41,227 nt of DNA from Phycisphaerales bacterium. GTDB lineage: Bacteria; Planctomycetota; Phycisphaerae; Phycisphaerales; UBA1924. The stretch lies in contig RECZ01000127.1 in NCBI GenBank assembly GCA_007693765.1, positions 1 through 41,227 on the forward strand. The letters run 5' to 3'. The position numbers and the translations under genes were made by a program. Positions within the stretch are counted from its first letter, which is position 1, and each line of letters opens with the position of its first letter. The notes beneath the pieces were generated by a model. It was not told where the DNA came from and searched no databases. It was given only the letters and a program-made list of their open reading frames with translations. Positions 1 to 41,227 of this stretch are shown here, piece by piece.

Positions 1-94
1 GCTTGCCATGATCCAGCGCTGCCTGAGGCTCCTCGATCCGTCAAACAGAGCCTAGGTGGAGTAGGGAACGCGACGCGCGGCGCCTGTCCGGCCA

Positions 95-123
95 CCTCTC
101 CCGTCGCGCAGCGATGGGAGAGG
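95..123. repeat. Short inverted repeat (8-bp stem)
   Basis: CCTCTCCC at 95-102 pairs perfectly with GGGAGAGG at 116-123 around a 13-base loop. It is followed by a purine-rich tract. Similar gap-separated hairpins are common as dispersed intergenic repeats in GC-rich bacteria. No gene end is clearly attached to it, so a terminator role is only possible. Confidence 0.5.
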
Positions 124-231
124 GCAGGGAGAGGGCTTCTGCATCGCTTTGTTTCTATTTCGCCTCATCTGTCCAACAGCGGGCGGGTTCGTTCGGGACG
201 TTGGGGGACAGCGCATGGTGATCTGATCCGT

Positions 232-345
232 CGCCCTTTCAGGGCGAGATTGCGTGTTCCGCTTCGTTCCGTGGGCGGCGCTGCGCTTCGCCCACGGCTA
301 GGTTCCGGCGCCCCTGCGGGGCTTGGTATCGCCACCGCTTCGGGG
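232..345 (+). repeat. REP-like hairpin array, distant copy (copy A)
   Basis: Consecutive hairpins: CGCCCT/AGGGCG (232-237/241-246), CCGTGGGCG/CGCCCACGG (269-277/289-297) and GCCCC/GGGGC (310-314/318-322), followed by a related GC-rich stretch. The order and much of the sequence match the copy at 40502-40593 beside the RAYT gene, and the reverse complement matches 39751-39906. This is therefore the same repeat family about 39 kb from the transposase gene. Confidence 0.75.
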
Positions 346-423
346 CGATTGTGTGCCGCGGTGTCGTGGGGGTGTGTCGTGGCGTTGCGAAGCGTCGCCA
401 CGCCAAGCGAAAAGCGCACTCCA

Positions 424-691
424 ACGAAACGCGACTGTCAAGGAGCGTGCCCGGCGTGTCTCGTGTACCCGGCGTGTCCCGCGTGCCCGGCGCCCGCGAC
501 GGAGCGATTGCGCCGTACTTCCCGCAACACTTCCCACAACGAGCCGCGACCGTGAGGGAGCGCTGTTCGTTTTTCGCCTGTGCAAGAACCCACGAAGAGC
601 AGCGGGCACGCTCAACCCGTACACATCTGACAGATGGGGTGTTCGGAGTCGACCGGTCGCTCAACGACGCTCCTTGACAGTCGCGTTTCGT
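424..691. repeat. 268-bp interval bounded by perfect 24-bp inverted repeats (MITE-like)
   Basis: Bases 424-447 and 668-691 are exact reverse complements over 24 bp. Between them lie a tandem repeat (450-500) and a related 17-mer at 546-562 (GCGACCGTGAGGGAGCG), which resembles the core of the terminal repeat (GCGACTGTCAAGGAGCG, 431-447). No transposase gene is inside. The structure fits a small non-autonomous element or a cluster of dispersed repeats. I see no clean target-site duplication outside the ends, so the mobile-element reading is tentative. Confidence 0.5.
450..500. repeat. 18-bp tandem repeat, about 2.8 copies
   Basis: Units start at 450, 468 and 486, each beginning CCCGGCG; the first two share CCCGGCGTGTC plus a variable tail and the third is partial. 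The period of 18 gives an apparent peptide repeat in every frame, but nothing else suggests coding. Confidence 0.6.
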
Positions 692-725
692 GTGGCGCGT
701 TTGGTCTTTCGACGCCGTGGCGCGT

Positions 726-1976
726 TCACCCCGTCGCGCTGGCGGTCGATTTCGCGGCGTGGTCCTGCGCGGCCTCGCGCAGGGCGTGGGCGGCGAGTTT
801 GGCGTCGTCTTCGGTCAGGAAGCAGCCGAAGCTGAGTCGTGTCGCGCCGGCGACGTCGAGCGTGGAAGCGCCGGGGCGGTTGTTCGGGGCGGTGCCCATG
901 GCGCGGTGGGCGAGGGGGGCGCAGTGCAGGCCGGCGCGGGTGAGCAGGCCGTGGCGGTCTTCGAGCGTCTTCGCCAGCGTTTGCGGCGGGACGCCCTCGA
1001 TCACGACGGAGAACACCGCGGTGCGGCGCTCGTGCGTCTGCGGCCCGAGCAGGCGCAGGTTGGGCGGCTGGCCGTCGCCTTCGCGCAGGGCGTCGAGGAA
1101 CGCGACCATGAGTCGTGTCTCGTGCGCCTCGACGTCCTCGACGGTGCGTTCGAGCAGGTACGCCACGCCCTCGGACAGGCCGGCGAGGCCGATCGCGTTG
1201 TGGCTGCCGGGCTCGTACTTGTCGGGGAGTTCGTTGGGCTGCGTGTCGCGTTCGGAGCGCGAGCCGGTGCCGCCCTCGCGGATGGTGCGGATGCGCTTCT
1301 CCATCCCCGGCGCGATGTACAGCCCGCCCGTGCCCAGCGGCCCGAGCAGGCCCTTGTGCCCGGGGAAGGCGAGCAGGTCGATGTGCAGCGCGCGCACGTC
1401 GATGGGGATGTGCCCGAGCGTCTGGGCGGCGTCCACCAGCAGGGGCACGTTGCGCTCGCGGCAGATGCGCCCGATGGCCTCGATGGGCTGGCGCGAGCCG
1501 GTGACGTTGCTGGCGTGGTTGATGGCGACGAGGCGGGTGTTGGGGCGGATGGCGCGACGGATCTCGTCCGGGTCCACCCAGCCGGTGGCGGGGTCCACCA
1601 CGACGCGCGTCTGGTCGGCGTCGGAGTTGCTCACCAGCGCGTTGAGCGGGCGCAGCACGGAGTTGTGCGCCATCCACGTGGTGACGACGTGGTCGATGGT
1701 CGGCCCGGGCTGCACGATGCCCTTGATCGCGAGGTTGAGCGCGTCGGTGCAGTTGAGCGTGAAGATCACGCGCTCCGGCCCGGCGCCGTTGATGAGCGTG
1801 TTGATGCGCTCGCGGCAGCGCCAGAGCAGTTCGTCGGCCTCGCGCGACTCGGCGTAGGCGCCGCGCCCGGGCGAGGCGCCCAGCTCCGTCGCGAAGCGGG
1901 TCATCGCTTCGAGCACGCCCGGCGGCTTGGGGAAGCTCGTCGCGGCGTTGTCGAGGTAGATGCGACGCGTGCTCAT
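726..1976 (-). CDS. Class V aminotransferase, cysteine desulfurase-like
   Basis: PLP-dependent fold-type I enzyme of the NifS/Csd group, probably removing sulfur from cysteine. The N-terminus reads YLDNAATSFPKP, typical of this group. From the upstream ATG at 1985 (419 residues), the PLP Schiff-base lysine is K211 in AFPGHKGLLGPLGTGG, with D185 in the LLVDAAQ strand. The C-terminal RAGLHCAPLAHRAMGT contains C355, the likely sulfur-accepting cysteine, in a context I associate with the EF2568-type desulfurase subfamily. I prefer the ATG at 1976 (416 residues) because a TACCAT hexamer ends seven bases upstream and overlaps the 1985 ATG; neither start has a Shine-Dalgarno. No iscU or suf genes are adjacent, so the sulfur acceptor is unknown. 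Confidence 0.87.
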   Translation of the reverse strand: MSTRRIYLDNAATSFPKPPGVLEAMTRFATELGASPGRGAYAESREADELLWRCRERINTLINGAGPERVIFTLNCTDALNLAIKGIVQPGPTIDHVVTTWMAHNSVLRPLNALVSNSDADQTRVVVDPATGWVDPDEIRRAIRPNTRLVAINHASNVTGSRQPIEAIGRICRERNVPLLVDAAQTLGHIPIDVRALHIDLLAFPGHKGLLGPLGTGGLYIAPGMEKRIRTIREGGTGSRSERDTQPNELPDKYEPGSHNAIGLAGLSEGVAYLLERTVEDVEAHETRLMVAFLDALREGDGQPPNLRLLGPQTHERRTAVFSVVIEGVPPQTLAKTLEDRHGLLTRAGLHCAPLAHRAMGTAPNNRPGASTLDVAGATRLSFGCFLTEDDAKLAAHALREAAQDHAAKSTASATG

Positions 1977-1983
1977 GGGGGGC

Positions 1984-1989
1984 ATGGTA
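1984..1989 (-). promoter_or_regulatory. -10-like TACCAT, probable leaderless promoter
   Basis: TACCAT on the minus strand ends seven bases before the ATG at 1976. The surrounding 19 bases (1978-1996) are identical to those just upstream of queG (35935-35953). No good -35 is visible. Confidence 0.45.
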
Positions 1990-2009
1990 CGCCCGGGATC
2001 GCGGTTGAA

Positions 2010-2402
2010 TCAGAGGCCGGCGCGGATGTTCTCGTCGATCGTGCGGCTCAGGGCCTCGTCGCCGAAGCTGCCGACACGGATGGTGTAGCGGGAGACGTTG
2101 TCGCCCTCGCTGCGCACGCGGATCTGCACGCGACGATCGCGCGCCGTGCGGGCGATCACCTCGCCCTCGGCCTCGTCGGAGGCCGCAGAGACGAGCGAGA
2201 AGCCCATCTCGTTGACGGCGCGCTCGGCGCTTTCGACGACGGCGGGGACGTCGGCGTTGACCGTCGAACGCAGTTCGCCGCGGACGTAGAGCACGCCGGC
2301 GGTGGCGGCGCCCGCCGCGGCGACGGCGACGCAGCCGGAGACGCCGGTGGCGAGGGCGGCGCCGAGGGTCAGGGCGCCGAGGAGTCGTTTAGTTGCGCGC
2401 AT
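2010..2402 (-). CDS. Small DUF3568-like lipoprotein
   Basis: A 130-residue protein with a lipoprotein signal: basic start MRATKRLL, a hydrophobic Ala/Gly/Leu stretch, then GVSGC, whose Cys at about residue 24 is the likely lipidated residue. The mature part begins VAVAAAGAATAGVLYVRGEL and continues with a mixed alpha/beta domain with alternating charged strands. This layout resembles DUF3568 lipoproteins, and function is unknown. The start is set by an AGGAG (2411-2415) eight bases before the ATG. It lies 35 bp downstream of ald on the same strand, so co-transcription is likely, though a link to alanine metabolism is not implied. Confidence 0.8.
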   Translation of the reverse strand: MRATKRLLGALTLGAALATGVSGCVAVAAAGAATAGVLYVRGELRSTVNADVPAVVESAERAVNEMGFSLVSAASDEAEGEVIARTARDRRVQIRVRSEGDNVSRYTIRVGSFGDEALSRTIDENIRAGL

Positions 2403-2437
2403 GTGTGTGCTCCTGTGCTGTGCGGCGGCGCCGCGGG

Positions 2438-3562
2438 TCAGGTGGCGAAGGCGGGCTCGGTGTGCTCGAGGCCGTGCGCCTCGGCGACGGGCTGGCTGTA
2501 GAGCTTGCCGTTGTCGAGGCCGATGGCGCGGGCGAAGCCGATGTCGCGCTGCGCGATCGGGCGCCAGCCCTGGCTGGCGATCTTGAGCACCCACGGCAGC
2601 GTGGCGTTGGTGAGGCCCAGCGTGCTGGTGCGGGGAACCGCGCCGGGCATGTTGGCGACGCAGTAGTGGATGACGTCGTCCACGACGTAGATCGGGTCGG
2701 TGTGCGTGGTGGGCTTGCTGGTCTCGAAGCAGCCGCCTTGGTCGATGGCGACGTCCACGATCACCGAGCCGGGGCGCATCAGCTTGAGGTCTTCGCGCTT
2801 GATGAGGCGGGGCGCCTTGGCCGCGGGGATCAGCACGGCGCCGATGACGAGGTCGGCGTCGGAGATGTGGTGGCGGATGGCGTGGGGCTCGGAGTAAACG
2901 GTGCGGATGTTCGCGGGCATCACCTCGTCGAGGTAGCGCAGGCGCTCGAGGTTCACGTCCATGATGATGACGTTGGCGCCGAGGCCCGCGGCCATGCGGG
3001 CGGCGCAGGTGCCGACCACGCCGCCGCCCAGCACCACGACCTTCGCGGGGCTGACGCCGGGGATGCCCCCGAGCAGGATGCCGCGCCCGCCCTCGGGCGC
3101 TTCGAGGAACTTGGCGCCCTCCTGCACGGACATCTTGCCCGCGACCTCGCTCATGGGGGTGAGCAGGGGGAGCTCGGGTCGCCCGCTGCGCCCGGGCTGT
3201 TCGAGCGTCTCGTAGACGATCGCGGTGACGCCCTTCTCCATGCAGCCGACGGTCATGTCGCGGTTGGCGGCGAAGTGGTAGTAGGTGAAGACCATCTGCC
3301 CGTGGCGCATCATCGCGATTTCCTGGGGCTGGGGCTCCTTCACCTTGACGATGAGCTCGGCCTTGCCCCACACCCCGGCGGCGTCGGGGACGATCGTCGC
3401 GCCGGAGGCGGCGTAGAGCTCGTCCTCGTACCCGGCGCTGATGCCCGCATTGCGCTGCACCACGACCTGGTGCCCGTCGCGCGTCAGGAGCTCCACGCCA
3501 ACGGGGAGCAGGCCGACGCGCGATTCGTCTTTCTTCACTTCAGCGGGGACGCCAACGATCAT
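2438..3562 (-). CDS. ald: Alanine dehydrogenase
   Basis: NAD-dependent L-alanine dehydrogenase: oxidative deamination of alanine to pyruvate and ammonium, reversible. It has 374 residues, the normal length. Expected active-site residues are in register: R15 in [12 protein letters not shown]75 in VKVKEP, H96 in TYYHFA and D270 in [12 protein letters not shown]. The central Rossmann motif reads [17 protein letters not shown]. The start at 3562 fits homologues beginning [10 protein letters not shown] and has a purine-rich CCGGAGCC nearby. It probably heads a two-gene unit with the lipoprotein gene downstream. An alanine/sodium symporter is encoded about 12 kb away (15261-17159), so alanine use is plausible for this organism. 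Confidence 0.95.
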
Positions 3563-3666
3563 GGCGGGTGGCTCCGGGAGATGCGTGGAGGGGTGAGCGG
3601 GCGCCCGTCGCGTCGACGGGGGAGGGGGAGAGTGTAGTGCGAGCGACACGCGCCCGCCGCCCCGAA

Positions 3667-3695
3667 CCGACAGGCCGGCCCCGCCGTCATATAGT
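3667..3695 (+). promoter_or_regulatory. Sigma70-type promoter for the exported protein gene
   Basis: CCGACA at 3667-3672 and TATAGT at 3690-3695 are separated by exactly 17 bases and lie in the 175-bp gap between divergent genes. Predicted transcription starts about 35 bases before the ATG at 3738. Confidence 0.45.
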
Positions 3696-3737
3696 GCGTA
3701 CTTCCGGACACACATCCCCCCGTGTGGAGCGACCCGA

Positions 3738-5795
3738 ATGACCGCAATCGCGATATCCCCCGGCCGATGGAACCCGCGGCGCGCCGTGCGTGGCGCCCTC
3801 GTGGCGCTCGCCTCGGCGTTGTGCCTCGTTGTGAGCGGGGGCGCCGCCCTCGCCCAGTCGGCGCCCGACGACGCCGCGTTCGTGCAGCGCGTCAACGACA
3901 TCTTCACCGGCCGCGACCGGGTCGTCCCCGACGCTCGCCGGGCCGATCTTGTGCTGCTGCCCAAGCTGGCCGCCATGGACGCCCCCCCGGCGTCCGCCTC
4001 AACTCCCTTGCGCGCTGCGCTGCTCGTCCCGGGCTCGTCGGGTTGGTCGGGGGCCGAGGTCTGGGCCACGGCGGAGCCGCAGAAGGCGGCTCTGGAGGCG
4101 CTGCGGACCGTAGGCGACCCCGCGGGGCGGTTCGCCTTCCTGCAGCCCTACGGCGCGACGGGCGTGAGCCCGGCGCTGGTGCGCGCCGATCTCTTCACAG
4201 ACCTCGGCACGCCGCCGATCCTCGCCGCGGCCCGCTTCGGGTATCTGGATGCGCTCGACGCCCTCGCGTCGCTGGCGCATGTCGAGGCCACCCGTCTGGC
4301 CTTCGCGGGCGAGGCGCGCCAAGGCGCAGACCTGATGGTCCGCTGGATCGTGCTCTCCCGCCTCATCGCCGACCGCGAGTTCTTCGTCGAGAAGCGATGG
4401 GCGGACCGCTCGATGCGGATGGGCCTCGAACGGCTGCGCGACATCGTGCACGAGCACGCCGAGCATATGACCGACGCGGACATCCGCGAACTTGCCCGCT
4501 CCATCGAGGCCCGCACGATCATGCTCGATCGCCTGCGGCTGCCTCGGGGCGACCGCGTCGCGGCCGAGCAGGTGATCGCCCGCGCGTTCCGACCCGGCGG
4601 GGGCCCCGACGGCTCTGTGTTCGGGCCGACGATGGCGCGAATCGCCTCGGCGGAGCGCCCATTGGCGATGTTCGGCGAGGCGGCGCGGTGGCAGGACGCC
4701 GCGACCGGGCACGCCGGGACGTTCGACGCGATCGACGAACTCCGCGACGTGTACGACGACTGGGTCTACCGCTGGGATCTCTCGCCGTTCGACGACATCA
4801 TGCGCACCAGGCCCAGCGACTTTGAGAGAATGGACGCCGCTCGCTTCAGCGTCATCCACACGGTGGTGGGGCCGGTGCGTGAGTTGTTTAAGGCACGCCA
4901 TCGGCTCATCGCGGAATTCTCCGGCACGCGGATGGCGCTCGCCGCCGCCGCGTTCCAGCGCCGGCACTCGATGTTGCCCGACGTGTTCGCGGCGGTCCGT
5001 CCGAACTTCACCCCCACGATCGAGCCGGATCCGTTCAGCGAGGCGGGCGAGTCGTTCCACTACTTCGTCCCCATGCGCGGCCAGGCCGTCGGGCCGCGCG
5101 AGACGCCGCGTCCGCACACGATGATCATCAGCCTCCCGGGGCTGGAGGTGAAGTCGACCGACGACGATCGGATTACGGCGGACGCGCTGCTCGATGTTTT
5201 GGGCGAGATGGCCGGCGAGATGTACGACGCGACCGTCGGCGCATCGGGCGGAGGCGCTACGCCGAACCTCGCCAAGCTGCAAGAGATCAGCAATCGCTTT
5301 CAAGAACGCGTCGATCAGATCGTGGATCCCGAGGGCGAAGGGGGCGAGGGCGCGCGCCTCTTGCAGCGATTCGGCCAACAGTTCATGCAGGCGCTGGGTG
5401 GTGGAGGCGGCACGAGGCCGACGAAGGAAGCGTTCGTCGCCATGGCGCGTGAAACGGCTCGTCAACTCCTGCAGGAGCAGTCTGGTTCGATCACGATCAC
5501 TCTCGACGACTCGACGTTCGTCCTCTACTCCGTCGGCCCGCAAGGGCAGCGGAATTGGGCGCGATCCGTCGGTCAGGGTGGGGAGGACTTGCTGCTTTGG
5601 CCGCCGATGCTCAGCCTCGTCCGCGACGAACTCGCGCACCGGGGGGTCGCGATCGCGGGCGCGTGGATCGACTATCAGCCCATGGCGAGGCCCGCGCCGG
5701 TGGCGCGCGAGCCGGTCGAGCCTTCAGAACGGCGTCGTCAGGAGCAGGAGCGGACCACACCCCGACGCGAGGGGCCCGGCCTTACCCCGTTCTAA
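3738..5795 (+). CDS. Large exported protein of unknown function
   Basis: A 685-residue protein not recognised from any characterised family. The N-terminus has a basic stretch, a hydrophobic core (GALVALASALCLVVSGGAA) and a likely signal peptidase site near LAQSAPDD, so it is probably exported. The mature part is largely helical and acidic. It includes HEHAEHMTDADIRELARSIE and RMALAAAAFQRRHSMLPDVF; the latter resembles a pattern in planctomycete proteins where a helix is followed by small-residue-rich sequence. The C-terminus is Pro/Arg/Glu-rich (REPVEPSERRRQEQER) and probably disordered. A GGAG at 3726-3729 sits eight bases before the ATG. Codon use is like its neighbours. It appears to be a single-gene unit. 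Confidence 0.85.
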   Translation: MTAIAISPGRWNPRRAVRGALVALASALCLVVSGGAALAQSAPDDAAFVQRVNDIFTGRDRVVPDARRADLVLLPKLAAMDAPPASASTPLRAALLVPGSSGWSGAEVWATAEPQKAALEALRTVGDPAGRFAFLQPYGATGVSPALVRADLFTDLGTPPILAAARFGYLDALDALASLAHVEATRLAFAGEARQGADLMVRWIVLSRLIADREFFVEKRWADRSMRMGLERLRDIVHEHAEHMTDADIRELARSIEARTIMLDRLRLPRGDRVAAEQVIARAFRPGGGPDGSVFGPTMARIASAERPLAMFGEAARWQDAATGHAGTFDAIDELRDVYDDWVYRWDLSPFDDIMRTRPSDFERMDAARFSVIHTVVGPVRELFKARHRLIAEFSGTRMALAAAAFQRRHSMLPDVFAAVRPNFTPTIEPDPFSEAGESFHYFVPMRGQAVGPRETPRPHTMIISLPGLEVKSTDDDRITADALLDVLGEMAGEMYDATVGASGGGATPNLAKLQEISNRFQERVDQIVDPEGEGGEGARLLQRFGQQFMQALGGGGGTRPTKEAFVAMARETARQLLQEQSGSITITLDDSTFVLYSVGPQGQRNWARSVGQGGEDLLLWPPMLSLVRDELAHRGVAIAGAWIDYQPMARPAPVAREPVEPSERRRQEQERTTPRREGPGLTPF

Positions 5796-5903
5796 ATCAG
5801 CGAGGCGTGCGTTGCGGGCACACGGACCGACCGACGCCGATCACAAGCACGTTTCGACCGCGGCGCCGGATACGCGGGCGCGGCTGGCTTTCAAGGTGAG
5901 AAC

Positions 5904-6899
5904 ATGAGCAACGAATCGAGCACGGAGCGCGGCGACGCGCACAAGTTGGTCATCATCGGATCCGGCCCCGCGGGGTGGACGGCCGCGATCTACGCGGCCC
6001 GCGCCAACCTCGACCCGGTGGTCTACATCGGCGTGCCCAAGTCGAACCCCTCCCCCGTGCTGCCTGGCGGGCAGCTCATGCTCACGACCGACGTCGAGAA
6101 CTACCCCGGCTTCCCCGAGGGCGTGACCGGCCCGGACATGATGGCGCTCTTCCAGAAGCAGGCGGAGCGCTTCGGCGCCAAGGTGATGCAGGAAGACGTG
6201 GAGGCGTGCGATTTCTCCGAGCGTCCGTTCACGCTCCGCACGTCCGACGGCGCGACGGTGCGTGCGCACAGCGTGATCATCGCGACGGGCGCCACCGCAA
6301 ACTGGCTGGGCCTCGAGAACGAGATGCGACTGGCGATGAGCGGCGGCGGCGTCTCCGCCTGCGCCGTGTGCGACGGCGCGCTGCCGATCTTTCGCGACCA
6401 GCCCCTCGCCGTTGTCGGCGGCGGCGACACCGCGATGGAGGAGGCGATGTACCTCACCAAGTTCGCCTCCGCCGTGTACGTGATCCACCGGCGCGACGAG
6501 CTCCGGGCCAGCAAGATCATGCAGGAGCGCTACCTCAAGCAGCCCAACGCGAAGGTGGTCTGGAACAAGGTCGTCACCGACGTGCTCGGCGACGACAAGA
6601 TCACCGGCGTGCGCATGAAGGACACCGTGACCGGCGAGGAGTCCACGCTCGAGGTCAAGGGGCTCTTCATCGCCATCGGGCACACGCCGGCGACGGAGTT
6701 CCTCAAGGATTCCGGCCTCGACTTCGACGACGCGGGCTACATCGTGCTGCCCGACCGCAGCAGCCGCACGAAGATCGAGGGCGTCTTCGCCGCGGGCGAC
6801 GTCGCCGACGCCCACTACCGGCAGGCGGTCACGGCCGCGGGCATGGGGTGCCAGGCGGCGATCGACGCGGAGCGCTGGCTGGGCGAGCAGGGGATCTGA
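5904..6899 (+). CDS. trxB: Thioredoxin-disulfide reductase
   Basis: Low-molecular-weight FAD/NADPH thioredoxin reductase, which reduces thioredoxin in the cytoplasm. In its 331 residues are the FAD-binding GSGPAG (19-24), the redox-active CAVC (153-156, followed by DG), the NADPH-binding GGGDTA (172-177) with HRRDELRAS (195-203), and the C-terminal FAD motif AAGDVAD (297-302). The motif order is standard. AAGGTGAG stands just before the ATG at 5904. An N-terminal extension of about 12 polar residues precedes the first beta strand. The gene is 108 bp downstream of the exported protein gene and ends 33 bp from the convergent antiporter gene. Confidence 0.96.
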   Translation: MSNESSTERGDAHKLVIIGSGPAGWTAAIYAARANLDPVVYIGVPKSNPSPVLPGGQLMLTTDVENYPGFPEGVTGPDMMALFQKQAERFGAKVMQEDVEACDFSERPFTLRTSDGATVRAHSVIIATGATANWLGLENEMRLAMSGGGVSACAVCDGALPIFRDQPLAVVGGGDTAMEEAMYLTKFASAVYVIHRRDELRASKIMQERYLKQPNAKVVWNKVVTDVLGDDKITGVRMKDTVTGEESTLEVKGLFIAIGHTPATEFLKDSGLDFDDAGYIVLPDRSSRTKIEGVFAAGDVADAHYRQAVTAAGMGCQAAIDAERWLGEQGI

Positions 6900-6932
6900 A
6901 ACGATCGGTCGGGGTCGCAGCGCGGCCGTGGG

Positions 6933-8747
6933 TTACGACTCGGACGGATCGACGGGGTCGGCCGGCTTGGACGCGGCGTCCGCCTCGCGGCGCTTTTCGG
7001 CGCGGGCCGAGAGGTGCTTGACGACCTCGCGCGCCATGGATTCGGCGGTCGCCATCTCCTCGACCGTGACGTGGTCAGCGCCCATCCGTGTCGCGACCAT
7101 GCCCTTGCTCAGGTAGCTGGAGCGCATCGCGATAAACGCGCCCGGGGCGAGCGCTCTGACGGATTCGCACGCACGGAGCGCCGCCTCGTCATCGGGCACG
7201 GTCAGGATTACGGCGTCCGCGTTGCGCACACCGGCGGCTTCGAGCACGTCGCGTCTGGAGATGTCGCCGTAGACGATCGATCGCCCCAACTCCGTCTGAC
7301 GGCGCACCGTCGACGAGTTGAGTTCGATGATGGTGTAAGGCACGTTCATCTGATCCAGCCGCTCCGCGATGGCCCTCCCCACGACGCCGTAACCCGCGAG
7401 GACGACCCGCGACGCGGCGCGTCGACGGGCGTTTTCAGATTCCGCGACGCTCTCCGCGTCAACCAGAACTTCTTTGGCAGGGGCCGCGCCCTTCGCGGCG
7501 TAGGATCGCATCCACGGCGCGAGCGGCACGGTGCGCAGCCTCGGCGCGAATCGCGTCGCGAGGGTGATGATGGAGGGCGTCAGGATGAGCGAAAGCACCA
7601 CCACCGCGATGGTGTTCGCCATCACAACCTCGCTGACGATGCCCATGCCCCTCGCGGCGCCCAAGAGCACGAGGCTGATCTCGCTGCCTGCCGAGAGTGA
7701 GAGCGCCACGACCGCCGCGACCGCCGCCGGAGTGCCGAACGCCCACGCGATAAACCCCGTGGCCAGAGTCTTGATCGTCACGAGGAGCGCGACGCCGACG
7801 AGCACGAGCCACCACCACTGGGCGAGCGTGGCCGGGCTGAGGTACATGCCGATGGTCGTGAAAAACACAGCGAGGAAGAGGTCGCGCAGCGGGCCGATCT
7901 GCCCGCTCAGTTGGTGCCGGAAGGGCGTCCTGCTCAGCATGTAGCCGGCGACGAACGCGCCGAGTTCGGCGCTGAAGCCGAGCGCCTGTGTCGCCGCGGC
8001 TGCGCCGATGGCGACCGCCGTCGAGAGCACCAGCATCACTTCGGAGTTGCGCCCTCGCGCCGCCTCCTGCATGATCCGCGGCAGCAGAACATGCCCCGCC
8101 ACGGTCAGGAGCATCAGCCCGCCCACGCTCAGTCCGATGCTGCCGAGAATGGCCAGCCAGTCGACGCTGGTCCCCGTGTCGTTCGGATCGCCGGTCGCCC
8201 AGCGAGCGATCATCGGGAGCGAGGCGAGCATCGCCAGCACCATGAAGTCCTGCACGGCGGAGATGGCGAAGCACATCCGCCCGTGGGGGGTGCGGAGTTC
8301 GCGGCGCTCCGCCAACACACGCAGCACAACCGCCGTCGACGACGTGCTCAGCGCGAGGCAGATCGTCAGGCTCACCGGCGCCGAGACGCCCATCAGCATG
8401 ACCACGGGCCACGCCACAGCCACGGACACCACGCACGATGCGACGCCGATCAGCACCAGCGAGAGCAATCGGCCCTTGTACGCCGACAGGTCCAGCTCGA
8501 GCCCGATGCCGAACATCAACAGGATGATGGCCAGACGCGAGATCGCTTCGAGGCTCTCGGGCGACGTGACCGCGCCGAAGGCGTTGGGGCCGATCAGCGC
8601 GCCCGCGAGCAGGTACGCCGGGATGACCGCCAGCCGCACGCGCTGCATCGCGATCGCGACGATCGAGGCCGCGGCGAGGATGATCAGCAGGTCGATGGCC
8701 AACGACGCCTGCGTGTCGGCGCTCGCGAGCGTCAGGAGGTGCGGCAT
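6933..8747 (-). CDS. CPA2-family cation/proton antiporter with TrkA-N domain
   Basis: Inner-membrane monovalent-cation/proton antiporter of the KefB/YbaL type, with 604 residues. The N-terminal two thirds are hydrophobic helices of the Na_H_Exchanger fold, with typical runs such as AYLLAGALIGPNAFG and LGAFVAGYMLSRTPFRHQL. From about residue 440 a cytoplasmic Rossmann domain begins: RVVLAGYGVVGRAIAERLDQ, then VYGDISRRDVLEAAGV and a nucleotide-contact region VILTVPDDEAALR. This TrkA-N/RCK domain likely gates transport in response to nucleotide or glutathione-like ligands. No KefF/KefG ancillary protein is adjacent. The start at ATG 8747 has a TATCCT ending six bases upstream and no Shine-Dalgarno. 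Confidence 0.92.
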   Translation of the reverse strand: MPHLLTLASADTQASLAIDLLIILAAASIVAIAMQRVRLAVIPAYLLAGALIGPNAFGAVTSPESLEAISRLAIILLMFGIGLELDLSAYKGRLLSLVLIGVASCVVSVAVAWPVVMLMGVSAPVSLTICLALSTSSTAVVLRVLAERRELRTPHGRMCFAISAVQDFMVLAMLASLPMIARWATGDPNDTGTSVDWLAILGSIGLSVGGLMLLTVAGHVLLPRIMQEAARGRNSEVMLVLSTAVAIGAAAATQALGFSAELGAFVAGYMLSRTPFRHQLSGQIGPLRDLFLAVFFTTIGMYLSPATLAQWWWLVLVGVALLVTIKTLATGFIAWAFGTPAAVAAVVALSLSAGSEISLVLLGAARGMGIVSEVVMANTIAVVVLSLILTPSIITLATRFAPRLRTVPLAPWMRSYAAKGAAPAKEVLVDAESVAESENARRRAASRVVLAGYGVVGRAIAERLDQMNVPYTIIELNSSTVRRQTELGRSIVYGDISRRDVLEAAGVRNADAVILTVPDDEAALRACESVRALAPGAFIAMRSSYLSKGMVATRMGADHVTVEEMATAESMAREVVKHLSARAEKRREADAASKPADPVDPSES

Positions 8748-8753
8748 GACGGC

Positions 8754-8759
8754 AGGATA
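8754..8759 (-). promoter_or_regulatory. -10-like TATCCT, probable leaderless promoter of the antiporter gene
   Basis: Minus-strand TATCCT with exactly six bases between it and the ATG at 8747. No Shine-Dalgarno and no clear -35 are visible. Confidence 0.5.
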
Positions 8760-8833
8760 TCACTCCGCTTGCCTGGTGCGGCTGCACAACCTGCTTTATC
8801 CCCCGGCCGGCGCCCCGCCGCCCCGTGCGCTCC

Positions 8834-8862
8834 TTGCCCGCCTTTGGGGGCGTCCGTACACT
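8834..8862 (+). promoter_or_regulatory. Promoter of the NDUFA9-like gene
   Basis: TTGCCC (8834-8839), 17-base spacer, TACACT (8857-8862). The -10 ends ten bases before the ATG at 8873, so the mRNA would have a leader of only a few bases. This supports 8873 over the upstream in-frame start at 8825, which precedes the promoter. Confidence 0.55.
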
Positions 8863-8872
8863 CCTCGCCGAC

Positions 8873-9874
8873 ATGCACGATGAACCCCACAACCCCGCCG
8901 CTCTCAACGATCGAACCGTCTGCGTGACCGGCGCCACCGGGTTTGTCGGGGGGCACACCGTCCGGGCGTTGCTCGCCGCAGGCTGGCGGGTGCGCGCCCT
9001 CGTGCGTTCCCCGGAGAAGGGCGCGGCCCTTCGCGACGACCGCGTCGAGACCGTGCGCGGCGATGTCTTCGACGCCGGCGCCATGCGCGACCTCGCCGCG
9101 GGCGCTGCGGCGATGGTGCATCTCATCGGCATCCGCATGGAGCGCAAGGGCGGCGTGACGTTCCAGCGGATGCACGTCGAGGCCACCCGGGCGGCGCTCG
9201 CGGCGGCCGAGGCCGGCGGCGTGCGGCGGTACGTGCAGATGTCGGCGCTGGGCGTCCGCCCCAACGGCCCCTGCGCGTACTACCAGACGAAGCACGAGGC
9301 CGAGACGCTGGTGCGTCGCTCCGGCCTCGACTGGACGATCCTCCGCCCCTCGCTGATCCACGGCCCGGACGGCGAGTTCATGCAGATGATCAAGGGCTGG
9401 GCCACGGCCAAGGCGCCGCCCTTCCTGTTCCTCCCATATTTTGAGCGTCTGCGGTTCGATCCGAACCCCCTGATGCCCCCCAAGGGCGAGGTTCCCCTGG
9501 CGCAGCCGGTCGCGGTGCAGGACGTCGCCGGCGCCGTGTGCGCAGCGCTCGAGCGTGAGGACGCCGTCGGCGAGATCTTCCCGCTGGGCGGGCCCGACGT
9601 CATCGCGTGGCCCGACCTGCTCGAAACGGTGCGCGATGCGCTCCCCGGCGCGAAGCGCTGGATGGCGGCGATGAGCATCCCCGGCGTCGTCGCGCAGGGC
9701 GTCGCGATCGGTGCGGCGGCCGTCGGTCTCGACGGCCTGCTCCCCTTCGGCCCTTCCGAGGCCGTCATGGGCACGGAAGACAACGTCTGCTCGAACGAGA
9801 AGGCCCGGCTGCAACTCGGGTTCGACCCCCAACCCTTCGCGCCGCTCGTCCGTGCCTACGCCGCACAGATCTGA
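8873..9874 (+). CDS. NDUFA9-like NAD(P)-binding protein (atypical SDR)
   Basis: An atypical short-chain dehydrogenase/reductase, 333 residues from ATG 8873. The nucleotide-binding motif is TGATGFVGG (19-27), followed by the typical VRALVRSPEKG second strand. A Y-x-x-x-K region (YYQTKHEAE) and WTILRPSLIHGP are hallmarks of the complex-I NDUFA9-like subgroup. Such proteins are NAD(P)-binding and in bacteria are mostly of unassigned role, often linked to quinone, terpenoid or respiratory metabolism. The nuoB gene in this window is 30 kb away, so no operon link supports a complex-I role. The short gap to the symporter gene (33 bp) suggests a two-gene unit. Confidence 0.88.
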   Translation: MHDEPHNPAALNDRTVCVTGATGFVGGHTVRALLAAGWRVRALVRSPEKGAALRDDRVETVRGDVFDAGAMRDLAAGAAAMVHLIGIRMERKGGVTFQRMHVEATRAALAAAEAGGVRRYVQMSALGVRPNGPCAYYQTKHEAETLVRRSGLDWTILRPSLIHGPDGEFMQMIKGWATAKAPPFLFLPYFERLRFDPNPLMPPKGEVPLAQPVAVQDVAGAVCAALEREDAVGEIFPLGGPDVIAWPDLLETVRDALPGAKRWMAAMSIPGVVAQGVAIGAAAVGLDGLLPFGPSEAVMGTEDNVCSNEKARLQLGFDPQPFAPLVRAYAAQI

Positions 9875-9907
9875 CGACGAGGCGCCGCGCACCGACGTGG
9901 AGCCCCC

Positions 9908-11266
9908 ATGCGCAAGACGAACCTGCTGACCGTCCTCATCCTCGCCGGCGTCGTGCTGGGCGTGCTGTTCGGGCACTTTCTGCTGTGGGACCCGAACGCC
10001 TCCCGCGAGGCGCTCGAGCAGTCGACGAGCTGGTGGCGGAGCGCTGGCGACTTCCTGCTGATGCGTCCGCTGATGCTCATCGCGGCGCCGCTGATCTTCA
10101 CCAGCGTGCTCATCGGCGTGACGTCGGTGGGCGACCCGCGGAAGCTGGGCGTCATCGGCGGCGCGACGCTGGTGTTCTACCTCGTGACGATGCTGCTGGC
10201 CGTGACGGTGGGCGTGACCGTCGGGGCGACGGTGAAGCCCGGCGCCAACATGCCCGAGGAGATCAGGCAAGCAGCGCAGGAGGTCGGGCGCCAGCACCTC
10301 GAGGGCCGCAACATCGTGCCCGAGCCCGCCGGCGAGCAGATCGGCGGCGCGTGGCGGAGCATCCTCGAGCAACTCATCCCCGACAACCTGCTGCGCGCGG
10401 GCGTCGAGGCGCAGTACCTCTCGATCATCACCGTGACCATCGTGCTGGGCATCGGCCTGCTGGTGGTGGGGCGCCGTGCGCGACCGTTTCTCGACGTGGT
10501 CGAGGGGGTGCACGAGGCGCTCATGGTGATCGTGCGGGCCATCCTGTGGGTGATGCCGCTGGGCGTGATGTTCCTCGTGGCCTGGTCGGTGGGCACGATG
10601 GGCCTGAACAACCTCGTGGGCGCGCTCTCGAAGTACGTCGCGGCGGTGCTGGCGGGCCTCGGCGTGCACATGTTCGTCACGCTGCCGCTGGTGCTTTGGA
10701 TCATCACCCGCACCAACCCGTTCAAGTACATGTGGGCCATGCGTCCGGCGCTCTTCACCGCGTTCGGCACGGCGTCGAGCATGGCCACGCTGCCGGTGAC
10801 AATCGAGACCTCCGTCGACAAGGGCGGGTGTTCGCGGCGCGCCTCGGGCATCGTGCTGCCGCTGGGCGCCACGGTGAACATGGACGGCACGGCGCTCTAT
10901 CAGGGCATCGCCGTCATCTTCATGTTCCAGGCCTTCGGGTACGACCTGCACTTTGCGCAGTACCTGGTGATCGTGCTCACCGCGACGCTCTCGGCCATCG
11001 GCGCCGCGGGCATCCCCGGCGGCGGGCTGGTGACGACGATCATCATCGTCAGCGCCGTGAACACCACCATCGCGGCCCGCGACCCAGGCATCCCCGCGCT
11101 GCCCATCGCGGCGGGTCTGGGGCTGATCCTCTCGGTGGACCGCGTGCTGGATATGTGCCGCACGACCGTGAACATCTGGGGCGACGCCGTCGGCGCCCGC
11201 GCCATCACCCGCCTCGCGCCGGACGACCCCACGGAGCAGCCCGAGCGCGAGAAGGCGCTGGGCTGA
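9908..11266 (+). CDS. Dicarboxylate/amino acid:cation symporter (DAACS family)
   Basis: Inner-membrane GltP/GltT/DctA-type transporter that couples uptake of glutamate, aspartate or C4-dicarboxylates to Na+ or H+. Its 452 residues match the family. Diagnostic segments are present: a serine-containing hairpin region (AFGTASSMATLPVT), NMDGTALYQG in transmembrane helix 7, GIPGGGLVTTIIIV in the second hairpin, and SVDRVLDMCRTTVNIWGD in helix 8, carrying the substrate-binding Asp/Arg/Asn. A loop of about 60 residues (MPEEIRQAAQEVGRQHLEG onward) is typical of subfamily variation. GTGGAG precedes the ATG at 9908. The substrate cannot be fixed from sequence alone. Confidence 0.94.
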   Translation: MRKTNLLTVLILAGVVLGVLFGHFLLWDPNASREALEQSTSWWRSAGDFLLMRPLMLIAAPLIFTSVLIGVTSVGDPRKLGVIGGATLVFYLVTMLLAVTVGVTVGATVKPGANMPEEIRQAAQEVGRQHLEGRNIVPEPAGEQIGGAWRSILEQLIPDNLLRAGVEAQYLSIITVTIVLGIGLLVVGRRARPFLDVVEGVHEALMVIVRAILWVMPLGVMFLVAWSVGTMGLNNLVGALSKYVAAVLAGLGVHMFVTLPLVLWIITRTNPFKYMWAMRPALFTAFGTASSMATLPVTIETSVDKGGCSRRASGIVLPLGATVNMDGTALYQGIAVIFMFQAFGYDLHFAQYLVIVLTATLSAIGAAGIPGGGLVTTIIIVSAVNTTIAARDPGIPALPIAAGLGLILSVDRVLDMCRTTVNIWGDAVGARAITRLAPDDPTEQPEREKALG

Positions 11267-11302
11267 GGCGCACCGGTTCGATTTCTCGCGAAGGCCGCGC
11301 GA

Positions 11303-13120
11303 TCAGGCGGGCTTGTCCTGCGCGGTGTTGACGACGTGCAGTTCCTTGAGCTGCGCGGCGTCGACGGGGCCGGGTGCGCGGGTCATGAGGTCGGCGCCGA
11401 TCTGCGTCTTTGGGAAGGCCATGACGTCGCGGATGTTGTCCGTGCCGCACAGGTGCATGACGAGGCGGTCGAAGCCGAAGGCGATGCCGCCGTGGGGCGG
11501 GGCGCCGTACTTGAGCGCATCGAGCAGGAAGGAGAACTTCTCCTTCGCCTCCTCGTCGCTGAGGCCGATGAGCCGGAAGACCTTCTCCTGCACCGCCTGA
11601 TCGTGGATACGGATCGACCCGCCCGCGATCTCGGAGCCGTTGACGACGAGGTCGTACCCCGCGGAGACCACGCCCTCGATGGCGTCGCGGTCGCCGGCGT
11701 CGGCGCGCAGGAAGGCGTCGAGCTGGTCGGGGTTGGGCGCGGTGAAGGGGTGGTGCATGGCGACCCACCGGCCGCCCTCCTCGTCGTACTCGAACATGGG
11801 GAAGTCGATCACCCAGACGAAGTTCCACGCCCCCTCGGGGATCATGCCCAGGTCGCGGGCGATCTTCTGGCGGAGCTCGCCCAGCGCTCGGGCGCACACG
11901 GTGAACGTGTCGGCGCCGAAGACGACGAGGTCGCCGGGCTCGAGGCCGAGCCGCTCGTCGAGCTCGGCGCGGATGGGCTCGACGAAGCGGGCCACGCCCG
12001 TGTCGAAGCCCGCCTCACCACGCTTGGTGACGGGCGCGCCGCCGGCGCCGAACTGCTTGACGAACTCGCTGTAGCCGTCGGTCATCTTGCGCGTGAGTCG
12101 CTCGGCGCCGCCGGGGATGCGGATCGCCTTGACGGCGCCCTTGCGCTTCTCGAGCGCCTGCGTGAAGACCTTGAAGTCCGTCTTCGCGGCGATGTCGGAG
12201 ATGTCCACCAGCTCGAGGCCGTAGCGCGTGTCGGGCCGGTCGACGCCGTAGCGGTGCATCGCCTCGTGGTAGGTGATGCGGGGCAGGGGGGGTACATCGA
12301 CGCCGAGCACCTCTTTCCAGAGGCGTCGCGCGAAGCCCTCCATGGTGTCCATCACCTGCTCGCGGGTGACGAAGGACATCTCGAGATCGATCTGCGTGAA
12401 CTCCGCCTGCCGGTCGGCGCGGGGGTCCTCGTCGCGGAAGCAGCGGCAGATCTGCATGTACCGCTCGCAGCCGCTGACCATGAGGATCTGCTTGAAGAGC
12501 TGCGGGCTCTGGGGCAGGGCGTACCACGCCCCGGGCTGGAGCCGTGAAGGCACGAGGAAGTCGCGGGCGCCCTCGGGCGTGCTCTTGCACAGGATGGGCG
12601 TCTCGATCTCGAGGAAGCCCTGCTCGTCGAAGTAATCGCGCGCGAGCTTCGACGCGCGGTGGCGCGTGCGCAGGATCTTCTGCATCCGCGGGCGGCGGAG
12701 GTCGAGGTAGCGGTGGCGGAGGCGGATCTCCTCGTTGGGGAGGCTGTCCTTGTCCGTCGGGTGGAAGGGTGGCGTCTGGGCCTTGCTCAGGACGGTCAGC
12801 GTGTCGACGACGACCTCGATCTCGCCCGTCTCCAGCTTGGGGTTGGCGCCGCCGTCGCGCACGCGGACGACGCCGCTCGCGGCGATCACGTCCTCGCCCC
12901 GCAGCTTGTCGGAGGCGTCCACCACGTCCTTGGGGCAGTCCTCGAGGTCGAAGACGAGCTGGGTGACGCCCTCGCGGTCGCGGAGGTCGATGAAGACGAG
13001 GGCGTCGCCGTGCTCGCGCCGGGAATCGACCCAGCCGGCGACGGTGACGCGCGCGCCGGCGTGGCTGCTGCGGAGTTGGCCGCAGGTGTGCGTGCGGGTG
13101 TAGGGCGATGTGCTGGTCAT
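11303..13120 (-). CDS. aspS: Aspartyl-tRNA synthetase
   Basis: Class IIb aspartate-tRNA ligase of the long bacterial type (605 residues). The N-terminal OB-fold anticodon-binding domain reads GWVDSRREHGDALVFIDLRD. Class II motif 2 is FRDEDPRADRQAEFTQIDLE and motif 3 is GIAFGFDRLVMHLCG. The bacterial GAD insertion lies between. Whether it also charges tRNA-Asn cannot be read from sequence; the absence of gatCAB here says nothing. I chose ATG 13120 (MTSTSPYTRTHTCGQL) because upstream in-frame sequence is non-protein-like and overlaps the lpxB promoter. There is no clear Shine-Dalgarno. The gene is divergent from lpxB and convergent with the symporter gene (36-bp gap). Confidence 0.96.
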   Translation of the reverse strand: MTSTSPYTRTHTCGQLRSSHAGARVTVAGWVDSRREHGDALVFIDLRDREGVTQLVFDLEDCPKDVVDASDKLRGEDVIAASGVVRVRDGGANPKLETGEIEVVVDTLTVLSKAQTPPFHPTDKDSLPNEEIRLRHRYLDLRRPRMQKILRTRHRASKLARDYFDEQGFLEIETPILCKSTPEGARDFLVPSRLQPGAWYALPQSPQLFKQILMVSGCERYMQICRCFRDEDPRADRQAEFTQIDLEMSFVTREQVMDTMEGFARRLWKEVLGVDVPPLPRITYHEAMHRYGVDRPDTRYGLELVDISDIAAKTDFKVFTQALEKRKGAVKAIRIPGGAERLTRKMTDGYSEFVKQFGAGGAPVTKRGEAGFDTGVARFVEPIRAELDERLGLEPGDLVVFGADTFTVCARALGELRQKIARDLGMIPEGAWNFVWVIDFPMFEYDEEGGRWVAMHHPFTAPNPDQLDAFLRADAGDRDAIEGVVSAGYDLVVNGSEIAGGSIRIHDQAVQEKVFRLIGLSDEEAKEKFSFLLDALKYGAPPHGGIAFGFDRLVMHLCGTDNIRDVMAFPKTQIGADLMTRAPGPVDAAQLKELHVVNTAQDKPA

Positions 13121-13173
13121 AAAGCGCCTGAAAAGGGGGTGGGGTCGCGGGGCGTCTGTGCGCGCGAGCGGGG

Positions 13174-13179
13174 AGTATA
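13174..13179 (-). promoter_or_regulatory. -10-like TATACT for aspS
   Basis: Minus-strand TATACT 53 bases upstream of the aspS ATG, in the aspS/lpxB divergent gap. The -35 region is poor. Confidence 0.4.
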
Positions 13180-13266
13180 CCCGTGGCCGGGCGAGGCTCG
13201 AACGGCGCGGCGGCGGGCGCCGTCGGCCATGCGGGGCGCTCTCGGGGTGGAATCCGCCGTCGCGCG

Positions 13267-13295
13267 TTGACATCCGGCGTTCTTTCGCGTCTTGT
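13267..13295 (+). promoter_or_regulatory. lpxB promoter: TTGACA-17-TCTTGT, probably leaderless
   Basis: A perfect -35 consensus TTGACA at 13267-13272, a 17-base spacer and a weak -10 TCTTGT at 13290-13295. Six bases then separate it from the GTG start at 13302. The geometry matches other leaderless starts in this window and supports the GTG start. Confidence 0.6.
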
Positions 13296-13301
13296 TCACC
13301 T

Positions 13302-14501
13302 GTGCCGCACACCCACGACAACACCCGGACCGGCCCGCGTTCGGTGCTCTTCACCGCGTTCGAGCCCAGCGGCGACGAGCACGCCGCCGTGGTCATCCGC
13401 GAGCTGCGCCGGCGCGACCCGTCGCTGGTCATCCACGCGTGGGGCGGGGAGCGGATGGAGCGAGCCGGCGCGGTCGTCGTGGAGCGCACGGGGCTCGCGG
13501 CGACGATGGGCATGCCGGGGCTCGCCAAAATCCTCGAACATCGCCGCATCAACCGCCGCGTCGAGTCTTGGGTGAAGTCGAACCGCCCCTGCCTGCACGT
13601 CGCGGTGGATTCCCCAGCCGCGAACTTCCCGATCTGCAAGATCACCCGAGCGCATGGGGCGAGCGTCGTGCATCTGGTGGCGCCGCAGATGTGGGCGTGG
13701 GGGTCGTGGCGCGTCAGGAAGCTGCGGCGGCTGACGGACCACGTGCTCTGCCTGCTGCCCTTCGAGCCGGATTGGTTCGAGGCCCGGGGCGTGCGGGCGA
13801 CCTTCGTCGGCCACCCCCTGCTGGATCACGAACTCGACGAGGAGGCGATCGAGGCCGCCGTGCACGGCTTCCCCGAGGGATCGCCGAAGGTCGCGATCAT
13901 GCCGGGCTCACGCCCGTCGGAGATCACGGCCAACTTCCCCATGATGCTCGAGACCTTCCGACGCATCCGTGAGCGCCAGCCCGGGGCCGCGTGCGTCGTG
14001 GCGGCGACGACGGAGCGGGTGCGCGAGCGCCTGCGCGAGATCGCCAACGAGTGGGGGGGGTGGCCCGAGGGGATGGACGTCGTCGTCGCCGGCGTCGACA
14101 GCGCCACGCGCTGGTGCGACCTGGCGATCGTCGTCTCCGGCACCGTCACGCTGCACGTGGCGCGTCAGCACAAGCCGATGGTCGTCATCTACCGCGTCAA
14201 CAAGTTCACGTATGCGCTCGTCGGCCGGTGGATTATCGCGGCGGATCACATCGCCCTGCCCAACCTCGTCGCCGGGCGGCGCATCGTGCCTGAGATCGCG
14301 CCCAAGACCAACGACGACCCCGCGCCCATCGTCGAGCAGGCGATGCGTCTCCTCGACGACGCCGACGCACGCCGAGCGATGCGCGACGACCTCGCCGACA
14401 CGATGCGGCGCTTCGAGGGCCGCAGCGCCGCGACCGGCGCGGCGGACGCCATCGAGCAGACGCTGCGCGAACTCCGCCCGGCCCTCGTCGGCGCGACCTG
14501 A
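13302..14501 (+). CDS. lpxB: Lipid-A-disaccharide synthase
   Basis: GT19 glycosyltransferase that joins UDP-2,3-diacylglucosamine and lipid X to form lipid A disaccharide at the inner membrane, indicating an LPS-type outer membrane. With the GTG start it has 399 residues, normal length. Motifs: FTAFEPSGDEHAA near the N-terminus (family: GEPSGDxHxA), LVAPQMWAWG, LLPFEPDWFEARGV followed by FVGHPLLD, and IMPGSRPSEI for nucleotide-sugar binding. The SGTVTLHVA segment replaces the usual SGTATLE. The in-frame ATG at 13110 is unlikely because it overlaps the divergent aspS start and precedes the promoter. It ends eight bases from the convergent gene at 14510. No other lpx genes are adjacent. Confidence 0.93.
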   Translation: MPHTHDNTRTGPRSVLFTAFEPSGDEHAAVVIRELRRRDPSLVIHAWGGERMERAGAVVVERTGLAATMGMPGLAKILEHRRINRRVESWVKSNRPCLHVAVDSPAANFPICKITRAHGASVVHLVAPQMWAWGSWRVRKLRRLTDHVLCLLPFEPDWFEARGVRATFVGHPLLDHELDEEAIEAAVHGFPEGSPKVAIMPGSRPSEITANFPMMLETFRRIRERQPGAACVVAATTERVRERLREIANEWGGWPEGMDVVVAGVDSATRWCDLAIVVSGTVTLHVARQHKPMVVIYRVNKFTYALVGRWIIAADHIALPNLVAGRRIVPEIAPKTNDDPAPIVEQAMRLLDDADARRAMRDDLADTMRRFEGRSAATGAADAIEQTLRELRPALVGAT

Positions 14502-14509
14502 CGCAGCGC

Positions 14510-15163
14510 TCAGCCCGCCCGATCCACCGTCACCGCCGCCACCAGGCACGCGCCGTTGCCGATGCGGTCGCTGAGGGTGAACGCGCACGTCGCCGGGGCG
14601 CGGATCGGCAGCCCCTTGTCGAGGCAGCGGTGCGCCCAGACGCCCAGGTCGTGGCGGGCGACGCGTTCATCCTGTGTGAACATCACCAGCAGCAGGCACG
14701 CGTGGGCGATGCCCGCGTCGGCGCCGAGCTTGCGGATGTCCGACACCGCGGCGGTGAGCAGGCTGGAGGCGTACCCCCGGTCGGGCCCCGCGACGCCGCC
14801 GATGAGGGCGTGCTGGTGCGCCGCCTTGACCTCGACCCACAGCGCCTCGGCGGGATCGACGCCGCGATCGGCGAAGAGCGTGCCAGACAGGAGCGGGTCG
14901 AGCAGGTGGGCGCCGGGCTCGTGGGTGATGACGAAGTCGCACCGGTCGCCCTCGGAGCGTCTGGGGCGCCCGGCCCCGTTGGGGTAGCGCTGCTCGCGGA
15001 GAACGCCCCAGCCACGGCGCTCGAAGCCGGTGGCGAGCAGGGGGTGGAGGTCCACCTCGTCGAGTGCATCGAGGCCGTAGGGCGATTGCTCCTCGTCGCG
15101 CTTCGCGGCTTCCTCGCACAGGGCCTCGGCCGCGGACTCGCACACGCTGTGGGTGTCCCACAC
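14510..15163 (-). CDS. Unknown protein with a possible PD-(D/E)XK nuclease fold
   Basis: A 217-residue protein not recognised by family. The GTG start at 15163 is chosen because AGGAG (15172-15176) lies eight bases upstream; an in-frame TTG at 15250 is upstream of the hairpin terminator and unlikely. The pattern HPLLATGFERRGWGVLREQRYP, then RCDFVI with D76, then LWVEVKAAHQ with E111 and K113, matches the alpha-beta-beta order and D...ExK residues of restriction-endonuclease-like folds; E57 may be the extra acid. The spacing of about 35 residues between D and ExK is long. It could instead be an inactive member. It follows the alanine symporter gene but is separated from it by a probable terminator. 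Confidence 0.8.
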   Translation of the reverse strand: MWDTHSVCESAAEALCEEAAKRDEEQSPYGLDALDEVDLHPLLATGFERRGWGVLREQRYPNGAGRPRRSEGDRCDFVITHEPGAHLLDPLLSGTLFADRGVDPAEALWVEVKAAHQHALIGGVAGPDRGYASSLLTAAVSDIRKLGADAGIAHACLLLVMFTQDERVARHDLGVWAHRCLDKGLPIRAPATCAFTLSDRIGNGACLVAAVTVDRAG

Positions 15164-15196
15164 GTCGGCGGCTCCTGTGTGCTCGGTCGTCGAGCA

Positions 15197-15230
15197 AGAA
15201 ACGCGGCCCCGGGCGGTGGTGCGCCCGGGG
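15197..15230 (-). terminator. Hairpin terminator downstream of the alanine symporter gene
   Basis: A perfect 9-bp GC stem (15207-15215 with 15222-15230) with a six-base loop. On the minus strand it is followed after five bases by TTTCTT. It starts about 30 bp after the symporter stop at 15261, in the correct orientation, and lies upstream of the Shine-Dalgarno of the next gene. The U-tract is displaced, so efficiency may be modest. Confidence 0.5.
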
Positions 15231-15260
15231 GCGCGGGGAATGGTGAGCAAGTCGGAGCGA

Positions 15261-17159
15261 TCACTCGACGTCCTTGCCCTCGACGACGTCGGTGATGGGC
15301 GGCGCCTCGTGGCCGGGGTCCATCTCGCCGGTCTTGAGACGGCGGAAGTAGTCGTGATAGGCGCGCATCGCGAGGACGCCGAAGATGAGCATGATGGGGA
15401 TGTTCGCCCAGAGCATGACGCCGGTGCCCAGCGCGGTGAGGTTGTCGAGTTCCGCGTCGGTGCGGATGAGGCCCAGCGTCGCGATGAGGATCAGCAGGCA
15501 ATAGACGAGCTTGTAGGGAACGACGAACTTCTTTCCGAACAGGAAGATCACACCCTGCTCGCCGTAGTACGACCACGCGATCATCGTCGAGATGGCGAAG
15601 AGCCAGCACGCGATGGTGACGAGCCACATGCCCAGCCCCGGCAGCACCCGATCGAAGGCGTGCCCGGTGAGCATGGCGCCGACGAAGTGGTTGTAGAGGC
15701 CCGCGTCATCGATCGATGGGGAAGTTTCCGCTCGGTGTGGTATCCATCCGATGGCCAGACGGCCATCGTCGAGTTCGCGCAGCGTGCCGTGGAGGCGGTG
15801 CAGGTTGCGCCCGGTGTTCGCGTCCGTCTCGCCCTGGACGATCATGAAGACGGTGTTGTTGGCCCGCCACTCGCCGCTGATCCGGCGGGCGGCCACGGAC
15901 TTCGCAGGCACGTGCGACACGCTTGGGACCCAGCGATCGGTCGCGGTCTCGAGCGTGGTGACCGCGCTGCGTGGCAGGGCCCGGACCGGGGCTTCACCCA
16001 CGCCGGGGTTGCCAATAAGGAAGGTGTACTCCGCCTCGGTCTCGGCGACGACCTCGCCGAAGTACGTGCGGCTTCGCCCGTTGTCGTCATAGACGATGCG
16101 CTGTGGGTTCACGAGGGCGGGCGCACTGTCGAACGCCGCCTCCGCAGGACGGTTCCACGCGCCGCTCAGGAGGATCACGAGCGTGGTGAGCGTGCACACG
16201 ACGATGGTGTCGATGAAGGGTTCGAGCCCGGCGACGACGCCCTCGCGGACGGGCTCATCCGTCTTGGCCGCACTGTGCGCGATGGGTGCGGAGCCCTGGC
16301 CCGCCTCGCTGGAGAAGAGCGCCCGCTTCATGCCCCACAGGAAGGCGTAGCCCGCGGTGCCGCCGAGGAACGCGTCCGAGGCGTCCGCCGTGCTGAACGC
16401 GGAGACGACGATCAGCCGCAGCATCTCGGGCACCGAACCGAGGTTGAGCACGATCACGTAGAGGGCGGCGAGCAGGTACAGCGCGCACATGAGCGGCACG
16501 AGCCGGCCCGTCACGCTGCCGATGCGCTTGATGCCGCCGATGATCACCAGCCCCACGATGATGGCGAGGATCACGCCGATGACGTACGTCGGGATGGTCG
16601 GGAAGTAGCCGTGGGTGATCTCGGCGACGTTCCACGCCTGGAACATGTTGCCGCCGGTGATGGTGGAGATGAGCAGCGTGACGCAGAAGATCCCGCCGAT
16701 GAGCGTGCCCAGCGGGGCGAGGCCCATCCGCTTGAAGCCCTCTTTGGCGACCCACATCGGCCCGCCGAGCGGCCTGTCGGGATCGTCGGTGTTGCGGTAG
16801 AGCATCGAGAGGGTGACCTCGGTGGTCTTGAGGGCCATGCCCACGACGCCGATCACCCACATCCAGAAGACCGCCCCGGGCCCGCCCAGAGCGATGGCCA
16901 GCGCCACGCCGCCGATGTTGCCCAGCCCCACGGTGGCGCTGAGCGCCGTCGAGAGGGCTTGGAAGTGGTTGATGGCGCCGGGGTCGTCCTTGTCGTCGTA
17001 CTTGCCCCGGGTGACCGCGACGCCGTGCGTCAGGGCCCTGTACTGGCTGAAGCCGCTCCAGATGGTGAACAGGACGCCGACCGCCAGCACGATGTAGAGC
17101 ACGAAGTCGTGCCAGATCACGCCGTTGATCGTGTCGAGAAACGCGTTGAATGCCTCCAT
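15261..17159 (-). CDS. Alanine/glycine:cation symporter with a large inserted domain
   Basis: AGCS-family inner-membrane Na+:alanine (or glycine) symporter. The family signature is intact: SALSATVGLGNIGGVALAIA (73-92) followed by LGGPGAVFWMW, and later SSEAGQGSAPIAHSAAKTDEPVREG. It is 632 residues against roughly 450-550 for most relatives. The excess is a soluble stretch at about residues 335-485 (bases about 15705-16157), inserted between the helix ending VILLSGAW and the helix MWLVTIACWLFAISTMIAWSYYGE. The insert is strand-rich and polar (for example RIVYDDNGRSRTYFGEVVAE) and has no frame break or stop. The ATG at 17159 has AGGAG ten bases upstream. Confidence 0.93.
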   Translation of the reverse strand: MEAFNAFLDTINGVIWHDFVLYIVLAVGVLFTIWSGFSQYRALTHGVAVTRGKYDDKDDPGAINHFQALSTALSATVGLGNIGGVALAIALGGPGAVFWMWVIGVVGMALKTTEVTLSMLYRNTDDPDRPLGGPMWVAKEGFKRMGLAPLGTLIGGIFCVTLLISTITGGNMFQAWNVAEITHGYFPTIPTYVIGVILAIIVGLVIIGGIKRIGSVTGRLVPLMCALYLLAALYVIVLNLGSVPEMLRLIVVSAFSTADASDAFLGGTAGYAFLWGMKRALFSSEAGQGSAPIAHSAAKTDEPVREGVVAGLEPFIDTIVVCTLTTLVILLSGAWNRPAEAAFDSAPALVNPQRIVYDDNGRSRTYFGEVVAETEAEYTFLIGNPGVGEAPVRALPRSAVTTLETATDRWVPSVSHVPAKSVAARRISGEWRANNTVFMIVQGETDANTGRNLHRLHGTLRELDDGRLAIGWIPHRAETSPSIDDAGLYNHFVGAMLTGHAFDRVLPGLGMWLVTIACWLFAISTMIAWSYYGEQGVIFLFGKKFVVPYKLVYCLLILIATLGLIRTDAELDNLTALGTGVMLWANIPIMLIFGVLAMRAYHDYFRRLKTGEMDPGHEAPPITDVVEGKDVE

Positions 17160-17276
17160 CAGGCGTGGCTCCTGTGGGTCAGTGGGAGGGGTGGAACGGG
17201 CGCGTCATGATGCCGTCTCGACCGATTTGACGCAACGCGAACGAGCGGGGGGCGTCGGTCGGGGGATGATCGGAGG

Positions 17277-17282
17277 TACAGT
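17277..17282 (+). promoter_or_regulatory. -10-like TACAGT upstream of the gene at 17316
   Basis: TACAGT 33 bases before the ATG, preceded by G as in several other gTANNNT boxes here. No good -35. The transcript would keep its GGAGA Shine-Dalgarno. Confidence 0.35.
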
Positions 17283-17315
17283 AACGGGCCCGCACCACGC
17301 CGCAACGGAGACCTC

Positions 17316-18308
17316 ATGGCGAGATCGCGCGTCGACACTTCCGTGCCTCGAATGGAGAAGGACGGCTACGCCTGCCCGCTGGGCGCACGCCCTGTGGACC
17401 TCGCGGCGTTCGCGCCGCTGCAGGGTTACCGTGTCGAGTTCGAGCCCGCCGACGGCGACGACGAGGAGGGCGAGTGGGAGGAATGGCCCGACCGCTACAT
17501 GTTCGACGTCGTCATCACGCACACCCGCGTCGAGGCGCTCGCCCGCGCCTGCTACGCGTTGCTCCCCGGGCGCGTGTACCCGATCCTCGACATCTTGGGC
17601 AACGACGAGTACCGCGAGGTGGACCCGTACATCGCCTACGACGCCGTGGGCATCGAGCGGTTCATCGACGCCCTGCGCCGCCACCGCGGGTGGTTCTACG
17701 ACGACGGCATGGTCGGCTTCGGCGCCATGAGCATCGAGCCGTTCGTCTACATCTACGTCGACGAGCACAAGATCCTCACCATCCGCGTCGAGGTCGCGTT
17801 GCGCGAGCGCGTCGAGAAGATCCTGCAGGCGTTCGACCTCCAACCCGTGGAGGAGCCGCTCGGCGTCGACAGCGTCGAGCACGAGCACCTCAGCGCGCTC
17901 GTCGCCCCCGAGGACCGGCCCGACCTGCTCATGATGGAGGAGATCATCGACGAACTGCGCAGCCAGTGGCGGCTCGAACTCAATATCGACCCCGACGAGA
18001 ACGTCGACGACGACGGCGCGCCCCTCGGCGTGACGTGCTGGCGCTGCGTCGCCGGGCGTCGCCGCGAGGGCGACGGGCCCGAGGAGATGCTCGTCGTGCT
18101 GCTCGCGGCCCCCAGCCTCAGCGACGCCGAGCGGCTCACCCTCGACACGCTGCAGAATGACGATCAGACCGTCGAGAGCGTCGAGATCCTCGCGGCCGAC
18201 CGGATCACGCCCGGCAGTTTCGCCGCGTTGCTGGGGCGTGAGCCGGAGGGCCTGCTCGAAGCCGCGCGTGTGTGGGACGTGCGCCGCGTCGACGACCAGA
18301 CGGACTAA
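17316..18308 (+). CDS. Conserved-looking cytoplasmic protein of unknown function
   Basis: A 330-residue acidic protein without signal peptide or membrane helices, not recognised from any characterised family. It looks like a real gene: balanced composition, clear GGAGA seven bases upstream of the ATG, and no alternative gene on the other strand. Segments such as YRVEFEPADGDDEEGEWEEW, FDVVITHTRVEALARACYAL and FVYIYVDEHKILTIRVEVAL suggest alternating strands and helices. FDLQPVEEPLGVDSVEHEHL may be a linker to a C-terminal helix-rich domain. It is divergent from the symporter gene and ends 27 bp from the convergent kinase gene. Confidence 0.82.
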   Translation: MARSRVDTSVPRMEKDGYACPLGARPVDLAAFAPLQGYRVEFEPADGDDEEGEWEEWPDRYMFDVVITHTRVEALARACYALLPGRVYPILDILGNDEYREVDPYIAYDAVGIERFIDALRRHRGWFYDDGMVGFGAMSIEPFVYIYVDEHKILTIRVEVALRERVEKILQAFDLQPVEEPLGVDSVEHEHLSALVAPEDRPDLLMMEEIIDELRSQWRLELNIDPDENVDDDGAPLGVTCWRCVAGRRREGDGPEEMLVVLLAAPSLSDAERLTLDTLQNDDQTVESVEILAADRITPGSFAALLGREPEGLLEAARVWDVRRVDDQTD

Positions 18309-18335
18309 GCGGCGCCTCGGGCCCCACAGATCCGA

Positions 18336-18818
18336 TCAGTTCGATTCGCCCTTGGCTGCGCGGGCGTTCTGGGCGCGAGCCTTGTCGCCGCTGAGTCTGT
18401 ACACCATGACCACCCGGCGCCCCTGGGCCTCGTACCGCACCTCGGACATGTACGCCTTAATGAGCATGATCCCCCGCCCGGTGGGGCACTCGAGGTTCTC
18501 GTCGAGTGTGGGGTCGGGGATTTTTTTAGGGTCGAAACCCGGTCCCTGATCCTCAACGCAGATCGTCGTCTGGTGGGGTTCGACCTTCCAGTCGAGCGTG
18601 ATGGCGGCGTCGTCGGGCAGGTTCTTGTGCCCGTGCCGGAAGGCGTTGATGACCGCCTCCTCGAAGGCGAGGCGGAGGGCGAACTCGGATGCTTCGGGGT
18701 ACCCGTGTCGGCGCACAGCGCCGAGCATCCGCGTCTCCGCCGCGTCGATCTGCTCGCGGTTGTTGCGGAGCGTGAGCGTCTCGTGCTCGGGCGGCGGTGT
18801 GCGGGCGGGTTTGGTCAT
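18336..18818 (-). CDS. RsbW/SpoIIAB-like anti-sigma serine kinase (HATPase_c)
   Basis: A 160-residue single-domain GHKL ATPase. Motifs: N-box EEAVINAFRHG with E54 and N58, G1 box EDQGPGFD (D90, G92, G94), and G2 box GRGIMLIKAYMSEV. Members bind and inhibit a sigma factor and phosphorylate a STAS antagonist. The next gene upstream on the same strand encodes such a STAS protein (18946-19305), giving the order antagonist then kinase seen in spoIIA operons. No sigma factor gene follows; the next gene downstream is convergent. I used ATG 18818, which fits family length; there is no good Shine-Dalgarno, and an in-frame start at 18938 would add 40 low-complexity residues. Confidence 0.9.
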   Translation of the reverse strand: MTKPARTPPPEHETLTLRNNREQIDAAETRMLGAVRRHGYPEASEFALRLAFEEAVINAFRHGHKNLPDDAAITLDWKVEPHQTTICVEDQGPGFDPKKIPDPTLDENLECPTGRGIMLIKAYMSEVRYEAQGRRVVMVYRLSGDKARAQNARAAKGESN

Positions 18819-18945
18819 GCGGCGGTGTGGCGCTGGTGCGCTGCGCCGGAAGACGTGTGTCGTCCGCACCGGCGTGCGCGGGCGGGTGGGTGTTCCGGCC
18901 TCCGTCGCCGCCGTCAGGGCGTGCGCCGGTGGGGCCACGCGTCGG

Positions 18946-19305
18946 TCAGAAGCTGGCCAGCGCCTGCTCGGTGGTGTCGTGGATGTCGAAGAGCTTGTGC
19001 AGCTTGGTGATGACGAAGACTTCGTAGATCTGCGGGTCGATGTTGGCGAGCTTGAGGGCGCCGCCGCGCTGATTGGTCTTGTTGTTGATGGTGATGAGCG
19101 TGCCGAGCGCGGCGCTGGAGAGGTGGTCGACGTTGTCGAAGTCGATCAGGACGCGGGGCGACGAGGACGACTCGATGATCTGCGCGATCTCGTCGCCGAT
19201 GCTCTGAATGTTCGCCTCATCGAGGATGTTCCTGTCGATGAAGCGGACGTGCGTGACGCCGTCAGATTCGGTGATGCGAAGGCGTGACTCGTGCTGCTGC
19301 GACAT
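18946..19305 (-). CDS. STAS-domain anti-sigma factor antagonist
   Basis: A 119-residue STAS protein of the SpoIIAA/RsbV type. It reads VTHVRFIDRNILDEANIQ, then RVLIDFDNVDHLSSAALGTL. The canonical D-S-S-G loop is S-S-A-A here, and S64 aligns with the regulatory phosphoserine. Its unphosphorylated form should bind the kinase encoded 127 bp downstream and release the sigma factor; a PP2C phosphatase to reset it is not in this window. The ATG at 19305 is preceded by GAGG. In-frame sequence upstream of that has no conserved content. Confidence 0.92.
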   Translation of the reverse strand: MSQQHESRLRITESDGVTHVRFIDRNILDEANIQSIGDEIAQIIESSSSPRVLIDFDNVDHLSSAALGTLITINNKTNQRGGALKLANIDPQIYEVFVITKLHKLFDIHDTTEQALASF

Positions 19306-19449
19306 GCGTGCGTTGCCTCGTGTGTGCTCGATCGTGTCAAACGCTAGCCGCCGCCAAGCGGCGCTGTCAAGGCGCACGGGAACCACGCGCCCGCCGCGTC
19401 CCCGGTCCCCGGTCGGCCCGGGGGGCGTGCCTCCCGGGAACGTCGGGGC

Positions 19450-22400
19450 TCAGAACGTGTTTCCGAAGCCTCTGCCCAGCGAGTCGAGCAGGCCGGGGAA
19501 GTGCTTCTCTTCTTCCTCGTTCTGGATGATGATGGTGGGCTTAAGAAGCATGAGCAGGGTCTGCTCTTCCTTGGTCTCGATGCGGTTGGTGAAGAATCGG
19601 TTGAGGATCGGGAGCTTGCTGAGCACGGGCACGCCGGTCTCGACCTCGGACTCGGAGACCATCCGCTGGCCGCCGAGCAGGATCGTGCCCTGGTCGGGCA
19701 CGGTCACGCCGGTGCTGATGGCGCTGATGGCGATCTCGGGCGCCTCGATGTTGGAGGTCGCCACGGCGCCGCCGCCGACGGCGCCGCCGGCGCCGCCGCC
19801 GGCGCCGACCGCCGCCGACACGGGCACGTTGCGGAAGCCGGTGAAGTTGGCGACGCGCGACTGGATCGTCATGGTCACGTAGCGGCGGTCCGCGGAGACC
19901 ACGCCTCGCAGCAACAGCGTGACGCCGGTGGTCAGCGGCGAGACGGTGGGGTCGAACGCGACCGACGAGCTGCCCACCACGGGGGTGAGGTCGGAGACGA
20001 AGGACTGCTGCGTCGCGACGAAGATGTTGGCCGCTCGCCCGTTGACGAAGGTAAGACGCGGCGCGGTCAGCGAGACGTTGCGCCGGTCGGCTTGCGTGGC
20101 CTCGATGAGGAGGTCGACCTGGATGTCGTCGAGGAAGGTGCCGGCGATGCCCAGCGCGGGGTTCGATGCGAGAACCGAGGTGGCGAAGCCGCCGGAGATG
20201 AGATCCTTGGCCATGCCGAGTGAGCCGCTCTGCACTGGGATGATGCTCGTGCGGTCGGGCGCTGGGACGGCCGTGGGCAGGGGGTTGAACTGATAGACAA
20301 CGTTGCCGTCGCCGTCGACCTCTTCGAAGAAGTACTGGGGGGTGTTGGTGATGCGGTTGGTCGTCAGTGCGCCGACGACGTCGCGCGGCGTGGTGACGGG
20401 ACCGCTGGAGAGGGGGTTGGAGGGCGAGCCGGCGCCGCCGAAGAAGAGCTCCTGCTGACGCACGCCGCGGTACTGGTTGTTCTGGGCGTTGAAGTAGATG
20501 TCGAGGTCGATGCCGATCTGCTCGAAGAAGTCTTGCGAGACGGTGAGGAACCGGGACTCAACGCTGATCTGGATCGCGCGCACCTCGCGGAGCTGGCTGA
20601 GCAGCCCAACGATCTCACGGTGGTTGCGTGCGGTGTTGGTGATGATCAGGTTACCGTTGAGCTCCTGGATGTATCCGGTGTTGCCGCCGTTCTCGCGCCA
20701 CCCTTCGAAGTCGACGTTGGTGCGGATGATCTCCTGAATGCGCTCGAGCATCTCGGATTCGTCGATGTCGACATCGTCATCGCCCGGGTCCTGGAAGATG
20801 CCGCCGCCGCCACCGCCGCCGCCGCGCTGGCCACCCTGCTGGAGGACGGAGTCGAGGTCGAGGTCGGGCACGTTGGTGAAGTTGGGGATCTGGAACGTGA
20901 GGTCGCGCACGTCATAGATGCGGATGAAGGTGTTCTTCCGCAAAGCCTCCTCGGAGGCGATGACGAGCACGCCGTCCTCGACGGCCCAGCCGGCGCGGCT
21001 GAAGTCATCGGGGCTGACTTTCTCGAGGATGCGCTGGAGCACCACGCGGACGGGCATCGAGCGGAGGTTGAGCGAGACTTCGGTGTCGCGGTCGACGCCG
21101 ATGTTCTGCAGCGACTCCCAGTTCACGTCCACGTTCAGGTTGGTGACCGTGGCGATGAAGTTCAGCACGTCTTCGAGCGCGTTGGCGCTGAAGGTCGCGG
21201 GGATGCGGCGGTTCTCGAGGTCGGCGAGCACGCGACGGTCCTCGTCGGAGTCGGTGAAGGCGATGGGCTCGCCGCGGCGGTTGGAGATTTCCGGCCAATC
21301 GCGGGGGTAGGACATGATGTCCTGCGGGATGATGAGCCCCTCCTGCATGCGGTTGGATTCAACCGTGTAGGAGAAGGCCCGGTCGCGCTGGATGCGGTCA
21401 AACTCGCGGTACTGCACCACGTCGCGCATCACGTCGCGGAGCAGCAGGCCCGCGGGGTTGTTGGGGTCGAGGAAGAGAACCTGATCGATGACCTGCAGCG
21501 CTTCCTCGTACTTCTGCTCGAGCTGGAGGGCGCGGATGCGGTCGAGCGACTCGACGATCTTGCGGTCGCGCTCCGCCGCGGCCCGCGACTCGGCGTCGCG
21601 TGTCTGGCGCTGCACGTCCTGCGTGCGCCGCTCGATCTCGCGCACCCGCGTTGACTCCTCGGCCGTGCGGATGCTGGTCATCAGCGCTTCCTGACGCTGG
21701 ATGCGGTCACGGTGCTCACGCTCCGTGAAGACGTCGCGACGCTCGCTGACGGCGATGCGGGCTCGGCCCGCGAGCGAGCGGGCCCGCTCGAAATCACCTT
21801 CCGAGAGCGCCCGTCGCGCCTGGTTCATGAAGTTCTCGTACTCGGCGTCAGCCTGTTGGCGGACGATCTCTTGTGACCGCCCGACCTGCTCGAGCAGGCG
21901 CCCATCGCGCTGCCCAAGCAGCACGCGCGTCTCGGCCAGACGCGATTCGGCGTGGGCAAGACGATCGGCGTCGACGTGGGCGCGATAGGGGCCGGTCACC
22001 AGCGCGTACTTCTGCTCGGCCTCGTTGAAGCGACCGGCGGTGAAGGCCGCGTCCGCCTCGGCGAGGTACCGCTGCGCGTCGAACCCGAGGGCCTGCTGGA
22101 AGAGATCGCCCTCTGCGGCGGCCGGTTCTGGTTCGGGCTCGGGCTGGACGGTCTCGGGGCGTTCCTCGTCCTGCGCCTCGCCCGCTTCTTCTTCGTACTC
22201 GAACGCGGCCACGTCCTCGGCCTCATCCGCGCGACCGGAGGGGCGGGGGTCGTCGACGCGGCGCACGCGCCCGGGCTGGAGCATGCCCAGCGGGGTGTAA
22301 TCGATGGCGTAGGGCTCGCCACGCTGGCGCTCGAGGTCGACGATGCGTACGCGGTAGTGGTCGAGGATGCGGAGTTCGTCGGCGTCGAGCGTGCAGCCCG

Positions 22401-22920
22401 TGCGATACACGCTGTCGAAGCCGGCCTTGGCCTCGGCGTAGCGCCCGGAGTCGAAATCCATCACCGCCTGTTCGAGCACCGCAACGGCGAGGGGCTGGAG
22501 CTCTTCGCGCAGGGTGAGGGTTTCTCCGAGCAGACCCTCGGCGCGCTTCCGCTGCGCCCGAGAGACCCCGCGGTGATTCGCCGCCGCCTGGGCGTGGCGC
22601 TCAGCGGTGCGGAGGTCGCCCTCTTCCAACGCGATCTCGGCCTTGTCGAGGCTGACCTCGATGGGGTCGGCATGACGCAGGCGCCGATCGACCGTGGTGA
22701 GGATGCTCATCACGCGTTCGGAGTCCGCCCGCGTGAGCGTGCTTTGATCGAGCGAAAGCAGCACGTGCTTCGCCCGAACAAGATGCCCGTCGCGGAGCAA
22801 CGCCGCGGCGTGATCCAGCGTTTCGGCCTGCGTGGAACCCAGCGCGACCATCGGCGTCGAAAGCGCGACCGCGACAAGGGCGGCGATGGATCGGCGGGAA
22901 ACGAACCTGGGCGTTCGCAT
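19450..22920 (-). CDS. Very large secretin (type II secretion or type IV pilus type)
   Basis: An outer-membrane channel protein of 1156 residues, about twice most GspD/PilQ proteins. A signal peptide (to about 32) is followed by TPR-like helices (33-200), a Glu/Pro-rich acidic linker (about 235-270), more helices, and an Arg/Glu-rich coiled coil (about 395-455, including RTAEESTRVREIERRTQDVQ). Next come an STN-like ring domain (575-660), a Gly-rich loop and an N1-like domain (720-790). The secretin beta domain occupies about 930-1135 and ends with the signature VPVLSKLPILNRFFTNR. ATG 22920 has GGAG nine bases upstream. No other secretion or pilus gene is adjacent, so the system it serves is unclear. 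Confidence 0.9.
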   Translation of the reverse strand: MRTPRFVSRRSIAALVAVALSTPMVALGSTQAETLDHAAALLRDGHLVRAKHVLLSLDQSTLTRADSERVMSILTTVDRRLRHADPIEVSLDKAEIALEEGDLRTAERHAQAAANHRGVSRAQRKRAEGLLGETLTLREELQPLAVAVLEQAVMDFDSGRYAEAKAGFDSVYRTGCTLDADELRILDHYRVRIVDLERQRGEPYAIDYTPLGMLQPGRVRRVDDPRPSGRADEAEDVAAFEYEEEAGEAQDEERPETVQPEPEPEPAAAEGDLFQQALGFDAQRYLAEADAAFTAGRFNEAEQKYALVTGPYRAHVDADRLAHAESRLAETRVLLGQRDGRLLEQVGRSQEIVRQQADAEYENFMNQARRALSEGDFERARSLAGRARIAVSERRDVFTEREHRDRIQRQEALMTSIRTAEESTRVREIERRTQDVQRQTRDAESRAAAERDRKIVESLDRIRALQLEQKYEEALQVIDQVLFLDPNNPAGLLLRDVMRDVVQYREFDRIQRDRAFSYTVESNRMQEGLIIPQDIMSYPRDWPEISNRRGEPIAFTDSDEDRRVLADLENRRIPATFSANALEDVLNFIATVTNLNVDVNWESLQNIGVDRDTEVSLNLRSMPVRVVLQRILEKVSPDDFSRAGWAVEDGVLVIASEEALRKNTFIRIYDVRDLTFQIPNFTNVPDLDLDSVLQQGGQRGGGGGGGGIFQDPGDDDVDIDESEMLERIQEIIRTNVDFEGWRENGGNTGYIQELNGNLIITNTARNHREIVGLLSQLREVRAIQISVESRFLTVSQDFFEQIGIDLDIYFNAQNNQYRGVRQQELFFGGAGSPSNPLSSGPVTTPRDVVGALTTNRITNTPQYFFEEVDGDGNVVYQFNPLPTAVPAPDRTSIIPVQSGSLGMAKDLISGGFATSVLASNPALGIAGTFLDDIQVDLLIEATQADRRNVSLTAPRLTFVNGRAANIFVATQQSFVSDLTPVVGSSSVAFDPTVSPLTTGVTLLLRGVVSADRRYVTMTIQSRVANFTGFRNVPVSAAVGAGGGAGGAVGGGAVATSNIEAPEIAISAISTGVTVPDQGTILLGGQRMVSESEVETGVPVLSKLPILNRFFTNRIETKEEQTLLMLLKPTIIIQNEEEEKHFPGLLDSLGRGFGNTF

Positions 22921-23221
22921 GCGACCTGTCTCCAAAAGCGGTTCGGCTCTGGTGAATCACGCAGCGCCGGGACTGTGCACGTACGTTCAAACAGCGTCAT
23001 GACGGAGGCCGCGCCGACACGAAGATCGGGCGCGGTCGTTACGTAGCGAGCGCTGATGCGCTCTCCTGAGGAGCCCCTCCGTCGCGCCGGAACATACCCA
23101 CGCCCCGGATGCGACGCAACCCGGCCGGGACGCGACGCTTACGAGAAAATCCGCCGAGAAAATCTCAAAAAAACGGAACCTTCCACGCCGATCCTGCGTG
23201 CGATGAGGTCCGGCCCCCACG
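22921..23221. other. Intergenic gap between carA and the secretin gene
   Basis: No gene seen. It carries GAGCGC/GCGCTC (23048-23053/23058-23063) beside CTCC/GGAG (23063-23066/23070-23073), a direct repeat CGAGAAAATC at 23142-23151 and 23155-23164, and an A7 run at 23167-23173. On the minus strand the A7 run is a T7 tract about 50 bases after the carA stop, which could be a weak terminator although the preceding stem is only four base pairs. This patch is strikingly A/T-rich for the window and could also be a regulatory site for the secretin gene. Confidence 0.5.
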
Positions 23222-24457
23222 TCACGCCTCCGCGGCGCTGAGTGCGGCCATGGCCGCGGCGTCCGGCGAGCGGCGGTTGCGCATCGCCCAGACGAACGCG
23301 TCGAAGAGATAGGAGGCGTCGTGGGGCCCCGGGCTCGCCTCTGGGTGATGCTGCACCGCGAACACGGGCCGATCCTTCAGGCGAAACCCCGCCAGCGAGC
23401 CGTCGTTGAGATTCACATGGGTCGGTTCGCCCCCGACGGCGGCCAGGGAGGCCGTCTCCACAGCGAACCCGTGGTTCTGGCTGGTGATCTCGACCCGATC
23501 CGTCAGCAGATTCCGCACCGGCTGGTTCACCCCCCGGTGTCCAAACTTCAGTTTGTAGGTGTTCGCCCCCAGCGCCAGCGAGAGCAGTTGGTGACCGAGG
23601 CAGATGCCGAAGACGGGCAGCGGCGGGTCCCCCTTGTGGGACAGCACGCCACGGAGGCTGGCGATGGTCGCCTCCACCGCGGCCGGGTCTCCCGGGCCGT
23701 TCGAGACAAACAGCCCGTCGATCTCACCGTTCGCCGCCGCACGCAGGATCTCCTCCGCCGTCGTGGAATGAGGAACCACCACCACCTCGCACCCGCGCTG
23801 GGCGAGGTGGCGCAGGATGTTGCGCTTGGCTCCGCAATCCAGCGCCATTACCCGAAGCGGGCGCTCCCCAACTGGGTTCTCGCGGTGGGCGGGCGTCCAG
23901 TCGCCGAGGGTCTCGGTCCAGGGCTGCCGCGAGGTGCACGAGACACCGGGGACGAGGTTCTGTCCGGCCATCTGGGGCGCCCGGCGTGCCCGTTCGACGA
24001 GGTCGGCGTCGCCGAGGGCGTCCGAACCGTCGCCGCCGACGATCACCCCGGGCGTCGCCCCGCGCTGGCGGAGCCGTTTGGTCAGCGCGCGGGTGTCGAC
24101 CCCCGTCAAGCCGGGCACGTTGTGCCGGGCCAGCCACGCGGAGAGGCCCTCGGTGGCCCGCTGATTGGAGTGCAGCCGCGCCAACTCCCGGACGACAAAG
24201 CCCGCGACCTGCGGTCGGGCCGACTCCAGATCCCGCTCGTTGACGCCGTAGTTGCCCATGAGCGGGGCGGTCATGACGAGGATCTGGCCGGCGTATGAAG
24301 GGTCTGTCAGCGCCTCTTGGTAGCCGCACATGGCGGTGTTGAAGACCACCTCGCCGGTGACTGGCTCGCTCGCGTTCTCCGCGCCGAAGGCGGTTCCACG
24401 GAAGACCGCTCCGTCGGCGAGCGCGAGTCTGGCGTGGTGCGTTGGGCCGCTGTGCAT
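23222..24457 (-). CDS. carA: Carbamoyl-phosphate synthase small subunit
   Basis: Glutamine amidotransferase subunit of carbamoyl-phosphate synthetase, which supplies ammonia to CarB for pyrimidine and arginine synthesis. It has 411 residues, slightly longer than the usual 360-390. The N-terminal CPSase domain starts ARLALADGAVFRGTAFGA and contains VVFNTAMCGYQEALTDPSYAG. The class I glutaminase triad is C286 in FGICLGHQ, H371 and E373 in VQHHPEASPGPHD. The extension is spread over loops near 145-200. carB is not in this window. The start at 24457 has no Shine-Dalgarno, but TAGACT ends six bases upstream. Confidence 0.95.
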   Translation of the reverse strand: MHSGPTHHARLALADGAVFRGTAFGAENASEPVTGEVVFNTAMCGYQEALTDPSYAGQILVMTAPLMGNYGVNERDLESARPQVAGFVVRELARLHSNQRATEGLSAWLARHNVPGLTGVDTRALTKRLRQRGATPGVIVGGDGSDALGDADLVERARRAPQMAGQNLVPGVSCTSRQPWTETLGDWTPAHRENPVGERPLRVMALDCGAKRNILRHLAQRGCEVVVVPHSTTAEEILRAAANGEIDGLFVSNGPGDPAAVEATIASLRGVLSHKGDPPLPVFGICLGHQLLSLALGANTYKLKFGHRGVNQPVRNLLTDRVEITSQNHGFAVETASLAAVGGEPTHVNLNDGSLAGFRLKDRPVFAVQHHPEASPGPHDASYLFDAFVWAMRNRRSPDAAAMAALSAAEA

Positions 24458-24463
24458 GGGTGT

Positions 24464-24469
24464 AGTCTA
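24464..24469 (-). promoter_or_regulatory. -10-like TAGACT, probable leaderless promoter of carA
   Basis: Minus-strand TAGACT with exactly six bases between it and the ATG at 24457. No Shine-Dalgarno and no clear -35 are visible. Confidence 0.5.
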
Positions 24470-24695
24470 CGGAGATATCGGAGCACGCGCATCCCCCTCC
24501 CTGCACCCGCCCGCTGGAGTCGGGGCCCCAGAGCCCCGACAATCTTCATCAGCGTGCTGCGGCCCCCGGCACGACCCCGCCTCATTGGAACCCGGCCCGC
24601 GCCCGCCGCGTCCCAAACCACCACCGGGAACGACCCCCGCTCACCCATCGATCCAGATCTCCGCACCCGCACCCGTACCCAACGATTCGAATCCC

Positions 24696-26078
24696 ATGCA
24701 CACACATCAGACAACGTCCGCTCGCCGCACACGCCGCCTCGCCACCGCCGTGCTGCTCCTCGCGCCGGGCCTCGCGCTGGCACAAGACATACCCGACATG
24801 CCCGGCCCCGGGCCGGTCGCGCCGCAGGAGATACCCGGCCAGGAGGCCCGGCCGATCATGGAGTTGCTGCCGATCCACCACGCCGCTCGGCGCGGCGATC
24901 TCGACGCGCTCCGTGCCGAGTTGGCCAAGGGCGTGGACGTCGACGCCCGGGTCAAGGTCGGGCAGACGTGGGTGCTCGATTCCACGCCGCTGATGTGGGC
25001 GGTGTTTCAGGGTGAGTACAAGGCGGCCGAGTTGCTCGTCGCGGCCGGCGCCGATGTGAACGCTGAGGCGGACGAGGGCACCAGGCCGCTGTACTGGGCC
25101 ATGTCGCGAAACGGCAGCCCGGAGCTCGTCGAACTCTTGATCCAGGCTGGCGCCAGCACGCGAGCGCGCCGGTGGGACGGCTCCACACCGCTCTCGTTCG
25201 GGGCCGCCTACGCGCGGGACGCCGGGCAGATCCGGGAATTGCTCAAGGGCGGCGCGGACATCGAGGAGCGCCACGAACTTGGCAGGATGACGCCGCTGAT
25301 GGTCGCCGCGAGAGTCGGGAACGCCGTCACCCTTCGGGCGCTGATCGAAGGCGGCGCGCGGCTCGAAGCCAGAGCGAGCAACGGCGCCACGCCGCTCATG
25401 TGGGCCGCCGAAGGTTTGCGCAGCAACGTCGAAACTATTGAGGCATTGATCGAGGCCGGCGCGGATCTTGAAGCCAGAGCCGACGACGGCTCCACCGCCA
25501 TCATGATCGCCGCGCTGCACGCCGGACATAATCGTGTGCGGGCGCTGCTCGAAGCGGGCGCCGACCCGCTCGCCACCAATAGCCGCGGAGACACCGCCGT
25601 CATGGCCGCGGCTCGCAAGGGCGACCCGCACAGCATCGACCTGCTGCTGCGCGCCGGCGTGGACGTCAACGCCAGCAACAGCGACGGCACCACCGCGCTG
25701 ATGCTTGCGGTCACCAACGGCGACCCGGCGAGCGTCCGCGCCCTGATCCGCAACGGCGCCAAGGTGAACACGTGGAACTCCAACGGCTGGTCGCCCCTCC
25801 TGCTCGCCAAGGGCGTCTGGGCCATCGAGCCGCTCGTCGACGCCGGCGCCGACGTCAACGCCGTGTGCACCGACAAGTCCTACCCCGGCTGGACCCCCCT
25901 GATGTTCGCCGTGTACGAGGGCGACCTCTTCAGCGTCCGCAAGCTCATCAACGCCGGCGCCGACGTCAACGCCCGCGACAGCGCCGGACGCACCCCGTTG
26001 ACCATCGCGCAGATCCGCAACACCAGCGCCTCGCTGCGAGCCGCGGAGATCCTCAAGAGCCGCGACGCCCGGCCCTGA
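24696..26078 (+). CDS. Exported ankyrin-repeat protein
   Basis: A 460-residue protein with a signal peptide (RRTRRLATAVLLLAPGLALA followed by Q) and about eleven or twelve ankyrin repeats over nearly the whole mature chain. Repeat hallmarks recur: TPLMWA, TPLSFGAAYA, TALMLAVTNGD, GADVNA and AGADLEARADDGST. Ankyrin stacks bind proteins; no catalytic domain is present. The partner should be periplasmic or outside the cell. The start ATG 24696 directly precedes the signal peptide, has no Shine-Dalgarno and no convincing -10, so its expression signal is unclear. An in-frame start at 24330 would overlap carA on the opposite strand and encode low-complexity sequence. Confidence 0.9.
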   Translation: MHTHQTTSARRTRRLATAVLLLAPGLALAQDIPDMPGPGPVAPQEIPGQEARPIMELLPIHHAARRGDLDALRAELAKGVDVDARVKVGQTWVLDSTPLMWAVFQGEYKAAELLVAAGADVNAEADEGTRPLYWAMSRNGSPELVELLIQAGASTRARRWDGSTPLSFGAAYARDAGQIRELLKGGADIEERHELGRMTPLMVAARVGNAVTLRALIEGGARLEARASNGATPLMWAAEGLRSNVETIEALIEAGADLEARADDGSTAIMIAALHAGHNRVRALLEAGADPLATNSRGDTAVMAAARKGDPHSIDLLLRAGVDVNASNSDGTTALMLAVTNGDPASVRALIRNGAKVNTWNSNGWSPLLLAKGVWAIEPLVDAGADVNAVCTDKSYPGWTPLMFAVYEGDLFSVRKLINAGADVNARDSAGRTPLTIAQIRNTSASLRAAEILKSRDARP

Positions 26079-26104
26079 GATCGGCCAGAGGGGAATTCCG
26101 TGGA

Positions 26105-26159
26105 GTTCCGGGGGCGGACCGGCGGCGTTCCGGCGGCGTTCCGGGGGCGTTCCGGGGGC
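26105..26159. repeat. Five tandem 11-bp units upstream of priA
   Basis: Units at 26105, 26116, 26127, 26138 and 26149, each 11 bases. Three are GTTCCGGGGGC (first, fourth, fifth), one is GTTCCGGCGGC (third) and one is GGACCGGCGGC (second). The period equals about one DNA helical turn. The array stops eight bases before a -10-like TACTCT (26167-26172). Confidence 0.75.
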
Positions 26160-26166
26160 GGACCGC

Positions 26167-26172
26167 TACTCT
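26167..26172 (+). promoter_or_regulatory. -10-like TACTCT for priA
   Basis: TACTCT ends nine bases before the ATG at 26182, which would give a leader of only two or three bases. It follows the 11-bp tandem array. No Shine-Dalgarno. Confidence 0.4.
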
Positions 26173-26181
26173 GCGCCCCTG

Positions 26182-28473
26182 ATGGTCGACGACACCCTCT
26201 TCCCGCGCGCTCCCGTCGAGGCCGTCGCCTATGCGCACGTCGTGCTCGAGCGGTCGATGGACTACCCCGACGGCCTGACGTACGCGGTGCCCGCGTCCAT
26301 GCGCGACTTGCGCGTGGGCGAGCGTGTGGAGGCCCCCCTCGGCCGGGCCGACCACGCCGTGCAGGGCTACGTTGTCGAGATCGTCGCCCGCTCGGACTTC
26401 GACCCCGCGCGCATCAAGCCCATCCGCAAGCGCACGGGGATCACCCTGCCAGGCCCCCTCGTGGAGCTCGCGCAGTGGATGGCCCGCTACTACTGCTGCC
26501 CGCTGGGCACGGTGCTGGGCGCCGTGGTGCCCGCGCCCGTCAAACGCGGCGTTGGCAACGTCGTGCGCCGGGTGGTCGAGCGCACCGGTGAACCGCCCGA
26601 GGGTGAGCTCCCTCCCGCGACACGCGATGCGTGGGCGCGCATCGAGGCGATGCCCGCCGACGCCCCGGCGCTGGAGGCGAAGGCCCTCGCCAAGTCGCTC
26701 GGGCTCACGTCCGTCGCGCCGATCAACCGGTTGGTGAAGCTGGGCGTGCTGCGCATCGCCGAGGTCCGCAGCGTGCGCGCCGTGTGGGCGGAGCACGCCG
26801 TCGAGCCCGACAAGGGGCTGACGCTCTCCGAGGAGCAGCGCATTGCCTTCGAAAGGATCGCGCGCTCGCTGGACGGGTTCTCCGCCCACCTGCTCCGCGG
26901 CGTGACCGGCTCGGGCAAGACCGAGGTTTACCTTCGCGTGCTCGACAAAGTGATCGAGACGGGCGCCGGGGCGATCGTGCTCGTTCCCGAGATCAGCCTC
27001 ACGCCCCAGACCGCGGGGCGGTTCCTCGGGCGCTTCGGGCAGGCCGGCGTCGCGGTGCTGCACTCGGGCCTGACCGCGGCGCAGCGCCACCAGCAGTGGG
27101 CCCGCATCGCGACGGGCGAGGCGCGCATCGTGGTCGGCGCCCGCAGCGCGATCTTCGCGCCCTTCCCGGCGCGCGTGGGCCTCATCATCGTCGACGAGGA
27201 GCACGACGAGGGGTACAAGCAGGATCAGGCGCCGCGCTACCACGGGCGCGACGTCGCCATCAAGCGCGCGCAGATCGAGGGCTGCCCCGTGGTGCTCGGC
27301 TCCGCGACGCCCTCGCTCGAATCGTGGCGCAACGCGACGCAGGGGCGCTTCGTGCTCTCCGAACTCTCTGAGCGCGTGGGGGGCGCCCGCCTGCCGCGCG
27401 TGCAAGTGGTGGACCTCGCGGAGGAGCGCCGCGCCCGCCCGTGGTCGGACCAGCGCGTCCACCTGCTGGGGCCGCGCCTCGAATCCGCCATCGGGCGCAC
27501 GCTCGCAGCGGGGGGGCAGATCATCCTGCTGCTCAACCGGCGCGGCTTCGCGAACTACATCTGCTGCCCCGACCACCGTTGCGGCTGGACGCTCCGCTGC
27601 GACGAGTGCGACGCGACGATGGTCTACCACCTCGACAAGCTCTCGCCCGCCGGGGGCGTCGTCCGCTGCCACCACTGCCTCGCGGAGGTGAAGCTGCCCG
27701 CGGAATGCCCGCTGTGCGCACGACGCGTGAGCGTCTTTGGGCTGGGCACGCAGCGCGTGGAGCAGGAGCTGTCGCGCGTCTTCCCCGAACTGATCGAGGG
27801 CGAGACGCTGCTGCGCGTCGACGGCGACACCATGCGCACCGGTCGCGACTGGCTCCGCACGCTCGACCGTTTCGGGCGCGGCGAGGTCCTGTGCATGATC
27901 GGCACCCAGATGATCGCCAAGGGCCTCGACTACCCCAACGTCCGCCTCGTGGGCGTCATCAACGCCGACACGGCGCTGAACCTGCCTGATTTCCGCGCAG
28001 CGGAGCGCACGTTCCAGCTCGTCAGCCAGGTGGCGGGGCGGTCTGGTCGCGGCGCCGAGCCGGGGCGCGTGGTGGTGCAGACGATGGCGCCCGAATCGCC
28101 CGCGATCGCGCTGGCCGCGACGCACGACTACCGCGCCTTCGCCCAGCAGGAGATGGAGATGCGCGAGCAGGCGGGGTTGCCGCCCTTTGCGCGCATGGCC
28201 CGCGTCGTCGTGCGCGATCAGGACTACGCCAAAGCCCTGCGCAGCGCCCGCGAGATCGCCCACGCCATGCAAACCGAGGGGGCGCCGATCCGCGTCCGCG
28301 GCCCCATGCCCTGTCCGCTGAGCCGCATCGCGGGGTTCCACCGCATCGCGATCGAGATGACCGCCGACAAGGCGAGCGACCTGCAGCGTGCGCTCACGTC
28401 GGCGCGCAACACGGGGCTGCTCAAGAGCGACGCCCGCACCAGCGTGGACGTGGACCCGACGGCGCTGCTCTGA
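26182..28473 (+). CDS. priA: Primosomal protein N' (replication restart helicase)
   Basis: Superfamily 2 helicase that recognises stalled forks and reloads the replicative helicase; 763 residues. An N-terminal DNA-binding domain (about 1-200) precedes Walker A GVTGSGKT (240-247), the DEEH box (338-341) in IIVDEEHDEGYKQDQAPRYH, and LGSATPSLES (372-381). The zinc region has cysteines at 461, 462, 467, 473, 476, 496, 499, 509 and 512. The first pair is separated by four residues (C462-PDHR-C467) instead of the usual CxxC, while the rest keeps CxxC spacing. The helicase C-terminal domain contains IGTQMIAKGLDYPNVRLVGV. It is convergent with hpf. Confidence 0.95.
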   Translation: MVDDTLFPRAPVEAVAYAHVVLERSMDYPDGLTYAVPASMRDLRVGERVEAPLGRADHAVQGYVVEIVARSDFDPARIKPIRKRTGITLPGPLVELAQWMARYYCCPLGTVLGAVVPAPVKRGVGNVVRRVVERTGEPPEGELPPATRDAWARIEAMPADAPALEAKALAKSLGLTSVAPINRLVKLGVLRIAEVRSVRAVWAEHAVEPDKGLTLSEEQRIAFERIARSLDGFSAHLLRGVTGSGKTEVYLRVLDKVIETGAGAIVLVPEISLTPQTAGRFLGRFGQAGVAVLHSGLTAAQRHQQWARIATGEARIVVGARSAIFAPFPARVGLIIVDEEHDEGYKQDQAPRYHGRDVAIKRAQIEGCPVVLGSATPSLESWRNATQGRFVLSELSERVGGARLPRVQVVDLAEERRARPWSDQRVHLLGPRLESAIGRTLAAGGQIILLLNRRGFANYICCPDHRCGWTLRCDECDATMVYHLDKLSPAGGVVRCHHCLAEVKLPAECPLCARRVSVFGLGTQRVEQELSRVFPELIEGETLLRVDGDTMRTGRDWLRTLDRFGRGEVLCMIGTQMIAKGLDYPNVRLVGVINADTALNLPDFRAAERTFQLVSQVAGRSGRGAEPGRVVVQTMAPESPAIALAATHDYRAFAQQEMEMREQAGLPPFARMARVVVRDQDYAKALRSAREIAHAMQTEGAPIRVRGPMPCPLSRIAGFHRIAIEMTADKASDLQRALTSARNTGLLKSDARTSVDVDPTALL

Positions 28474-28526
28474 GCCGGCGCGCGGCGGGGTTTGGGGCGA
28501 GTTATGTGTGTGGCGTTGGCGCCGCG

Positions 28527-28835
28527 TCAGTGTTGGGCGGTGCGTTCGAGCTTGTGGGTGACGGCGCGCTCGAGTTTGCCCGCGGCTCCGTCGATGGCCG
28601 CGTAGAGGTCCGGCGCGTCGTGATGGACCGCGATCGGGTCCTTTCCGGCGATGCGGGCCTCCATCGTGCAGCGTTTGTCCGGCCCGTGCTTGGGCCCGTT
28701 CTCGTCGTGAAGGTGCACCTCGACGCGCGTCACGCGGTCTTTCGTGTGGCGCATCGCGTGTTCGACGGCGTTCTCGATGTGCTCATCGATCGCGGGGCTG
28801 GTCTCGATGTCGCCGGGGTTGATCTGGATCTGCAT
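28527..28835 (-). CDS. hpf: Ribosome hibernation-promoting factor, short form
   Basis: Short HPF/RaiA-type protein of 102 residues that binds the 30S decoding region and silences ribosomes in slow growth. The sequence MQIQINPGDIETSPAIDEHIENAVEHAMRH... has the family layout: strand, helix, three strands, helix. Charged segments such as DRVTRVEVHLHDENGP and LERAVTHKLE are typical. It lacks the C-terminal dimerisation domain of long HPF. GAGG six bases before ATG 28835 sets the start. It lies 60 bp downstream of the S23-type gene and might be co-transcribed with it. Confidence 0.9.
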   Translation of the reverse strand: MQIQINPGDIETSPAIDEHIENAVEHAMRHTKDRVTRVEVHLHDENGPKHGPDKRCTMEARIAGKDPIAVHHDAPDLYAAIDGAAGKLERAVTHKLERTAQH

Positions 28836-28895
28836 GGAAGACCTCGTTTTCGGGTCGTTGAAGTGTCTCAGGGCGAACAACACGCCCTGATCATC

Positions 28896-29468
28896 CTACG
28901 ACCCGCGGGGAGGGGAGTTCGAGGGGTGGGGTGCTTGTTGTTCATGGGCGACGACCGGATCGGTCGGGGGCGCCTCGGACTCGCGTGCGGCTCTGGCCGA
29001 GGAGACAACATCGTCGAGGTGTTTCAGGAAGGCTTCTGCGCGGAGGCGCTTTTCCCGCTCGCCCTTGACCTTGTCGTTCAGGTGTCTCGGGCCCTGAATG
29101 TCTGAATTCTGGAGCGAGTCCGCCCACGCACGGAGCTGGCGCGAGACGGACTCCGCCAAGGATCTCAGATCTGAGATCTCAGATTTGAGATGCTCGAACC
29201 GGGGACGAGTCATAAGGAACAGGAGCATCGATCGGGCTTCACCCGCGGACCCGCGCGCGTAGTACAGGAACGCCAGCAGTTCGTTCGTCGTTCCGCGCTC
29301 GAAGCCCTCCGCGATGTTGTTGCCGATCGAGAGCGTCGCCCGGCGGAGCTGATCGCAGAGATCGCCCGGCTCACGGAAGGCGCGGTCCTCGGTGAGCACG
29401 TACACACGTTTCGCGAGCGTCATGGCGCTTCGCCACACCGGGAGCTCTTCGAAGCGGGAATACTTCAC
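28896..29468 (-). CDS. S23-type four-helix-bundle protein with C-terminal extension
   Basis: A protein of the 23S intervening-sequence/S23 family: YSRFEELPVWRSAMTLAKRV, LCDQLRRATLSIGNNIAEGF (the hallmark IxxNIAEG) and FLYYARGSAGEARSML. These are elsewhere encoded in 23S rRNA intervening sequences or alone; a molecular role is not established. It has 190 residues against about 120, the excess being a charged, then Pro-rich, C-terminus. The GTG start at 29468 is preceded six bases upstream by TATACT. The coding sequence contains an 18-bp palindrome (29161-29178), encoding HLKSEISDLRS-like residues. It begins 24 bp after the gcvP stop, so it may also be read from gcvP. Confidence 0.85.
   Translation of the reverse strand: MKYSRFEELPVWRSAMTLAKRVYVLTEDRAFREPGDLCDQLRRATLSIGNNIAEGFERGTTNELLAFLYYARGSAGEARSMLLFLMTRPRFEHLKSEISDLRSLAESVSRQLRAWADSLQNSDIQGPRHLNDKVKGEREKRLRAEAFLKHLDDVVSSARAARESEAPPTDPVVAHEQQAPHPSNSPPRGS
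29161..29191. repeat. Palindromic repeat inside the S23-type gene
   Basis: Bases 29161-29178 form a perfect 18-bp palindrome (GATCTCAGATCTGAGATC), followed by a partial repeat of the same words up to 29191. The A/T content is much higher than in the surroundings. It remains in frame and encodes part of a helix (SEISDLRS). Confidence 0.7.
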
Positions 29469-29474
29469 GCTGCG

Positions 29475-29480
29475 AGTATA
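29475..29480 (-). promoter_or_regulatory. -10 TATACT, probable leaderless promoter of the S23-type gene
   Basis: Minus-strand TATACT, one mismatch from consensus, with six bases to the GTG at 29468. It is squeezed between the gcvP stop (29493) and the start. No Shine-Dalgarno. Confidence 0.55.
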
Positions 29481-29492
29481 CTGGCTGCCCCA

Positions 29493-32462
29493 TCACCCCT
29501 CGTACGCGCTCATCGGCGGGCACGTGCACACGAGGTTGCGGTCGCCGTACGCGTTGTCGATGCGTCCGACATGGGGCCAGAACTTGCGGTCGCGGAGCCA
29601 CGGCGCCGCGTTCGGGAGGCCGCCCTCGCTGCGCGGGTAGGGGCGGTCCCACGTGTCGGCGCTGACCGAACCCACCGTGTGCGGCGCGTGCTTGAGCGGG
29701 TTGTTCGCGCGGTCGGACTTGCCCGCTTCGATTGCGCGGATCTCTTCGCGGATGGCGATCATCGCATCGCAGAAGCGGTCGAGTTCGGCCTTGGGTTCGC
29801 TTTCGGTGGGCTCGATCATGAGCGTGCCGGGCACGGGCCAAGACATGGTCGGGCCGTGGAAGCCGTAGTCCATGAGGCGCTTGGCGATGTCGTCCACCTT
29901 GATGTCGGCGCGCTTGTCGAAGGGGCGGCAGTCGAGGATGAACTCGTGCGCCACGCGCCCGTTGCGCCCGGTGTAGAGCACGTCGTAGTGCCCTTCGAGG
30001 CGCTTGGCCATGTAGTTGGCGTTGAGGATCGCGACCTGCGTCGCCTTCGTCAGCCCGGCGGAGCCCATCATCGCGATGTACATCCACGAGATGGTGAGGA
30101 TCGAGGGCGAGCCCCAAGGCGCCGCGGAGATCGGGCCGATCGCGTGCGACCCCGTCTGGTGCGCATCGGCCCCGCCGAAGGGCGAGACGACCGGGTGCCC
30201 GGGCAGGTAGGGGGCGAGGTGCGCCTTGACGCCGATGGGCCCCATGCCGGGGCCGCCCCCGCCGTGGGGGATGCAGAAGGTCTTGTGCAGGTTGAGGTGG
30301 CAGACGTCGGCGCCGATCTCCGCCGGGCGGCAGAGGCCGACCTGTGCGTTGAGGTTGGCGCCGTCCATGTACACCTGCCCGCCGTGATCGTGGACGACCT
30401 TGCAGATCTCGCGCACGTCCTCCTCGAAGACGCCGTGCGTGGAGGGGTAGGTGATCATGAGCGCGCCGAGGGCGTCCTTGTGCTGCTGCGCCTTGGCCTT
30501 GAGGTCGTTGAGGTCGATGTTGCCCTGCGCGTCGCACTTGACCGCGACCACGCGGAAGCCGGCGATCACGGCGCTGGCGGGGTTGGTGCCGTGCGCCGAG
30601 TCGGGGATGAGGCACACGTCGCGCCGTTCGCCGCGCTGTTCGTGGTGGGCGCGGATGACCATCAGCCCCGCGTACTCGCCCTGCGAGCCGGCGTTGGGCT
30701 GGAGCGACACGGCGTCGAACCCGGTGATCTCCGCCAGCCAGCCCTCGAGCACCGCGAACATCTCGCGGTAGCCGCCGGTCTGCGAGGAAGGCGCGAAGGG
30801 GTGTATCGCGCCGAACTCGGGCCACGTCACGGGCAGCATCTCGCTCGTCGCGTTGAGCTTCATCGTGCACGAGCCGAGCGGGATCATCGAGTGCGCCAGC
30901 GAGAGGTCGCGCCCCTGCAGCTGGAAGATGTACCGCAGCATCTCCGTCTCGGAGTGGTGCGTGTTGAAGACGGGGTGCGTGAGGAACGCGCTGGTGCGTC
31001 CGACGCAGTCGTACGCGAGCGAGGCGCCCGAGAGCAGCGCGGGCACGCTCGCCTCCGCGGGCTTCCCGCCCGCGAAGCACGCGAGCAGGCGCTCGACGTC
31101 GCGCTCCATCGTCGCCTCGTCGAGCGAGACGCCCAGCGAGCCGTCGTCGTACACGCGCAGGTTGATGCGCTCCTTCGCCGCGGCCTCCAGCACGCGCTGC
31201 GCCGTGGCGCCGGCGCCCGGGCGCACGCGCAGGGTGTCGAAGAACTGCCCGTCGCCCACGTCGTGCCCCTGCGCCCGCAGGCCGTTGGCCAGCGCCAGCG
31301 TGAGCGCCCGCACGCGACGGGCGATGCGCGTCAGGCCCTCGGGCCCGTGGTAGACGGCGTACATGCCGCTCATGATCGCCAGCAGCGCCTGCGCCGTGCA
31401 GATGTTGCTCGTCGCGCGCTCGCGACGGATGTGCTGCTCGCGCGTCTGGATCGCCATGCGGTAGGCGAGGTTCCCGTGCGCATCGCGTGAGACGCCGATG
31501 ATGCGCCCCGGCATGCGTCGCGCGTGCTCCGGCTTCGTCGCGATGTACGCCGCGTGCGGGCCGCCGAAGCCCATGGGCACGCCCAGCCGCTGCGTCGTGC
31601 CGACGGCGATGTCGGCGCCGAACTCGCCCGGGGGCGTGAGCAGCGCGAGCGACAGGATGTCCGCCGCGACGACCGCCAGCGCGCCCGCCTTGTGGATGCG
31701 CTCGATCTCGTCCCAGTAGTCCTCGATGCGCCCGTCGGTGGTGGGGTATTGGAAGAGGGCGCCGCAGTAGTCCTGCGCCTCGAAGTCGAACGCGCGGGGG
31801 TCGCCGACCTCGATGCGCACGCCCAGCGAGCCGGCGCGGGTGCGCACGACCTCGATGGTCTGCGGGTGGCAGTCCTGCGCGACGAAGAAGCGGGCCTTCT
31901 TGCCCCCGGCGCCGACCGCGCCGAAGCACATGGCCATCGCCTCCGCCGCGGCGGTGCCCTCGTCGAGCAGCGAGGCGCCCGCGACGGGCAGGCCGGTCAG
32001 GTCGGAGACCATCGTCTGGAAGTTCAGCAGCGCTTCGAGGCGCCCCTGCGAGATCTCCGCCTGATAGGGCGTGTACTGCGTGTACCAGCCGGGGTTCTCG
32101 AGGACGTTCCGCTGGATCACGCCCGGCACGAGGCAATCGTGGTAGCCCATGCCGATGAACGAGCGCCACACCTCGTTCTTCGAGGCGATCGCCTGCAGCG
32201 CCCGCAGCGCCTCCGTCTCGCTCATGGGCTCGCCGATCGTCAGCGCCCGCGCCGAGCGGATGGCCTTGGGCACCGCCTGCTGCGTGAGTTCATCCAGCGA
32301 GCCGCACCCGAGCAGCGACAGCATCTCGGCGATCTCGGCGTCGTTGGGCCCGATGTGGCGCGGCGCGAAGTCGTCCGTCGGGGCCAGCGCCGCCACGGCG
32401 TCCGCGGGGGTGTCGGTCGGGGCGGGCGCCGGAACGGCGACGGGGCGGGAGGGGGTCGTCAT
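29493..32462 (-). CDS. gcvP: Glycine dehydrogenase (decarboxylating), P-protein
   Basis: PLP-dependent P-protein of the glycine cleavage system, full-length fused form (989 residues from ATG 32462; an ATG at 32477 would add five). The N-terminal half carries [18 protein letters not shown] and [20 protein letters not shown], and the C-terminal half carries the PLP lysine region [20 protein letters not shown]. The end [17 protein letters not shown] is typical. gcvT, gcvH and lpd are not in the window, so the system is split in this genome. There is no Shine-Dalgarno at either ATG. The S23-type gene follows after 24 bp. Confidence 0.95.
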
Positions 32463-32779
32463 GTGTGTTGCGTGCATGGATGGGTCGCTGGGTGATGGGC
32501 GTGCGCGCGGGCGACGGGGCGTTGCTCGAGGAGCGTCTCGGGCGCCGTATGCGGCGCCAGTGGAGCTCGGTTTCACGACGGTCGAGAACAACGCGGAACA
32601 CGAGTCTAGGCCCGCTCGGACGCACGCCGCAACGAGACGCACGCTCCGCCGGTACAGCACCCCATCCCGATGCCTTTCCCGAAAGGGGCTATCGTCTGCG
32701 CATCTGCGCCCCGCCCGCGGGGCCGGCCCCACGATCCCCCCACGATCCCCGACCGCGTCACCCCGAGGAACACGACAGC
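32463..32779. other. Divergent gap between gcvP and the M28 lipoprotein gene
   Basis: No gene and no glycine-riboswitch-like sequence seen on the gcvP side. It holds a hairpin GGCGCCG/CGGCGCC (32541-32547/32552-32558) with a four-base loop and no T-tract. There is a 6-bp inverted repeat CCTTTC/GAAAGG (32673-32678/32681-32686) just before a -10-like TATCGT (32690-32695) on the plus strand, possibly an operator by the peptidase promoter. Confidence 0.45.
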
Positions 32780-34831
32780 ATGAACCCTGTCCACCGCCGT
32801 CTCGCCCCGTGCACCACCGCCGCCGCCCTGGTCGCGTCGTGCGCCGTTTCCCTGTTCCTCCTCGGGTGCTCGACGACCGAGAATCACGCCGCTGGCAGCG
32901 CCCCGAACGGCCTGCTCGACGCCGGCTACGGCGCCCGCCTCGTGCGGAACAACCCCGTCCGCGCCGACGGCGCCATCGCGGGGCTGCTCCAGAGCAAGGG
33001 CGAGCACGTGCAGGAGTTCCACTCCCACGTCGTGACGCTCAGCAACTACTTCTTTGAGGGGCGTGCCCCCGGCACGGCCGGCGGCGAGATCGCCGCGCAG
33101 TACTTGGAGTTCTACTTCCGCCGCTACGGCCTCGGCCCCGTCTTCGATGAGGAGATCGAGACCCCCGGCGGCCAGACGGTGCTGACGCCCGGCGCCTCGT
33201 ACCAGCAGGTCTTCACCGTGGCGGGCGACACAATCGTCACCGCGGAGGAGGTCGCGTGGAGCGCCGACGGGCGCACCCGCACGCTGACCGCGGGCGAGGA
33301 CTTCAACGTGCTGGGCGTCTCGGGCAACGCCGAGGTCTCCGGCCCGCTCACCTTCGTCGGGTACTCGATCCCCGCGGGTCCCGGCGGCTATTCGTCGTAC
33401 CCCGACGATGTGAACCTCGAAGGACGCATCGCGGTCGTGCTTCGGTACGAGCCGATCACGGAGGCCGGCAAGAGCCGCTGGTCGACGCGCGACACGGGCT
33501 GGTCGAACTACGCCGCCCTCTCGCCCAAGCTGCAGGCCGCGGCGGACAAGGGCGCCGCCGGCGTGATCCTCGTCTCGCCCCCCGGCGCCGACGACCCCCG
33601 CGCCGCCCGCCTCGAAACCGTCTCCTCGACCCGCATCGGCGGCGCGATGGACGTGCCAGTGATCATGATGACCACGGAAGCTGTCGACGAACTCATCCGC
33701 GCGGCCGACGCCGACGGGCGCTCCCTGTATGACCTCCGCAGGATGGCCGACGAGGGCGCCGCGATCGTGCACCTCGACAGCGCCGAGATCACCATCGACG
33801 CCGGCGTCGAACGCCTCCGTACGCCGACCACCAACGTCGCCGGCCTGCTGCCCGGGCGCGGCGACCTTGCCGACGAGTTCATCGTCATCGGCGGCCACTA
33901 CGACCACGTCGGCTACGGCCACTTCGGCTCGCGCTGGGGCGCCCGCGGCGCGGGGCACATCCACCCCGGCGCCGACGACAACGCCTCCGGCACCGCCGGC
34001 GTGCTCCTGCTCGCCCGAGTGTTGAGCAAGATGTACGCGGAACTGCCCGAGGATCAGCCCGTCCGCTCCATCGTTTTCATGGGCTTCGGCGCCGAGGAGT
34101 CGGGCCTCAACGGCTCGCGCTACTTCGTGCAGAACCCGCCCATGAGCATCGGCGGCATCTCCAACGTCGTCGCCATGATCAACATGGACATGATCGGGCG
34201 TCTGCGCGAGGGCGCGCTGAGCCTCGGCGGCACGGGCACCGCGATCGGTTTCGAGGACTGGCTCGCGCCCTACCTGGCCGAATCCGGCCTGAACGTCACC
34301 ACCAGCCGCGGCGGCACCGGCCCTTCTGACCACGCCTCGTTCTACAACGCCGGCGTGCCCGTGCTCTTCGCCTTCACCGGCCTGCACACCGAGTACCACA
34401 CGCCCGACGACAAGGCTCACACCATCAATTACGCCGGCGGCGTGGCCATCTCGGCGCTCGTCGGCCGCATCGCCATGGCGCTCGCCACCGAGCCCGAGCG
34501 GCTCGTCTTCCAGTCCACCGGCACACGCACGCAGGCGGGCACGCTCCGCGGCGTGAGCGTGCAACTCGGCATCGTGCCCGGCGACTACAGCGACGACCGC
34601 CCCGGCGTCATGCTCGGGGGCGTCACCCCCGGCACTAGCGCCGACGACGCGGGCCTCAAAGCCGGCGACCGTATCCTCCGCTGGGGCGGCGAAGAGGTCG
34701 CCGACATCGGCGCCATGATGCAGCGCCTCGCCGACCACAAGCCCGGCGACGTCGTGACCATCGTCATCGAGCGCGACGGCGAGGAAATGCCCGTGGACGT
34801 CACCCTCAAGCCCCGCGCCGGACGCCAGTAA
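32780..34831 (+). CDS. M28 metallopeptidase lipoprotein with PA and PDZ domains
   Basis: A 683-residue exported peptidase, probably membrane-anchored and acting on peptides outside the cytoplasm. Lipobox LFLLGC puts the acylated cysteine at 30. A PA-like region (about 170-345) sits before the catalytic domain. Zinc ligands in family order are H373 (GGHYDHV), D399 (HPGADDNAS), E440 (GAEES, with E439 as general base), D470 (NMDMIG) and H540 (TEYHTPDD). A PDZ domain closes the protein ([20 protein letters not shown] at about 610-650). All catalytic residues are present. GAGG precedes the ATG by about eleven bases. The M28 family includes aminopeptidases, and the substrate here is unknown. Confidence 0.94.
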
Positions 34832-34923
34832 GCTCCCCGTCCCCCGCGGCGCCGGAACGCGTGGCCTGAGCGCACGAATAGGCGAGCCCGGCTTGTCGAT
34901 TTCGCCCATCCTCGCCGCGGCTG

Positions 34924-34929
34924 TACATT
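34924..34929 (+). promoter_or_regulatory. -10-like TACATT for the TIM-barrel gene
   Basis: gTACATT 51 bases upstream of the ATG at 34981, leaving a leader with CGGAG. The same hexamer occurs on the minus strand upstream of the superoxide dismutase gene (37992-37997). Confidence 0.4.
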
Positions 34930-34980
34930 GGCGCCTCCCCGCACCGCACCGACACCCCCGCACGGAGCCCGCCCCCCGCC

Positions 34981-35856
34981 ATGGCACGCATCGCCTTCAG
35001 CACCGTCGCCTGCCCCGATTGGACACTGGACCGCGTCGCGCAGATCGCGCTCGACGCCGGGTACAGCGGCGTGGAGTTGCGCAGCATGGGCCGCGGCGGG
35101 ACGGAGTTCGTGTGCGACCCCGGCCTCACCGCGCCGGGCAAGGTGCGCCGGCTGACGATCCACAAGGGCGTCGAGGTTGCGGGCGTCGCCAGCGGCGTGC
35201 ACTACGACACGCCCGTCTTCCCGCCCGTGATCGGGCACGTGTTCCCGCACAAGTTCGCGTCGATCGAATCCACCAAGGAGTTCGTCGACATCGCCTCCGA
35301 GATCGGCGCCCCCTTCGTCCGCGTCTTCCCCTTCGGCGCCCGCGCCAAGCGCGGCTGCAAGGCGCTGCGTCGGCTCGTCGTCGGGCGCCTCGTGCTCGCG
35401 GCCGACGCCGCCCGCCACTCCGGTGTGCGGCTCCTGCTCGAGAACGGCGGCGCGTACCCGACGGCCGAGGAAGTCGCCTCGCTTGTCGACGAGGTCGGCT
35501 CGCCCAACCTGAGCGTCTGCTACGCCCTCGCCGCGGCCCACGAGGCGGGGGAGGACGTCGCCAAGGGCGTGCGCACGCTGGGCGGTCGCCTGCGGATGGC
35601 CCGCGTGAAGGACCTGCGCGCCGGCGAGCCGCGCCCGCTCGGTCAGGGCGACCAGCCCTGCGAAGACTTCGTCCGCGCCGCCAACGCCGCGGCCTCGACC
35701 CAGTGGATCGTGTTCGAGTGGGACAAGGCGTGGGTGCCCGGTCTCGCCGACGCGAGCGAAGCGCTCCCCGAGGCCGCCCGCACGCTGATCGGCTGGATGC
35801 GCGCCGCCAACGGGCACGCCTCCACGGACGACGCCCGCGCCGCCGTCGCCGTCTGA
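34981..35856 (+). CDS. Sugar phosphate isomerase/epimerase-like TIM-barrel protein
   Basis: A 291-residue AP endonuclease family 2/xylose isomerase-like TIM-barrel protein. The N-terminus MARIAFSTVACPDWTLDRVA with AGYSGVELR, the middle GAPFVRVFPFG and VRLLLENGGAYPTAEE, and C-terminal FVRAANAAASTQWIVFEWDK give the typical beta-alpha repeats and acidic metal ligands at strand ends (E in LLLEN, E in FEWDK). Members isomerise or epimerise sugars or act on inositol-type substrates; the exact reaction cannot be assigned. A CGGAG with a run of C follows before the ATG. No sugar operon is adjacent. Confidence 0.88.
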   Translation: MARIAFSTVACPDWTLDRVAQIALDAGYSGVELRSMGRGGTEFVCDPGLTAPGKVRRLTIHKGVEVAGVASGVHYDTPVFPPVIGHVFPHKFASIESTKEFVDIASEIGAPFVRVFPFGARAKRGCKALRRLVVGRLVLAADAARHSGVRLLLENGGAYPTAEEVASLVDEVGSPNLSVCYALAAAHEAGEDVAKGVRTLGGRLRMARVKDLRAGEPRPLGQGDQPCEDFVRAANAAASTQWIVFEWDKAWVPGLADASEALPEAARTLIGWMRAANGHASTDDARAAVAV

Positions 35857-35941
35857 GCGGGCACGCTCAGATCATCGGGCCATCCGTCGAATCCTCGCAT
35901 CGGTCCTGTGCGCGTTTGGTTTTGCTCGGCGCCGCCGGGCG

Positions 35942-35947
35942 TACCAT
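35942..35947 (+). promoter_or_regulatory. -10-like TACCAT, probable leaderless promoter of queG
   Basis: TACCAT with six bases to the GTG at 35954. The 19 bases 35935-35953 are identical to those upstream of the aminotransferase gene (1978-1996, minus strand). No Shine-Dalgarno. Confidence 0.5.
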
Positions 35948-35953
35948 GCCCCC

Positions 35954-37015
35954 GTGCAGCGTGTGAAAGCCAGCGAGATCACCGAATCCTGCCGCGCCAT
36001 GGGCTTCGCGCTCGCCGGCGTGTGCCCGGCGCGAGCCAGTGACCGCGCGGCGGAGTACCGCGCCTGGATCGACGCCGGCATGCACGCCGGCATGTCGTGG
36101 CTGGCGCGCGACGTCGAGGTGCGGCTCGCCCCCGGCGTTCTGCTTCCCGGGGCACGGTCGATCGTCGTCGTCGCCGATCAATACGCCGACCGATCGAGCG
36201 ATCCCCGTGCCGAGGCGGTTCCCCGCGCCCACGGGCGCATCGCCCGGTACGCCCGAGGGCACGACTACCACAACGTCATGAAGAAGCGTCTGCACGCGCT
36301 CGCCGATGCGCTGCGCGAGCGACACCCCGGCGACCAGTTCAAGACGTGCGTCGACATCTCACCGCTGCTCGAACGCGAGCACGCCGCCCGCGCCGGGCTC
36401 GGCTGGGTCGGCAAGCACACGCTGCTCATCCACCCCAAACGCGGCTCGTGGCTGCTGCTCGGCGCCCTCGTCACCACGCTCGACATCGAGAACGACACGC
36501 CGCCCACCAGCGTGCCAGACCACTGCGGCGCCTGCACCCGCTGCATCGACGCCTGCCCCACGGGCGCCATCACGCCCTACAGCGTGGATGCGCGGAAGTG
36601 CATCTCGTACCTCACCATCGAGCACCGCGATCCCATCGACGAAACATTCCACGCGCCCATCGGCGACCGGCTCTTCGGGTGCGACATCTGCCAGGACGTC
36701 TGCCCCCACAACAGCCCCCGCCCCGGCGAGCGCGCCGACGGCGAGGCGAACCCCGCGTACGCGTCAGGACGCGCATCGCTGCCGCTGCTCGACGTGCTGG
36801 GCTGGACGGACGACGACCGGCGCGCCAACTTCCGGGGCACGCCCATGATGCGGGCACGGCTCGACACGATCCGGCGCAACGCCGCCATCTGCGCCGGCAA
36901 CGCCCTGCGTGAACACGACGATGCAACCCTGCGCGCACGCCTCAACGTGATCGCCGCCGATCTCAATGAAGAACCGATGGTCCGCCACGCCGCGGCACGC
37001 GCCGTCGACCAATAG
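35954..37015 (+). CDS. queG: Epoxyqueuosine reductase
   Basis: Cobalamin and [4Fe-4S] enzyme for the last step of queuosine synthesis, reducing epoxyqueuosine in tRNA. It has 353 residues from GTG. D134 in CVDISPLLEREHAARAGLGW is the expected catalytic acid. The two ferredoxin-like clusters use C191, C194, C197, C201 (CGACTRCIDACPTG) and C243, C246, C250 (CDICQDVCPHN), with C216 available as the remaining ligand. A C-terminal HEAT-like part follows. The ATG at 35946 is out of frame. It converges with the superoxide dismutase gene across a strong hairpin (37030-37056). Confidence 0.96.
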   Translation: MQRVKASEITESCRAMGFALAGVCPARASDRAAEYRAWIDAGMHAGMSWLARDVEVRLAPGVLLPGARSIVVVADQYADRSSDPRAEAVPRAHGRIARYARGHDYHNVMKKRLHALADALRERHPGDQFKTCVDISPLLEREHAARAGLGWVGKHTLLIHPKRGSWLLLGALVTTLDIENDTPPTSVPDHCGACTRCIDACPTGAITPYSVDARKCISYLTIEHRDPIDETFHAPIGDRLFGCDICQDVCPHNSPRPGERADGEANPAYASGRASLPLLDVLGWTDDDRRANFRGTPMMRARLDTIRRNAAICAGNALREHDDATLRARLNVIAADLNEEPMVRHAAARAVDQ

Positions 37016-37029
37016 CCGCGCCACCGTGC

Positions 37030-37056
37030 CACCGATCTCTCAAAGAGAGATCGGTG
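37030..37056. terminator. Probable bidirectional hairpin between queG and the superoxide dismutase gene
   Basis: A perfect 12-bp stem (37030-37041 with 37045-37056) with an AAA loop, 15 bases after the queG stop and between two convergent genes. No U-tract follows in either direction, so it may stabilise 3' ends or terminate only partly. Confidence 0.55.
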
Positions 37057-37119
37057 TGGTGTGTTGCGGCATCGCTCCGCCCCGTGTGTGCGCACGAACA
37101 CCGCCGCCCGCACCTTCGC

Positions 37120-37938
37120 TCACACACCGCGGGCGATCGCGAACAGTTCGTCCACCATCGCCCAGTTCACCACGTTGCGGAACGCCTTCACGTAGTCGCC
37201 GCGCCGGTTCTGGTACCGCAGGTAGTACGCGTGCTCCCACACGTCGACGCCGAGCAGGGGGGCGGCGCCCGTCATCCACAGGTCTTGTTGCTTCTCCATC
37301 TGCGTGATGAGCAGACGCCCCGCGTTGGGCTCGTACACCAGCCACGCCCAGCCCGAGCCCTCCACCGCGTTGGCCGCGGCCTCGAAGTGGGTCCAGAAGC
37401 CGTTCATCGAGCCGAAGTCGCGCTCCATGTGCGCGAGGAGCTCCAGGCTCGGGCTCTCGGCGATGAAGTCTTTCGGGCCCATCGTCAGCCAGAAGAGCGT
37501 GTGGTTGACGTGCCCGCCGCCGTGGAACGAGACCTCGCGCGACCAGTGCTTGATCAGCCCCGCGTCGCCCTCTCCTTTGCGGATCTTCGCGAGCTCGTCC
37601 AGCGCCTTGTTGAGCCCGCTCACGTACCCGGCGTGGTGGCGTGAGTGGTGGATCTCCATCGTCGCCGCGTCGATATGGGGCTCGAGCGCGTCGTAGGCGT
37701 ACCGCAGTTCGGGCAGGATGTAGCGGCGCGCCTCCGGGTCCCAGCCCAGATCGCGGGCGCTGATGATGCCGCGCCCACCCTGCGCCAGCGCCCGGTCCGT
37801 CTCGTTCACCTGCGCCAGCGCCCGCGGCGCGAACGCCGCGGCCCCGAGCGCGCCCATCGCGAGCATCGCGTCGCGTCTGCCGAGGGCGGCGCCGGACTCG
37901 GTGTGCGGCTCGTGCGTGCGGGCGTGGGGGGTCGTCAT
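37120..37938 (-). CDS. Exported Mn/Fe superoxide dismutase
   Basis: Superoxide dismutase of the Mn/Fe family (272 residues). Metal ligands are H97 (TMEIHHSRHH), H146 (GGGHVNHTLFW), D232 and H236 (VDVWEHAYYL). Q218 in KQQD is at the position of the active-site glutamine of Mn enzymes, suggesting Mn or cambialistic use, not confirmed. The first 43 residues form an export signal: GRRDAMLAMGALGAAAFAP has a twin arginine and hydrophobic core, then ALAQ, so it probably acts in the periplasm via Tat. AAGGAG precedes the ATG at 37938. A gTACATT at 37992-37997 is the likely promoter. Confidence 0.92.
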   Translation of the reverse strand: MTTPHARTHEPHTESGAALGRRDAMLAMGALGAAAFAPRALAQVNETDRALAQGGRGIISARDLGWDPEARRYILPELRYAYDALEPHIDAATMEIHHSRHHAGYVSGLNKALDELAKIRKGEGDAGLIKHWSREVSFHGGGHVNHTLFWLTMGPKDFIAESPSLELLAHMERDFGSMNGFWTHFEAAANAVEGSGWAWLVYEPNAGRLLITQMEKQQDLWMTGAAPLLGVDVWEHAYYLRYQNRRGDYVKAFRNVVNWAMVDELFAIARGV

Positions 37939-37991
37939 CGGTGCTTCTCCTTGCGTGTGATTGCGGGGATGCGTGCGCTCCGGTCGCGCAC

Positions 37992-37997
37992 AATGTA
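37992..37997 (-). promoter_or_regulatory. -10-like TACATT for the superoxide dismutase gene
   Basis: Minus-strand TACATT 54 bases before the ATG at 37938, preceded by G, in the short gap after the coiled-coil gene's stop (38014). The transcript keeps its Shine-Dalgarno. Confidence 0.4.
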
Positions 37998-38013
37998 CGG
38001 GCCAGAGGCGCGA

Positions 38014-38928
38014 TTATCGAAGCCGGTTCAACTCCTGCCGCAGCGAGCCGACTTCGCGGCTGAGGCGATCGACCTCACGCCGCAGATCGCCCACGAGCCG
38101 CTGCGTGTCGCGTTCGGCGTCCCGCAGGCGGCGATCAAGCTCCACCGTCGCCGGTTGCGGCGCCCCGGGACGGAGCGTCGACTCCGAGCCCAGCCGTTCG
38201 AGCCGCGTCAACGCACGATCGAGACGGTCGCTCAGCGCATCGACGCGGCGCTCCAGCGCCCTGCGCGCGATCGCCTCGCTGGCGACGTTCGCGGGCGGCG
38301 CGAGCGACGCGGGGCGCTCGCGTTCGGCGGGCGCACCGTCTCCGGCGTCGGCATCACCCGGAGCAGCCTCCGCTGGAGCAGCAGGCGCAGCGCCGTCGAG
38401 CCGGCGCAGGGCCGCGTTGGCCTCCGGGTGGTCGGGGTCGATGTTGAGCGCGATGAGGGCGACGCGTCGGGCGTCCTCGATGTCGCCGCGTGCTTCGAGC
38501 ATCGCGGCCCGCTCCAGCGCCCGCGCCACCCGGGCGCGGTCGATGGCGCTGGTGAGGTCTTCCCCGGCGCCGCCGGAACGCAGCCGCAGCAGCAGGTCGA
38601 GCGCACGCTCGGCGCGCCCCTCGCTGATCAACGCCTCGGCACGACGCGCCGCGCCCTCGACCGCGGCGGGGAAGAGGTCGGCGCGGGCGGCGCGGAGGGC
38701 GGGGTCGGGCCCGCTGTAGAGGAGGGCGTCGTCGATGGCGAGGTAGGCGTCGAGCGCCTCGGCCGTGGCGACGATCTCCATCGCCTCGGCCACGACACGG
38801 TCGCGCAGGGCGATCCGCTCGCGCAGCGCACGCTCGCTGTCGCGCTCCCCGGCGCCGCCTTGCGCGAGCAGGGGGGCGGCGATGGTCATGGCGGAGATGG
38901 TCAGCACGGCCCCGTGTGTTCTGCGCAC
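38014..38928 (-). CDS. Exported coiled-coil protein of unknown function
   Basis: A 304-residue protein, not recognised by family. The GTG start at 38928 is set by AGGAGG (38936-38941) seven bases upstream; it gives VRRTHGAVLTISAMTIAAPLLAQ, a plausible signal peptide. The mature protein is Ala/Arg-rich. The first half carries TPR-like helical pairs (EGRAERALDLLLRLRSGG and DIEDARRVALIALNIDPDHP), then comes a Pro/Ala linker, and the last 70 residues form a strong coiled coil (RALERRVDALSDRLDRALTR and DLRREVDRLSREVGSLRQEL). It may tether or scaffold in the periplasm. It is 75 bp upstream of the superoxide dismutase gene on the same strand. Confidence 0.8.
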   Translation of the reverse strand: MRRTHGAVLTISAMTIAAPLLAQGGAGERDSERALRERIALRDRVVAEAMEIVATAEALDAYLAIDDALLYSGPDPALRAARADLFPAAVEGAARRAEALISEGRAERALDLLLRLRSGGAGEDLTSAIDRARVARALERAAMLEARGDIEDARRVALIALNIDPDHPEANAALRRLDGAAPAAPAEAAPGDADAGDGAPAERERPASLAPPANVASEAIARRALERRVDALSDRLDRALTRLERLGSESTLRPGAPQPATVELDRRLRDAERDTQRLVGDLRREVDRLSREVGSLRQELNRLR

Positions 38929-39035
38929 GTCGCGTCCTCCTGTTGGTGGGGCGCGCAGCACAATCGCGTGCGGCCCTCACGCATTGAATCGCCCGAGCAC
39001 GGGCGATGTTCCGATGGATCTTGACGATGGGACTT

Positions 39036-39611
39036 TCAGCTCGCGCCGACGGTCAGCCCGACGACGGGCTGGGGCCGCACATCGTGCGTCGGCTGGATCG
39101 CGATTTTCAGGGGAACGCGCTTGCCGTCCGGGCCCTTTGGCGGGATGCCGTCCTGGTCGACGATGCGCTGGATCGCCATCACGCCCTCGATGAGCATCTC
39201 GGGGCGAGGCGGGCAGCCGGGGACGTACACATCCACGGGGATGAACTGGTCCACGCCCTGCACGACCGCGTAGGTGTCGAACACGCCGCCGGTCGAGGCG
39301 CACGCGCCCATCGAGATCACCCACTTGGGCTCGGTCATCTGCTGGTAGATGCGCTGCAGCACCGGCATCGTCTTGATGGAGACGCGCCCCGCGACGATGA
39401 GCAGGTCCGACTGGCGGGGCGAGAACCGCATGACCTCCGCGCCGAAGCGGGCGAGGTCGAACCGCGAGGAGGCCGTGGCCATCAGCTCGATGCCGCAGCA
39501 CGCGGTCGCGAAGGGCATCGGCCACAGCGAGGAGCGGCGCGACCAGTTGATGACCTTCTGGAGCTGCGTCGTGAGGAACCCGTCGACAGGAATGGCGGCT
39601 TCGATGCCCAT
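39036..39611 (-). CDS. nuoB: NADH-quinone oxidoreductase subunit B
   Basis: Complex-I subunit that carries cluster N2, the last iron-sulfur cluster before quinone; 191 residues. The four ligands are in place: C38 and C39 ([11 protein letters not shown]), C104 (SMGACAS) and C133 ([10 protein letters not shown]). Length is normal and the reading frame is unbroken. GGAG lies ten bases before ATG 39611. The usual neighbours nuoA and nuoC are absent on both sides: the adjacent genes are a coiled-coil protein downstream and, across a REP array, the RAYT gene upstream. nuoB is therefore alone here. Confidence 0.95.
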
Positions 39612-39750
39612 GCGGAAACGGCTCCATGCCGGTGGTGGTCGGGTGGTCGGCGGACGCCCGCGAGAACGGGCCGCCCGGGGGTGTTCGGCGTGATTGTAGG
39701 GGGGATTCAGCGGGCGTGGGAACGGGGAGCACGCGGCCGACCTCGGCCCG

Positions 39751-39906
39751 ATCGCGATTCCGCCCCGCAGGGGCGCAGGGCCCTAGCCGTGGGCATATCA
39801 CAGCGCCGCCCACGGAACGATCGTCCCCATCGCGATTCCGCCCCGAAGGGGCGCAGGGCCCTAGCCGTGGGCGAAGCGCAGCGCCGCCCACGGAAAGCGG
39901 TCCTCC
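39751..39906 (-). repeat. Two tandem 78-bp REP units (copies C1, C2), inverted relative to copies A and B
   Basis: Units at 39751-39828 and 39829-39906 share the words ATCGCGATTCCGCCCC, GGGGCGCAGGGCCCTAGCC and the CCGTGGGC/GCCCACGG stem. They differ mainly in the hairpin loop (39795-39803 versus the matching part of the second unit) and at the 3' end. Read on the minus strand they match copies A (232-345) and B (40502-40593). A further GC hairpin (GCCGCCC/GGGCGGC) follows at about 39914-39932. Confidence 0.8.
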
Positions 39907-39975
39907 AACCGGCGCCGCCCTGAAGGGGCGGCGGAACGCACACCCCAACCCCCGGATCAACGACGACACATCATG

Positions 39976-39981
39976 TACAAT
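39976..39981 (+). promoter_or_regulatory. -10-like TACAAT, probable leaderless promoter of the RAYT gene
   Basis: TACAAT, one mismatch from TATAAT, with six bases to the ATG at 39988. The in-frame ATG at 39973 lies within this box, which favours 39988. Confidence 0.55.
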
Positions 39982-39987
39982 CCCCGC

Positions 39988-40440
39988 ATGTCCGGGACAT
40001 ACACGCGCATCGTGTACCACGCGGTCTTCAGCACCAAACGCCGCACGCCCTGGATCACTCCCGAACTGCGCGACCGGCTGCATCCATACATGGGCGGCGT
40101 GATCCGCAACGAGGGCGGGAGCCTCATCATCGCAGGAGGCATGCCGGACCATGTGCACCTGCTCGTGAAGTGGCGCGCCGATGCGCCCTTCGCGGGGCTG
40201 ATGCGCACGGTGAAATCCCGTTCGTCCCGCTGGGTGCACGAGACATTCCCTGAGCGCTCCGATTTCGCGTGGCAGGACGGGTACAGCGCCTTCACCGTCA
40301 GCCGGTCGCAGGAAAGCGTTGTGCAACGGTACATCGAGCGTCAGGAAGAGCATCACCGTGTGCGTACGTTTCAGGAGGAAATCGTCGAGTTCCTCCGATC
40401 GCACGGCGTGGAGTATGACGAGCGGTACATCTTGGGGTGA
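39988..40440 (+). CDS. REP-associated tyrosine transposase (RAYT, IS200-like TnpA)
   Basis: Y1-type HUH single-strand nuclease of 150 residues. The HUH pair is H55 and H57 in GGMPDHVHLLVKW, and the catalytic tyrosine is Y115 in VVQRYIERQEEHH. The C-terminus HGVEYDERYILG is typical for this group. The ORF is intact and the active-site residues are present. RAYTs are domesticated relatives of IS200/IS605 transposases that act on REP hairpins; here REP copies lie on both sides in opposite orientations (39751-39906 and 40502-40593). No IS ends, direct repeats or second gene (tnpB) are seen, so it is a RAYT rather than an insertion sequence. Confidence 0.9.
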   Translation: MSGTYTRIVYHAVFSTKRRTPWITPELRDRLHPYMGGVIRNEGGSLIIAGGMPDHVHLLVKWRADAPFAGLMRTVKSRSSRWVHETFPERSDFAWQDGYSAFTVSRSQESVVQRYIERQEEHHRVRTFQEEIVEFLRSHGVEYDERYILG

Positions 40441-40501
40441 ATGGTGTTTGTGTTGATGTGTTCCGTGGTTGGCGATGCGAGTTGCTCGTGGCGAGGTTCC
40501 T

Positions 40502-40593
40502 TCGCCCCTTCAGAGCGAGATCGTGTGTGATGGCTTCTCCGTGGGCGGCGCTGCGCTTCGCCCACGGCTACGTTCTTGCGCCCCTTCGGGGCG
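40502..40593 (+). repeat. REP-like hairpin array next to RAYT (copy B)
   Basis: Same order as copy A: the region matching CGCCCCTT/AGAGCGAG, then CCGTGGGCG/CGCCCACGG (40539-40547/40559-40567), then CGCCCC/GGGGCG (40579-40584/40588-40593). It starts 61 bp after the RAYT stop and ends eight bases before the mfd stop, so it may also serve as a 3' end hairpin for both genes. Confidence 0.8.
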
Positions 40594-40600
40594 GGTCGCG

Positions 40601-41227
40601 TCACAGCATCGCTGCGCGTCGGGACGCCGCGGCGCCGAGTCGGGTTCGGAGGACGCGCAGCAGCGTCTCGGGCTCCAGGTAGTTGGCGGGGGGGCGGTAG
40701 TAGACCTCGACGAGGCCGGATGTGTCCCCCGGCGCCGCCTTGAGCACGCGCACCGTTCCCTTCGCCTCCGCGAGCGCGTCGCGCACGGCGTCCGCGTCCT
40801 CGCACCGGTGCACCACGTCCTGCTCGTGCACCGCGACGCTCCGGATCAGCAGGCGGTTGGCGTGGATGCGCAGCTCGGCGAGTTCGAGCAGGCGGCGTGT
40901 GGGGGCGGGGGGGTCGCCGTAGGCGTCCTTGAGGTCGCTCTCGACCGCGCGCAGCTCCTCGACGGACGCCGCCCGGGCGACGCGTCGGTACGCCTCCATG
41001 CGGCGCGCGTCGGAGGGGATGTACGCCTTGGGGACGATGCCGGTCGCGCCGATGTCGATCGTCGTCTCGACGGGGTCGAGGATGCGCTCGTGGTTCAGTT
41101 CGCGCACGGCGCGGTCGAGCAGGCGGCAGTACATGTCGTAGCCCACCGCCGCGATGTGCCCGGACTGCTCCGCGCCGAGGAGGTTGCCGGCGCCGCGGAT
41201 CTCGAGGTCGCGCATGGCGATCTTGAA
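40601..41227 (-). CDS. mfd: Transcription-repair coupling factor, C-terminal part (cut by window end)
   Basis: The 3' end of a gene that continues beyond base 41227. The visible 208 residues begin in the RecG-like helicase region (FKIAMRDLEIRGAGNLLGAE, then QSGHIAAVGYDMYCRLLDRA), which is diagnostic of Mfd, followed by the C-terminal TRCF domain (ILDPVETTIDIGATGIVPKA, AYRRVARAASVEEL and AYGDPPAPTRRLLELAELRI). Mfd removes stalled RNA polymerase and recruits UvrA. The reading frame is intact up to TGA at 40601-40603, next to REP copy B. Confidence 0.9.
   Translation of the reverse strand, partial: FKIAMRDLEIRGAGNLLGAEQSGHIAAVGYDMYCRLLDRAVRELNHERILDPVETTIDIGATGIVPKAYIPSDARRMEAYRRVARAASVEELRAVESDLKDAYGDPPAPTRRLLELAELRIHANRLLIRSVAVHEQDVVHRCEDADAVRDALAEAKGTVRVLKAAPGDTSGLVEVYYRPPANYLEPETLLRVLRTRLGAAASRRAAML

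Follow-up and report, generated by a model that had tools for sequence, protein, structure and literature searches.

At 39988–40440 on the plus strand, the window (the whole stretch of 41,227 nucleotides analysed here) carries a gene for a Y1 (HUH/tyrosine) transposase of 150 amino acids, whose start codon was chosen among alternative starts. Its upstream neighbour is a nuoB-like gene on the minus strand (39036–39611; Oxidored_q6), and to the right lies a TRCF-domain gene, by name mfd (40601–41227, minus), the end of which faces the transposase gene. The original prediction that two tandem units on the left and an inverted unit on the right frame the gene was borne out: a direct repeat of 75 nt, 91% identical and with a start-to-start distance of 78, occupies 39743–39817 and 39821–39895, and an inverted copy of 57 nt, 93% complementary, spans the gene (39838–39894 and 40538–40594).

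While these repeats are real, the unit has more parts than had been described. Comparison with relatives shows that, going 5' to 3' toward the gene, it opens with a small hairpin whose loop is GNA (as C-GNA-G) or GNNA; about 10 nt follow, the last four of them forming an NTAG foot, and the large perfect hairpin begins right after the TAG. Some 25 nt of spacer separate this hairpin from another small one, and an inverted copy lies across the gene. In the window the order is small-large-small-large-small, gene, then inverted small-large-small. The outer left unit (all left-hand features being on the plus strand) consists of a small hairpin with a GCA loop (39760–39775, from repeat family D4 and the sequence), a CTAG foot (39783–39786, from the sequence) and a large hairpin (39787–39815, from a hairpin pattern search). 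It is followed by the inner left unit, with a GAA-looped small hairpin (39838–39853, family D4), a second CTAG foot (39861–39864, from the sequence and the unit alignment described below) and a large hairpin (39865–39893, pattern search), and by the left-hand small hairpin closest to the gene (39915–39930, family D4). On the right, on the minus strand, the small hairpin closest to the gene has one stem mismatch (40503–40517, from inverted repeat I6 and the unit alignment); beyond it come the large hairpin (40539–40567, found by repeat and hairpin pattern searches), a GTAG foot that reads CTAC on the plus strand (40568–40571, from the sequence and the unit alignment) and an outer small hairpin (40579–40593), which stops 7 bases from the end of the TRCF-domain gene. 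The three feet, CTAG, CTAG and GTAG, compare with the GT[AG]G that defines the 5' foot of the palindrome in REPs and REPINs. Besides the three units at the gene, which had been counted correctly, the window holds one more of the same family, gene-less and near the contig end (232–322, minus; 61.3 bits, E 3.5e-10). A different dispersed repeat, based on CTCTCCC...GGGAGAGG, adjoins several units, at 1–200 of the window, at the start of contig C174 and on contigs C105, C61 and C106; identical bases open contigs C163 and C174.

The 150-residue protein has Y1_Tnp as its sole Pfam domain (E 1.7e-27). Its HUH motif and tyrosine are intact, as had been claimed: DHVH and a tyrosine at residue 115 are present, and these positions are invariant in the family alignment except for D54, which is nearly so. 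The enzyme may be active, as was also proposed. The same prediction took the enzyme for a RAYT with its own REPs, and here a HUH/Y1 transposase, inverted self-matched REP-like hairpins and dispersed copies were indeed found, but the sequence class is a different one. When the window protein's own scores were compared with the NCBIfam cut-offs, it failed the RAYT model NF047646 (30.4 bits against 80) and passed the IS200/IS605 model transpos_IS200 (75.9 bits against 55). At E 0.001, all 43 members of alignment A2 matched the IS200 model and 34 of the 43 the RAYT model, so the two families are related. At the catalytic tyrosine the protein reads YIERQEEHH, that is Y---Q--HH, whereas class 2 (RAYT/TnpAREP) proteins carry Y---NP (PMC6006769, in its account of the class signatures); this signature and the failed RAYT model rule out a typical class 2 RAYT. 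A TIRYT (subclass 2.1, a class 2 core with a C-terminal helix-turn-helix) was likewise rejected, given a protein of 150 amino acids with Y1_Tnp alone and a class 1 signature.

TnpAY1 subclass 1.2 is defined by Y---Q--HH together with WQ and DH[IV]H, in the passages of Quentin et al. 2018 (PMC6006769) that deal with it. All three motifs and the length of the protein agree with these criteria, and we file the window protein under subclass 1.2 by this signature (DHVH, WQ, YIERQEEHH). Among 110 homologous loci, made up of the best 80 of 293 and 30 more, all 110 carried WQ, 101 carried Y---Q--HH and 102 carried [DN]H[VIL]H. A search of the PDB with the family profile matched eight distinct sequences, ISDra2 and IS608 included, with the RAYT 4er8 absent from the eight. 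In a fold search with the structure model (pLDDT 89.8), ISDra2 came top (E 6e-9), with the RAYT 4er8 of E. coli in thirtieth place (1.4e-4, 12% identity).

The same anatomy recurs around the genes of relatives. The flanks were compared at 105 of the 110 loci, leaving aside L081, L082 and L096 (duplicate proteins) and two loci with short flanks. In this sample (from the best 80 of 293 plus 30), the left flank matched the reverse complement of the right with a score of at least 20 at 78 of 105 loci, compared with 40 of 1,050 swapped flank pairs and 0 of 59 pairs taken 1.4 kb away; 27 of the 105 scored under 20. Since swapping the flanks largely abolishes the match, most genes have matched hairpins of their own. 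On the gene-facing strand of the 105 test loci we counted 188 small hairpins with GNA or GNNA loops to the left and 186 to the right, against 43 and 49 with the complementary loops; the flanks of the 59 control loci gave 1 and 2, and complementary loops 5 and 4. Hairpins with a T[AT]G foot lay on the gene-facing strand to the left at 66, to the right at 57 and on both sides at 49 of the 105 loci (again from the best 80 of 293 plus 30), compared with 13 and 8 on the opposite strand and with 4 and 3 of 59 control flanks, and two other feet that were tried gave 5 to 8 of 105. The 123 feet counted in these loci were GTAG (53), GTTG (31), ATAG (14), TTAG (13), CTAG (6) and others (6).

For an alignment of the unit we required a perfect stem of at least 7, a T[AT]G foot and a small hairpin on either side, which gave 58 units from 41 loci. 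Seven were dropped by hand (L032 right, L051 both, L063, L069 both and L079), and the remaining 51 were aligned with two from the window. In this alignment the large hairpin was 98.8% paired, with 85 cells changed on both sides, a covariation that is partly there by construction because the units had been selected for perfect stem, foot and small hairpins.

Outside the planctomycetes the arrangement varied. Among eight Bacteroidota loci inspected, GNA/GNNA hairpins were found on both sides at three, on one side at four and on neither at one, and a convincing footed large hairpin at none of the eight; of all 21 loci inspected outside the planctomycetes, three (L055, L083 and L093) had no GNA/GNNA small hairpin on either side. 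At L087 and L094 (Bacteroidota) and at L077 and L105 (Acidobacteria), GNA/GNNA small hairpins lie 7–17 bp from both gene ends. A footed large hairpin was looked for at L087, L094 and L105 and none was found; the arrangement at these three loci is perhaps a minimal form of the unit. At three further loci from three species, L184 (about 953–1334), L194 and L200, a repeat pair sits within an open reading frame, between two CPxCG (zinc-ribbon-like) motifs; two fixed words there are spaced by 372, 372 and 336, all multiples of three, and the frame stays open.

Turning to the window's own genome, a draft of 176 contigs, the unit model R1 found at least 24 units at E 0.01, copy numbers here being lower bounds throughout. 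A pattern for the whole hairpin, CCGTGGGCN{6,20}GCCCACGG, occurred at 18 sites in the 2.9-Mb genome, compared with 0 for the same pattern written backwards. The idea that these are chance hairpins in GC-rich DNA draws on the nine-base core: it occurs eight times in the window against 2.6 expected, a number equalled in 1 of 100 shuffles, and such mild enrichment makes the core on its own weak evidence. The 18 sites against none, and the flank matches at 78 loci against the few among swapped and none among distant flanks, exclude this explanation, which we regard as extremely improbable. A simple gene caller based on codon usage placed no gene over 12 of 13 repeat loci and a weak call over the remaining one. 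Several gene-less units form inverted, REPIN-like pairs of about 260–300 bp, on contigs C34, C61, C106, C122 and C30. A single close copy of the transposase gene is present. Y1_Tnp matches in the genome number five in all, the four others (L024, L025, L026 and L027) being distant from the window gene and scoring 25–36 bits. The original prediction would have been weakened by few copies genome-wide, and the result falls halfway: 24 units are present rather than hundreds, where REPs and REPINs often exceed 100.

These counts bear on a second explanation, in which the locus is an ordinary IS200/IS605 insertion sequence whose gene and hairpin ends move together, the gene-less pairs being internal-deletion derivatives (MITEs). 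It would account for a protein that passes the NCBI IS200/IS605 model and has the ISDra2 and IS608 transposases as its nearest relatives, and for the absence of the gene-bearing form from one orthologous site. It sits badly with one close gene copy against 24 units, where IS200/IS605 elements (subclass 1.1) have multiple near-identical gene copies per genome, and with ends that are mirror-image, not asymmetric; in addition, the gene-bearing site is common to three species of one genus, and the middles of the gene-less pairs only weakly resemble the gene's flanks. With simple shuffles, the resemblance of the pair middle to the upstream flank reached p under 0.05 in two of eight elements, and that to the downstream flank, which was somewhat more alike, in seven of eight; some pairs (C34, C61 and C106) have their middles in common. 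We consider a plain insertion sequence unlikely.

Presence and absence were followed among five species of that one genus. The gene-bearing site of G055 is also occupied in two other species, G043 and G039; in G059 the two flanks stand 129 bp apart, compared with 832. Where G055 and G043 carry a gene-less pair, G039 has 91 bp compared with 436. The cleanest difference, at site B, is one extra 78-bp unit in G043 relative to G055 in a context 84–93% identical, and it could equally be a tandem duplication; the larger difference at site A may be recombination between repeats, and all three species compared are filled at site C. Two sites show a clear absence, and exact filled/empty junctions, sought throughout the five-species genus, were not found, the boundaries being blurred because the intergenic DNA is too diverged. 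These differences demonstrate gain or loss while the species diverged, rather than transposition by this enzyme.

Gene and unit also occur together across genomes. In a sample of 61 genomes, the window's own and 60 relatives, the gene was present at E 1e-10 in 22. R1 matches were found in all 22 of these, the window's own included, compared with 9 of the 39 others (Fisher 1.2e-9, a value that is indicative only because the genomes are related and many are incomplete). Copies are thus far from equally frequent in genomes lacking the gene, the outcome that would have spoken against the original prediction. The median number of matches was 19.5 with the gene and 0 without it, where the maximum was 9 (all lower bounds). 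When a replicated genus was reduced to one genome, R1 was still found in 18 of 18 gene-bearing genomes. R1 was built partly from units of some of the tested genomes; the window's own unit, searched as DNA, was found in 12 of the 22 gene-bearing genomes and 3 of the 39 others. Units outnumber genes in G051, with at least 75 R1 matches against six gene-hit rows, and contig C2 of this genome holds a tandem unit array with a 72-bp period (about 431954–432329). Six of the genomes that hold units and lack the gene were searched again with the family profile, which gave weak matches in G008 and G017 and no match in G014, G018, G044 and G046, so units can persist without the gene.

Many of the relatives' units are a motif already on record, Rfam's Acido-Lenti-1 (RF01687). 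In 20 chosen relatives' loci the model gave 25 matches above its cut-off, at 10 of the 20 loci, and none lay further than about 550 bp from the transposase gene. Eighteen of the 25 had the expected orientation (minus on the left, plus on the right); the other seven were at L102 (four), L083 (two) and L091 (one). Among the 61 genomes, RF01687 was found in 11 of the 22 gene-bearing ones (the window's own not being among the 11) and in 0 of 39 others, and among 199 planctomycete genomes in 40 of 44 with the gene compared with 10 of 155 without (Fisher 6.6e-28, once more indicative only); control genomes gave 0 of 14. In the ten RF01687 genomes called gene-less, a profile search recovered gene fragments in G110 and G180, weak matches in G070, G098 and G208, and none in five. 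The four genomes with the gene and without RF01687 are the window's own, G165, G223 and G225. In the window the best score is 25.7 bits, sub-threshold against a gathering score of 37 (E 0.0018 in 1.1 kb), at 40561–40593 in the right unit and on the strand complementary to the footed one; at E 0.001 the window's genome gave no match. In G051, a neighbour within 500 bp lies on the same strand for 28 of the 51 RF01687 matches and on the opposite strand for 2 of 51; at this threshold, then, inverted pairing is not a general feature. G070 has 16 matches, some forming opposite-strand pairs about 150 bp apart, and the profile search of this genome for a close transposase gene gave weak matches only. 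Some Acido-Lenti-1 copies reportedly lie near group II introns.

A third explanation is that the hairpins act as RNA, whether as terminators, mRNA stabilisers or a real Acido-Lenti-1 small RNA, with the transposase as passenger or target. Rfam files the motif as an sRNA, Weinberg et al. 2010 (PMC2864571) describe it as a likely RNA, and a 2026 paper (PMC13298647) still treats it as little known. The units are intergenic, one hairpin stands directly behind a neighbouring gene, and the unit folds better than its shuffles as RNA (z −3.65) and as DNA (z −2.98). With the energy tables used, the DNA and RNA folding energies of the small hairpin and its complement did not separate the strands. C-GNA-G loops are very stable in DNA, and the GNA loops fit a role in single-stranded DNA. 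The strong tie to one transposase family speaks against an RNA function, as do the mirror-image placing and the gene-specific matching, neither of which an RNA role predicts. We hold this explanation to be distinctly improbable as the main one; a side role of the unit as RNA would be compatible with the mirror-image placing and the transposase association. The association suggests instead that what is filed as Acido-Lenti-1 'RNA' is in fact a mobile DNA on which the transposase acts. We lean, by a modest margin of belief, towards a more specific proposal: that Acido-Lenti-1 is a single-stranded-DNA REP rather than an RNA gene, belonging to a separate, multi-phylum class of REPtrons of subclass 1.2, in which GNA-loop minihairpins on both sides of a GTAG-type REP form part of the recognition code.

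Taken together, the locus is probably REPtron-like: its Y1 transposase belongs, by signature, to TnpAY1 subclass 1.2 and has a repeat family of its own, and the gene-less units are REPIN-like. This reading builds on what was observed, namely the anatomy, the left-right matching, the genome-wide copies, the association with the gene, the presence/absence between species and the identity of many units with Acido-Lenti-1. Known HUH/Y1 enzymes (PMC8266576 and PMC6006769, in their accounts of mechanism) provide the analogy for single-strand binding, cutting, movement by the enzyme and the role of each hairpin. By that analogy, the hairpins would fold on single-stranded DNA, such as the lagging-strand template, and the transposase would bind them in their folded form; its tyrosine would then cut next to a unit at a site that the foot helps to select. 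Units, or inverted pairs of them, would be moved or copied in this way, the gene mostly staying put. The gene-less units in intergenic DNA, several of them inverted pairs, would then behave as non-autonomous elements (REPINs). Against the REPtron-like reading stand the loci under the flank threshold (27/105), a copy number low for a REP, the unit holders in which no gene was matched (G014, G018, G044 and G046), the score of the window unit below the Rfam cut-off together with the lack of RF01687 matches in its genome at E 0.001, the failure to find exact junctions, and the predominance of same-strand neighbours among the RF01687 matches of G051. Because every gene comes with hairpins matched to it, exchanging enzymes and repeats offers a direct test of specificity.

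Links of Acido-Lenti-1 or of subclass 1.2 to REPs were looked for in the open-access literature (supplements aside) and none was found. As far as searched, therefore, REP-like units for subclass 1.2, the three-hairpin unit across phyla and the identity of Acido-Lenti-1 are new. REPs with tyrosine transposases are already known, planctomycetes included: in the portions of PMC3733652 concerned with them, GTAG repeats and many tyrosine transposases with flanking repeats are noted in R. baltica, so that the original description of such systems as less described in planctomycetes needs tempering. The GTAG-23 repeats of T. roseum, in the same portions, resemble the present units in lying within small palindromes with loops of 3–4, and neither these nor the R. 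baltica repeats are tied there to subclass 1.2 or Acido-Lenti-1.

The comparison with Acido-Lenti-1 itself is close, many relatives' units exceeding the gathering score in gene-bearing genomes; the window copy differs in having a longer large hairpin and a score below the cut-off, and the strand chosen by Rfam is complementary to the one with the foot. If the proposed identity is true, an orphan Rfam family gains a function. ISDra2 and IS608 are the closest solved structures by sequence and fold, but elements of this type are mobile genes in high copy whose hairpins are small and subterminal, and they lack terminal inverted repeats (PMC6006769 and PMC2817692, where these elements are described). 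With RAYT/TnpAREP (class 2) REPtrons, as characterised in the corresponding part of PMC6006769, the locus shares an enzyme of the HUH/Y1 kind, palindromes in inverted orientation on its two flanks, a GTAG-type foot, one gene copy or a few, dispersed gene-less copies and a repeat specific to each gene; unlike them, it has a class 1 protein of subclass 1.2, a less strict foot (NT[AT]G) and small GNA/GNNA hairpins flanking the REP, and its copies in the window's genome number in the tens, not the hundreds. With subclass 1.2, as set out in the same paper, it agrees in length (150 against a median of 148 amino acids), in WQ, DH[IV]H and Y---Q--HH, and in low copy number. That subclass was published, in those passages, as being without REPs and mostly from Cyanobacteria and Bacteroidetes, whereas the genes described here carry REP-like units and are common in planctomycetes. 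If our reading is true, the published statement will have to be amended, and subclass 1.2 would be one more lineage showing coevolution of a Y1 enzyme with its hairpin substrates.
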